A stretch of 64,000 bases of DNA from Ectocarpus siliculosus (taxonomy: Eukaryota; Sar; Phaeophyceae; Ectocarpales; Ectocarpaceae), in the NCBI GenBank assembly GCA_000310025.1, contig FN649727.1, forward strand, positions 9,150,355-9,214,354. The letters run 5' to 3'. This document shows positions 1 through 64,000 of the stretch, in pieces. Made by a program: the position numbers and the translations under genes. The notes under the pieces are model-generated. The model saw only the letters and a list, made by a program, of their open reading frames with translations, did no database searches and was not told the origin of the DNA. Within the stretch, counting starts at the first letter, position 1. Every line of letters starts with the position of its first letter.

Positions 1-120
1 TGCTACAAATCACTACACTTGCAAGTGATGGAAATTTCCTCCACCGTTAAGCACCTGACGCCTTCAAGCACCTGGCATTTTCCTTGGCTTGGTGACGAGA
101 CCGCTTCTACTGCTGTTGCT

Positions 121-124
121 GATC

Positions 125-165
<41 letters not shown>

Positions 166-179
166 GTTGCTGCTGCTGC
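121..179. repeat. (GCT)n trinucleotide repeat
   Basis: Imperfect run of GCT/TGC triplets. It yields poly-Ala, poly-Leu or poly-Gln in different frames, so the open frames through it are not evidence of coding. Confidence 0.9.
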
Positions 180-217
180 GAAAACCTTTGTCGCCGACAT
201 CGGGTACTGGTGTGAAG

Positions 218-776
218 GACTTGACGAACCCGTTCGTGGGGCGTTACAAGGTCCGGCGGACAACAACGACCGCCATCATGGTCAAGATAAGGAGCGAGAT
301 CGTTGCGGTGCGTGCCGGCGTTGCGTGCACGTCCGCGCGAAAGCTGCATGCCGGTCGTTGGCTTTGCTTCGATACCCGATCGGGCGGCGGCAGTAGTTGG
401 CGGGGCGGGACTCACCTTTGCGTTGCAGCAGTTGTAGAGCGAGCGGGTGTGCGATGATTGCGTTTTCTGGTTTTCTGTTCCCGTCGAGCGAGCTTGCGTC
501 CGGAGTTCACCCCCCTCTTCGATGAAACAATATCTTGTCATTCCTCGTCGCTCTCTGATTTATCGCTGTCCTCGTCGTTATCCCTTTGATTTTTTTTACC
601 CTGGCAACGAACGAATGAACGAACGAACGAACGAACGACCCCAGGTGATGGGCCGGCAGCACATGAAGGACTTCGACGTGATGTTCAACATCCAGAAGAG
701 ACGTACCCTGAGAGACTTCAAGCGCGAGACCGGAATGACTCTTCCATCGGACAACCAGATTCAGCCTCTACCGTAG
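218..776 (+). CDS. 3' end of an unrecognised plus-strand gene (partial)
   Basis: Two exons join in phase 0. Exon 218-307 ends before a GTGCGT donor. Exon 645-776 begins after a CAG acceptor and ends in TAG. The readable C-terminus is about 73 residues, basic and hydrophilic, with the segment FVGRYKVRRTTTTAIMVKIR and a tail ending DNQIQPLP. The start of the first exon (after AAG at 215-217) is weak, because only a GCT-repeat tract precedes it; the real exon may begin further left or outside the window. A GAAC tetranucleotide repeat fills the 3' end of the intron. I recognise no domain. The phase match and the codon use of the last exon are the only support. Confidence 0.35.
604..638. repeat. 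(GAAC)n microsatellite
   Basis: About eight imperfect GAAC/GAAT units, lying just 5' of the acceptor of the exon at 645. Confidence 0.85.
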
Positions 777-3165
777 CTCAGGCGACACGTAGCTCACGGC
801 CGACCACAACAACACCGGGCTCGGGCGAGGGGAAAGCAGCGGGGGCGGGAGCGCTGGGCCTGCCTTACAACGGGCCGGACGCGTTGGACGCGTTGTGTCG
901 AGAGACCCGGCATTTGCGTAGGACTGTTTGTGGGGTCTCTCGAAGCGGGATTGGCGGGTCGTGCTTGCTTCATTGACGTGCCGGCGCGCCAGCCTTTTTG
1001 GTGCTTCGGGGGTGGGATCGTCTTTCGAAGCGACAATCTAGGAGTTTATTTTGTCTCTCGAAGCAGGACTGACGGCTCGTGCCTCCTTCTTTGACGCCGC
1101 CATTTTTGGTGATTCTGGTATGTGCTGGTGTTGGTGGCGTTTTATGTTATTGGGCGATCGTTGTCTGGTTTCCCCAGGTAGATGGCGCTGCTTGAGGTCT
1201 GGTTCAAAGATGGGGGTGTGCAGTTCTAGGTGCATGCAGGCTGTACCTTCTTTCTGGATCCGATGACTTTTCTGTGTATTATCGTTGAGTGTTATTTTAA
1301 ACCACGCGATTGGTTAGGTGATTTATCCCCCGGTTTTCCGGCACTTGAGAGTGCCACGCACACATTTCTTCATTTCTCGCGATCGAGGTTGAATCAAACA
1401 CTCTGCCTTTAGGCCGGGTGTGTGCGTGCTGTAGATATAGACGGTTGGTTGCACATGGAGCTAGCTGACAGCTGCCACAACGAAGAGAACGTGCGCGCAT
1501 TGTCCTGGAAAGGCCGCCACGTTGCTTGGTTGGGTGGGGCGAGGATGTAACGACCGTTCACAGGCATGCATGTCCACGACAGCGCATGTATGATATTCCA
1601 CTAAGGATGCCGTCGTATTTCAGCATCGCAGGCATGCATGTCTGGTGCTGTACCATTTTGGGCCAAGAAGACACGATATTCGCGGAGAAAGCACCGCCAC
1701 GTTGTAGAATCCGTGTTTAGCGATGATCATGTACTTTTTTTTTTGTTTCAAGGTAGTTATAGAGGAGCTAATATAGAGAAAAAGGGTAACGAGAGGAGCA
1801 CAGCACACGCTGCGAGTTCTCGTTTTGCAACAACGTTGTGACGGAAAAAAACTGTTCCGTGGTTGCACCATGTTCGTCACTGTCAGTCGTGACTGACTGC
1901 GTTTCTTTTTTTTATTTACGTAGCCGTCCACGTGTTGAGCGCTGTTTGCGTCTTGCGTCAGGTACCCCTCAAGTCTAGCAGTGCAAAATGAGATTTTTGC
2001 CACGCCGGGAACGTGAGTGCAATCGGTGGCTTGTGTTGCAACATGTTCTTGAAGACGACGATGGCGTGGTTCCTGCGGTTTGCGAGTGTAGGTGTGCTGG
2101 TGATGGTCGTTGCGTTGGCAAGAACGAGAGGTTTTCGCTTGTTTGTGACTGAGGCCCGCGCTTTGTTGGCCGTTGCGGGGCAAGATTGTATTGAAGTCAA
2201 AGAGTTTCGTCGGCGTTGCAAGACCCGACCCCCCTCCCAAGTTTTGAACCAGGAATGTATCGTTCGTTATTGAAATTGAAAATCTATACTTGTTGCACCT
2301 GGTCTTTCCCCTTGACAGGAACCTTCCCCATTGCTCGCTTCATTTGTAGTCCTTGGTAGAGGCGGATGCTGCGCGGAGATTTGCGTGGAAATTGGCATGC
2401 GTACTCGGTGATTTTCCATCCAGGCGCGTTCTCCACGGGGTAGGCACCATTGCCCAAACATGGTCTGTCATCGCTTACCGGCAACAGCCGGGATTGAAGC
2501 AATACGCCCCAGACTGGCCTTTCATCTCCGAACGAGTGCAACGCTGCCCAAAAGCGGTGACGACAGGCAAATTGTCGCTGCAAACTACTCCGGAGATTAG
2601 TTTTGACATCGGGAAGCTTTTTCATGGCGTTTTATTTTTATACAAATACTCTTGCGTGCATTTAACTTCACCTCATTATTGACCCGAAAACCCTTCATTC
2701 TGCAAAAACCTTCGTACCAGGCAAGCGTTACGCGTGCTTTAGGCTTCGTCGGCAGACATGACACAGAAACTCTCAAGACACGCGGCTTGTCCCTAAACTA
2801 CCTCCCGAGACTTCTTGAAACGGAACTTTCAAGTCTAATCGAGCAGCGGCGGCACGATATGTCACGGTTCTCTCCTGCAACAAACAGCCGGACAAGTCCC
2901 GCAACCGTTCACTCACGCAACCAACTTCGAAAGGAGTGACATCTCGGCACAAGCGCCTCCAGCCCGGGTGGATTTCCATCAATTTCAGCATGCTTTTCCC
3001 ATCAATTTCAGCGTGCTTTCTTCATCAATTTCACCGTGCTTACACACGGAGGCGTGTCACTCTTTAAGACAATGAACATTGCCGCGGCCGAAGAACATCT
3101 AAATAATACTTCCTACGCGTACTGACATCTAGCCTATCTTTTTCGCAAAAAAACAACACGTGCCG
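777..3165. other. Intergenic, no gene recognised
   Basis: No frame here shows domain-like sequence or phase-compatible exons. Open frames on both strands are short and of mixed composition. The only structure seen is the short tandem repeat at 2976-3042, which lies in the 3' flank of the minus-strand ANTH gene. Confidence 0.5.
2976..3042. repeat. Three-copy 23-24 bp tandem repeat
   Basis: Three head-to-tail units share the core CATCAATTTCA followed by GCATGCTTT, GCGTGCTTT or CCGTGCTTA, starting at about 2976, 2999 and 3022. Confidence 0.8.
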
Positions 3166-6100
3166 TTATCTGTCCCACTCGTCATCGCTGCCGCTGCTGC
3201 GGTCGGGCTGCGTGGCGTCATCGAAGTACGTCAAGTCGTCCACGTGCTCGTCCACCGCCCCTTCCTCCGCGCTATCCTCTTCCTCGTCGTCTGTTTCGTC
3301 GTCGTCGTCCTCCTCCTCGCTACTGCTGCTACTGTCGTCGTCGTATTCCTCGCTGCTGCTGTCTTCTTCAGACTCACTCTCCCCCCCCCCCGCCTCCCTG
3401 TTGGCTGGTCCAGCCTCGTCGACGCCTCCCTTCTCCCCAACGCTCTCCGTGCGTTCAACCCCGGGGGGCACCGCAGACTGCTTCCGATCCACCCCCCTCC
3501 TTGCCCCGCCGCCCTTTACGGCAGCGTTTTTCACGGTGTCATTCCCCCCCTTTGATGCCACGTCCGATGGGTTACTGCTGCCGCCGCCTCCGCCGTAGGA
3601 TACGCTAGGCGAGCCTCGGGAGGATGCAGTTTTGCTCGCCCTGTAGGCCTTCGCCCTCGAGGCTGCCGTCTTGCTGCTAGTGGCGGGAGCGGTTGTGGCC
3701 TTTCGCGGCCTAGCAGCAGCGCTAGCGGCCTCGACCGCTGTCTCTACGGCGGTACTCTCTTCGGAGCTTTCGCTGCCTCCGTCTTCGTTGCCGCTGCTAC
3801 CGCTGCTACCTTCCTCGACCTCCTCTGCTTCTTCGACCGCGCTGTTGCTGTCCGTTGATGTCTGAGTAGAGGGACTATGATAGTAGATGCGAAGGAGCGA
3901 GAGGGTGCGCGGGTGGGGGGGGGGCGTACTCGTGTTTTGTATGCCTTAGCGGTTAGACCATCACCACGCGTTCTCGAGAGCACGGAGCGGTGGGAGGGTG
4001 CACTTGTTGTCAGGCATGGCATTTTGTTTTTAGACATTGCCAGCCTAAACATCCCCGCACAACGAAGTCGTAAAAAGGAGCACGTTTATCGGGCGTTTCG
4101 CCCACCAGCCAGAAATTGACACGACAAAAGCGCGAACCGCTGTAAGGATGGCAGGTGACATGCGTGCCCACACAACCGTGCGAGAGGTGTGCTTCGGCCG
4201 GCACATTCGCACCGACTCTATCTTGTATATCACGGCCGATAGCTTCGAACGCCGTGTTGTTGGTTCCGGAGTGTGGTTGTCTACAACGCTTGATAAACTA
4301 CAAGGGGACCGGGCGGCGTTGGGCGTACACCAGCGATGACCAACGAAAAACAAACTGCCGAACAAGCGGCTAGTCTGAACCAAGGCTAAAGCCGACGCTA
4401 AGAGTGGAATAAAACAGGCACTGGGTTGTATTGTAGTGTTCCCCCAGACCCAAACAAGAATACCTGGTACACTTGCACTATTATTACACCTATTGCCGGA
4501 CTTACGTATCGAAGCCGTGTGCGGCAGGGAGACTCAGGTCCGGAACGTGAAGGCCGTAGATGCCCAACAGCTCTTCCGCGTCCAGAAGGAATGTCAGCAC
4601 GTCGTCGTATCTGGTTCAACGTTTGGTGGAAGAATTTCGAAAAGGTTCGAACGGAGGGCGTTAGGACAGAATGTCCCGGCAGTCGGGGGCGTGCAGTGGT
4701 ACATACCTCAGCGCTCGCTCGTGCATAGCGCCTCGAAGAAAAACAACTGACTCAACGCCTTTTTTACCCTCACTCCCGGTGTAGGCGACAACACACCGCC
4801 AATCGATCGGAAAAATGCGAAAAAATACATTTATTTAATACACTCCGGCGTGCTCCCATCCCTTTTTCTCTTATTTTTACTTCGATGTATTGTCGTCGCT
4901 CGCACTGGCTGACTACCCTACGGTCTTGACAAGAAGACACTAGACGCACCTGGTCATGTAGAAACCCTTGAAGTCGTTGAGGCACTCCTCCACCATAGCC
5001 GAGTCTGCGCCGTCGAACAAGTCGCCGTCTTCGGCCTCTTCCAGCACCCAGTCCAGAGAAGAGTGAAACCGTCGCCATAGCTGTGTTTTTGTTTTTGTTT
5101 TTGTTTTTGTTTTTGTTGCACCAATCACCAGCAAACAACACACACGTTACGAGTCAGCCGGTTAAGAGCGGTCGATACCAACAACATAAAACGCACATAC
5201 ACACGAGCGCCGAAAACCAAAAACAGACGAGAAGCTAGGCGACAGAGAGGACTAGGGGAGTCGAAATCCAAGCGGGAGATGCACGGCTTGGCGGCTAGGG
5301 TTCGCGACTGCAAGCTGTTTTCCCGACTGTCGGGAGAGGGAAGGATTCATCAGAAAGACTGGCGCTGGGATCGATGGGTGCACGCAGAGCTTTCAGATCT
5401 CGCGACCGGTCGGGGGGAACGGCGCGACAAAAAGTCGGGGGAACTCTCGTGCTTCCCGGTTTGAGGCTGCATGCGGTCGAGGCCAAGCTCTGCATGTAGC
5501 TCCCAGTAGGTGCTCCACGTGTCGACGTCGATGGCTAAAACAGCAGTGAACCATCCAACGATTTTTACACACCAATCAAAAAGTGTGCACACTATCAAAC
5601 AAGTGCCTACACCGTTACCTTCCAAGGACGTTTCACATGCCGAATTTGCACAAGCGCTGCTACCCTCGATACAACCTATCCCGACACGCCCGACCGCGCT
5701 ACAATGCATACACCTGACCTGGTGCAAGTCGAGGGCCGTGTTCCTCAGGCACAGCACCGTCAACTCCGTCTCCTCTTCCGGCTGCGGCTGGCACGACACG
5801 CCGAGGTCGATCGCCTTCTGTGCCTTCGCTAGGGTGGTGACGACGTTCTCCCATCCCTCCTCGCGCTGCATCGTATCAAGCTCCTGCACGGTCAGCGCGG
5901 GGGGTAAAGAAAAGGGGGCACGTTGTCACACCAGAACAAGGGGGGGGGGGGGGTCCTCGCTTGCTTGCATGAGATGCATAGAAAACCGGTGGAAGACCTC
6001 CCAGGTTTTGGCGCACGTCACGTCGTGGTCCTACCTTTCGTCGAAATGTGCGTGATTTACCTGATTTTGTTCGTTGTCCTTACGGGTTCGATGCCCTCCA

Positions 6101-9100
6101 ACGCACGGCATTTTGCGGCGGAATATTCCTCACGAAGCTGATACAACAAAGATAATATGCTCGCGAGATTGAACAATGGGACAGCAGTTGTTGGCCCATA
6201 GACGGGCAGCCCTTACTCCCTGTTACATCATTCGCGTAGCGGGAGACCCCGTGGGCTTCATACCGTACATCAAGTGACGATTGTACACAAGAGTATCAAC
6301 AGAAGCCACGAACAGGTGTCCCTCCTAGTTGGCCACTCACATCCGCACGCCGGCGCTACATCCAAGGACGGTGTTGACAGTATTATCGTACACGCGTACG
6401 GTACCGTTTGGGGTGAACGACGTGTCGGAAAACTATGGCAAAAAACAAAAAACAACGATACCGCTGCTTTGAGACAACGATAGCAGCAGCAACAACAAGC
6501 TACTATAATACTACAAAGCACACCTGGAACCTAGCGTTGAAGCCCTCCGCGCGCTTGAAGACGTACGTGCCGTAACGGTCGACGAAGGAGCGGAATGCCT
6601 CTCCTTCCTCACTAACGCGGCACAGCACGTCCAGGTCGAAGTAGCGGCACGCGGTCTTCTTGTCCCACTCCCGACTCATCTGGAAAAAAACCCCGTCACA
6701 AGCCAGGAACAAAATCGCGAGAGAGCCGGCCGGCCAGTAAGCCGTCAATGGAGCGCGCGGGTTGGGGATTTAACTACAAGTGTAGTACAGGCGGTTCGAT
6801 CGAGGTTGTGTACGGCCAACGTCCTGCGAAGACTTGCGGAAAGGAGCAGCAACATGACGAAAGCAGGTGACACTGGTGGGCTCGTCTTCAGCATCAAGCA
6901 GCAGAAACATCCGCACGTATCTACCCCATGCCCGAAATAGAAACATACCCATCAAGAAGCCCTACCTGTGTGCCCACTCGCTGTAGCTTATGCTATTACC
7001 TTACTGCCTTCCCGATCAAAACCTTTACACCCACGGCTGGGTTACTCCGCATGCAGATTCTGCAAAATACCTTTGCGAGAAAAATCTTGAGGATCGCGTG
7101 GTGCTCCACGGGCAGGTCTCTCAGGATGCTGTGGAAAAGGTAGACCGCTTTGGAAACGGTCCGCCAGTCGGGCTCGCTCATCTTGGCCCACAGCTTCCGC
7201 AGCAAAACCCTGCAGAAATAACGACAACGGGCGTATTCGTGGTTGCTGTGGCTGGCTACCTTGACGTCATGTGCCTTCCGACCAGAGCTCGACGCGATCG
7301 CTCCAAACAGCGTTTAGCTCTCGCTTGAACCATGGTACCCAACTAAAGGCATGATCTGCCAAGCACACACAACATGAGCATAAAAACACACCTGTGCTCC
7401 GCGCTGTTCTTGGTAACGTCCCGATCCTTCTTGAAGGTTTTGACAGCATCAACCATGGATAGCACCTGCAAGGTACAAAATGGTCAAATTGACACACACA
7501 GCATGGAATGGTTGGGTGTATTAGTGCACAAACAACATCGATGGGATATAAATTCAGTCTCTAACATTGACCCTGGTCTACACGTACAGACTTATGGCAC
7601 ACCGGGTTTCGATGGGCTGCACAGCACACAACAGAAGAATCCTTGTGGCACCTGCGCACGGGCCTTCGGGCTTAAAGGCACACATCAAGAAACAGCGCGC
7701 GGACCCCCGACAAGCCGAGAGACAAGGGGGCTTTAACCTACAGGGACCCTGCACAAGAAAAGGGGCCAAGTTGACTTTGGGACGCGTCGCTCGTATTTTC
7801 ATAGCCAAAAAACGAACGCATGGACTTTGACATAACACAGGTTCTTTGGAGTTTTCCCTCCATGGGTACCAGCACTTGTCCCTCTATCTCAATTCCATCC
7901 CTCGCCCTCTCCCTTCTTCTGTTTCTCTGACTAAGACCCCTACCATTGCAATGTATTCTGCCTCCTCCCTCTATCTATCCGCACACGCATTTTTGTTTGT
8001 CATCTCTCACCAGGGTCTCATCCGGAGGGAGGTCGTCTGGCCAGGTCACCTTGAGGAGGGCGCTCTCCCAGCTCCCACTCACGACTAGTTTCACCTGTGC
8101 CATAAGCATAGTACAACAAGTACAAACGCATCGGAAGCAGCTCGCTTGATACAACATACAGCAACTACTTATCCACCTCCACATCCCAACTGATGATACA
8201 ACATTCGAACGAACAGTACGCAGCACACCAGACAACATGAAGACCTGCTCGTTTTATTTAGTAGCGCAGTGCGCTACTCGACAGCACGCAGTCACGTGTG
8301 TCGAACTCGAATCACCGACGAAAACAAGTGAACATATAGCCGTATTATTAAGCACGATCAGATAAACCGCGTACTCCATGAGCCTTGTCCAAGTAAAAGT
8401 TTGAAGAGAGTTTCTTTCGTTTACACCACGAGCAAGGACAACGTATGTTGCGATCGCCACTTCTGGCACGCACGACGTACCGTACCGTTCCGCTTGCTCT
8501 TGCCTTGCCCTCACGACACTGACAACGGGGGGCGGGCCGCCCGTCAATCTCGACCTCCACCCCGATACCCGAAAGGAAAATACTACCACATGCCAGGAGA
8601 GCAGGAGTACACTCCATAAACACCTCCCCCCTCCAATGCATACCGCAACCCTCGGCCTTCTCACACCCACCTCGCGCTTGAGTTTCTGGGAAGTGGAGGC
8701 GGCGAGACTCCCGGCTTGTCCCACTGCCTCCGCTGCCGTGCCCATCTTCTGTCGCAGGGCCGAGGCAATGGCGGCGCCGCTCACCGCCGGCATCCTCACC
8801 GCGAAGCCCCTCGTCGTAGGCGCCGCCGGCCGCCTCCCCCGCTGGTACCGCGACGAGCCCCTGGCTCCGCTCCGCCGCCGGCCGCTGCCGCCGGCGCCGT
8901 CGCCGGTCCATGCCGATGGGCGCGGCTGGCGTCTCGACGGCGCGCGGCTGTTTCTGCCCTTCGGGGATGCCAGAACGTCGTCGTCATCGTAGTTGTCCTC
9001 CCAGGAGTGTTCGTCGCCGCCTTCGCTGCTCCAGCCACCATCCTCATGTTCTCCTTGGGAGTAGTCGTACGACCCGGTATCGTAGCCGAGGTCGTCCGAG

Positions 9101-9268
9101 GACGGCTGGCGCGTCCTCCTGCCGGCGTCGGTACCCACCGCCGGATAGCCGAACTCGTCTTCGTTGAACAAATCGTCGTCTTCGTCGTAAGAATCCCATT
9201 CATCGTTGTCGCCGCCCTCCTCGCTACTCCCGCCGCCGCTGGACCAGTCCCCGAAGTCGGACGAAGCT
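3166..9268 (-). CDS. ANTH/ENTH-domain protein with acidic flanking regions (5' end not found)
   Basis: Probable clathrin-adaptor-like protein. ANTH domains bind PI(4,5)P2 at the plasma membrane and recruit coats (family knowledge). Exons in transcription order: 9268-8671, 8094-8011, 7465-7392, 7209-7071, 6679-6524, 5883-5719, 5080-4950, 3874-3166. All joins are GT-AG and in phase, giving 684 residues plus an unplaced N-terminus, since exon 9268 enters in phase 2. The first ~200 residues are Asp/Glu/Gly-rich and then Arg-rich. The next five exons match the ANTH fold: a segment near DDLPPDETL, helices containing WAKMSEPDWRTVSKAVYLFH, and the block EAFRSFVDRYGTYV with R-EGF following. The last exon is a Ser/Glu/Asp tail ending DEEWDR-like acidic sequence and a stop. 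The usual order is an N-terminal ANTH domain, so the acidic leader before it is odd. The acceptor of exon 5080 follows an (AAAAAC)n tract, not a pyrimidine tract. The ANTH call is by motif only; a VHS or other ENTH relative is possible. Confidence 0.7.
5084..5117. repeat. (TTTTTG)n repeat at a splice site
   Basis: Six or so TTTTTG units on the plus strand. On the minus strand they read (CAAAAA)n directly before the CACAG acceptor of the ANTH-gene exon at 5080. Confidence 0.85.
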
Positions 9269-10076
9269 CTGCAGGTATGCACAGCGGTGTATGAATGGTA
9301 TCATGCGCATTATGTGTGTGCCGGCTTCAGAGGTGTGGTGGTGGTGGGGAATGTTCGACACAGGATTGCTGCTGCTTACAATCTTGACGCGGCGCAGCCG
9401 TCCTGCTCATGGGTCAGTGTTACGGGATGTGCATCACATGGCACATCTGATACACCACCCTCCCTCGCTCGGTACTGCTGTCCGCGCCCGCTCCTCTGCT
9501 CTGTGCCGCTACACGTGGATTCGCGGTGTGCTGCCGGGAGCAGCGCGGGGTGAGAGGATCGCGTCCAGCGATGCTGAAGGAAGCAAACAACACAAACATA
9601 GTACCCGACTGCATGCCAATCGCTGGTGGGGAGCCTACTTCCAGTGCACACCGGCCTGCATGTCGCACCTTCTGCGAGCAGCAGGAGCTGGACGGTTCCC
9701 TGCAGCCGTTGCCCTTCTCGGCCTGGTGCTACTTCGTGAAGCCGCCGCCTTTCTCGCTGCTGCGCAATCAAGAAGGGGCAGTGCCGCCAGCAGCAGCAGA
9801 ATCTTCCATGGGAAGATCAGGAGTGGCATTGTGCAACAGCAGACGTAGATAGCATAAGCAGCTGCAGCGACTGCTGTGCTGTGTCTGTCTCGCCGTGCGT
9901 CGGACCCGCGAAAGCCTCCCGTTGTCGACTAACCGGGTATCCACAGTCTGTACATACTGCGTACCCCCCCCCTGCTAAATAGTTGCACCGCTTGTTGTGC
10001 TGCACCGATGTATGCAGCAGCTGTGCTTCGCTGTACCAGTACCAAAGCTACGCAGCTGTGAGAGCTTCAGGGACCA
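9269..10076. promoter_or_regulatory. Divergent intergenic/5' region between ANTH (-) and F-box/SPRY (+) genes
   Basis: About 0.8 kb between two divergently read genes. It should hold the first exon of the ANTH gene, which I could not place: it must end in phase 2. A plus-strand frame at 9660-9848 starts with a leader-like segment (LLGLVLLREAAAFLAAA), and a minus-strand frame at 9829 also starts with a hydrophobic run. Neither joins its neighbour convincingly. No promoter motif was identified. Confidence 0.35.
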
Positions 10077-13000
10077 ATGGCTTCAAGATCGCGCGAGCGC
10101 TCATCCAGCGATGGCAGCGACGCAGCTGAGCGGCTACACCGCCATAGGATGACCAAGCCCGAAAGCAACACCGCTACTAGCTGCCGCCGCTGCCTCTTCG
10201 ATAACGTTGCGCCGCCGGTCCTCCTCTCCGCAGCTAGCTGGCTCCCCATCCGCGATCTTCTCGCCCTTGGCACGGTAGACCGCAGCTTTCGAGACCTCAC
10301 CAAGGATGATATGCTGTGGAAGTTGGCTGCGGTGTTCCTGTTCAGATCGGCTCTAGTGGACGGGCAGAGTTCGCTGGTTGAAGGTGTCTCCGTTGGTCTC
10401 CACAAGGACGCCCCCGGTACGTGAGTTTTTTTAGTGCCGGCGCGTGGAAAGAAATCTGCCGACAACGTCAGCTTTGCGCATGAAGCGTGCCAGCGCCGAT
10501 AGTTTTCGGGAGCGCTGAGTTCTAGCAAGCACAACTACTGTAGCAGCTTGTTTAGTCACTGCTGGACTGCTGTGGGGGTCCGAACAACAACACAATGTTA
10601 CCGTCCTTCATTCGTTCCAAGTTTCGCGTCCAACGCAACATGTGCAGCAACCCCGGCCCACCCCGCCGTCGCCCCGGTTTCCTCGTTTGCAGGCAACCTC
10701 ACGCTGCAGGATATCTGCCGCTGCATGGTTGGGGCGTGGCCGACACACATCGACCGGCATTGGCGAGCAGACGAGCTCCTGCAAGCTTCGATAGGTGGCG
10801 TTCTGCAGCCCCTCCAGGCCGGTGCGGCAAGCGGCGGCGTCAGCGGCAGCGACGCCGACCCAGAAAACGCTCAACGGGCAGATACAGCGCTGGCAGCAGG
10901 GCTCTGCGACGGCGTCGTGTTCAGGGGGGGGCTCGGAGGCGATCGAGCGGTAAGGGCGAACGTGCCGTTCCCTTGGGCCGGGTGCGGGCGCACGCGGAGC
11001 CAACGTCCACGTGGGGCAGACATGTCTCGCGGATCCAGCCTAGTCAAGATGGAGCTGACGACGTACGACAGGCCCGTGTACGTGCACTACCCGGACGTAG
11101 TTCTAGCGCGCGTCAAAGCCAGCGCACCGTTTGCGCTGCTTTGGCCCGGGCATGCTGCTGCTGCTGCTGCTGCTGGTCGTAAGGGCGAAGGCGGCAGCGG
11201 CGAGGACGGCCGCGGTGGAAATGTCGGGCACGGCGGGCTGGTCGACGAGAACGAGAAAGTGAGGCTGAAGGTCGAGCGGCTGCCGAGCTCAGGCCCCGCG
11301 CCTTTCTTCCACGCCGGCTACACGGCGTACTTCGAGATAACGCTCGGAAAAACAATGGAGCCGCTGGAGCAACCCCGGGATGAGGATTTCCATTTAGAGC
11401 AATGTGTGGCGATCGGCCTTGCGCATGACAACTTCCCTCTAGAGTGAGTGAGTCGGTGAGGGGCGGGGTCATTTGTTGTGATTAATCTTTGCTTCATCGC
11501 TGGACGTTCATTGCAGTTTTCCTTTGCTCCTGCTATCGTGGCCGTGCTGGTACAAGTTCGTTTGTCGGATGCATTTTTTCTCAAGAGCGAGGGAGACAGC
11601 GTTTGCCTTGAGAAGCGCGACATAATCGCTGCGAGACCAGAGACGATGTTCACTTTTTTTCACAGGAGCGTTCACCGCGCGCTTGCTCGTGTCCCTCGCC
11701 TTCGCTCTGCTCCGACGATAATGGACGAACCAGAGACAAACAACCCGGCTGGGACCGAAACAGCTGGGGGCTTCACTCGGACGATGGCTGCTTTCACCAT
11801 CGCGGTGCTATCGCGCTTTCTGCCACGGCAGACCCGACAACCTTCGGCCCCGGGGACACCGTAGGCTGTGGCCTGCTCTACCCGCGGGTAAGACGATGTA
11901 CCACAGCCAGAGAGCGCCTTGCGTCAACAAGCCCATACGGCCGCAACTCCGCGCTTCTCGTTCTAGACCGCATCGAATTCCGTTGGCTCCCATATTCTCC
12001 ACGCGACCCCTCTCCCTTGTTACACAAGAATTCGCTCGCGCTGGAGACCGCCCGGGTCTCACATTTTCGTGTTCCCCTGCTCAGGGGCTAGCGCACTACG
12101 AGCATTGGCTCTCGGGCCGTGGCGGCGCGTTGCCGACAGCCGGCGAGAACGACAGCGGCGGCAGCAAAGGGGCGATCTTCTTCACCAAGAATGGCCGCTA
12201 CCTTGGAATGGCATCCCGTCGGGTGAACGTCAAGGTATAACCGTAGCCAATGACTCACACCCTCTAGTTACTCTTGCGCTCAAATCCCAACCTTATCAGG
12301 CGCACTATCAATCGCCGTGTGGCGCAGCGTTCGGCTCTGGGTGTATGTAGTACGATTGGATAGGCTGACCTCCTCTTCGTATCGCTGACTCCGCTCCTGT
12401 CTCCGCCACTGCTGCCTTTGCCCGCTCCCACTCCCAACGAACCGACAAAGAGACCGCTCTATCCGTGTGTCGGGCTCGACAGCCACTGCTGCGTGGCTGT
12501 CAACTTCGGCGCCAAGCCTTTCGCGTTCGACGTACCCGCGTTTGAGGCGCTCTTTACTGGCGCGGCGCTAGGCTCTGCTCCCCCTGTGCGGGAGCGCAGG
12601 TGTCATGTGAGAGCCGTTATTCTTGCCCCCGCCGCACGAAGTTGAAGACATTTTCGTCCCTGTTCTTCTGAAATGCAAGGGGTTTGATTTGATGGGCCAA
12701 GGGTTCTCCACCCACACCTCGTCAATATTTGCGCTGTTGGGCTCAGATGGCGGTTACTGATGCGACGCACCCCTGACTCCCCCCCGCTCCCCATGTCAAC
12801 TAACTTTTGGTAGGCGACTTCCCTTTGCGAACATCTACTGCTTTGTGGCGTTGCCTTTTTTACTCATTCTTGTGGATGGTTTGTCTGTGGCGTTTTCTGT
12901 GTGCGGTTGAAGAATACTTCGAAGTATTGTCTTGCTCCGAAACGCTTGGGGGTAAGGAATAAATTGTTGGGTGCGCTTTTACGAACTGATTAACCTCTCA

Positions 13001-14136
13001 ATTGCAACGGTTAAGAGGAATAATCGTTTTTGTTCGGTGCACGTGGGTCAGTTGGCCTTTGTATGTTGTTGCTTCGTGTTTTTCCCGTCGAAGCTGGCGT
13101 GTTCAAGATTTTTTTACGACAGTAGCGTTGCGACTGACACTCTGATGTGCCTCCGAAGCCTGCACCATTCTGCATCGGAGTGAGTGCTGGCCTGATCGCT
13201 GTTCCCCTGTCCGTGAAAAACCGTGACAACGCCCCTGTTTGCGTGCCCCCCATCCCCCACCCCCGCGTGCTCGACAGACGGATGACATAAAGAAGGTGTA
13301 CTCTGGCAGGAACGGCTTCACCAACCCCCGCGTTCTCTGCCCGCACCTGCGGCTGCAGCCGCCTGTGGATGAGGAGAGACAGAATGATGCTCGAGTCCCG
13401 AAGACAACGAGGAATGTTCCCAAGGGAGTCGGGGTCCTGGCGTCGGAAAGCGAACTTCTGCGGCGATCCCTGAAGTCCATAAGATGTGAGGAAACATTGC
13501 GCAACATCTCGAGCTGTTTTTTTTTGTCGGGAGAACAGAGTCGGTGCGATCGATCGGTGAATATCCCCGGCTGGCCTTAGCCAACATTCCACCATTGAAC
13601 GCAGTTCTGTTTTTTGCGATGTGTTGTACCTGCACGTCCTTCATCACAACGTGACGACGGACGTATGTTGCGACCATTCGACGCGAAAGCAGTGTGAACG
13701 AAGGGTTTACTATGTCGATCTCGGCTGGTCAAAGTGTGTCTCATTCCGACCGGCGCTGCCCACCAGCACGGTGGCGGGCGTCGTGCACTTCTGAACCGGC
13801 CCCACTGGCGGTGCTTGATGGCAGCATGGTGTGCAAGTGCCAAGGGCTAAGAAACTCGATCGCCCCTTTCTTGCTCGTGCGTTCGTCGCCGCGTCCCTCC
13901 TCCCTGCTCAACCGCATCGTTGCCTGGCAGTCTATTCACCCCACGTCAATTTGCTTTCGGTTGAAAGCGACAACAGCGGTAACAGCAGCGACGACTCCTG
14001 GCTTATGTCGGAAGAGGAGTATACAAACATCGAAGAGTGGGAAGAGGAGGAGGAGGAGGAGGAGGAGGAGGAGGAGGAGGAGGAGGAGGAGGAGGAGGAG
14101 GAGGAGGAGGAGGAGGAAGAGGAGGAGGAGGAGTAA
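10077..14136 (+). CDS. F-box and SPRY domain protein with poly-Glu C-terminus
   Basis: Likely substrate receptor of an SCF-type ubiquitin ligase: the F-box would bind Skp1 and the SPRY domain would bind substrate (family inference, as in FBXO45/Fsn). Seven exons: 10077-10416, 10693-11443, 11734-11887, 12085-12234, 12451-12606, 13278-13485, 13931-14136. Every junction is GT-AG and phase-compatible; the total is 654 residues. The F-box lies near residues 41-85 (VAPPVLLSAASWLPIRDLLA, then W-KLAA). The SPRY domain spans about 315-495. It shows YFEITLGK, CVAIGLAHDNFPL, QPGWDRNSWGLHSDDG, FGPGDTVGCGLLYP, IFFTKNGRYLG, LYPCVGLDS and VNFGAKPFAFD in canonical order, split over four exons. The stretch between the domains is Gly/Ala-rich with a short CTG-encoded Ala run. 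The last exon is Ser/Asp-rich, then about 30 Glu residues encoded by a GAG repeat, then TAA. The last two exons rest on phase and codon use alone; an alternative stop exists at 12645. Confidence 0.78.
14041..14133. repeat. (GAG)n trinucleotide repeat
   Basis: Near-perfect GAG run that encodes the C-terminal poly-Glu tail of the F-box/SPRY protein. Its length is likely to vary between individuals. Confidence 0.9.
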
Positions 14137-15951
14137 AACGAGTTGAAGGAAGGAGAAGGGAAGGAGCCGCCTGCTCATGAAGGACATGCAGAGTCGGTTG
14201 TGTTCTCTTCCAGCCCCGGGAGTGTCATCAACCACCAGTTCGGCGTGGGTACGCCTCGTATGGCAGGGGAAAGGTAAAACAGATGACAGCGGCTGCCTAC
14301 TGGGACACCTATGCGTGCACGTTTCAGCTGGAGGCGTTTTTTCGTGGTCGGCGCGTAGATTCATGTCCCGATCAACTTCTCTGGGGTACATTTTCCTCCC
14401 GTTGGCAAGCACGCAGAGGGACCGGGGGTGGGTGGGGAGGGGGGACGCAGACGGGACAAAAGCTGAGAAAGAAGAATGGTGACCATGCGCCTTATGACTG
14501 CTGCGAGAGGACAGAATGTTTGACTGTACTTGCACATACGCCAAGCGAGACTGACCTGCTCCGCTTGTCTGTTGTCTTCAAGACTGCTGGAAAATGTGCT
14601 TGCTGGAGAAAATCCGTCCCACAATTGTCCAGGGGTCGCGGTACTTGGAGGAAATCTTCGTTTTTTGCGTATGGGGGGCAGCAAGCAAAAGGGTTAGTTC
14701 ACCTCCTGGGTTTGTGTAGTCGTTCGCCTGTTGAAGCTGTAGAGTGGTCCCGGCACCTTGTCCGTGTCGTGTGTGGCGTGAGGACTGTCGTTTGTAGCGC
14801 AGCTACTTCACGGCGCTCCGCAGGCCGTGATGGATGCGTTCTCACCACTCAAAATCAAGAGAGATTTCACACGAGTGCATGGGTCGGTTACTTACGCTGT
14901 CGCTGTGTTGTCCGCTTTTTGCTTCGAAGCTGTGTCAAGCAGTCAAACGTGCACGGATTCATCTGATCCATGTTGGTGCTGTAGAAGGCGCGGGCAGACC
15001 GCGATTTGAGAGCAAGCAGAAATATACTTTTTAGCGTGTATGCAAGTGTTGCCCAGTCACTAGCCCCGTGTCTGGCAGGCATAGAACACACACAAACAAT
15101 CTGGGATTCGAGGCTCCCACACGCCGAGAGACAAAACAATCTGGCATCATGGGACGTTGGGGGAAATAAAGTTAAATTTTGGGTTTCATGCGATCTGTGT
15201 AGCCTCTACTCACACGACCACAGGATAGGCATGGGACCCTGCTCAACATCCACAAGAACGGTAGTGCATCTGTTGGGGCTAATACTGCTAGCCAGCCCTG
15301 ACGTCGACACACCCCTCTATTTTCCCGCACCACGGACAACATGCGACGGCAAAATTGATCTAAAAGTCCAGACAAACCAAATTGGCAACGCTGTTGGCCT
15401 TTTCACGGCGGCAACTTCAGGTGATTTCCCCACCCATGTCGCCGACCAACCATCATCAGCAAGGGCTGTATTGTACCAGTAAGCATACAACGCCAGGTGA
15501 AGGGTGGGAAGGGAGACAGCCGCCAGCGGCAAGCAAGGAGCGCTCGATTTTCATTCTACAAAAAACGGTTACTTTTTTCTATAAACACACCAGTACCGTC
15601 AGCCCAGCATCCACACATGCCCGCAGTCACACGAGAACAGAGAAACAAAACCTGGCCGCAGTATCACTGAATTCTTGTCAATGATAACAACTTCTTACAG
15701 CTCTCCTTGCCAGAGTAACCAACGCAAAAGGTAGGAGCATCTTGCCCATGGCAGCGTACACCTGTGCTGCGTCAGCCAAAATGCCGAGGTTGGTGGCACA
15801 GACTGACAGCGCCCGTGCGCAAACCCTCCCAACAAGCCGGAGAGGACACGGTATGTGACGCTGGGAGACAATCCGCACAAAAACACCCATCCTTTTGCTT
15901 CCTCCAAAAACAGAAAAAAACGGGGTCTCAATGTTGAAGATTTTAATATCT
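14137..15951. other. Intergenic between convergent genes; no gene recognised
   Basis: Lies between the ends of the F-box/SPRY gene (+) and the START gene (-). Several frames are open for 150-230 codons on either strand, but none has recognisable domains, consistent codon use or clean splice partners. I treat it as 3' flanking sequence. Confidence 0.45.
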
Positions 15952-18900
15952 TCATGCCTCAGCCTTTTCCTTTTCTGCCGCCTTGGCTGCCTTCTTCGCT
16001 GCCGCTGCCTGGAGACGCGCAAAAGAAGGACGTTTGAGGGCAACATGTGGGGGGGGGGCGGGGAGGGGAATCAGACGCAGAAGCAAGGCTAAACAGCGCC
16101 AACGCAAGCTAACCGGTAATCAGCGGGGAGGGAAGGTGAACGTCGCTACCACGCCTGTGCGGCAGCGCTCGTGTGTACGAAACGTAAACATATGAGAGCA
16201 AATTCATGTATTCATTGGTCACAGGGCAGAGTACTAGGTAGGCTGTCAAGTCCATATCCAATTCGGATGCCATGTGCCCACGAGCTCGACAAGAGAACAG
16301 GGTAAAAAAAAAGTAAACATGAGACACAGAATGCCCCACCCTACCAATATATCAAAACGGGCGCAAATCTTCCCGGCCGAAAACGACAAAGGATGCCCTG
16401 AACTTCAGCGAGCACCGAACGTGAAGCATCGTTGGGATATCACCAATACAGAGGCGCCTCGAGTCTTGTTGATAAATGATACATGCAAAGAGATTTGAGT
16501 TGGAACAGCAACGTCACTGCTCCAAGCCAAATACACAACGCTGCGGTGACCCGTCAAATCGCACCATACACCAGACCAACACGCTGAATGCAGGAGGATT
16601 CGTGGTGATGGAATAGGCGTCATTTCAGCGTGTGTGGGGGGGAGGGACAAGGGGCTTGAAAAGAAAGGGCCGCCCAAACTGCATGCCTGCAAGCAAGACT
16701 CCCGCGTTTTCTCATTGTACACGTCACGTACCCACGCGTAAACGAGTGCTCCACAGCACCTCCCGCACCCGATCGAAGCCCACCCTCAACTGGTGTCATG
16801 ATGGGTTATGTCGCCATATGCCCATCGCGCAACTTGCGGCAAAACACACACACAGAAAAAAAACGCAGCAAAAGACAGACGACCTCTTCCATCTCTTACC
16901 TCAATGCCCTGGTTGCGAAGGTTGTCCACGAAGTTGGACCCCTTGGCGACCGAGTGGTCGGGCTTGATCATGAGCAGCTTGGGAAGCTTCCAGGCCTCGT
17001 TCACGATGTTGCTGAGCTCGAACACCTCCTCCCCGTCCTCCATGACACGGCGGAACCGCTTGTACTTGGGGGTGATGAACACGTGCGCGTTGAACTTGTT
17101 GATCCAGAACGCCGTGTAGCTGTCGCACATCTCCCCCCAGGTCACCATGCGCAGCAGGCACTTGCCATCCGGCAGCGGCTCCACCTTGGAGGCGTAGTAC
17201 TGCACAGCGCGGACGTAGTCCGTCTCGTCGAGCGGCACCTCGGTCTGGTAGCGGCTTCCCCCCGGCCTGTCCGGGTGCAGAGCGCTCTTGGAGATGAGGA
17301 TCTTGCGCGGTCGGTCGATGATGTCTAGCGCCACGAACTCGCGGGTCTGGGTCGGGTACGCCCACTCCACGCGGTTCGTCATGAGCTCGTAGTCCTTCAT
17401 GTTCTCGTACTGCGGCTGCGTTACCCACTCGTGGCGCTCCACGTTGCGGTGGTTCTCAAGGTACTCATCGATCGACTGGAAGCCCTCGCGAGAGACCTGG
17501 CATAGCATAACAACAGATTTGTGTTTGAAGCGTCGTGTGTTTGGGCAAAACCTGGTGCAACAGCGGTTATGATCGCGTCGTGGGTTACAGGGGGTTTATG
17601 TGCGGACAGCTGCAGCAAGCGAGGATGGTGAGTGGAGGACGGTCAGGGCAACAGACCTGTTGTAGCATAGCAATCGTTGTGTCCACGTCATGTGGGGGGT
17701 GGTGTGATATCTAGTGAGCTAGGATGGTGAGTGGAGGACGGTCAGGGCAAGAGACCTGTTGTACATGGCACTTGTTGTGTCCACGAGTCATGTGGGGGGT
17801 TGTGTGATATCTATTATAGTGAGCTAGGATGGTGTATGGAGGACGGCGAGGGCAAGCGGTCCAGTCAAAACACGACACGTGTGTGTCTTGCCGAGAAGCG
17901 CTTGTGGCAGGCGTTGGCCAAGCAACTGAAGGCCCTCTGTACGCAAGTGTCACAACCGGCGCCTGCGCAATCGTTGCAGTAGAACGACGTCGGTTCACTT
18001 GCACTGCAGGCGAAGTGAGCTACATAACGCAAAAAACTACAGCTCCACGAATCACGTCACTCCCCGTACAGTACTCGCCAAGCACTTAACGATCTTGAGT
18101 ATGTTCATTTTCTTAGAAACAAAGGGAACAACCGAGAGAAATCGATCGCTCGACAAGAGCAGCATCGAGGCCCAGTTGCCGATTTCGCAGACGGATGTTT
18201 ACGCCATTTCCCCCACTACAGCAGTGGGACGTTGTAAGATTTCCTCCAACTGGTTCCAAACGAAATTTCGGTCATGCAGCTACTGTACAACTTGCCAGCA
18301 TTCCCTGCTTGTCCTCTGGCCAAATGGGGCGCAGTCTATGATTGTGGGTGCTAGCCTCTAGGTATCCTACTGTACACTGTACCCTTGTGGCATATCCGGG
18401 CGCGAAGACGAGAGCCGCCCAACTCCTGAAAACAACGAACAGATGCATGATTTCTGCCTCCACGTCCGCTTCCCGTACTTTTTGGAAGGAGAAAGCATAT
18501 TCAACACTTAAGGTTCGAAGGGCTCGCCAGAGGTCCAGACGATTTCCTTGATATCGAAGTGCACCAGCCCGCCCGGTAGCATTTCTTCACTTGCTTAGCT
18601 TCGGTGTACACCGACGTACAGCCCCGCCAATCAACAGTAGAAACACTCACGGCTCACGGCTTTGTAGTGCAACCGACCAACAACTTTGGCGAGTTCAGGG
18701 TGACCCAGCATCAAGGTTGGAGTGGAGCTCGTTCAGTAGGAACAAACTGTCGTCTCGCACGTCTGTCGAGACACGGCAAATAATTTGACGGACCTTACGT
18801 TCTCACTCGGCGGACACGAGCGATGCACCGGCCTTTCATACTTCATGGTTCGATTCAGATTTTCCTCGGCCATGGGTCTAGCTTTGCTATATAATAGTAC

Positions 18901-20373
18901 TGCCTGGCATCCACCGACTGCTGCAAGCGTAAAATCAACAACAACGAAAGCGGGTGGTGACAGCTTTTCTGCTGACGTCAACTTCGAGGCTGGGAGAGGA
19001 GGCGAGACCAATGTAGAGACCAAAACGCGACCAATACTGCCGACCTCGCCAACAACCTCCTCATCTACATGTCCATGTTGGAAATAGCATGCAGCAGCAG
19101 GAAACCGGTCCATGTATCTACTGATTTGTCGAAATGAAGTGTTCGTTCTACATCTTGTATTTGACTTCGACCTTCCTCATAACCCCGAACCCATGATATC
19201 TTGGAAAGTAAGGTGGATGTGTCGACTCGTCGAGGGGGCGGAAAATCTTCTTGACACGCCGATGCCTTCAGCAGGGTAGAATACTAGAGGAGCCAATTTC
19301 AATTTCATACAATATGCATACAGCAGTAGAGCGACCAAGAACAAACACAAAACTGGTAGCATGCACAGCAGCGTTACAGGGTTTTATAGGGTTGTTGAAA
19401 AGGCCCATCATTACACCGGTGAGGGGCCGAGCTATGTGCTTGTGCATGCGCGGCGCGCGCGAGAGACAACTAGAGATGAGGGAGAGAAATGCACCGCCTG
19501 CTGTCCTGTCGTCTTCAACACACACCAGCTGACACGGAACATACGAAGTGGCGGGGGGATGCAAGGATGCACCGCCTCTCGAAAAGGGCGTGAAAGGGCG
19601 TGAGCCACCATGTGTGATTATTTTACAAGAGCAAACTACCCCTACACAAATGTATGCAGACACAGACAACACACCACGTGCTGCTCCACGTAAAAGTACA
19701 GCTGGCCTTGTACCGTACGCCCTATATGTATCGGCGCCCTGCTGTACCACATACAATATACCCCCCATAGTCTGGTGATGATTATGATTTCTCCCAAAAA
19801 AACATGATTTGCTGCTCTGCGTGCATGCGCTCCTCCTGATCGTACCTGGAAGTTGTAGAAGTCGTCGCAGTCCGCGTTGATCGCGCCCAGCCCCCTGACC
19901 ACCCTCACCCCGGACTTGAGGTACGGCCCGGCCACGTCCTTGGTCTCCACGAAGATGCCGTCGTCTTCCAGCACCTTGGTCCAGCCCTCGTCCGAAGCGA
20001 ACAGGCGCTCGGCCTCGAGGATGCACTTGTCCGCGAGCGCGCTTGCGGTAGCGTCGTCCTTGACCATCTCCTCCCCAATGAGGTGCTCGCTCGTAGGGGT
20101 CGAGAGGGGCTGGTCGGCGTAGGCCTCCGGGGGGTTCACGTACTTGCGGATCCGCTCCTGCTCCAGGCGCTCCATCTTTCGCTGCATCTCCTTGGTCATG
20201 GGCTTGCCGGAGGGAGGAGCGGCGGCCACCATGCTGGGGGCCGCCGAAGAGGCCGTCCTTGTCTGCTGTGGTCGCACCGAAGCTCCGGCGAACCCGTTCA
20301 CGCTGAAGGCGTCGACATGGAGGTGCTGCGCGAGAACAAGCAGCGCAGCGGCCGAGATGCGTCCTGGCGCCAT
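15952..20373 (-). CDS. START-domain (lipid-binding) protein, predicted plastid-targeted
   Basis: Three exons, all in phase 0: 20373-19846, 17496-16900, 16008-15952, giving 393 residues; an upstream in-frame ATG at 20391 would add six. The N-terminus is a hydrophobic leader (AAALLVLAQHLHVDAF) with Phe at the expected cleavage point, typical of the bipartite presequence used to enter secondary plastids in heterokonts. A coiled, charged segment follows (KEMQRKMERLEQERIRKY). From about residue 120 the sequence fits a START/Bet v1-like fold: WTKVLEDDGIFVETKD, RVVRGLGAINAD, FYNF, then TREFVALDIIDRPRKILI, LLRMVTWGEM and FITPKYKRFRRVM. START domains bind lipids or sterols in a hydrophobic cavity; the ligand here cannot be inferred. 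The last 18 residues are Ala/Lys/Glu-rich. Intron 1 is 2.35 kb and holds a tandem repeat at 17619-17858. The START assignment is by pattern. Confidence 0.7.
17619..17858. repeat. ~100 bp tandem repeat, about 2.4 copies
   Basis: Units begin at about 17620, 17721 and 17824, each with GAGGATGGTGAGTGGAGGA or a close variant, then GGTCAGGGCAA, ACCTGTTGTA, GTGTCCACG, CATGTGGGGGG and GTGATATCTA. The second unit differs by small indels and the third is truncated. It lies inside intron 1 of the START gene. Confidence 0.85.
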
Positions 20374-20689
20374 GATGTTGTACTTGGTCACTTTTCCCCC
20401 TCTGCTTGGCTACACCAGCAGTAGTGTTTTGGTCGGCGCTCTATGCGGTGCAAGTGGGGAGGTGACGTGTACTTGATTGAACCCTTGGATATCCGAAAAA
20501 ATGCACAATAACACACCTGCCCCCAGGTGTTGGGGGCATTTGCGAACACCGGGGCCCCTTTCGGAGCGAGCCAACGCCAACAAGCCAGCCGGCGAGCGAC
20601 CACTGCTGTAGCCGCACAGCACCGCAGCGGTGTGCCAGCACCGTTGTCCACGTCTTACAGTTTTTCGTTGGCTGACTGCTGTACATAAG
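20374..20689. promoter_or_regulatory. Short divergent promoter region, START (-) / acyltransferase copy A (+)
   Basis: Only 316 bp separate the two proposed start codons. The left edge of the segmental duplication falls near 20606, so most of this spacer is unique and only the last ~85 bp are shared with copy B. No TATA box is evident. Confidence 0.4.
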
Positions 20690-23600
20690 ATGGCCCGGAG
20701 GTCCCGATCCTCTTGTGTCTCTTCCCGGCAAGGACCGACCATGGTGCTGTGTGCTGCTCGAGGCGCTGGACTTTTCATGATCTTGTGCACTAAACTCTCC
20801 GCCCCGTTCGTTCAAGTACAACAACCTGCCCGCGGCAGTAGTCCTCTCTCATCTACGACATGTAGGACAACAGCACCAGCAGGCTCGCTGGGGGGAGGGC
20901 TAGGTCTTGACGGCAGTGGTTCGACAAGCGGTGTGAGGCAGCGACGTCGTATCGAGATGACGCTGCAGGTGCAGGAGGGGTCAAGCGCAGCGGCAGCAGA
21001 AGCTCTAGCTGCTAGGAGCGCTGCCGCTAGCGCCGTGGCGAAACCGTTCGTTAGCCGAAAGCTCGGCAGCTTCGAGAAGATGCTCACGAAAACGCGGGAC
21101 GGCGCTGGCCCTGCCGAGGACGGCGTTCGGACTCTAACTACCCCGCACGTGTGGGTAAGCATTTGATATGTGTGTTGGCACTGGAGGGTAGGAAGTAGGA
21201 AGAGAGACAGTCAGCCGGTCACGATACCCTTGTGTGCATGTTTAACACCAACAGCATATATCCACGCTGTAGGTGCTCGATCGAACCCTGGCAATGTGTA
21301 GGCGTGAGCCCAATCTAAGTGCATACCTCGTTGACCTGCTGTTTGCAGTTTGCGGCTGTGCGGCTTGTTGAAAAACAGAACTTCTGTATAAACATATGGA
21401 TACACGCTGCGAAGCACCTCCCTCCTGTGGCGAGTGTGCCGCACCGAGTCTTTCGGAACACGGCTGTAGATACCGTACGCTGTTTCGCGTTTTTCTCGTG
21501 TGCTTGTTGCTCAATGACTAAATACTCGCCACCGCAGCCCACGACAGCATAATAAACCACGATCCTCTACGTTTTGGTTGTCTGCTTCCCACCCGATGTT
21601 TTCACTGAGGAGAGGGGGGGCGGGCGGGCCGCCTGGTATGTATACACGAAACCCTGTACTGCAGGACCTGCGATCGAGGAGAGATCGGCCGTCGGTGTTG
21701 TAGCTTCTCTATTTTGATGTGAATGCGCCGGTGGAAACGTGTGCGGAATACCTAAGAACCGTATGCCATACCAGAACCGAACATGCACCGCCCTTGACGC
21801 GTGTCAGGCCGCCGTGATCGACGGCGACTTGCCGAGGAGCTCGCTCAAGCGCGGGATCGAGGCGGTCCTCGCCCGCCACCCCATGCTCCGCGCTTGCATC
21901 CGCACGCCGGACGGGCCTAAGGAGCCGCTGATCAATATCTTGGGCGAGGAGCGGGAAGACGGGGACCCCCTCTACTTCTGCGAATCCGAGTGCGAATCGC
22001 TGGGGGCGCTAGCGGAGCGCGTCTTGGCCCCCGAAGAAGACGAGATCTCCGGAGATGAAGCTTTCACGCGGGAGTGGCGAGGGCGGCTCGAGCGCAACCT
22101 GGACAACGCGCGGTTGCCGGTGTCCGCGGGCCCGAATTGGCGCGTGGAAGCCATCCGCCTTTCTGGGCGGGGAAGGCCGGGTCCCCGCCGCCGCCGCACC
22201 GCCCTGGTGTGCACCATGAACCACGCCCTCGAGGACCAACGGAGCTCGAACGTGATGCTGCAAGGGATTTTAGAGGCCGCGGCTGGGAAGGCAAGCGGCC
22301 CCGCGCGTTCAGCCGATGATGCAGGCGGGTTTGATCTGCCCCCCAGCATGGAAGCTGCGATTGTGGAGGGAAAACAATTCCGCAGAAACACGCTGGGGTA
22401 CATGTGGGACCAGGCCACGGTGGCGATCGCGCAACCTATGGTCGTACCAGACGGGCTTCCCTCTGTAGACGAGAGGAGCGAGGGGGGTGACGAGGGGCCG
22501 TTCGGGGTGTCTAGCCGCAAAAGCGCGTGCGAGTTTTCGTCGGTGCCGGCGGACGACGTATCTGTGATGCTTCAGGCGTGCAGGTACAGTAAGCGCAGGG
22601 GAGGAAACGGTCGCCGAACGTGGCACAGAATGTTAAAGTTGTCGTGGGGGTCGTCGGGTGTTGCGTTAGGTATGGTGTGAAAGACAGACGCAGCAGTTGT
22701 TGCTTGGACCTGTGGTGCGTTGTCTTATTTTCCCGCGTTCTCTTGTGGTAGACCGATCACCGGCAGAACACCGAATTTTACGACCTACCCGACCGTGCTG
22801 CAGCTATGTTCACGCGTGCCACCATGACCGCGGACGCATTTTAGAACTCCTAAGCGCTCGCCCAGAGGCGACGGAGCTGCTTCTGGCTGGATTTCCTGTA
22901 GGGCATGCTGCCGTTCTCTTGGGTCCTTACCGCTCACTCGCGTTTCCCCCCTTCCTCCTCCCTGCGCGATGATGATGACTTCTCGCCCTCCCAAGCAGAG
23001 AACGAGGGCTAACCCTGTCGGGAGCCCTGAGCGCCGCTTGCCTGATGGCGTGCAGCGACGTCGCCCATGCCGAGGGCAGCCGAGGGTCGAACCGTTACAA
23101 GTTTCTCCTGGCGGTTGACCTTCGGCGTTTCGGCACCGGGGATTACTCCGACATGGACGACTGGACGGGGGGCACCGTGGCGTGCGCGGGGGGGGCGATC
23201 GACTACGCGGTGAAGGTTCCCGCCGGGAGCGGGTCGAGGCTCGTGGGACGGGACGGGGAGGAGGCGGCGCGGGTGGCGCGGGAGGAGTTCTGGAGGCTCG
23301 CTGAGCGATGCAAGACCGCCACGCGGGACATGGTGGAGAAGGAAACACTGAGGTAGGCGACGAAGACCGTATGTATGTCATTGTCTTTGTGTGGTGATTG
23401 TGTTGAAAAGAATCAACGTACCGAGTTCCTCGTGCGTCTCAGCATTTTACGGCCTCTGTTTTGAGGACCGTGTAGTCACCTGGTTAGGTACCGGTCATGA
23501 CTTTCGCATCGTGCAATCAACATGCTCATTGCTTCTCGAGTGCATCTGTAGGAACCACATTTCTTTCAGAAGACTATATCCGCTGGCTTCAGATGAACTC

Positions 23601-25870
23601 CCGCTCACGCAACGTTGCCGGAATGTCAAGCTTCATGTGAAAATGTCAACTTTTGGTGTTCATCGTTATGGCTTTATCAGGGAGGCGGTGGCAGTGTTCG
23701 ACTGGGCGATGGAGAACATGAGCATTTGGGCTTCCGTCGACATCGAAAGTCGAAACGCTAAGACCCTCGGGAGAGCCTACACGTGCGGTGTCAGCAACAT
23801 GGGGCGGTACCCATTCGATACCCAGGTGAGGTGGCCTTTTAGTAAAAGCAGTGCGGTCGGTTTCACCCTCTTTCCTCCTTATCGGTGCTATGGTATGATT
23901 TGTCTGACTTGGACGGGACTACGTAGTAGGCGTTCATTGCCGCTGTGTTTGCTCAAGAGTGGAAACCCCTAGGGATGTTCTGCTCGTATCGACTGCTAGT
24001 ATTAAAGCGAAAGCGGCCTCGTCATCGTTGTAGGAATGATTTCCTCTGCTTGACCGCAACATTGCTCGGGGTCGTGATTGTCAGTCTTCCATTTTTCGCG
24101 AATAGCGATAACGTTTGTCTCATTCTCCACCATCGCAGTAGCCTAGATAACACGCGAGGTGTATCGAGTTGGTAGGGATTGTTGAGGCCATCCCCCCCAC
24201 CCTACTACGTTGAGCACAGCAGCAGTTCTTGCAGCGATCGCGTCACAGATATTCTCCCGCGGGCGCTCTCAACGCCAGCGAGGGAGAGTATCCTCGGCGA
24301 GGTATTCTTACTTTTCACCGCCGCAAGAACGAGCTGTTGTAGGAAATTCGCACCATTGTGAGGTGGATGGCGAATACTGGTGGGAACATTTCCGGCGGGG
24401 TTTGTCATCTTCGTGCTCTTAACCCTTATGTGACTACAAGGCCGATTCAGCTCCGTTCTCAGCTCCGATCACTTTGCGTGCCGAAAGATCGCCGTTGTGC
24501 CTCGGCTAAGAGCAAAAAACATACATAGAGACCAGCAGGGAGACACAGGCAGCCCACCCCAAAAGCACGCTTATCAGCAATGCGCACAGGACTCACATAG
24601 TACAATACTATTCACCCATGCCTAATCTCTCTGACGTGGGGCAGATATCCTTTCCAGATCCAATCTACTGCCTACCGGCTGTCCAAGATTCAAACGCAAA
24701 ATACCACCACTGGAGGGTACATACAGCACCCTGAACATGTGATCAACCCGGTGCCGCATCCGCGTGGGAGAGCAGAGAAAGCGCACACCGGAGCCGATGC
24801 TAACGTACTGCCTCGGTGCTTGATGTTGTTGTGATTGCGGTGTGTGTGGTTCCCAATATTGGGAGTGAAGGGTGGTTCGTCTGCTGTGTGCAAAATTTCG
24901 CTCAAAGGCAAGGGTTTTCGGGACTACAGCTCCGATCACAGCTCCGATCACAGCTCTCTATTTGCAGTACAGAATAGTTAAATATATCACGATTTTTATG
25001 CATTTTGTGCGATAGTGGATGATGGTCTCGATTCTCTGATGAGCGGGCCGTTTTTTTGTCGATCTGGCGCTTCTGTGAGGCGGTTTCCCGTCAGCGTCTT
25101 CGCATCTAGCGCCGCTAGCATTTGCGCTTGCCGTATGCTCTGTCCAAGGATGAGGTGGAGAAGATGTGCCAACAGGTATTGCTTGCACAGGTACATCCTC
25201 TGTGCGGATGGTTGCTGTCGGAGACAGGCATGCACACCTGCTCAGAAACTACTGCTGCTGTACAGCAGCCTATTTCTCTCCGCATAGCTGCTACTGCTGT
25301 ACAACAGTAGTACTACTGTACTCCTGTTCGTCACCCTTACATATACCGCGTCCCCATCCCTGTGAGCGCCACACATGGACCCACTGCTGCACCATCCTTG
25401 CCGCCGTGATTTACGGGTGTACACTCATGCTTGGAAGATCTTTGACCGCAGAGAGCCAGTTGTGGGGAAAAAAACAAAAAAAAACAAATTAACCCAGTCA
25501 CGTAAGGGTTAAAGGCAATGTCCTCGATGCGACCTCTCGACGTCCCACCGTTACCTCTTAACACGTTCTTGGAGGGATACACCTGTAGGAGATTGATTCC
25601 TCTACCTAAAACCCTCACCCATATTATTTACGTGTCGGTGCTGCCGAAACGTGTGGCGCGCAGGTGGGCAATCTTTCTCTCAAGGCGGTGCACTACGGAA
25701 CGAGCCAGTCAGCCTGCGGAAGTTTGTTCCAGCTCAGCTGCGGTACGATAGACGGAGAGCTTTTCATGACGCTACAGTTTGCGGAGCCTGTCGTCACACG
25801 AGAAGCAGGGGAGGCCTACTTGCGGGGCATCATCGACAACCTGCGGGCCGCTTGCGTAATTTCCCAATGA
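20690..25870 (+). CDS. Condensation/alcohol-acyltransferase-type enzyme, copy A (intact)
   Basis: Five exons: 20690-21154, 21775-22583, 22999-23352, 23681-23825, 25664-25870. Junctions are GT-AG with matching phases; 659 residues if ATG 20690 is used (ATG 20741 and 20956 are alternatives). It fits the CoA-dependent acyltransferase fold shared by NRPS condensation domains and alcohol acetyltransferases. Visible features: RKLGSFEKML near residue 123; LPRSSLKRGIEAVLARHPML; the HxxxD catalytic motif as NHALED (His305, Asp309); RERGLTLSGALSAACLMA after the core; then GVSNMGRYPF and GSLFQLSCGTIDGELFMTLQ near the C-terminus. Such enzymes transfer an acyl group from CoA or a carrier protein to an alcohol or amine; the substrate is unknown. 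The last intron (1838 bp) contains a piggyBac-like insertion that copy B lacks. Exon 1 could encode a leader (GAGLFMILCTKL) but targeting is unclear. Confidence 0.75.
24423..25508. mobile_element. piggyBac-like non-autonomous element (1086 bp) with TTAA target duplications
   Basis: Flanked by TTAA at 24419-24422 and 25509-25512. Terminal inverted repeats are CCCTTATGTGACT on the left and, read inward from the right, CCCTTACGTGACT. Copy B of the duplication has a single TTAA at the equivalent place (near 30930, in CTCTTAAAGGCC), which proves insertion. TTAA duplication and termini starting CCC are hallmarks of the piggyBac superfamily. No frame inside looks like a DDD transposase; the longest are under 110 codons. 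Direct copies of CAGCTCCGATCA occur near both ends (about 24460 and 24925-24950), perhaps subterminal repeats. Confidence 0.85.
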
Positions 25871-27547
25871 CCGGCGGAAGACACCGGTTGGTTGCGGTTT
25901 ACACACACACACACACACCCCATTACTTTTGGGGGGTTGTAATAGCAGAGACTTTCAGCGGAGAATCATCGCTCAGAGCGGGCATGAAGACGTGGTTGCC
26001 CTGGTAATGTTCTCCGGGAGAATGATCACAGCCTCCTCATTACAACCCGTGGTTTGTTGTGCCGTTGTTTGACTTGGCGGTCGAGAAACAGTCCTCCTGT
26101 CCCCTGTTCCAAACGTGGACAGCAGTACGAGGCGACTATTCATCCCGTTGGGGACAGAGCACGGCCGGGAGCCAGGGTCTTGGGGGAGTGAACCTTTACG
26201 AGAGACATATCCGTAGCTAGAACTATCTTTTGATAGTTTCCCTTTGATGATGCTCACGAAAGTATGCTTACTCGAAGCGCACTGAGAAGCTGCTAGCGGT
26301 AGGGGTCAGGTTGTTGCCGACTATGTTCCCGGCTATTCAACTGCAGTCCGAGTGCACGGGAATTCGTCGGAATTCGTCGCGTCCCCGTCGATGCACAAGG
26401 GAGTCCGTTGCGAGAGCGCGCGCGGGCGTTTTGGTTGGGCGAAACTATGGCTCTTGCCGTTCACCGTGGTGAATGGTTGAGCACACAGCTGACAGATGCA
26501 CGGGGGAGTTCATTGTTGGCACGTTGGCATCCCCTTCCCAACACGAAGGCTGCCGAACCCACTTGTCTCATCACCTCGTGCTTCGCACACAGAGCCCGGA
26601 TTGCCACCAACAAAGTAGAGGGGCGGCTCGAGAAAGCTATCAATTCCCCCCGTGAGCTGGTTTTACGCTCTGACTTTGCTCTGATGAACGGGAGAAATGC
26701 TGCACCATCACACCTGTGGATTGCAGGCAACCTTTCACCAACCTCTAATTATTTTCAGCTCTCGGCGGGAGCACCTTTCAAGCCCGATATACAGATTCGT
26801 AGGATGTCTTCTTGTAGCTTTAGTCTAACCCTCCTAGTACTAGAAGCCCAAATGGGGACACTTTGGAGACACAGCACTCAAACGTCTATTTTCCGCACCC
26901 CCTGTAGTCACCGTCCGTGGGCTCGGTTGTGTGAAACGCACACGTGAGAACCCTTGGGTCTATTCATGCTTGGTTGGTGGTATGCTGTGTGTGTGTGATA
27001 CGCTACGTATTGTTGTGCGATGCCTCTCCTCGGCCCCTGACTTGCTGTGTACACCATCTCCCAAGCCGCGTGTGTGCCCCCTAGGTCATAAAACTGTACA
27101 TCGCTTGGTGTACTGAAAAAGTTGCTGACTTGGCCTCAGTATGAAAAGTTAGGTAAAAGTCAGGTCACTCTACGTCTCTACGTACAACAGCTGCTGCTTG
27201 TCGTATCATAGCTCCGATGCTTTGGAGGGACTGTAGCCCCTCGACCAATGGCTGACGCACTGACGAACAGTGTTTTTGGGATATTTTTTTGCGGAGGGAC
27301 TGGGTACGGTGCGTACGGGTACTGGGTTACTGGGTACTGGGTACTGCTGTAGGAGGTAGGAGGGTTTAAAAGGTATTGAATGATTTGCCGATGTGCAAAA
27401 TTGGAGATCGGCACTATGATAATCGGAGTTGGGCCTGCACAAGCGGGCAACAAACTCAAAAACTCCAGTATTTTACATGAGAATCTCTTTCACCGAACAG
27501 TCTTCTCTAAATAAAATGGATATTTTTCCGCACGGCGCAACAGCTTG
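25871..27547. other. Downstream flank of copy A and spacer between duplicates
   Basis: To about 26490 this is duplicated 3' flank shared with copy B. From there to about 27547 it is unique spacer without a recognisable gene. It contains a CA run near 25902-25918 and a GGGTACTG minisatellite near 27300-27352. Confidence 0.55.
27300..27352. repeat. GGGTACTG-type minisatellite
   Basis: About five imperfect copies of a 7-9 bp GGGTAC(T)G unit, just upstream of duplication copy B. Confidence 0.75.
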
Positions 27548-30500
27548 CCGTAGCCGCAGAGCGCCGCAGCGATGTACCGGCACACCGGCACCCTTTTCCA
27601 CATCGTGCGGTTGTTCGTTGGCTGACTGCTGTATATATGATGGCCCGGAGGTCCCGATCCTGGTGTGTCTCTTCCCGGCAACGGCCGACCATGGTGCTGT
27701 GTGCTGCTCGAGGGGCTGGACTTTTCATGATCTCGTGGACGAAACTCTCCGCCCCGTTCGTTCAAGTACAACAACCTGCCCGCGGCGGTCCTCTCTCACC
27801 TACTACGACAACAGCACCAGCAGGCTCGCTAGGAGAAGGGCTCGGTCTTAATGGTAGTGGTTCGGCAAGCGGTGTGAGGCAGCGACGACGTATTGAGATG
27901 ACGTTGCAGGTGGAGGAGGGGTCAAGCGCAGCAGCAGCAGACGCTCTAGCTGCTAGGAGCGCCGCCGCTAGCGCCGTGGCGAAGCCGTTCATGAGCCGAA
28001 AGCTCGGCAGCTTCGAGAAGATGCTCACGCAAACTCGGGACGGCGCTGGCCCTGCCGAGGACGGCGTTCGGACTCTAACTACTCCGCACGTGTGGGTGAG
28101 CATTTGATATGTGGTGTGTTGGCGCTGAAGTAAATGTAGGAAGAGAGACAGTCAGCCGGTCGTCGCGACACCCTTGTGTGCATGTTTACACCAACAGCAT
28201 ATATCCACGCTGTTGGTGCTCGATCGAAGGTGGGCGTTGGCCGAATCTATGCAAGTATATGCATCGTTGACCTGCTGTTTGGAGTTTGCGGCTGCTGCAG
28301 TTCAGAAAAACAAAACTTCATACTGGAGTAAGGGTACAAGAGGCTGCTATTGTAACACCCCCTGGTGGAGAAAGGGGTCAGGCAGAGGGGGCTCGAATCA
28401 TGTTGCAGACTGCTCTGAGGACTGCGGGTTTGAAGGGGGGTAAACCCGCCAAACCTCATTTTTCCTACATACACTATGATTGACTTATTGCACAACACCT
28501 GGGAAACATCTGGTACGAAATGCAATACGCCCATGTCTTTAACCAGAACCGAACATGTACCGCCCTTGACGCGTGTCAGGCTGCCGTGATCGACGGCGAC
28601 TTGCCGAGGAACTCGCTCAAGCGCGGGATCGAGGCGGTCCTCGCCCGCCACCCCATGCTCCGCGCTTGCATCCGCACGCCGGACGGGCCTAAGGAGCCGC
28701 TGATCGATATCCGGGGCGAGGAGCGGGAAGACGGGGACCCCCTCTACTTCTGCGAATCCAAGTGCGAATCGCTGGGGGCGCTAGCGGAGCGCGTCTTGGC
28801 CCCCGAAGAAGACGAGATCTCCGGAGATGAAGCTTTCGCGCGGGAGTGGCGAGGGCGGCTCGAGCGCAACCTGGACAACGCGCGGTTGCCGGTGTCCGCG
28901 GGCCCGAATTGGCGCGTGGAAACCATCCGCCTTTCTGGGCGGGAAGGCCGGGTCCCCGCCGCCGCCGCACCGCCCTGGTGTGCACCATGAACCACGCCCT
29001 CGAGGACCAACGGAGCTCGAACGTGATGCTGCAAGGGATTCTAGAGGCCGCAGCTGGGAAGGCAAGCGGCCCCGCGCGTTCAGCCGATGATGCAGGCGGG
29101 TTTGATCTGCCCCCCAGCATGGAAGCTGCGATTGTGGAGGGGAAACAATTCCGCAGAAACACGCTGGGGTACATGTGGCGCCAGGCCACGGTGGCGATCG
29201 CAAAACCCATGGTCGTACCAGACGGGCTTGCCTCTGTAGACGAGAGGAGCGAGGGGGGCGACGAGGGGCCGTTCGGGGTGTCTAGCCGGAAAAGCGCGTG
29301 CGAGTTTTCGTCGGTGCCGGCGGACGACGTATCTGTGATGCTGCAGGCGTGCAGGTACAGTAAGCGCAGGGGAGGAAACGGTCGCCGAACGTGGCACAGC
29401 ATGTTGTCGTGGGGTTCGTCGGGTGTTGCGCTAGGTATGGTGTGACACAGACGCAGCAGTTGTTGCTTGGACCTGTGGTGCGTTTTCTTATTTTCCCGCG
29501 TTCTCTTGTGGTAGACCGATCACCGGCAGAACACCGAAATTTACGACCTACCCGACCGTGCTGCAGCTATGTTCACGCGTGCCACCATGACCGCGGACGA
29601 ATTTTAAAACTCCTAAGCGCTCGCCCAGAGGCGACGGAGCTGCTTCTAGCTGGATTTCCTGTAGGGTATGCTGCCGTTCTCTTGGGTCCTTACCGCTCAT
29701 TCGCGTCTCCCCCCTCCCTCCTCCCTGCGCGATGATGATGACTTCTCGCCCTCCCAAGCAGAGAACGAGGGCTAACCCTGTCGGGAGCCCTGAGCGCCGC
29801 TTGCCTGATGGCGTGCAGCGACGTCGCCCATGCCGAGGGCAGCCGAGGGTCGAACCGTTACAAGTTTCTCCTGGCGGTTGACCTTCGGCGTTTCGGCACC
29901 GGGGATTACTCCGACATGGACTGGACGGGGGGCACCGTGGCGTGCGCGGGGGGGGCGATCGACTACGCGGTGAAGGTTCCCGCCGGGAGCGGGTCGAGGC
30001 TCGTGGGACGGGACGGGGAGGAGGCGGCGCGGGTGGCGCGGGAGGAGTTCTGGAGGCTCGCTGAGCGATGCAAGACCGCCACGCGGGACATGGTGGAGAA
30101 GGAAACACTGAGGTAGGCGACGAAGACCGTAAGTATGTCTGCCATTGTCTTTGTGTGGTGATTGTGTTGAAAAGAATCAGCGTACCGAGTTCCTCGTGCG
30201 TCTCAGCATTTTACGGCCTCTGTTTTGAGGACCGTGTAGTCACCTGGTTAGGTACCGGTCATCACTTTTGCATCATGCAATCAACATGCTCACTGCTTCT
30301 CGAGTGCATCCGTAGGAACCACATTTCTTTCAGAAGACTATATCCGCTGGCTTCAGATATACTCCCGCGCCCGTCACCTAGAGAATTTATCGCCGGACTG
30401 GCAAACTTCATGACAAAATAGCACTAATTCGGGTTCATTCTGATGGCTTCATCAGGGAGGCGGTAGCAGTGTTCGACTGGGCGATGGAGAACATACACAT

Positions 30501-31880
30501 TTGGGCTTCCGTCGACATGCAGAGTCGAAACGCCAAGACCCTCGGGAGAGCCTACACGTGCGGTGTCAGCAACATGGGGCGGTACCCATTCGATACCCAG
30601 GTGCGGTGGCCTTTTGGTACAGCATTGCCGTCGGTTTCATCCCCCTTCCTACTTGTCGGTGCTACGATGTGTGTGACGTGGACGGGACTACATTCGTAGG
30701 CGTTTCTTGTGGGTCCTGCCGCTGTGTTCGCTCAAGTGTGGAAACCCCGAGGGATGTTCTGCTCGTATCCACGGCTAGTATTGAAGTGAAAGCGGCCCCG
30801 TCATCGTTGTAGGAATGATTTCCTCTGCCTGACGGTAACATTGCTCAGGGACCGCTCTTGTCATTGTCAGGAGTTGGGTGGCGAATACTGGTGTGGGAAT
30901 TTTCCGGCGGGGTTTCCCATCTTCGCGCTCTTAAAGGCCATGTCCTCGACGCGATCTTTCGACGTCCCACCGCTCGTTACGCAGCATATTCGTGGGAGGG
31001 CGGGTCTGTAGGAGATTGATTCCTCAACCTAAAACCCTCACCCATATTTTTTAGTACGTGTCGGTGCTGCCGAAACGTGTGGCGCGCAGGTAGGCAATCT
31101 TTCTCTCAAGGCGGTGCACTACGGAACGAGCCAGTCCGCCCGCGGAAGTTTGTTCCAGCTCAGCTGCGGTACGATAGACGGAGAGCTTTTCATGACACTG
31201 CAGTTCGCCGAGCCCCTCCTGACACGAGAAGCAGGGGAGGCCTACTTGCGGGGCATCATCGACAACCTGCGGGCCGCTTGCGTAACTTCCTCATGACCGG
31301 CGGAAGACACCGGTTGCGGTTTACACAGACCCTCTCTCAAAAGGTTCGGGGGGGTTCAAATAATGGCACACGAGACTTTCAGCGGAGAATCATCGCTCAG
31401 AGCGGGCAAGACGACTTGGTTGCCCTGGTATTGTTCTCCGGGAGAATGATCACAGTCTCCCAGCAACAACCAAAACCGAAGGGTTTGTTGTGCCGTTGAA
31501 GTAGTCCTGTCCCTTGTTCAAAACGTGTACCTACAGTACGAGGCGATAATTCATCCCGTTGCGGACAGAGCACGGCCGGGAGCCAGGGTCTTCGGGGGTT
31601 GTGGTCTTCAAGAGACGTTTTCGTACGGATAAAACTGCTTTTGTCATTTTACTTTTTATATGCGCACGCGCAAGTGTACTTGCTCGGAGTATACTAAAGA
31701 AGCTGCTAGCGGTAGGGGTCGAGTTCGCCTACGACGTTCCCGACTAATGAACTGCAGTCCAAGTGCACGGAATTCGTCGCGTCCCGGCGACCGCAAGGGG
31801 GTCTGTTGCGAGGTCTTGCACGGGCGTTTTGGTTTTGGATGAACGACGGCTCCGCCGTTCAGCGTGGTGAGCACATAGAT
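27548..31880. repeat. Segmental duplication, copy B
   Basis: Direct repeat of copy A (20606-26490), 4.3 kb long. It lacks the piggyBac-like element and about 0.25 kb of the last intron. The right edge is placed where similarity fades after GGGCGTTTTGGTT and CGTGGTGA. Confidence 0.85.
27637..31296 (+). pseudogene. Condensation/alcohol-acyltransferase-type enzyme, copy B (frameshifted)
   Basis: Exons equivalent to copy A: 27637-28095, 28547-29354, 29762-30112, 30456-30600, 31090-31296. All splice sites are kept. Exon 2 is 808 nt against 809 in copy A: one G is missing from the G-run near 28938-28943 (GGGCGGGAAGG against GGGCGGGGAAGG). This shifts the frame just before the HxxxD catalytic motif and brings a TGA at 28988-28990. 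Downstream sequence remains open in the shifted frame, including NHALED and the whole C-terminus, so the damage looks recent. Exon 3 also has a 3-nt in-frame deletion (one Asp fewer). It could still be functional if the base was lost in assembly, or an N-terminal fragment could be made. Intron 4 is 489 bp. Confidence 0.75.
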
Positions 31881-32247
31881 ACGGGTGTGCGATGCGGGCA
31901 CAGCTTGGAGAGCATGGGAATATGTGATTCCAAGTTGTTGTTGTGGGTGATTTGGCGCAATAACAGCAGCCAAACGGCGAACACTCAACGCCATGACGAG
32001 CTATACTGACGAAGCTAGGACTGCACCCTACTGTTGGGATCAAAAGCCATATTTCATTTGGCCAACACATCACCCGTATGCAATACCCACTGCAGCCGTT
32101 TAACGAAGTTATAGCCGTTTCCAAAAGACAAGTTTTCTGACGTCAGACGTTCACAAGGAATCAACCAAACTAACGGTGTCAAGGCGACGCGGCCGTCAGC
32201 AACGTTTCCGCAGTTGCCAAAAGTCCCGGCAGATATCCTGACCAAGC
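31297..32247. other. Duplicated 3' flank and short spacer; no gene
   Basis: To about 31880 it matches the 3' flank of copy A; the rest is the convergent spacer before the 3' end of the Tab2 gene. No coding signal was seen. Confidence 0.5.
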
Positions 32248-35200
32248 CTAAATTGCGACTTCCTTCAATAACCAGAAACCAGCGACGTCGTCCGCATCAG
32301 GATTGCTTTGCACTGCCACGAAGTGGAATCCCCCTAACGCTCGTTTCGCCTCCTCGAAACCTTGCGCTGGGAGAAAAAACACGGAGAATGTCCAAGCGAC
32401 GATTTGGAAGGGAGTGCGAGGGGGTGAAGCGGGGGGTAAATGCACATAAGGGTGCGCAGCATGAGAGAAACAAGGTCGCTCACCAGTTGTGCTAGTGGAA
32501 CACATCGGATATTTAGTTTGCCGGTGGAATCAGAAGCATGCCCATTGTGTCGAAGTCACCCACACATGTAATTTCCACACCGCCTACTCCAAGTATGTAG
32601 ACGGAGCATGCAGATACTAGGACATCGATCATGCTGGATGATTCACCCCTGATTTATCTGTGGGTCGCTTGCTCATCCGCTTGCATCGTCCTTTTTCACG
32701 CCGTTGCGAATAAGCAACACACCATCGTGAACCAGCATAAGAATATGCTGGACATACGTGGAGGACGTTTACCTTCACACACGCCACCACCTCCAGGGCA
32801 CTCCAGGATGACGTCCTACAACTCACACTTGAGCATCAGACACATCACTTACTGCCGCCAGCTATTCTCTCGCTCACCTTCTTTCCGCTGGTCCCCCTGG
32901 ACTCGCGCGACAAGATACTGAGTGTTGATGCCGCACTCAAGAGCGAGTTCTCGGTTCTTGAGATCCGCCTGTCATGCCATCACACAGCCATCGCGGCGGT
33001 TGTCACGAACGAGCAGTCTGCAATGTAACCCAGCTCGCAGCTACTCCAATACACGACACGACTACCGCTGTGATCCCTCCACACACGCTCTCCAAGTTCA
33101 GCATGGAGCGCACTAAACGAAGACAGCAGGAAGAGGGGGAGGGACGATTGCGAGAGGATGGACGCAACTTATGGTAGGGCTGATTCCGAGGCATTTGGGA
33201 GCATGGTTTACAGTCCCCATATCGCCGTCGCAATGTATCTAAAACAGTCTCGGCAACCCCAAGAAGCAGTCATCCATGGTGGGTGATGAACACGGCAGCA
33301 TTTTGACAGCAGTAGCTTGAGCAACTCCTTGTGTTGTCCATCTCGCGATAAACCAACGCATTCGAGGAAGCGGATATCGGTTGGAGTGCGCATCCTCCGT
33401 GTTAGCAACAGAACGCAAGCTACAGCAGCCTACCCTCGGAGATGGGACCTCAACGTGCAAGAAACAACTGCCGAACAAGCCTTACTACTATGTGTATGTG
33501 GAATTTTCCCCGGGTTGCAACATGATACTCCAACTGTACGCGAGGCCAATCTATTGCCCACCTTGAAGTAGGCCACCTCGAGGCCGGTCATCCAAGTGGC
33601 GAGGGGCTCAGCTCTCGCCGTGAACATCGCAAGCCCTGGGATCATCGCATCGTCCGGGAGGGATGCATCCAGCGGACATAGCCTGGAACCCCGGAAATTA
33701 TTCGGAACGGAAATGCCAAGTCGAGGGTGAAGACACAGCGAGCGGCAGTGGCCGTTAGATACGCCTATCGTACGACGGTCAGCAAGATATCTCTTTAGTT
33801 GAGGGGATCAGTTCGAACAAGTACCATATCTACAACTGCTGCGATTGATTGTTGGTAGTATTTACAGAGCTAAAGGGTACGAAACGGGTCGATCGAATAA
33901 CAATGGGCATACAGAGAACTCCTGCTGGACGAGAGAAAGCGCGCTCTCGAGGTCGTGGAACCTTAACCTTTCCTGAGAGAAACGAGAATCTGACTAGCAG
34001 CAGTCCAGGGTTAAGCTGGCGCCGCAGCAAGACACCAGCAGACTTGCACCACATCTCGACGCTTGTCGTTACTGTCACACTTCGCACACCTGCCGACCCC
34101 AACGTTTTCGTCATTGATGTTGCCCTGACGGAACTCGGACACCGGCATGGTCACGAAAGCGTACTGCTCTCCTCGCAGAGCATCTGGTAGAGGGGTCGGA
34201 GTCTTTGACAACGGTAGGTAATGCGACAAAGGGGCGCGCGGGGGACGAAGGCGTATGATGGTAAGCCTTGGATGGCGCTATTTTTCTATTTTCCGAGTCG
34301 CGCTTCTCAAGCTGCTCCCCACGCGTGTTTCTCTACAGCAAACTCGCGCGCGATTAGTACACACAATGTCACGGGGCCCTTGTGATGACCCCATGTTGGC
34401 AGGGTGGGGAGGTGGACGCGTTGCGTCGTCATGAGCAAAGCCGAATGCTCCGCGGCCAGGTTCGCGTTCCTCAATCTTGCATGTTTGACATAACGACATG
34501 TCGCCACCCAGCGGGGCAAGAAAGAGAAAGACAAAGACAACAAGGACGATTTGACACAACGATGTGTTGCCAACAAGGGGAGCAAGAGAGCGAAGGACAA
34601 CAGCTATGCTGTAGCCACATCATATACCCACAGACATCGAGCGCTGTCCACAGAGCAAGCGGTCCGCTTGCAGGTGTGTACACGAAACGAAACAATAACA
34701 AGATCTCACCCGAATGTCGAAGAACGCCGGTTGCTTCATGGTGGGCTTGAACCCGGCCATGGCGGGGTACACATCGCGCTCGCGCTCCTCGAGCCACTGG
34801 TACATGGCGTACGTCGTCCTGCACGGCTTGACCGCGACCTCCACCTCCTTGAGGGCGATGTCGATCATGTTGAACATGGCGTTTCGGAAGAAGCGGATCA
34901 CGGTAGGCTTCGAGCCCCCCGGCGCGGCCTCGATGACCCCCTCTATCGTCCTGCGCACCTCTCGCGAGTTCACCATGTTGCTGGGGATCGGCGAGACGTG
35001 GCGGAAGTTGCCCGTGGAGTCGCAGATGAGGAGCTCCCACAGCTTCTTACCGTCCGCCCCAACGACCGGCCTGGAGTACACGTCAAGCTCCCACTCGTTG
35101 CTGATCTTGGCGCCTGGCTTTATCGTCGTCTCCGCTCCAGCTCCAACACCCCCCTCTTTTACTGAAGGTGGCGTAGGCGACTCTGCCGGGGTGGACATGG

Positions 35201-35408
35201 ACAAGCCCGTAGAGTGCCGGCGTCGGCAGCCCTCCCTTGCCCGAACATGACACGCGGGCTGTGTCCGTGCAGGTGCTGCTGCTACTGCTGCTGCGGTCGC
35301 ATCATGTTGGTGCTGTCGCCCTGCAAGTCTTGGGGGTGCAAACGCCCCACACGGACTGGCCCATGAAGCAAGGGCTGCCACGATTATCAAGAAGCTTGAC
35401 CTTGGCAT
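32248..35408 (-). CDS. TAB2: Tab2/Atab2-family RNA-binding protein, plastid-targeted
   Basis: Homologue of the factor that activates translation of photosystem I mRNA (psaB in Chlamydomonas; PSI and PSII assembly in Arabidopsis). Five exons: 35408-34710, 34202-34090, 33682-33562, 32968-32878, 32366-32248. All are in phase and give 380 residues, close to family length. The N-terminus has a signal-peptide-like run and the heterokont motif GAFAP (Phe23), so the product should enter the plastid. Conserved blocks: NEWELDVYSRPV, KKLWELLICD, FRHVSPIP, PTVIRFFRNAMFNMIDIALK, PCRTTYAMYQWLEERERDVY, PLPDALRGEQYAFVTMP, IPGLAMFT with PLATWMTGLE, and FHFVAVQSNPDADDVAGFWL at the end. The fourth exon (ADLKNRELALECGINTQY) supplies the usual strand preceding the last block. 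The gene is divergent from the FAD monooxygenase, 676 bp between start codons. Confidence 0.93.
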
Positions 35409-36084
35409 GGTGTTGGTGATGTCGAACACAGAGCACAAGCCGCAGCTGAAGAGCTGCAGAGCACAACACAGGACAGGAGCACACAGCAACCCACCAGAGG
35501 GCGCCAGCGCGGGAGCACCGTGTGCGATTGAGAACCCCCCCCCCCCCCCCCCCTCTTGTGACCCTCCCTCATTCCCCCGTGTCGGCCGATTCGATCTGTC
35601 TCAGGTCCCCTGTCCCACTACACACGAAACTACACGCAAGACACGCTGCGCGCGTATGCAAGTCAGCGATGGTTGAACGAGCGAAGTGCTGCTCAAGGCC
35701 GGCCGTGCTACGCCGATGCAGAGTGATATCGTGCCTGGCCATCCCTGCCTTTGGGGGCGCATTGACAACGAGTCCAAATCAAGGGGTACGTCAAGACTCG
35801 CACGTTTGCCGCAAGTGCAGGTTGATCTCATGTGCCATCTGTGTGTGTCCAAACCCCTGAGATATACTATAGCGTACTCGCGTGGTTCCGTTAACAGCGT
35901 GTGCACATGATCGAGAGCGTCTCACTTGCGAAGATGAACTTGGCCTATGTCTTATGTCGCAGACTTCAAACAAACGTTTGAAAGAACACATGGAAGGTCA
36001 CGACACTGCTACATGTACTGCTGTAAGCTGTGTACGTACACTGGTGGAATAGCCTTGAGGTTGAACATTGAAGGGGGGGCCAAC
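35409..36084. promoter_or_regulatory. Divergent promoter region, Tab2 (-) / FAD monooxygenase (+)
   Basis: 676 bp between two start codons in opposite directions. It contains a C homopolymer near 35537-35553. No clear core promoter motif seen. Confidence 0.4.
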
Positions 36085-39000
36085 ATGAGCAGCAGCGGAG
36101 CAGCGGCCCATTTGCCTGCCAAGACCTGCCAAGAGCAAGTACGTACCATGTAGGTTTCGTCTAATCCAATCCTTCTTGCTCGTCCTACCGTCAGCAGCTG
36201 GATGTCGCTATTGTTGGAGGTGGAATCGCTGGGTTAGCGAGCGCGGTGTCTCTTCGCGCCATAGGAGGCGTGCGGAAAGTTCGGGTTTTCGAGAGGGGCG
36301 AGGGTTTTGGCGAGTACGGAGGTTTCGGACTGGCTCTTTGGCCCAATGGCCTACGCGCGCTGCGACATATGGACACATCGCTGCATGACGAGGTGGTGAG
36401 ATCTGGAAGGTGAGGGCTTGGTTGCCCTTGGGGGGTCTGTATGCGTGTGCGTCTGTCGCGCGTGTACACGCAAATGCTTGCAAAATGTTTCAAGACAAGC
36501 TGTTTATCATGCCATGCTTCATCTCCGGTGCTCGAGGAATCTTTCGGTGTACAGCAGTAGTGTGCGTAAGGAACAAGCCTGCCAGACATTAATTCACACG
36601 TTCCATCGAGCCGGGAGGACGGCTCCCCCATCCAAGGCTTCTGGTGCTCATGACAGCAACCACTCGGTAAATGAACGACTTGGCACTTCCACAGCACAGA
36701 CACCGGAGGGTGTAAGCATGCATACAAATGCGCCAGAAACGCATGAGAGCAGCCAGTCGTGGTAGGTCCGAGGTGTGGGAGTGTGCCTACGAGAGAGTGC
36801 CGCTTGCGCAAGGCCAACTCGTTTACCCGGTCTCTCTTGCTTCTCCCCCCCCCGCCATCCCCGCCCCGACTGCTGTCCGCGGCACCCGTCCGCGACTCAT
36901 GACTCTCGTGCAGCGTGATCGGGGAGCGGATGTTCACAACGGCCGAGTCCACGAGCATCGACTACTGCAGGGAGAGGGAGGCGTTCGGGCACCCTATGCT
37001 CTGCCTTCGCCTCCTAAGCCTTCACAACGCGCTCCGCCGGACTGCCCTGCGCCTGGGCTGCGATATCCTGTCCGGTATGTCCTGCGAGAAGGTCTATCCG
37101 TCCCTGGGGGAGGATGGGAAGAAGCGGGCGGCGTTGCTCATGGCCGTGGGGCAGGGACTGGAGGAGGAGGAAGAGGAGGAGGAGGTAGTATTGGCCGACT
37201 TTGTCATCGGTGCTGATGGTTTGAACAGCGTCGTTCGAGCGCGCCTTGGGGGTGAGTGAGGAGCGAGTCCGTGCACCGTTGGGGGTTGATCGTCTTGCTG
37301 AGAGATTGCGTGGTACAGCTGTAGAATGTGATGCTGGCCGTGGGACGTGTGGCGTGTCGTTCGCAGTCTTTTTGTTCCTTTTCATGACATTCGTCGTCAT
37401 GCCTCACATAAAACCGCAAACTGGCCTCTCAAGTGCGTTTTCAAGCAAATGTTTCCCCGGTATGGTGGAACTTCGCCATGACGAACGCGCTTGGTCTTGT
37501 TATCTTGACGCTGTTGACAATCTTGACACTCGAAACGGCATGTGCCAGTCACGAGGAAAAAAAGGCCCATGCGGCTGGCCCTTTTCGTCGACATGGAACG
37601 TGGTGGCCACTGGAAGCAAGCTAGTACAACACAATGCCCGTATCACTCGCGACAACCATCATCTTGGAGCCGTATCCAGTATCTTCCTTTGTGTGACCCC
37701 TCTCCCCCCCACACACCTTCCCCATATTGTTCGCGCAGACGACTCGAAGCCGCGCGACACGCACTGCGTGTGGTTTTTCGGGATCGTGGGGCACGCGGCA
37801 TGCCCGATACTGCTGCGGAGCCGAGTGCACACGTTTTTTCTCAGCGACCCGACCAAGGCGGCAAGCTTGATGCCGTGTGGCGACCACAACACCTACTGGG
37901 CGGTGGCGCTCACGGGTGACAATATCAAGGTGTGTGTGTGTGTGTGTGTTTTTTTTTTTTTGTGTGTGCCACGGACTCTTGATGCTCACCGCGACGAGAC
38001 TGCGGTATGCGTAGTAGACGACGCCCGTGAGCCGGTGTCGAATTTCAGCAAAAACGTTCAGGTCGCCCAAGAGGTTGGGTTGCTCATGAGAGACGGCGAT
38101 CCGCGATAAACCGGGCCGTGCAGAGCAGGACGGTGTTTCCATTTGTTGCCCTTGGTGTGAACCTCGGTGCTTCGTTGTTTTGTCCGCCTATGTCCCTGCT
38201 GTAAAAATTTGGCAATCATCAGGAGGCTATGGCGTTGAGGGGTGATGACCAGGAGATGAAACGCTTCCTGAAGGCTCAATTTGGAGAGTGCAACGCGCTG
38301 GTGAAACTCATCGAAGCAACACCCCCACATCAGGTCCATCGGCGACGTATCGAGGTGAGCGAAGCAGTGCGTTGAGGCCAAGCGACTATTATAGGGTAGG
38401 GTAGCATCTTGCGTCTCTTCTGCAGCGACGAGGCTAGTCTCGACACAGCAAGCCATTTCGATGGGTGGGTCTTGGCCGCTGTGGCCACAAACCCATTTTC
38501 TCGTCGTGCGCTGTCGCCCCGAAAGAGACCCGATCTTTTGCAAGACATATCCGGTTTCACTACACTTTGCTGGCATGGCGTATATTTTCTGTAACGAGTC
38601 GTCCAACCCGGCGTACAAGCGCGCCACCTCAGGAATGTGACCTTCCTGTCTCTGCAAAATTGTCCGCTCAACTACCCTAGGATCGTCCAGCGACGAAGTC
38701 GTTCGTGTCCGGCGCCGGTCCAGATGAGTTCTATTCCGCCCTTGTCGGCGACGCAGCACACCCGACGCGGCCGTCTCTGGGTCAGGGAGCCAACATGGCG
38801 CTCGAGGATGCGGTGCAGCTGGCCTTGGTGCTGCGGGAGACGACGTCGGTGCGTCGATTTACGGACAGTCATAGACGTGTTTCGGCATTTCATGCGCAAG
38901 ACAACTACATAGCTCGTTGTCTTTTTGCAGTGCTAGTACACAGAGACGGGGTTGTACCTCTTCTGTTTTGCTGGGTTGTCGAGGCGTTTGTGGGATTTGC

Positions 39001-39386
39001 CCTACTGCTGTACGCCGCTGCTCCCAGCCAGACTTTGGATGCGCCAGGCACGGGCCAGGTTTCTCCTCGCCCGCCGTGCTTGCTCCCCTAACGCTGCCTC
39101 TAAAACCCGTCGGGATCCCGGTCGCCTTTTCGCGCACGCATGACAGATAGAAGACGCTCTGAGACAGTACGATTCCGCGCGGGTACTCCGCTGCGCCAAG
39201 CTCCAGGGAGACTCCGACTTCGTGGCAGAGCAAGCCCTGAAGCTCGGCGAAGATGATTGGCCCGCCCACGGGGGTGACGGGCAGGCGAGCCGGAACAGGC
39301 CCGCCAATAAGGGCATGGGCGATGCCGAGTTTGTCTATAACTGGGAACCGTTGAAATTGCACCATTTCCCTTGGCAACCGAAGTAG
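36085..39386 (+). CDS. FAD-dependent monooxygenase (PHBH/UbiH-zeaxanthin epoxidase-like fold)
   Basis: Flavoprotein hydroxylase that would use NAD(P)H and O2 to hydroxylate or epoxidise an unknown substrate. Seven exons: 36085-36138, 36195-36409, 36914-37251, 37739-37929, 38223-38354, 38681-38848, 39147-39386; all phases agree; 445 residues. Three family signatures are present: the Rossmann GxGxxG in LDVAIVGGGIAGLASAVSLR (about 20-39), the DG motif VIGADGLNSVVRARL (about 187-201), and the GD motif LVGDAAHPTRPSLGQGANMA (331-350). After these comes EDALRQYDSARVLR, a usual C-terminal helix. A run of eight Glu encoded by GAG repeats sits just before the DG motif, probably a surface loop. The N-terminus has no clear signal peptide. 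The family covers salicylate hydroxylases, ubiquinone hydroxylases and zeaxanthin epoxidase; with no extra domain I cannot choose between them. Confidence 0.9.
37930..37961. repeat. (GT)n and T-run
   Basis: GT dinucleotides followed by 11 T at the 5' end of intron 4 of the FAD monooxygenase gene. The first GT is the splice donor, so the donor can slip among several GT steps. Confidence 0.8.
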
Positions 39387-40905
39387 AACCCGTGTGGTGC
39401 TCCTTGTATTGTATGGTTCAAGATATACGATAGTTAAAGCGAGGTGTGTTGTTGTGTGTTGCGCGGTTGTAGCTTTGAAGGCCGGTTCTTATTGTAGGGT
39501 GCCCATGGGATTGTTGTTAGATAAGCCGTCCTTGAGCAGTGCGTGACACGTGAGCGGTGCCCCTGTTTCCTGTATATTTTTTCGTTGTCACAACGAATGC
39601 AATGAGGAGAGGTTAGGAAGAGGTCGTAGATGAACTCTGGTTTGTAAGTACTCCTCTCTGTGAGAGGCGTGAGTAGATGGTGTAACGGGCGGTGTGAGCG
39701 TTTCCGGCGAGAGAGACTAGAAATACACGTGGATATGTGATTGTGTGCGCCCAAGGGAAGCAACAGAGACGGTCCTTCCTGTCTGTGCATGTTGTTTGTT
39801 GGGCAGAGTCCCCTTTGCGATGGTGATTGCGGCAAGTGTCTTGGTCTGTTTTGATTATGCGCCGGGGATGCTGCGAATGACGTTCGTGTTGTGGTGTTAC
39901 AACCAGGTGGATCTCGCTGTTTGGATACAGCCATGATCTGTCTTTGAGACAACTTGATAAATTAATAAACTTGTCAGCGACGTTCCGTTCGCGGGCAGAC
40001 AGGCCACAGAGCAGGCACGTTCCGGTCTCTATTGTATGTTTGCATGCGGGTGAAGAAACATAAGTCGTGCTGCGATGCGTGAAATACTCGGCGCGCCAAG
40101 GTGGTATCATACGTGCCTCTTTGTGGTATGAGCTCTGATATTTGGCGGTTTATTGGTGTTGACTCCTCTTCTAAAAAGATCGCTCCAATTCTTAAATTCT
40201 TGTGCTGCTTTCCAATCCTACCGTTGCAGGTCTAAAAGGCTAAACGTCTCGATTGACACAGCCCTTGATACAGTACACGGTCGAGATGCAACCATCTTGT
40301 TCGCTTGTCCGCTTCTCACCGGGTGGCTAGCTTTGCGCAGAATACTCTTTCACCACCCGCAAGTCTCTTCTCAGGACGCAATCACCCGAGATTTTTTTTT
40401 TTTTCACAAGTATGAAGATACTACAGAATTACAGAATATTCTGTTGTTGTCGCGAACAGCTCTGTATCTTGGGGATCAGAGGTTTGAGGGTAAAGTCATA
40501 ATGGATTCAAGGTTTAGCTGACTTCTACCTTGCGTCAAAACTGCATTTCACATTTGTCGCGGCGCCGGGGGCGCAGTTTCCCGTGGTGGTTCGCTATGTT
40601 TTCAGGTTGTTTTGACCGCCGGCATGTGCCCCCCCCCCTCCCATCTAATACGCGTAGCCCCTTCCTTTTTTTTTTTTGCTCTTTCGTTGCCAGGAGGCTG
40701 AACTGCCGACCCGCTCGTCACCTCGCTGCTGTCCCCTTCTTCACCGCCCTCACGAGTTCACTCTCTCTCTCTCTCTCTCTCTCGATCTCTCTCTCGATCT
40801 CTTCCTCTCCCTCGACCCCTCTACAGCTTTAGTAGACTCTTGTAGGGGCGGCCGTGCCCTATCTCCTCGACCTGAACAGCAGGCGTCATCCGGCGTCAAC
40901 AAGAA
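39387..40905. other. Intergenic; 3' flank of monooxygenase and upstream region of zinc-cluster gene
   Basis: No coding exon recognised. A long minus-strand open frame at 39434-40110 lacks domain-like sequence. The (CT)n tract at 40761-40805 lies about 100 bp upstream of the zinc-cluster start codon and may be in its 5' UTR or promoter. Confidence 0.45.
40761..40805. repeat. (CT)n microsatellite upstream of the zinc-cluster gene
   Basis: CT dinucleotides interrupted by two CGAT steps. Pyrimidine tracts like this are common near eukaryotic transcription starts; a role here is speculation. Confidence 0.85.
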
Positions 40906-43900
40906 ATGCCTCCAATGCACCCAGGGCAGCAGCCCAAGCGACGAAGAAGGAGGCGCAGGCCAGGGGAAGAAGAGGAGCCTGTGCTCCGGACCACGTGTGA
41001 TGCATGCACGTCGGCAAAGGTCAAGTGAGTCATAACTGGCGTGTGTCATCTCTTGTCGGTATCATCCATGTTCAACTCGTTTTCTGCTCTGGTTTCGAGA
41101 TGTAGGGTTCGTTGAGGCTGGCTTCAAGAGGGTGATTTCAAAGCAGCCCCCCTCATCAACAACATTTTGCCTGCAATCATCAAGTCAGCGCTGAAGGTTG
41201 TTGCGCTTGCTAGCCTTGGGAGCTGCTGCCAACCTGAGTGTCTTTGTAGTGTAAGATGTGTTGGGCCAGTTTTGGCCAATTCAGTCTTCTCGGCAAACGC
41301 CCGAGGACACTTTTCTCTCGGAGATGGTGGGTCGCCGGTAATGGTATGAAGAGAGCCGGGAGAGCAAAATCTGACGGCTCACACACATACAACGCTGCTG
41401 TTTTTTGTCCCGCACGACAGCCTGCGTGTGTGCCTACGGCGGTTGCTGTAGTTCTGCCCTTGTGTCCGCGAGGTCGACTAAGCTACTCTTCGTACAGCTA
41501 TTGAGTGGGCTTCTTACAGGTTTACCAATGTTGATGTATGCTTACGTGTTTTTCAGCGGTACACGGAATGGAGTGTACCGCACAACATGTGTCCCGTGTC
41601 CAGGACGATACAGTAATATTATTGCTGTCGCCAACTGCTGTCAACCATTCCAACGGCGTTTTTTGTCATCATTGCAGCGCCGTTTAATTCTCGCATGCTA
41701 CAAATAGTTTGGTGAGCTATTGCTCGTGCGAGGTACGCCCTCACAGCAGCAGTGCCTCGCACATCGACATGGGGGCACCATCCACAGCAGCAATATTGTA
41801 TATGGTACATATTGTACATAGGCCGCACGGGTCAATGTCGCACTCTATCAATCTTTTTTACTGGAGAAATTGCGTGCAGGCGTGGCGAGTGGCAATGACC
41901 CGAGGGCTCCACTCAGGCCTACTCGGTGCCATTTTTTCGTGAGAGACACGACGTGTGCATGCGCACATTCTGCTACACCTCTGGTACCATTGCCGCCTTA
42001 CGGTCAACAAGCCCTTGTTGTGTCTCGTGTTGATGGTTTCGCCGGTGCAGCGCCCGTGGAGTCGCAGCAAAATCTCTGTGAATGGGCAGCAGCAATTCCC
42101 TTGTTGCCTCTGGCGGGGTCTCTTCTGAAATCTTGCACATTCTTGGGCGTGTGCGGCAGTTTGCCAAGTCTGTCTCTCGCTCCTGCTGTGCTTCACGCCA
42201 CCCTTGGCGCAGCCGAGGTCTCAATGCCCGTGGTCTTCCAAAACAGCAGTGGCAGGTGGCACCCTACAGAACTATTATAGTAGGAGAAACTACAGAGCAA
42301 ACAAATGGTGTGTGTGTCAGTGTCAGTTAGTCCATCAAATAAAAGGCAAACGGCGCCGACAGCTTCAGGAAGATAATGGAATTACTTTACCGAAGCCGTG
42401 CCACATTTCTCCGTCTTCCGTAGTAGGGTCGTGCAGTCACGCCTCTCATTCACAAGGCTTCCATTGAAATATGTGGATACCATCCAAAGGCTGCAACAAG
42501 TTTGTGAACAACGCGGTTGCGTCGTTAACCGCACTCATCCCTCGGGTCATCCATACGCACCCTTGCTTATCCGTTCTAAAGTACTAGAATTAGTTGTTCC
42601 GAAAGTTTTCACAAAAAAAAAAGAGTGCATCTATCTCGCTCCCTCTGCCTCAAGATTGTGGAAGATTTTCGAGAATTTTTTCCTCATGCAACAACGCGAT
42701 CTGCTCTCGGGAATTCGGGAAGTGCTAACCACCTTGGCCGGAAAAAAATGTTGGTATGCTATGCATATCGACTGCCAACAAGTTTCCCACCCTGTTCGTA
42801 TCCCAATCCCAACCCTCACGACCAGCAGTTGCACACATTGTACGTGCGCAGGTGGAGGTATTCCAGCATGGAGACATCAGTGAACATGAAGCATTTTTAG
42901 GCGAAGGTGGCATGCTCCACTTCTGCCGCGGTCTTTCAAATCCCCCTCTCATGCACTGACGGATGAATTAACAGGGATGCATGCCTATTACGCCGACGGA
43001 CGAATCATTCGTTCCGCCCTTGGTCTGTCAGGTGCAACGGCGAGAAGCCATGCGTGCGCTGCAGCAACAAGAACATCCAGTGCGAGTACACGTTCAAGAA
43101 GCGCTGCGGCCCGAAGCGGCGCAAGGGCGTCTCCGGGGACAGGAACGGCGGCCTGCTGGCTCCCTACCCGGACGGCTTGAACGGCAGCAAGGTGGTTGGC
43201 CTGAACGAGCACCTCCGCGGGGAGCCCACTACCCTCAACAAGGACGAGGTCGAGTGCGTGGACGTGTTCATGCAGAACATCAACTCCTTCCTGCCGCTCA
43301 CGACGATGGACACGGTGAAGAGGGCAGCGAAGGCGACTGCCCCTGCGGCCGGCGGCGGGGAGGGCAGCGAGGAGGAGGAGGAGGATCAGCATGACACCGA
43401 GACCGAGGAGCGCAGCCAGTTCCACCACGCAGGGAAGGCCATGCTCCACGGGGCCATCGCCCTAGGGGCGGAGTTCCTCGAGAAGGAGGAGGTGTCCGTG
43501 ACGCGTGCCGTGGCTGCCCGGGAGGAGATCAAAGAGTGGTGAGTTGCAGTGCGGAGACGGAGCGGGCCTGGCGTTGGCCCGGCGGCGCTGGGTGGGACGA
43601 TGTGTTCTTAGTGTGGATAAATAGGCGAGATGCCCCGTTGGCATGTGTGCTGGTCGACCCTTTGTCTGGCTGCTGTGTGTAGTGTTGGGATGGTAGGAAT
43701 CGATTTGCCCTCTTGGGTTGTTGGCGAGAGCGGGAGAGCCGGCTCGTTGTTGGATCCCGCCCCGCGTTTCTGACGCTGTAAATATTCAGCGCGTTATTTG
43801 GTTTCTTGTTACCGTTTCTCTGCTGGTGGCCGCTCCGTTCGATGCAGCTTCGACGCTGCAGCACCGGAGCTGGTGGCAGCGCACCTAATCCTGGCGCTGT

Positions 43901-44856
43901 ACTGGACGCACCAGATGGATTCTTCTAAGATCAACCGCTACATCGGCCTCGCGCACCAGAGCAATGACATCCTTAGCGACTCCCCCGGCGCGCTGGTAGC
44001 CTCCTTAACTTTCGTCAGCGTTATTCTCTACGACGCCAAGGTGAGCAAAAAATGGGCGGCAGGGGACGAACGATTTGCTGAGTTTTTGGCGGGTGTTTGT
44101 TCGATCCTGGCGGGAAGGAGTGCCTGGAATCATTAGCCTGATCATGCAGATAGATGGCTGGTACGGAAGGTGGTCGGGTGAAATAGTCCCATGGGCTTTC
44201 GAACACGCGGTGTGCAGGCATACGTCGTCTCAGGCTTGCAGCTGCTTAGGCGCCGAGAATAGATCGGATAGTTGAAGACAACACCCATTGCTCCACAAAG
44301 TTGCCGGGCAATTGTTGTTGCTCCGCTCTCCGCAATCCAAATTCTACACTTGTTTGATGGGCAGTTTACTAACCGTTTGTTACTTGACGAGCACACGCCG
44401 GGCACACGTCCCGCGGTGAAGCCCGTTCCTCTCAACTACGGCACCCACGGACCCGTTGTTCTACCACCTCTTGCCCTCTCACAGAAATGTGTTTTACCGG
44501 ATGTGTCTGCTTTGAGCACACGGCTTTCTTGGGTGATTCGGTGCCCGGGGCATTGTCAGTATGTATAAATAATCTATGTGTGATTTTACTCTCTCTCTCT
44601 CTCACACACCACCGCTCTCTGGGTTGGTTCAAGGATTGTCGGATGACACGAATCAAGGGCATGCTACACTCGCTATTTCACCGCACCGACCCATGCGTTT
44701 GCCCCAGGGTGCTGCCTCCCACGGATGTTGAGTGTACTTCCGCCGGTGGTACCTGCTTATCGCGTAGCTTGGGATTGATGTATTGGGGGCGGGGCGGCGA
44801 AAGCCGCCATTCGCCTCGTAAAATTACAATGTTTCATGTGTTTGCTCTCTCCCTTC

Positions 44857-44943
<87 letters not shown>

Positions 44944-46809
44944 TCTCTCTCTCGTCCTGGCTCTTCCAACACAGGTGGTGAGCAGCATAGGGTGCCTGGT
45001 GAAGCCGCCGGGGTCGTCGAACCGTGCGGGCATCCCCTCGTCCAGCAACCCTGCCGCCTGCCAGGAGCGCGTGCTCAACATCCTGAGCTACGTGTTGCTT
45101 GCGATCCACAACCGATCGTCGAGGTCCAACCTGGCGGGGAACCCCGCGATGTCGACCGGGGACTGGGATCCGAAGGCGATGACGGAGCACATCTACGAGG
45201 CTAAGGCCCTGCTGGACAAGGGGTCCGCGGGGGGCGGGCCTAACGACATCTCCCGGTGCATCGTGGTGGTCCTCCAGGCGTACTTCCTGCTGCTGACGAA
45301 CAACCGCCGGCAGGCCATCGTGATCACGGAGCCCCTGGCGGACCTGGTCGCCGACAACCCGCTCGTGCTGCGCCTGCCGATCGTCTGGTCGCTCGTAGGG
45401 TGCGTGCGCGTGCTGCTGGACGGGGCGGACCGAACGATCGCGGTGGAGCGGCTGCAGTCGGCGATGGCGCCGCTCGCCAACCACCTGGGGTTCTCGACGG
45501 ACGAGAGCCTGGTCGAGCAGGAGCTGATGAGCGTCTTCAATGGCAAGCAGGGGTTGACAAAGCGGAAGGGTGCGACGACGGCACCGTCGGCGGCGGCGGC
45601 GGCGGCTTCGGCAGCGGCGTCTCAGGACTTGGCGGCCACGACTGGCGACATCCTCGTGAGGAGCAGCAGGTGAGAGCCAGTGTAGCTTCGAGCGGCGTCT
45701 GTTGGTTGTGGTGCAGGGATGAACCAGCAACCGATTTCTTGACCTTGTATCGATGCACGTTCTGGGCTGGGGAACGCATCCAACTACTTTGAAGTGCTTT
45801 GGACTGCTGTGTTTTTTCGTGTCCTGCTTGTGACCCCCGGGCTACACCCATCCTCCGTGGAGAGGGTGGGTGGTTTCGACTAAACGGTTGTCGCTGTCCG
45901 TTGCCGTTCAAGCTCACCGTGTCGTCTTTAGCTCTTGGGGCATACACGCTACTACTGTACGTTAACCTTTCCCTTTTCGGTATCGGTGTTCCCTCAGGGC
46001 CCAGACTTCGTCCCTCAATGTGACGGCGCAAGACTACTCCCACCGTGGACGATCGACGATCAACATGCTCGCCCTGGAGCCTTCGCCGGCCCCACGACGG
46101 CGCGGTTTACCCACCTCGGCGACCAGGCAAGGTGGCTCTGCCGCCGGCGGCGGGGGCGGCGTCGCAACATCCCTCTTGTCGGCGGCGATGGTATCCTCCG
46201 GGGAACCGCCGGTGGAGGCGTCGTCCCCTCCCCCGTCGCGGGCGGGCGCGCTCACCAGGCTGCCGGCGGCCCGCGGCGGCTCGCTGTCGATCCCGACCCC
46301 TTTCGTCCCGAAGCAGGCGATGCTCCAGCTCGACATGCCGTTCATGGGCAGTTCTTTCCTGAACAACAACCCGCCCGCCGCTGTGCAGCCAGGCACGGAC
46401 GGCGTGTCGGTCATGATCAAGAGGGACCTGGGCCTGCCTCAGCAGGGCGGCCACGCCGCCGCCGCCGCCGGGGGGGGGGGGGACGAGCCGAGAGAGAGGG
46501 ACGAGACCCTGCTTGACAAGCTTGACGTGAGCCGGGCGCAGATGATGAGGGAGCAGCGGGAGCAGCAGCAGAGCTTTAGCGCCGACGCGCCGGTGCCGTC
46601 GTTGGACGAGGCTGCCGGCGAAGGGGACGGGGCCGGGCTCGAGGACGAGGACGGCCGGCAACAGAGCTTCAAGGCCGACGCTCCCGTTACCCTGGACGAC
46701 GGCGTCAAGCTCGGGGAGGACCGGAGGGAGCTCATGGCCAAGCAGCAGGTGCAACAGAGCTTCGTTGCGGACGCCCCGGTGTCTCTCGAGCAGGTGAGAG
46801 TCTCAATGT

Positions 46810-46851
<42 letters not shown>

Positions 46852-47442
46852 CAACGTGTTAGCTTGTCTTGGGTGTTTTCTGTCATGATGACATGAGACG
46901 CTGATGGTGGGCCGTGCGGTCCTCTGATGGATGCGCATGGTATCTTTGGTGTATTGAAGTCACCCGAGGGTTTCGATGAGGGATCTGTCAAGACGGCGAT
47001 TGCAAGCTACAGAGTAACTTGAATGCAACATCTGAATGCAACATCGAGAGTCGATCATAACATATCCCACTTGTTGATCTCCTAATATGTGGGATTTGAG
47101 ACGTTAACACCATAGTCCGAGACGGTAACCCATGTGGTAGGCTTGCACCTCCCGCTTTTGTAGACCTCTCCCTCAGCAGCTAAAAACATCACACGCAAAC
47201 CGCATGTGGCTGTGTGGTTGGCTCACTCTGCTTCTACCCTGGTCAGGGCCTGCCGATGCTCTTCTCATCCCCTGGTTGCTCGCTTTTCGATGCTTTCTCC
47301 GGTGCAGGTGGAGTCGAACATGGCCCGGTTGGGTGTCTCACATCCAGACGACGAAGACCAATCCAGTAGAATCGTTACTTCGATGGACCTTGAAGTGGCG
47401 GCGGAATTGTTGGCAACAAAGACAACAAGTTTCATCTCGTAG
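40906..47442 (+). CDS. Zn(2)-Cys(6) binuclear cluster transcription factor
   Basis: Likely sequence-specific nuclear DNA-binding regulator. Six exons: 40906-41024, 43032-43538, 43848-44040, 44975-45669, 45998-46793, 47308-47442; phases agree at each join; 814 residues. A basic N-terminus (KRRRRRRR, residues 11-18) precedes a canonical cluster with Cys at 31, 34, 41, 47, 50 and 57 (C-x2-C-x6-C-x5-C-x2-C-x6-C) and a basic linker (KKRCGPKRRK). The 2.0 kb intron 1 falls between Lys40 and Cys41, inside the cluster. The middle region (exons 3-4) is helical and hydrophobic (ELVAAHLILALYWTHQMD, RLPIVWSLVGCVRVLLDG) and may be a divergent version of the fungal-type middle homology region. Exon 5 is low-complexity Gly/Ala/Pro and carries three copies of QQSFxADAPV spaced about 30 residues (near 694, 724 and 755). 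The ending LLATKTTSFIS is short. Zinc clusters of this type are mainly fungal, with scattered protist examples. Confidence 0.87.
44866..44953. repeat. (CT)n microsatellite in intron 3 of the zinc-cluster gene
   Basis: About 40 CT units ending roughly 20 nt before the acceptor of exon 4 at 44975, so it also acts as the polypyrimidine tract. Confidence 0.95.
46808..46851. repeat. (CAG)n trinucleotide repeat
   Basis: About 14 AGC/CAG units just inside intron 5 of the zinc-cluster gene, immediately after the donor. Each CAG is a potential acceptor-like AG. Confidence 0.9.
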
Positions 47443-48868
47443 CGTAGAGACTCAATAATCGTCCACGTGTTTTTTTTTTGTGGCCCTCGCGCGTGTGTGT
47501 GCGTGTTCGTGGCTTCTTTTTTTTTCGGAACTAGATATCAGTGACTCGTGCATCGTGCTTTTTTTTAACTTGTTTTGTCATTTTCTGATTGTCGTTGGCT
47601 ACAGCTTGCTGCCGCGGAACAATCACGTTTTGACGTCGTCCTTGTTTTGACGTAGCGTCTATTTGTCGCGTTTATATGTCTCACTTACTTTATTGTCGTG
47701 TACAAGCGCGTGCGCGGACCCCACGCGGCGCGTTCGCTATAGCTTCGGCTCATCCGAGCAATTAGAATTCGCTTCACGAGTCCTGCTACGCGAGGGACTG
47801 GTGTTTGCCTTGTACGAACGGCAGTTTCAGTAGCAGTAGATGGCTTGCGGACGCCGATCGGTGTACGCTGTGTCACCATGTTGTCTTGGGTGTTTATATT
47901 TGACACGTTGCTGCAGATGGCGCGCCTTCTTGCCTGGCGCTGTTCCGATCGGGGAGGTTGTGTGTGCGTGCGGCGCCTGCGCTCTGTCTAGAGTATTTGA
48001 CGTGCGGGGTAGGGGTGGGGCTTGGTTGGCAATCATGAGCACTTGGCGAACATGATGGGGATGACGGTTGCGTTGCTGAAAGTGAAGCCATTTGTGGTCG
48101 TGTACATAAATTACAGAAAGTAAGGCTGCTCGTGCGCCGACGAACCATGCGTCGTTTTTTTGTCACCTGTGTTGGTTTTGTGGATGGATTTGATTGGGTC
48201 GCGTATGCACATACACGGTAGAAATTATAAGAAGGGGAACAGGTTTTTGTCGTCGTTTTGTGCACTCTGCGAGCCACAAGCCGCTGAACGGCACACGTCC
48301 AGATGTTCAACCGTTTTTCGTTCTTCCTTGGTTGTTCTTCGTACAAACGCATCGCGACAGTTTTTTTTTGCATAAATCTTAATTTGGTGCGAGTAAGTTG
48401 ACGCAGTCATTAACACATCGCTGGCTTGTGCGTCTCAAGAACCAACGCTGCGGATCGCTCGACCACGCCAATTTACCGCAGTCATGCGGGTCCGCCAAGG
48501 TCAAGGATAAATAGAGCGTGTGATGTAAATGAACACATTCAAATGCGCATGTTTCGCAAAGCTGTGTTTTGCATATCACAACATGTGGTACTGCTAGAAT
48601 ACTTCTCTGCCACCACTGGCTGATCTTTACTCCTCATCAGACCAAAACAAAAAAAAAATACGGACAAGTGCAGTCGAGAGCCCAGTGACCCCGCCTGCCC
48701 TTTCCCCAAGAAAAAAATGAACTTCGAACGGCGGCCACCTTCAGAAATGATTCGGCAACCACAGACATCCAAAACCCTGCCACATAGGGGTTAATTAACA
48801 CCTACCAGCGAGGCTAGGAGCTACTCTGGGAGAAAGTGACGAGATATCCAGCAAATAGCCCCGTCCAC
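47443..48868. other. Intergenic between convergent genes; no gene recognised
   Basis: 3' flank of the zinc-cluster gene (+) meeting the 3' UTR of the selenoprotein T gene (-). T-rich runs occur near 47470, 47520 and 47560, suggesting 3' UTR sequence. No exon seen. Confidence 0.45.
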
Positions 48869-48940
48869 CTCTAGGCATTTCAGGTCAGCACAGGACGTGT
48901 AAAGCGCCTTTCAAGTGCTGCCCGTCATTACGCCTGAGAG
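48869..48940 (-). promoter_or_regulatory. SECIS element (type II) for selenoprotein T
   Basis: Lies about 250 nt 3' of the selenoprotein T stop on the minus strand. Helix I pairs CTCT(C)AGGC with GCCTAGAG. The non-Watson-Crick quartet is ATGA (48928-48925) opposite TGAA (48882-48879). Helix II pairs CAGCAC with GTGCTG plus GG with CC across one G-A mismatch. A 5' bulge TTGAAA supplies the conserved unpaired AA. Above it a mini-stem AGGCG / CG(T)CCT closes the 7-nt loop CTTTACA. The mini-stem makes it a type II SECIS. Folded by eye only. Confidence 0.85.
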
Positions 48941-49187
48941 ACAGAAGGGGAGGCTGCTTGATCTCGGACCACTCCCGTTTCATCCCACCTCTCCTCTCCA
49001 TCAGGGTTGCTATGGTTCTCCTCCAAGTCTCCCCGCGTCCCCGTGGCAAGGCACAAGCTGGCTTATTTGTTTTTCAGTCTATACTACACGGCACAAAAGC
49101 GACACGGAAGAGGAAAATTCCACCAACGTATCTCTGCTGTTGGAACGGACGGACGTGTACCCGAAGCCGAAAAAAGAAGCAGCCGTC

Positions 49188-51372
49188 TTAGGTGGATCTG
49201 ACGCTACGCAAACCGCGCTTCTCGAACTCCCTCAACAGCAGCGCGCCGGTGGGAAACTGCCCCTCTCCTGCCAGCCGCGAGAACACCAGTTCCCCGTCGA
49301 TGGACACCTCGAAGGCGCCGGTCGCCAAAAGGGAGCCGCAGAACGAGTTCGCTACGGTAAGCCCCACTATCGTTGCCATCGGATTGCGCCGCATCACCGG
49401 TACGAAGAACGGCGCCGGGACCCCGAGCCTGTCGAAGATGAGGGAACCGAACAGGACCGAAGCCACGCCGCCCACCTGCGCGTAGGAACCGAGGGTGGCC
49501 AGGGCTTGGGCCATGGGGGGAGGGGGGTAAAGCTCCCCCCGGATGCTCTGCGCCTTGGCGAGAGCGGGGTAGTGTGCGTGGAGGAACGATCGAAGCTCTT
49601 CGAAGTTCCTCCGCATGCCTCATGACACGCAAAATTGGACCAGCACTTGCGGCACGTCGCCACCACTACCAACAGCACCAGCGCCGGTAACGGCGCCTAA
49701 ACTCGCAGTGCCGCCAAACTCTACGGAGGAATCTGCCACGGCGAGCTGCTGCGCCGCCGATCGTGCATCGTCTCTATTGCTGCTGCCGAGGCTCCCCCCG
49801 CCTGTGTTTTTGGTGGATCCGCCCATCCCGGCAAACTCATCCTCCTGCGCACGAGAAGATTGCGTGGCGTAGCGAAAACGTAGGAGGTCAGCGAGTCAAA
49901 CCAGACCCAAATCAAAGTGCACACCATTCTCTTGAACCCCCCCCCCATCCCAACACAGAAGATAACACGAACAACTTCTACCAAAAAACGCACCGCATGA
50001 CTGCTGTTGAGAGTTCAACAGGCATGTACCTAGAGATGAGGTCTGGGTGTGCCACATGCAACGTCAGAGCGAAACAGGCGTGTGACGCTTTAGGTCAACA
50101 CGCTGGCTGTTCGCTTTTCTCCGGTCTTTTCTGGCGATGACGATACTAACCCTGTTGTTCGGAAACACGCGACTCAAAATATCGTAATAGTCGGAGAGAT
50201 GGCACCGGGGTGCGCAAAAAAATACCAGAACGGCATGATTTACGTCGATTTACGCACCGGGGGGTGCGATCTCTCCGACCCCCCAAATCCAAGATTGCGC
50301 TCCTTTTCAGCTGCCGGAATGAGGTACATGTGCGTAACTTTTACACGTGGGGACGGTGTCAGCGGAGCGCCACTCCCATATGCTAATGTACGTATGCATG
50401 GTCGCGGTTTCACGCGGGATGCCAGTCGTTTTCATTTTAATTGGTATGAAGTTGCCAACCGTACACTCAACGAAACACACAACGTTCAAGCCGCACCCTA
50501 CCCCACCTTGCACAACACGAAAACACTACCAGTATGTACTGCTGCGCATGTACTGGTATCCGGAGGAAGCCCGAAACGAAAGCGGGAGATAACTGATACC
50601 GAATGTATCGTTACCTCAGAGCCGAACTCGCATCAAACACAAGACCAATTGCTGCATGGAAAGCGGTTACGTACCAGCCTACGTCGCCGTTACCGGTCGG
50701 TGTGCTTCCAACCAGCAACAACGGTACCTACACGTGGTTCTATGCTGATATCATTAGTAGTACAGATAGATGGCACCGGGGTGCGTGCGTGCATACAACA
50801 CCTCTGTCTATTTCATCGGGGATCGCACCGGTCGGAGAGATCGCACCGGGGTGCCTTGAAAATACTAAACGAACTGATTTGATTGCATTTCCGCACCGGG
50901 GTCGGAGAGATGGCACCGGGGTGCGATAAAAACACCCGAGGAAAAAACATTTGAAAAAACGATCGCACCCGGTGCCATCTCTCCGACTATTTCGGTAATC
51001 AAATAACGAAGTACTTCCTATGTAGCAACATCAACAATGGGGGTGGCGGTGTGGACAGGTTCACGAAACAGCATCCGGCGGTTACCGCAATGTCGTGACC
51101 TTGCGCCCTACTCAGCCATCAACCCACCAGACCAACATTGAAAAAGGAGAGCAGTCGCCGGGGGGAGTTGGCCCCCGCCTGCCTTGCTGACTACTAACGT
51201 ACCGGGTCGTCAATCGCTGGTCTGGCGTGGTTCATGTGCTTTGTGGGCACGATCTCGGCGAGCGGTGCGACCGGCACTTCGCGTGCTCCACTTGCAGCAC
51301 CCGCTGGTGGCTTGTCAGATGTAGCTGGAGATTTTCCTGCAGCGCCGTCCCCTACATATCGCTTGATGAACA
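49188..51372 (-). CDS. SELENOT: Selenoprotein T with in-frame UGA (Sec); 5' exon not placed
   Basis: Thioredoxin-like ER redox protein. The main exon is 49844-49188 and reads through TGA at 49622-49620, giving the CxxU redox motif in VQFCVS-U-GMRRNFEELR. This matches the SelT family, where CVSU is followed by G-RR-FEE. After it come a hydrophobic segment (VGGVASVLFGSLIFDRLGV) and the conserved C-terminal block (NSFCGSLLATGAFEVSIDGE, then FSRLAGEGQFPT), ending in TAA at 49190-49188. A SECIS element follows. An upstream exon (about 51372-51203, phase 0 at its end) joins cleanly and encodes a Pro/Ala-rich stretch. The first exon with a signal peptide was not identified; a frame starting at ATG 51921 has a phase-compatible donor but is weak. 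The intron 51202-49845 contains an 806 bp inverted-repeat element. A conventional annotation would split this gene at the UGA. Confidence 0.88.
50186..50991. mobile_element. 806 bp inverted-repeat element with six copies of a GC-rich motif
   Basis: The ends are inverted: AATAGTCGGAGAGATGGCAC on the left, and its near-perfect complement ends at 50991. The motif GTCGGAGAGAT(G/C)GCACCGG(GGTGC) recurs at about 50186 (+), 50253 (-), 50764 (+, partial), 50821 (+), 50892 (+) and 50961 (-). A 227-codon plus-strand frame (50199-50882) covers most of the element but has no recognised domain. No convincing target duplication: flanks read ATCGT on the left and TCGGT on the right. It sits in an intron of selenoprotein T. 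Superfamily unknown. Confidence 0.65.
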
Positions 51373-51551
51373 CTGCGTGGGATTTACACGGGGGAAAGCG
51401 GGGACGCGGTCGGTGAACAGAGCAGGTACGAAAACAAGCGATTTCCTTCAAGTCGTCTTGTGTGTGAGCGGAAGTCGCGGGCGTTGGGGGGAACGGGCAG
51501 ATACCTGCCTACTTTTGCTGTGCATAAGCCAAGATCTGCTGGCTACCAACA

Positions 51552-51780
51552 TACGTGACATGACGCACGACACCAAACCACCCCGGACCGATTTTCAAAG
51601 CTCCATTTCTCCACACCAGAAAGAGTGGCAGCGCCAAAATCGGCGGCGTTGAAGCCGTCTCGTCGAGAGCTTTCCGAAAACGTATCGCTTCATTCATGGA
51701 TGGTGTTCATATCAACGAGTAATCGAGCTTTGAAAATCGGTCCAGGGGGTGTGATATCTCGTGTCACCTACGGTACGTGA
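51552..51780. mobile_element. Hairpin/MITE-like inverted repeat
   Basis: A perfect 19 bp inverted repeat, GGACCGATTTTCAAAGCTC (51585-51603) and its complement (51725-51743), with weaker complementarity extending outward through CACC/GGTG and GTGACA/TGTCAC. The loop is about 120 bp. It lies upstream of the placed exons of the selenoprotein T gene. Confidence 0.6.
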
Positions 51781-53093
51781 GATGACAACGAACATTTTGC
51801 GCGTGCAAGAAACAAAAAAAAAATCCACGGGGCCCGACAGAACCAACTTTCCGAGGAAATCCAGACTGCGGAAAAGGTCGTGCATAGATGGCGTTGTCTC
51901 CCAAACATCCAACAAGACCATCCCATGGGCGACGGGGTTACCAATAATATTTATCTTACCAGCATGTTGATTTGTCTAGTTGTATGCTGGGGCCGTGGCA
52001 CGAAAAACAACAGCTAGATCAGGCTGGGCTCGTCCGTTTCACCACCACCGACATGGCAGCCCGAGATAATAAACACCAGGGACGAGAGAGCGCTTTCGCG
52101 GCCTCCCAAGTGGGTCTTTCTCCTGCAGACCAAAAACAAACACAAAAAAATGCCCTACATGAATTGACTACAGACTAGAACAATATCGGGTAAAATGAAG
52201 ACTGAGACTGCTGTCCATACGAAGAACAAGGTGCAGCGGTAGCCCCCAGAGCGAAGGTGTGGAATGTCCATCTCTGCGGTAGTATATAGCAATGGAAGGG
52301 TCAAAATACATGATAGGGAAGCCCTGAGAGCGAAGCTTTCCACAGAGAGACACCCAACACCCCTGGCCCAAAGTACCCCCACCCCACACGAACCGCATTT
52401 CTGTTCAACAAGGTGACTCTTCTCGGTCTCTTCAGGGAATAAGAATACACTCTGCCACGCCCTCGACAGGCGACGTGACAAAAGACCATGTTCGCGGTGT
52501 AAAAAGCACACGCGGTGTGAATTCATGGTGGAGACGTTTAATAGAAGGGAAACAACGACCAACTTCCCCGACTCACGCGTAACCCAACCACTCCCATCAT
52601 CAACCTTTACCCGTCGCTTGGCGGTCCTAGAGCTTCTGCTGCTCCGTGACGACGAGTAGCGCGGAAAGGGTAAATAACAGCGCGGTATTTTTAGTTCTTG
52701 GTTCTAGGTCTTCGTGATGGAGGTTTTCACTCACAATATAGGATCGCCAGGAGCAGCATCCGATTCGAAAAGCTCATTCCATTCCTTTCGCCCCCGGGCG
52801 GTTGCCCTGCATCAGCACCAGGTTCGACCATGCGACCGGCTGATGCCTTCCTTGCAAGCACAAGCAGGCAAGCACAAGTGGACTGGTGGATTGATTTGAG
52901 TGACTCGCCCGTGAACAAGGATGAGTACGAGGTATTTCTTGGTTGTGTGCCCCCTAATCCCGCCGCTTGCGCCGCTCTTCTGGTCCTCAGTCCCTTGCCT
53001 CCTTGCCCGGTGTCTGTCTGTCTGTGTCTCCCTGTGTCAATGTCCATCGAGGTTTGTTCTACTGGGAAGGTTTGCTGACAGTAGTTTTACATC
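51781..53093. other. Divergent intergenic region, selenoprotein T (-) / TMEM42-like (+)
   Basis: It should contain the first exon of selenoprotein T and the promoter of the TMEM42-like gene. A plus-strand frame from ATG 52829 (RPADAFLASTSRQAQVDWWI) looks moderately coding but does not join the next exon in phase. Nothing else was recognised. Confidence 0.35.
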
Positions 53094-55087
53094 ATGCCCG
53101 GTGCGGACAAGCACGCCGCCATAATCGCCATCGAGAATCACGGGTACAGGTGAACACATGCGGCGCAACAACGTACTTTCCATATCCTATTTGAACCACA
53201 TCCCGTTCGACTGTGGGCATATCTCGAATGGGTAGTCTTTCTGAGTGTGTATTTATTTATTCTTAATTTGTAGCATATGCTATGCTATGTTGCGGCAACG
53301 TGATTCTTTACCGACCACTTCAGTGCTGCTGTAGACGTGTTGCTCGGCCCCTGCGTTGCTCTTCTTTCACCATTCTGTAGCGGCAATGGCCTATACACTT
53401 GTCGTACTGGCTATGAGTTACCCTGAAACAGCAGTGAAAGAACACGAGGGCTCTCTGTTTTTCCTACCCGGTGCTCGCCTTTTCTGTTTCTTCTTTTTAT
53501 ACGTATTTCTTAATATGACCCAACGAATCCATCTCCATCTAGGAAAAAGAGTCCTCTGAATGTGCGAAGACTCTGTAGCGTAGTTCATACGTCGAACACC
53601 ATTCGTTTCATGAGGCAAGCAACACGCCAAAACCTACCAGCGTTCCGGCGACACACGTCCCCCCCTCCCAGTTCTACCCTACGGCCGCCTCGAACAGGGA
53701 AGAAAGCACCGCCTTTTCGCTCTTGGTTTTTGTTTTTTGCCACCATGTAACCGTCTTGTTCTTTGCAGCGTGGCATCCGGCGCTCTGGCATGTTTCGCAT
53801 CCGTGCTGGGCAAGGTGGCTTTCGACGGCGACACGCCTTTCCAGGTCCAAGCAACGAGCGCTTGCGAGGAGCACTTCCCAGAGTTGGCGTTGTGCAACAC
53901 GGTGAGGTCACCAAAAGAAAAGTCTTAGACAACGAATCACCCACGTGCGGTGGAGCTTATCTTGCCGGTGTGTTCTCTGTGCGTGCGTTGGTTCGCCAGT
54001 TGCCACATGTTGTGGTTTGTAGATTCATCAGGTTGCAAGTGAACATGAAACAGGACAACAACTCCTTGGTTTTGGCTTGGAGGAGGTTGAGAGGCTCCGC
54101 AACGGCAACGGTGCATTTTTTACCACATCATATAAAACCAAAACCACCAAGTAGTCTTGCATGTCTTCGATACATCAAGGGCGTTTCACGCCTACCCTAG
54201 TCGCTTAGACTCATGGTGGACTGCTGCTATGTGTCTGCACCCCTTGTCGCGCTGCGCTTGATGTGGCCCCCTCTGGCTGGTTTATCTCAGGTAGGCCGTC
54301 TGGTTCAGGGCGCGTCGCTGGCGGGAATGTTCATGGTAAACGCCGTGATGCTTTCGACCTTCCTCAAAGCTCTCCAAATGTCGGGGTCTACCGTCGCCAC
54401 CGTCACCAACTTTTCCACCAACTTTGTGTTGTCGGTAAGGGTATGATGCCTGTTTGTTGGACGCGTTGATGCATAGTACACTCACCCCGTGATTCCGCCA
54501 CCCCTTGCTGTGTAGCCTTCGAAGTTTGCGACGTAAAGTCGTGATGTCCTTGCGCTTGCGTCCCTTGTGCGAGACACCAGCTCCCCGTATCCCTGTGGTG
54601 CACCGTAGCTACACCATGCGCACCGAGTTGTTTCGTTTTTTCCACAAGAAACCCACGACAAAATGTGCTACATGCAGTACCGTTACGGAAACCCGACCTG
54701 GTGGACCTCCACAAGCATCAGTACAGCAAGTTTTTTATGGTCGTTGAAAATCTCCGCCCGCGCTCTTCATTCAACATGAGCTCTTTTGTTCATGTCGGCG
54801 TCGCTTGATGTCTGTTGTGATTCGCGCGGTCCGTCTCTTACACTTCCACCATGCTGTCCTCGTCGCAGGGCATCTCCGGTAGGATGGTCTTTGGGGAAAG
54901 GTTGCCGGCTTTGTGGTTCTTCGGTGCTTCGCTAGTCGTCTCGGGGGTGGTTCTTTTAACCGGCGGCAGTAGCCCCGAGGGCGGCAAGACCTCCGAGAGA
55001 ATAAAAGGAGAAGGACTAACATCGACAGGCCAAAGCACCCATTCAAGTTCGCGGAAAACAACGAAAGACCGGGAGAAACGAGATTGA
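53094..55087 (+). CDS. TMEM42-like (EamA/DMT-type) membrane protein
   Basis: Small multispanning membrane protein of the drug/metabolite transporter type. Four exons: 53094-53149, 53769-53901, 54291-54434, 54869-55087; phases agree; 183 residues, close to the length of animal TMEM42. Hydrophobic segments: VASGALACFASVLGKVAF (about 20-37), GASLAGMFMVNAVMLSTFL (about 70-88), the VTNFSTNFVLS segment, and LWFFGASLVVSGVVLL. The family block TVTNFSTNFVLS-GISGRMVFGERLPALWF aligns with the EamA C-terminal half (T-T-NF, then a GE-P-LW motif). The C-terminal ~45 residues are hydrophilic, Ser/Lys-rich and end REKRD. The substrate is unknown; TMEM42 itself has no established transport function. Confidence 0.8.
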
Positions 55088-55863
55088 CGAAACGTACTCG
55101 GGGGGTTGCACGTGGCTGAGGTTCTCAGGAACTTTGATAAGGGTCCACGATCGAGGATTGGTGTGTCGTTTTGCACACGACGACCTGTTTTGTGGGCATC
55201 GCCTGGAGCGCGTCGCTGATGTAGGGCGGACTTGTGTTTCTGGGAAAGTGTTGCATGTTGTGCATGTTGTACACCAGCAAGTGTAGGTTTGTTCAGAGTC
55301 TTTTGTTCGACGAACCGGGTAGATTGGTCAACATTCTGTATTTTGTTTTGCGCGAAAGACATCGTCGGCACCTTCCCGTCGCTGAACCGAAGCAGGGAAC
55401 ACTGCCCGGCAGTCCACCGCAACGAACGGTTGCCACACGCCGTGGCGACAAACAATTCTGACCTTGTTTTGTCTTGGACGGAGAGAACACCGCTTTGCCC
55501 GGGGCGATCCATTCACCACAGCGTATTTACAACCAACCGGTAGGGCGAGCAGCCGTTGATGGTCGTGCTCAAGCCAGCCGGTCTTGGCGAACGAGCAACT
55601 CCAAACCCTATGCAACAGCGACAAGGACTTGAAAATAATCGCTCTCTTGCGGTCGGGAAAGAGCACACTGGCCCGAAACAGACAACAAGGCAGCTTGTCT
55701 AACGCGTCGGTTCCAATCCCTCCTGCGGCGCCGCACGGACCGACCTACCCTTGTGTTTTCGTATATCTCTCTCCTCTTCTGCCTCTATTTATTTCCTTCT
55801 CGATCTGTATCTCTGTCGCACCCCCCTCCTGTCCGCCGCTCGCGGCATCACGCTAACGCTACC
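55088..55863. other. Intergenic between convergent genes; nothing recognised
   Basis: 3' flanks of the TMEM42-like gene (+) and the small helical protein (-). A 224-codon minus-strand frame at 54838-55512 overlaps the last TMEM42-like exon antisense and shows no domain. Confidence 0.45.
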
Positions 55864-56700
55864 TTACCCGCCTCGCGGCGGCTTGATCGACTTTAAGAGA
55901 ATGTGCTGGTCTTGGACCTCCTGCAAAGTCCTGAAGCCCCACTTTTCGATGTTCGCGAAGCCCCAGCGGCCGTCTCCCCTCTGGTCCGCCAGGCTCTCTA
56001 GCGCGTGCAGCTGCCGCGCCTCTAGCTCGGGGAAGGTCTCCCTCATGACGTCACGGAGGGTGTCCTTAGTTGAGAAAGTCTCGTCGTCGCCTTCTTTCTT
56101 CGCCCTAAACTCGTCTCCGAGCTTGCGCTGCGGTGCGTGGGAAGAACAATAGCCCGGAGGGGGTTGGGGTTCTCGCGTTGCGATCGAGCCGACCTCCTCT
56201 TTCGTGTCTGGTATTGTGATAATGCCAAGCGAGAATTCTCCCCACTCATTGTCGATGTCCGTGAGACGTGTTCCCCCCAGTCGACCGGGTGCGAAACAAG
56301 TGCATTCCGCGGTTTATATTCCAAAAAACTCCGGTGGGACAAGTTTGGAAACGCATACTACCAGCAATCCATCCGCTCCTGGGAAGTGCGATAAAACCAT
56401 CCCTTGAAGCCCTAGTAGGCTACATGCCGACAAAATGTTTCAAACACAATTCGATGCCAAGTAAGTCCGTGTCCTGCTCAATTTCTCTCTTCTCACCGTA
56501 AACTCGTCCGCACTCAGACCGGCAACCTTGGCCAAGCCCTCGGCCTGCCGCGAGGCCCTGAACTCGGTCACGCACTCGTCTTCCGCGCTCTCGTGCTGTC
56601 GGCTCTCCAGCTGCTTCAGCGCGCACATCACCCCCGCCACGGCGTCGGCTACTTCCTTCGCCGCCACCACTCCGGCCTCGCTGACCGTGACCGCGGACAT
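55864..56700 (-). CDS. Small alpha-helical protein of unknown function (155 aa)
   Basis: Two exons, 56700-56497 and 56127-55864, join in phase 0 with a GTGAGA donor and a CGCAG acceptor. The first half is Ala/Glu-rich (EAGVVAAKEVADAVAGVMCA, then QLESRQHESAEDE). The second half is charged and helical (KLGDEFRAKKEGDDE, ELEARQLHALESLADQR), with an aromatic segment GRWGFANIEKWGFRTLQEVQ, ending KPPRGG. There is no signal peptide or membrane segment and I do not recognise a family. Codon use and clean splicing argue that it is real. It is followed upstream, on the same strand, by the RIIa/EF-hand gene. Confidence 0.65.
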
Positions 56701-57165
56701 GATCGCCGGCACCTATGTAGGTGGTGCGGACGGACCCCGAGCGGGAAGGTTTCGAGAGAAATTGGTGGTGTTGATAATGATACCGGAGGGTTTTTGCCTA
56801 GCTAGGGTTCATTTTCTCGAGTCAGGTGTGAGAAACTGGGTGTCACACTCCTTTCTGGGTTTTGATTTGATTGTTGATGAATCATTCTTGGACTATTGTA
56901 TCCTCGTGCAAAGCGACTTTCGCTTCTTGACCTCTAGGGTCAACACGGAAAATGTGTTTGTTTTCTTTCGGGCGCTCAATAGAACCGGGTCCGTCGTTCG
57001 CCCCACAGATCATTTCAGTTTGCGTGGTTTTCCGTAGGAGGACCAGACAGAACAACGATCGTGCAGAAGAGTGGTGTGAGACTAGTCTCTCTCAAAATCT
57101 GGTTGCTTCTTCCCCTCAGCCGGCAATATAGTACCAACAGAAGGCACACGAGCACCGCGGCGCTC
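56701..57165. promoter_or_regulatory. Short spacer upstream of the small helical gene
   Basis: About 465 bp between two minus-strand genes. It should hold the promoter of the 155-aa gene and the 3' end of the RIIa/EF-hand gene. A further terminal exon of the latter could lie here (frame ending at 57015), but evidence is weak. Confidence 0.35.
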
Positions 57166-60100
57166 TCACCACCCTTCACGTACATAGCCCTCCTCTGTCT
57201 CAGCAGCAAACGACACCCCAACCGGATTTCTCACCTGCACGTACCGCAGCCCTAACCCGGCGTTGTAGAGGCACTCCGAGGCACCCAAGGAGGTCATGTG
57301 CTCGTCGCCCCCGTTGGCCTCAACTAGGATGCTGTAGACGCGCTCGCGAAGTGCCATCTCTTCCTCGGGGATCTCTTGGACCTGCCTCGATAACGTGATG
57401 GCGCCAACACCCCGTCACGTTCATTCCTAGAGAAATACATGTCATTGCGTGCTGGCTTCGAAAACTTTTCAACCACAGCTGGTACTCTTGTTGATAATCT
57501 GCTGCTTTGCTTGCGTCTAATTTAGAAGTGACCGACAGCAAGTAAGAAGTAGCGACACAAGAGCAGGAATGAACCTGAAGCCGATGCTGACGATGTCGGA
57601 CGAGAAGCAACACCAGCAATCAAAGGATACGCACCTTGTCGCTTAGGATCTCGACGATCATGGAGAAGCACACAGGCAAGAACTCCTGATAGTCAATGAC
57701 CCCGTCGCCGTTTTCGTCGATGAGAGCTGCCAGGCGCAAGCGGTGCATAAGTACATAGGAGTACACAAGATCACGGAGGAAAGTGCAAAGATTGATATGG
57801 GGGATGTGCACCATGCAGCAACCAAGGGTCGTGCCGTCCACACATACTTGCGGCACAAGATGAACCAGGCCGCATGTAGTTGGAGAGATATGTGAATGAG
57901 AGAATATACGAAGGAAAGGCACGCGATTTGAATTGGTACCAACTCGTCTGCACTCGTCTCTCAGACGGTTATTCACAAGATCGATTTCCCGGCCACTACT
58001 TCAAGGGGTCCCCGGTGCGACGTAGTTCAAGAAACATGCCAATTCCACGCTACCTCGCCTTCCCCGCTTGACAACCTCCCTGGGAAACACCTCTTTCTGT
58101 CCCTGCAATAGACTCCAATCAAACCGTCGACGTTTTCGAGCGGCACCAAATACGTCACCGTCTACCAAATACACGCGAAAGGGTCCACGTATGTTGCATG
58201 GCCACACACGAGATATTTGCGTGCACCCACATCCACACGTTCATGTTGCACGAATCATCCTGAACACACATACATTTCACTGACACGTGGTTTGCAGCTC
58301 TCCGAACGTACAACCATCCGAACCACCCTACTCACTGAGGACAAGGTTGAGCTCCTGTCGCGTGAAGCCCAAGCCCGACTCCTTGAGACACCGGATGAAC
58401 TCCGCGCGGTCCAGAGCTCCGCTGCCGTCTCCGTCGGCTCCGCGGAAGATCTCCTGTATGGAATTTTCAAGCTCGTGCCGTGGCAGCCCCTTCATGAGGT
58501 AGTTCTCCACCTGTTGGTGGTGAAGGAGTTCGGGGTTAGGGCGGCGTGGGACGGGGCGGGAGAGGGGAGGGTAACTGTTGATTTCCCTGCCCTATTGGCC
58601 ATCGACCACGCCCCACTTCCTAGTGGATGTACCGCCTCTAGCACTTTAGAAGACACCTCTTGTACTGCTGCTGAATGAGGTGGGGGGTGGTGATTTTTTG
58701 AAGTGCGTGATGCTGCCGGTACGACGGCTCTAACAAAAGCAAAGGTAAGGCGTTGGGCGCGGTTATTGGTACAGAAACGATTGTCTTGTTTTGCAACCGT
58801 ATCTTCTCGATGCTGTGCTGCTGGCATCTGATCCTGTACATTACGCTGTTTCAACTTACATCCATTTTCGCCGAATGGCGTTTCTTCCGTATGAGCTTAT
58901 TCTCCGAGTACTGCTCGGTCGCCATTATAGCCTGCGCGAATTGTCGACAAGAAGCACATGGATGATGATTGTTCCGGTTAGAAATTGCATTTGCAAACTG
59001 TGTATGAGAGAACACTTAACGCTAATTCCACAGCATCTTTGCCCGAAATTTAACAACAAGTGAAACCAAAACGGCGCAGCCCAAGCTCCCTCAAACGTCA
59101 CCTGGATGAGTTCGATAGCGATCGGGAGGAACTCTTTGTACTCGATAACCCCGTCGTCGTTGTTGTCTGCCTCGGCCATGATCTTCAACACGTGCTTCGT
59201 TGACAGGCCACCAATGTCTGCCGCGAACATCTCAAGCACCTGGGATGTTGTAAGTGCGGCAGTTGCAATGAACAGTACGTCCGTCCGTGTCCTGTGAAAG
59301 CACACATGGGGTGTTTGCACAGTGAAAAGAGCGCCACCCTGGCGCGGAAACGGCCACGTACAAACATGGCAGGGACCCAACGAGGGCATGCATGCATGCT
59401 TGCATCTCTGCGAATGAAAGCGAAATATGTTGTCTATTACTCTTACCATTTACTACGATACGGTCTCAAGACGCACATACATCTGGTTCGACGACAGAAA
59501 CGCCAGGACCTCAACAACGCTGAAGCTACTAGCGCCGGACCAGAGCGTGCACCCGCTGAGCGCAGTGAAAGGGCAGGTGAATCTTTGGCGATCAAGCTTA
59601 CAGCTTGTCCACACCAAGTTCTTAGTCAGCTCTATCACCTGTTGAAACTCTACCCTTGATAAAGTCCCATTTCCGTCTGTGTCCGCCTCCTGGAAAAGTA
59701 ACGCGACGCGGTCCATCAGGACGTCCTGAGACATGTCGTTGGAGCCACCGCCCGGTCCCTCTTCCGTCTGTTGAGTTTCCACCTGTCAAACAACAGCGTT
59801 CAGCGTATACATACTAAGAAGAGTGGGAATGCACTTTTGGCAACGCATCCGAACGATGGCGACATCGCTGACAAATATGCTGAAAAGCGACAAACTCAAC
59901 CTGCAACTATCTGATGTAGTCTATATCTCAGAGAGGCCCGCCGCCATGTACTGTAGATCAAACCTCCAGACCAACAAAACGTTGGGGATACGCAGACGTG
60001 TATTGGTGCCAAAGTCGGAAGAGTTCCAAGTGCCGCATGCGCAATGACTGTCGCTGGTCGCTTGCCGACTCGTCGCATGTGTCATGTACGACGTAATAAG

Positions 60101-60896
60101 CTGCACCCAATCCGCCCTCTCAGAGCCGGGGGGGGGGCGGGGCAGCACCACACACACACACACACCAACGCGTACCTCATTCACGCCGAGTGTGATGACG
60201 CCCAGGTCATCGTTGGACTCTCCTGGTTGGCTGTCGTCGACCCCGCCAATAGTACCTTCGACAGGGGCGGGCTGTTCGACGATGACGTCCTTTTCCGCAA
60301 CGGATGAAAGCTTTGCGAAGTATTCGTAGCCAAACCTGAACACACATTATGGACCGGAGACAAGAACTTGCGTTCAGTGACGTGCGTAGAAAATGACTCC
60401 GCCGAGCTACGCAATGTGGTCAACGGGAAAGAGTCTTGCAGACAGGTACCATCTACTGGAGATAGGTACAACAGTTATAACGATACATGAACTCCATCGG
60501 ACTTGCGTGAAAGGTCGTACTGTAGTACATGAACCGCCGTTCGTTGTCGTCTTCCACTTTCTTTCGTCCTGCCCTCCAAAATTTGTCTCAGTTTACACCA
60601 TACTGGCCGATATGCCCACAGGCCTACGACAGTGTAGGTTCGTGAAACCCACTCCACGATCGAGTCGAGAGTATACCCTACATGTGCATACTTTAGTTGT
60701 TGGGATTTTGAGGTCAGGACAAGGTGCCCGTGTGAATTAGTCTACGACATCAATATATATACGGCGTGTGGACTTCGTTGTACGTCACCTACCGGTAGAT
60801 ATCGGCGGGTTGTTCTCGAATGGCCTCCTTCGCGAACTCCCGCAGGATTGCGGGGAACTCCTCGGGAATCTCGAAGGCCTTGGCATAGCTCCCCAT
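57166..60896 (-). CDS. RIIa-domain protein with four EF-hands (radial spoke RSP7-like)
   Basis: Seven exons in order: 60896-60793, 60335-60176, 59782-59639, 59239-59102, 58510-58336, 57726-57635, 57381-57166; all junctions GT-AG and in phase. The last exon either reads on to TGA at 57166 (about 342 residues) or is spliced again at a GTGAGA donor at 57234. Residues 7-45 (FEIPEEFPAILREFAKEAIR, then FGYEYFAKL) are an RIIa dimerisation/docking domain as in PKA regulatory subunits and axonemal proteins. Four EF-hand loops follow: DTDGNGTLSRVE, DNNDDGVIEYKE, DGDGSGALDRAE, DENGDGVIDYQE. All keep the calcium ligands at positions 1, 3, 5 and 12. RIIa plus EF-hands is the arrangement of Chlamydomonas radial spoke protein RSP7, so a role in the flagella of zoospores or gametes is likely (inference). 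Confidence 0.83.
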
Positions 60897-62724
60897 TTGA
60901 GGTGCACGTGTAGTTTCAACGTGCCTTGGTAGTGAAGAGGTGTGTTGGTTGTTGGAAATCGCCTCGGTCGTCCTCGCCAAAATAATTTAAAAACGTTTCG
61001 TTTTTTTTTTCACGTCATCGATCCATCTGAAGAAGATCTGAAGATATCCTTTAGAGCCAGCACAGTCAGATACTACACAATATGGTGATACTAGGGGGGG
61101 GTGGAAGGCGGGGCGGGCAACGTGGTGCTACAAGTAAAACTGCAGTGTTTTCCTCTACGCGACGTCGTGCACGCCCTGCAGTGCTGTAGTACTGCCGAGG
61201 TATATGTATGCTGTGGTCCCAGACACTCAATCAACTCTATCTACATCCTTATGTGTGGTACGCGGGTTCTGAGTGAATTTGGTGACAACAACACAGCAAA
61301 AGGTATAAATAGTGTTCGTGTGTGTGACAAAAAAACGCGTGAGTATCGCTGCTCGGTCAGGTGGTAGCCTGACGAACCGGAAAAAAAGGGGACACAACTA
61401 ACTTCTGCGCGCGTACGCGGCACTGCGGAATGTGGGCACGAACTCTGTGTAGGTGGCATGTGTTGCATACTCGGTCATCAGGTCGAATACTCGAATTTTG
61501 TGCCGACCAAACGATTTTGAACGCCGACCAAATAAATGATCTTGAAAAAGTGAGGCGACGTTCACGAACTACGGCCGGATTTGAGGGGGTTCGTCTACGG
61601 ACGAAAAGAGAGCCTCATCTTTCCTGCTGGTAAGCCTGACGTATGTACGCAAGGGCAGTACGGGCCCACACGTTCAGAAAATTGGGGCGTGTCCTGGTCA
61701 TGTTCAAACGCATGCCGTAGTCGGTAGATCATACACGTCCCATCCTGCTAGGACGGAGCGATATGCCGGGTTTTCGCCAGGCCAGGCTAAGTGTCGCGAG
61801 GATGAACCAGAAGCTGGTCATCCTCCTTCCTTGCGTTTGCTGCGCCAGATATGCCATGGATGGGTTGACTGCTGTGGGCATCCCCGCCAATCAAACATTT
61901 CACATGCGGCAAGCACGCGACAAAAAATAGTCCAAGAATCACAAGGGACTTCGATCTTTACGCGCTCGTACAAAGCAGACGCGCAACACAAAATCAGGCT
62001 TTTACGCAATGATATTTTTCAGTTTGACGGGACATGATACGCAACACACCAGGGTGGGCCGCGAAAGTTGACATGAACGAAGACAGACGCGGTCGAGCTT
62101 CGCCTCGCAAGCCAATCACAAACAGGCGGCAACCAACCGTGTGTTGCTGTTCTGTCAAAGCCGCCTTGTAGTCGTCGCGGCCACGCCAACGCCCACCCCG
62201 CCCAAAGTATGCCAGGGATTCATATCGTGCTTCGTTCGCCCTCGACACCCGAAGAGGGCAAGAACCAGAAACGACTGCATCCACACCGACGATGGACACA
62301 CCACCTACCCCCAACACCTGGCCAAAAAAGCAGTACAAAAAACTCACCCGAGTGCGAGAGAACCAAAGGCAGCAACAGCAAGACTCCACGACTTCCAAGC
62401 GCAATACAACGCGTGGTACATGCCATCATTGGAGGGCTCGAAATACAAGATGCCGTCGACACCGTTGACTGATTCGGCCGTGGTGCCTCGAGAAGAAGAA
62501 ACCAGCGCCGTGGGGGGGCACATAAAAAAAAAAAAACGCCGTTTCTCCAGCCCTCCCCTGCCCGAACCTCGATATCATACGTTTCGGCTGAAAGGTGTGT
62601 ATGTACGCCTCGAGAACTAGAACCTTTCCCCCCCGCGGGCGCGCCCCCCCAAAAGCGGTGGGCGCTCCAACATCAACCTTGTCCTCCGTCAGCCGTTTGG
62701 TTCGCTATGGCTGGTGCATCCTCT
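60897..62724. other. Intergenic; no gene recognised
   Basis: Between the 5' end of the RIIa/EF-hand gene and the 3' end of the CBS-domain gene, both minus strand. Several frames of 60-160 codons are open, but none has domain-like content or coherent exon joins. A G-run at 61094-61100 and an A-run near 62525 are the only low-complexity features. Confidence 0.45.
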
Positions 62725-64000
62725 TCATGTGTGCTCGAAGAAGCCTCCGCGGCCTAGCTTGAAGTCCGTGACCTTGGTGAGGATCTCCTCCTTCTCCCTC
62801 GTAACCTCCTTGAGCAAGTCCTTCACGCTCAGCATCCCCACCACCTTGGTCGTTTCAAGGGCAAGATCGTTGTGGTTCGTTGATCAATGCTCCGTTGTTT
62901 CACAATATGCTGTCTCTATGTGTTGCAAACCGAAAGAGAGCGGATGAGTTTTCGAAAGTACGAGACCATCATCTGCTCCCAACGAGGGAGGGAAACCAAA
63001 CGCCTCAAACCACCGCTGGATGTTGGGCGGCACATTCCCAAGAAGATACCGGCGCTTGTGGCCGAGAGGGGGGGCTCATGGAACATGCTTCAGGTAGGGG
63101 TACTAGGCCATTTGCATTCGAAGGTCGAATCGACAAAAACGCTCCGTTTCGTGTATCCCTCGCCGAGAGAGAGAGTTGCGCTTCCCGAGCGCACCGGTCT
63201 CTCACACATGAATTGTACGTGACGGGCTTAACACCCAACCACCCAAGCGGGCTGGTGACACCGACACGTTCGAATGGGACGAACACGGAAAGCCCGGAGA
63301 CCGTTTGCATACGTAGATGTAGTGTCCTTGACTCGAGAGCAACCGGAGTGTTTTCCCCCAAAAAAGTTTGCTGCAAAGCTGGGCTGTCACTGTCAAAGAG
63401 TTGTGCAATCAACCACGTAACACGCCTCCTCAAATGCACGCTGAAAAAACGTCGAGATTGGATTGATGCAACCCGGAGACCGCGGTAGTTTGCATTTTGT
63501 TCCATGCCTGAGAGGGACAACGCTCCTGAGAGCACAACGCTCCCGAGAGCGGCGGAGACACCAGACATCGTATGGATTGAAAAAACAGAGGATGAACTTC
63601 CAACATTCAACGAACAGACTCCGACCTGCTGCAACACATCAAGGGCTCGAACTTAAGTCTGCTGCGGCACACCCAAGAAGGCTGCGTGTCCTTAGTCAGT
63701 ACCCACGAGCAGCAAAAACTAGACGCCAAAACTGAACGTCGAACGAGCTTCGAGATGTTCGTTGATCCATCCACCCATTCCCACCTGTCCCTTCTCCTCG
63801 TCCACCACGGGAAGATGGCGGATATCCCTCGCCACCATCTTGGCCATGCAGTCCTGCATGGTGTCGCTCTTTGAGGCAATCACCAGGTTAGCGCCCATGG
63901 TGGCGATCTCCTTGACCGGGGTGCTCTTGCTCGCCTTCCCCAGAAGAGCAACCTTCCGACGCAAGACGGTAGGTCCGGCCAGGGAACGGTTTAGGTGTGG
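62725..64000 (-). CDS. CBS-domain protein (3' part; continues beyond the window)
   Basis: Two exons join in phase 0. One runs from the window edge (at least to about 63964) down to 63785; the last is 62844-62725 with TGA. The readable part is one full CBS motif, VKEIATMG-NLVIASKSDT, DCMAKMVARDIRHLPVVDEE, then VVGMLSVKDLLKEVTREKEE, and ends GRGGFFEHT. CBS pairs bind adenosine nucleotides and sense energy state; the arrangement resembles stand-alone CBSX-type proteins of mitochondria or plastids. The upstream CBS repeat and any targeting peptide lie outside the window. The 940 bp intron has no coding signal. Confidence 0.8.

Follow-up and report, generated by a model that had tools for sequence, protein, structure and literature searches.

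The stretch of DNA singled out in the initial annotation is, almost certainly, a nuclear SELENOT gene in which an in-frame UGA is read as selenocysteine (Sec), and it is this reading, taken as a whole, that explains the locus best. Decoding of the UGA as Sec is most likely, given that a SECIS-like hairpin lies downstream of it, that a tRNA-Sec match and the exons of SepSecS are found in the genome, and that a second gene of the Rdx family also bears a UGA.

Reading frame of the SELENOT gene

The gene lies on the minus strand of the window, which is the whole 64-kb stretch of DNA that was analysed. Its features are as follows:

49188..49844, minus strand: SELENOT coding exon, read through the UGA, 218 residues, with the stop codon TAA at 49190-49188
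49620..49622, minus strand: in-frame TGA (Sec) of the CxxU redox motif, CVS-U-GMRRNFEE, covered by both the Rdx and the SelWTH match
49236..49382, minus strand: second hydrophobic stretch and ATGAFEVSIDGELVFSRL block, residues 155-203 of the read-through protein (P0001), with the MIEN1 match at residues 172-203
49845..49895, minus strand: open frame 5' of the exon start, without ATG; possibly an intron end (GCGCAG/GAG) or 5' UTR

From 49844 to 49188, the sequence and its translation show a single interruption of the frame, the TGA at 49622-49620. It had been claimed that the frame is open on either side of this codon, and the coordinates and the strand given for it agree with the sequence. The position proposed for Sec, in CVS-U-G-RR-FEE, is likewise the one at which the UGA is found (CVS-U-GMRRNFEE); the CxxU motif is thus present as CVSU, with the in-frame UGA at the Sec position. 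Around the UGA, the read-through protein has the sequence VQFCVS-U-GMRRNFEELRSFLHAHYP, and LLATGAFEVSIDGELVFSRL is present closer to the C terminus. In the annotation of selenoproteins in general, truncation at UGA is a known problem. Here too, as had been predicted for stop-based calling, a mechanical list of open reading frames made without recoding divides the gene into two pieces, a 68-aa ORF (49826-49620) and a 142-aa ORF (49616-49188). The GC content at codon positions 1, 2 and 3 is 0.64, 0.50 and 0.83 on the 3' side of the UGA, and it is flat on the 5' side (0.68, 0.58 and 0.61, respectively).

On the opposite strand, an ORF of 240 codons (48903-49622) was considered and set aside; it has no Pfam match and is most easily regarded as the mirror of the coding frame.

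Family assignment

The identity of the product as selenoprotein T, and a profile search of the read-through protein as a check on it, had been put forward in the initial annotation. The search was run with two profiles, and the identity is borne out by scores above the cut-offs of both: 48.3 bits for Pfam Rdx (residues 67-206; curated cut-off 22.6) and 54.2 bits for NCBIfam CXXU_selWTH (TIGR02174, SelT/SelW/SelH; residues 68-203; cut-off 34.2). When taken alone, the downstream half reaches 29.8 bits with Rdx and 38.2 bits with CXXU_selWTH, and the upstream half has no match to either at E up to 1. The view that the conserved block lies only downstream of the UGA holds in part. Most of the domain is indeed 3' of the UGA, but the Rdx match begins 8 residues before Sec, at residue 67 of the protein, and with the upstream piece included, 48.3 bits are reached instead of 29.8. 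Since the few residues before Sec bring these extra bits, one domain spans the UGA.

The protein was also aligned with a working version of the human SELENOT sequence. In this alignment, the score of the read-through protein is 149, against 53 for the best of 500 shuffles. For the downstream half taken by itself it is 104 (52 for the best among 200 shuffles), and for the upstream half 36 (31 for the best among 200). The alignment continues through the part that separates the active-site helix from the TGAFE block, an insert in which 19-residue hydrophobic windows (mean hydropathy above 1.2) are found within residues 114-150 and 155-182. We take such a hydrophobic insert to be the mark of SelT, as opposed to SelW and SelH. 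The protein shares the common thioredoxin-like family of Rdx and TIGR02174 (SelW, SelH, MIEN1) but differs from it in this respect, and because of the SelT-type insert, the profiles, which have 74 positions, extend here over about 140 residues. Among solved structures, the closest by sequence is that of MIEN1/C17orf37 (2ljk, E 7.6e-6), while SelW is marginal (E 0.69).

With eukaryotic SELENOT, the gene has in common the CVSUG.RR.FEE active site, the TGAFE block, the hydrophobic insert between them (as compared with the human sequence used here) and the 3' SECIS-like hairpin. It differs in its long, low-complexity N-terminal part and in the lack of a visible signal peptide in the exon; otherwise, it is ordinary. 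In collections of viruses and prokaryotes, none of the pattern matches, 7 in viral contigs and 95 in genome contigs, was confirmed as a relative, and tblastn against phage sequences gave no match; collections of these kinds are uninformative on orthologues.

SECIS-like element downstream of the gene

A stem-loop, which comes in addition to what the initial annotation had observed, is present 3' of the coding exon:

48870..48937, minus strand: SECIS-like element, with ATGA (48928-48925) opposite TGA (48882-48880), an apical AAA (48911-48909), a helix II of about 10 bp and a long helix I

On the transcript strand, it reads GUAAUGACGGGCAGCAC..GAAA..GUGCUGACCUGAAAUGCC, and its core is located 259 nt past the stop codon and 691 nt past the UGA. 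The latter distance falls inside the mammalian UGA-to-SECIS range of 207-5207 nt that is given in PMC3316567. The GA/GA quartet and the apical AA are described in the same source as near-constant in vertebrate SECIS elements, and the SELENOT 3' element has both the GA/GA core and the apical AA.

The Rfam model RF00031 (SECIS_1) matches the element at full length, over all 64 model positions, with the core, the AAA and the stems. The score of 18.1 bits is below the curated gathering score of 35 bits, which is a threshold of the library and not a defining feature of SELENOT. With 901 bases and 4227 families in the search, this match has an E-value of 1.9, which corresponds by division to about 4.5e-4 for a single family. 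The region 48960-48840 folds in RNAfold at -45.9 kcal/mol, with a z-score of -3.08, and none of the 200 shuffles was as good.

Two pattern scans were carried out. In the simpler one, the element has 8 helix-II pairs, a number that is equalled in 13% of 1000 Markov 1000-mers; at a threshold of at least 9 helix-II pairs, three other sites of the window are listed and the SELENOT element is absent. The fuller scan, in which the ATGA core, AA, GA and both stems were required, gave 13 matches on the two strands of the 64-kb window and 2 matches in 55,278 nt of nine other loci. Among the 13 matches in the window, none is as low in energy as the SELENOT element (-35.3, with -30.8 as the second lowest), and none has as many helix-I pairs (18, with 12 in the second best). 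Any match to the fuller pattern was seen in 65 of 600 Markov 1000-mers and, in a separate control, in 378 of 3000. When stricter thresholds, chosen post hoc from the SECIS-like element itself, were applied to 3000 Markov 1000-mers, one reached the energy, six reached 10 helix-II together with 15 helix-I pairs, and none reached both.

Further downstream of the SECIS-like element, an imperfect hairpin at 48385-48483 (minus strand) is matched by the mir-1990 model at 20.3 bits against a cut-off of 63 (E 0.08). This is probably a match by chance.

Matches to parts of the selenocysteine machinery in the genome

The genome was searched as a 189-Mb assembly of 492 contigs. A single match to the tRNA-Sec model lies above the gathering score of 47; it has 69.6 bits and a UUCAAA loop (L002:1501-1586, contig C18). 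The other match, at 37.9 bits and below the cut-off, was rejected, since it is a tRNA-Ser according to ARAGORN. When ARAGORN was run on L002 in its bacterial setting, the tRNA-Sec match at 1501-1586 was not reported, and on the 64-kb window it gave no tRNA. Simple folding of L002:1502-1587, which is shifted by one base relative to the Rfam match, gives nothing better than shuffles do (z-score -0.11), and the tRNA-Sec therefore rests on the covariance model. For SepSecS, six stretches were matched in the order of the profile within 4.6 kb of one contig. Both tRNA-Sec and SepSecS are, in this way, matched in the genome that holds SELENOT.

The genome search for the SelT protein gave one match only, and no Cys copy was found in it. 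As regards GPx, all six matched stretches are without an internal stop; these stretches may not cover the active site, and nothing is inferred from them.

A second Rdx gene and other SECIS matches

In the genome search with Rdx, in which only the best candidates were scored, there were two matches, and each has one TGA inside. The second gene is SelW-like and is located on a different contig from SELENOT (L011:1474-1722, minus strand, contig C9), with its UGA in CGGU. The protein, MYCGGUGYVRFYNRL..., is 83 residues long from the first in-exon ATG; it matches SelW (2npb) at E 1e-6 and scores 36.3 bits with TIGR02174, against the cut-off of 34.2. A hairpin is found 531 nt after the stop codon (AATGACGG...AAAA...GA; -37.8 kcal/mol), and its design is that of the SELENOT element. 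Rfam did not list this hairpin at E up to 10.

When the genome was searched with RF00031, no match was found that reaches the gathering score. The best one (L012:1501-1569, minus strand, contig C11) has 24.2 bits and an E-value of 2.0. In the model alignment, this 13-bp hairpin shows ATGA, AAA, GA and both stems; at minimum energy, however, it folds into a long perfect hairpin in which the AAA is paired. Among the same-strand open frames listed for the 6 kb before this element, no recognised selenoprotein was seen by eye.

Alternative explanations

With 143 codons intact after the UGA, the conserved block retained, a GC3 of 0.83 in this part, a SECIS-like hairpin in place and no second SelT copy found in the genome, it is very improbable that the gene is a decayed SelT pseudogene in which the UGA is a true stop, even though the part 5' of the UGA consists largely of Gly/Ser/Ala-rich sequence and, when taken alone, is matched by no Pfam profile. 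A changed nuclear code, in which UGA would stand for some other amino acid, is scarcely credible, and the same is said of a small intron that would remove the UGA; nothing in favour of either was found. Both are at odds with the finding that two different Rdx-family genes have their UGA where Sec is expected, with the SECIS-like hairpins behind both of these genes and with the tRNA-Sec match in the genome. Conserved residues directly flank the UGA, and an intron that removed it and spared them would, as judged by eye, need to be of about 10 nt.

The 5' end of the gene allows more than one reading, all of them compatible with Sec. The first in-frame ATG of the exon is at 49826-49824, in the context GCCGGGATGG, which is presumably a strong start context by Kozak rules. 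On its 5' side, the frame continues to a TGA at 49898-49896, with no further ATG seen by eye, and the open frame comprises 235 codons. A CAG stands directly before 49844, the exon start of the initial annotation, and, going by its sequence, it could be a splice acceptor. Human SELENOT carries an N-terminal signal peptide. In the exon studied here, a signal peptide is not seen because the hydropathy scan gave no 19-residue stretch with a mean above 1.2 that starts before residue 114; it is either supplied by an upstream exon or absent in this lineage.

As a variant of the SELENOT reading, the protein might start at 49826 (MGGSTKNTGGG...) with an unusual N terminus, i.e., a Gly/Ser/Ala-rich leader, and be inserted via its internal hydrophobic segments only. 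Such a start is possible but doubtful: the strong context of the ATG (by Kozak rules) and the hydrophobic 19-residue stretches beginning only from residue 114 speak for it, whereas the CAG before 49844 could end an intron, and an upstream exon might encode the signal peptide. It is rather unlikely that the lineage has evolved a SelT variant of its own, in which the signal peptide would be lost, a leader rich in Gly, Ser and Ala and about 60 residues long would be present, and the membrane insertion or the compartment would be unlike those of animal SELENOT.

Other features of the window

Elsewhere in the window, at 34623-35600 on the minus strand, lies an exon whose N-terminal domain is Tab2/Atab2-like (115.2 bits). 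Going by its function, this domain is presumably a pointer to a photosynthetic eukaryote; the host is probably an alga and conceivably a brown one. In a predicted ORF at 46020-46862 on the plus strand, a QQSF-x-ADAPV motif occurs three times at intervals, and serines form a run close to the end; the open frame that encloses it has no Pfam match. At 42967-43539, also on the plus strand, there is an open frame with a GC3 of 0.87 and a sub-threshold match to the Zn(2)-Cys(6) cluster (18.9 against 21 bits).

Proposed decoding and significance

In eukaryotes, the SECIS element binds SBP2, EFsec carries the Sec-tRNA, and UGA is translated as Sec. For the SELENOT gene described here, the UGA would stand at codon 75 of the exon in the mRNA, and the SECIS hairpin in the 3' UTR, bound by SBP2 and EFsec, would recruit Sec-tRNA(Sec). 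The ribosome would then insert selenocysteine at the UGA and translate 143 further codons up to the TAA. The predicted product belongs to the thioredoxin-like (Rdx) proteins and combines a CxxU redox centre with the SelT-type hydrophobic insert; its probable role is that of a membrane-bound oxidoreductase in the ER. As described in PMC12084338, a hydrophobic domain anchors SELENOT in the ER membrane, and the thioredoxin-reductase-like activity of SELENOT is centred on Sec.

According to PMC7539508, SELENOT is among the most widespread of the algal selenoproteins, more than half of the 36 algal genomes surveyed contain its Sec form, and brown and yellow-green algae have 5-6 selenoprotein genes. 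Because SELENOT is so widespread among algae in that survey, the gene is most likely an ordinary further member of a well-known family, and it may already be listed there. Through the present analysis, a gene model that would be split by stop-based calling is corrected, and an algal genome gains one Sec-type SelT together with its SECIS. The results also suggest that SECIS elements of this lineage are missed at the Rfam SECIS_1 threshold. The biology of the gene is that of the known family.
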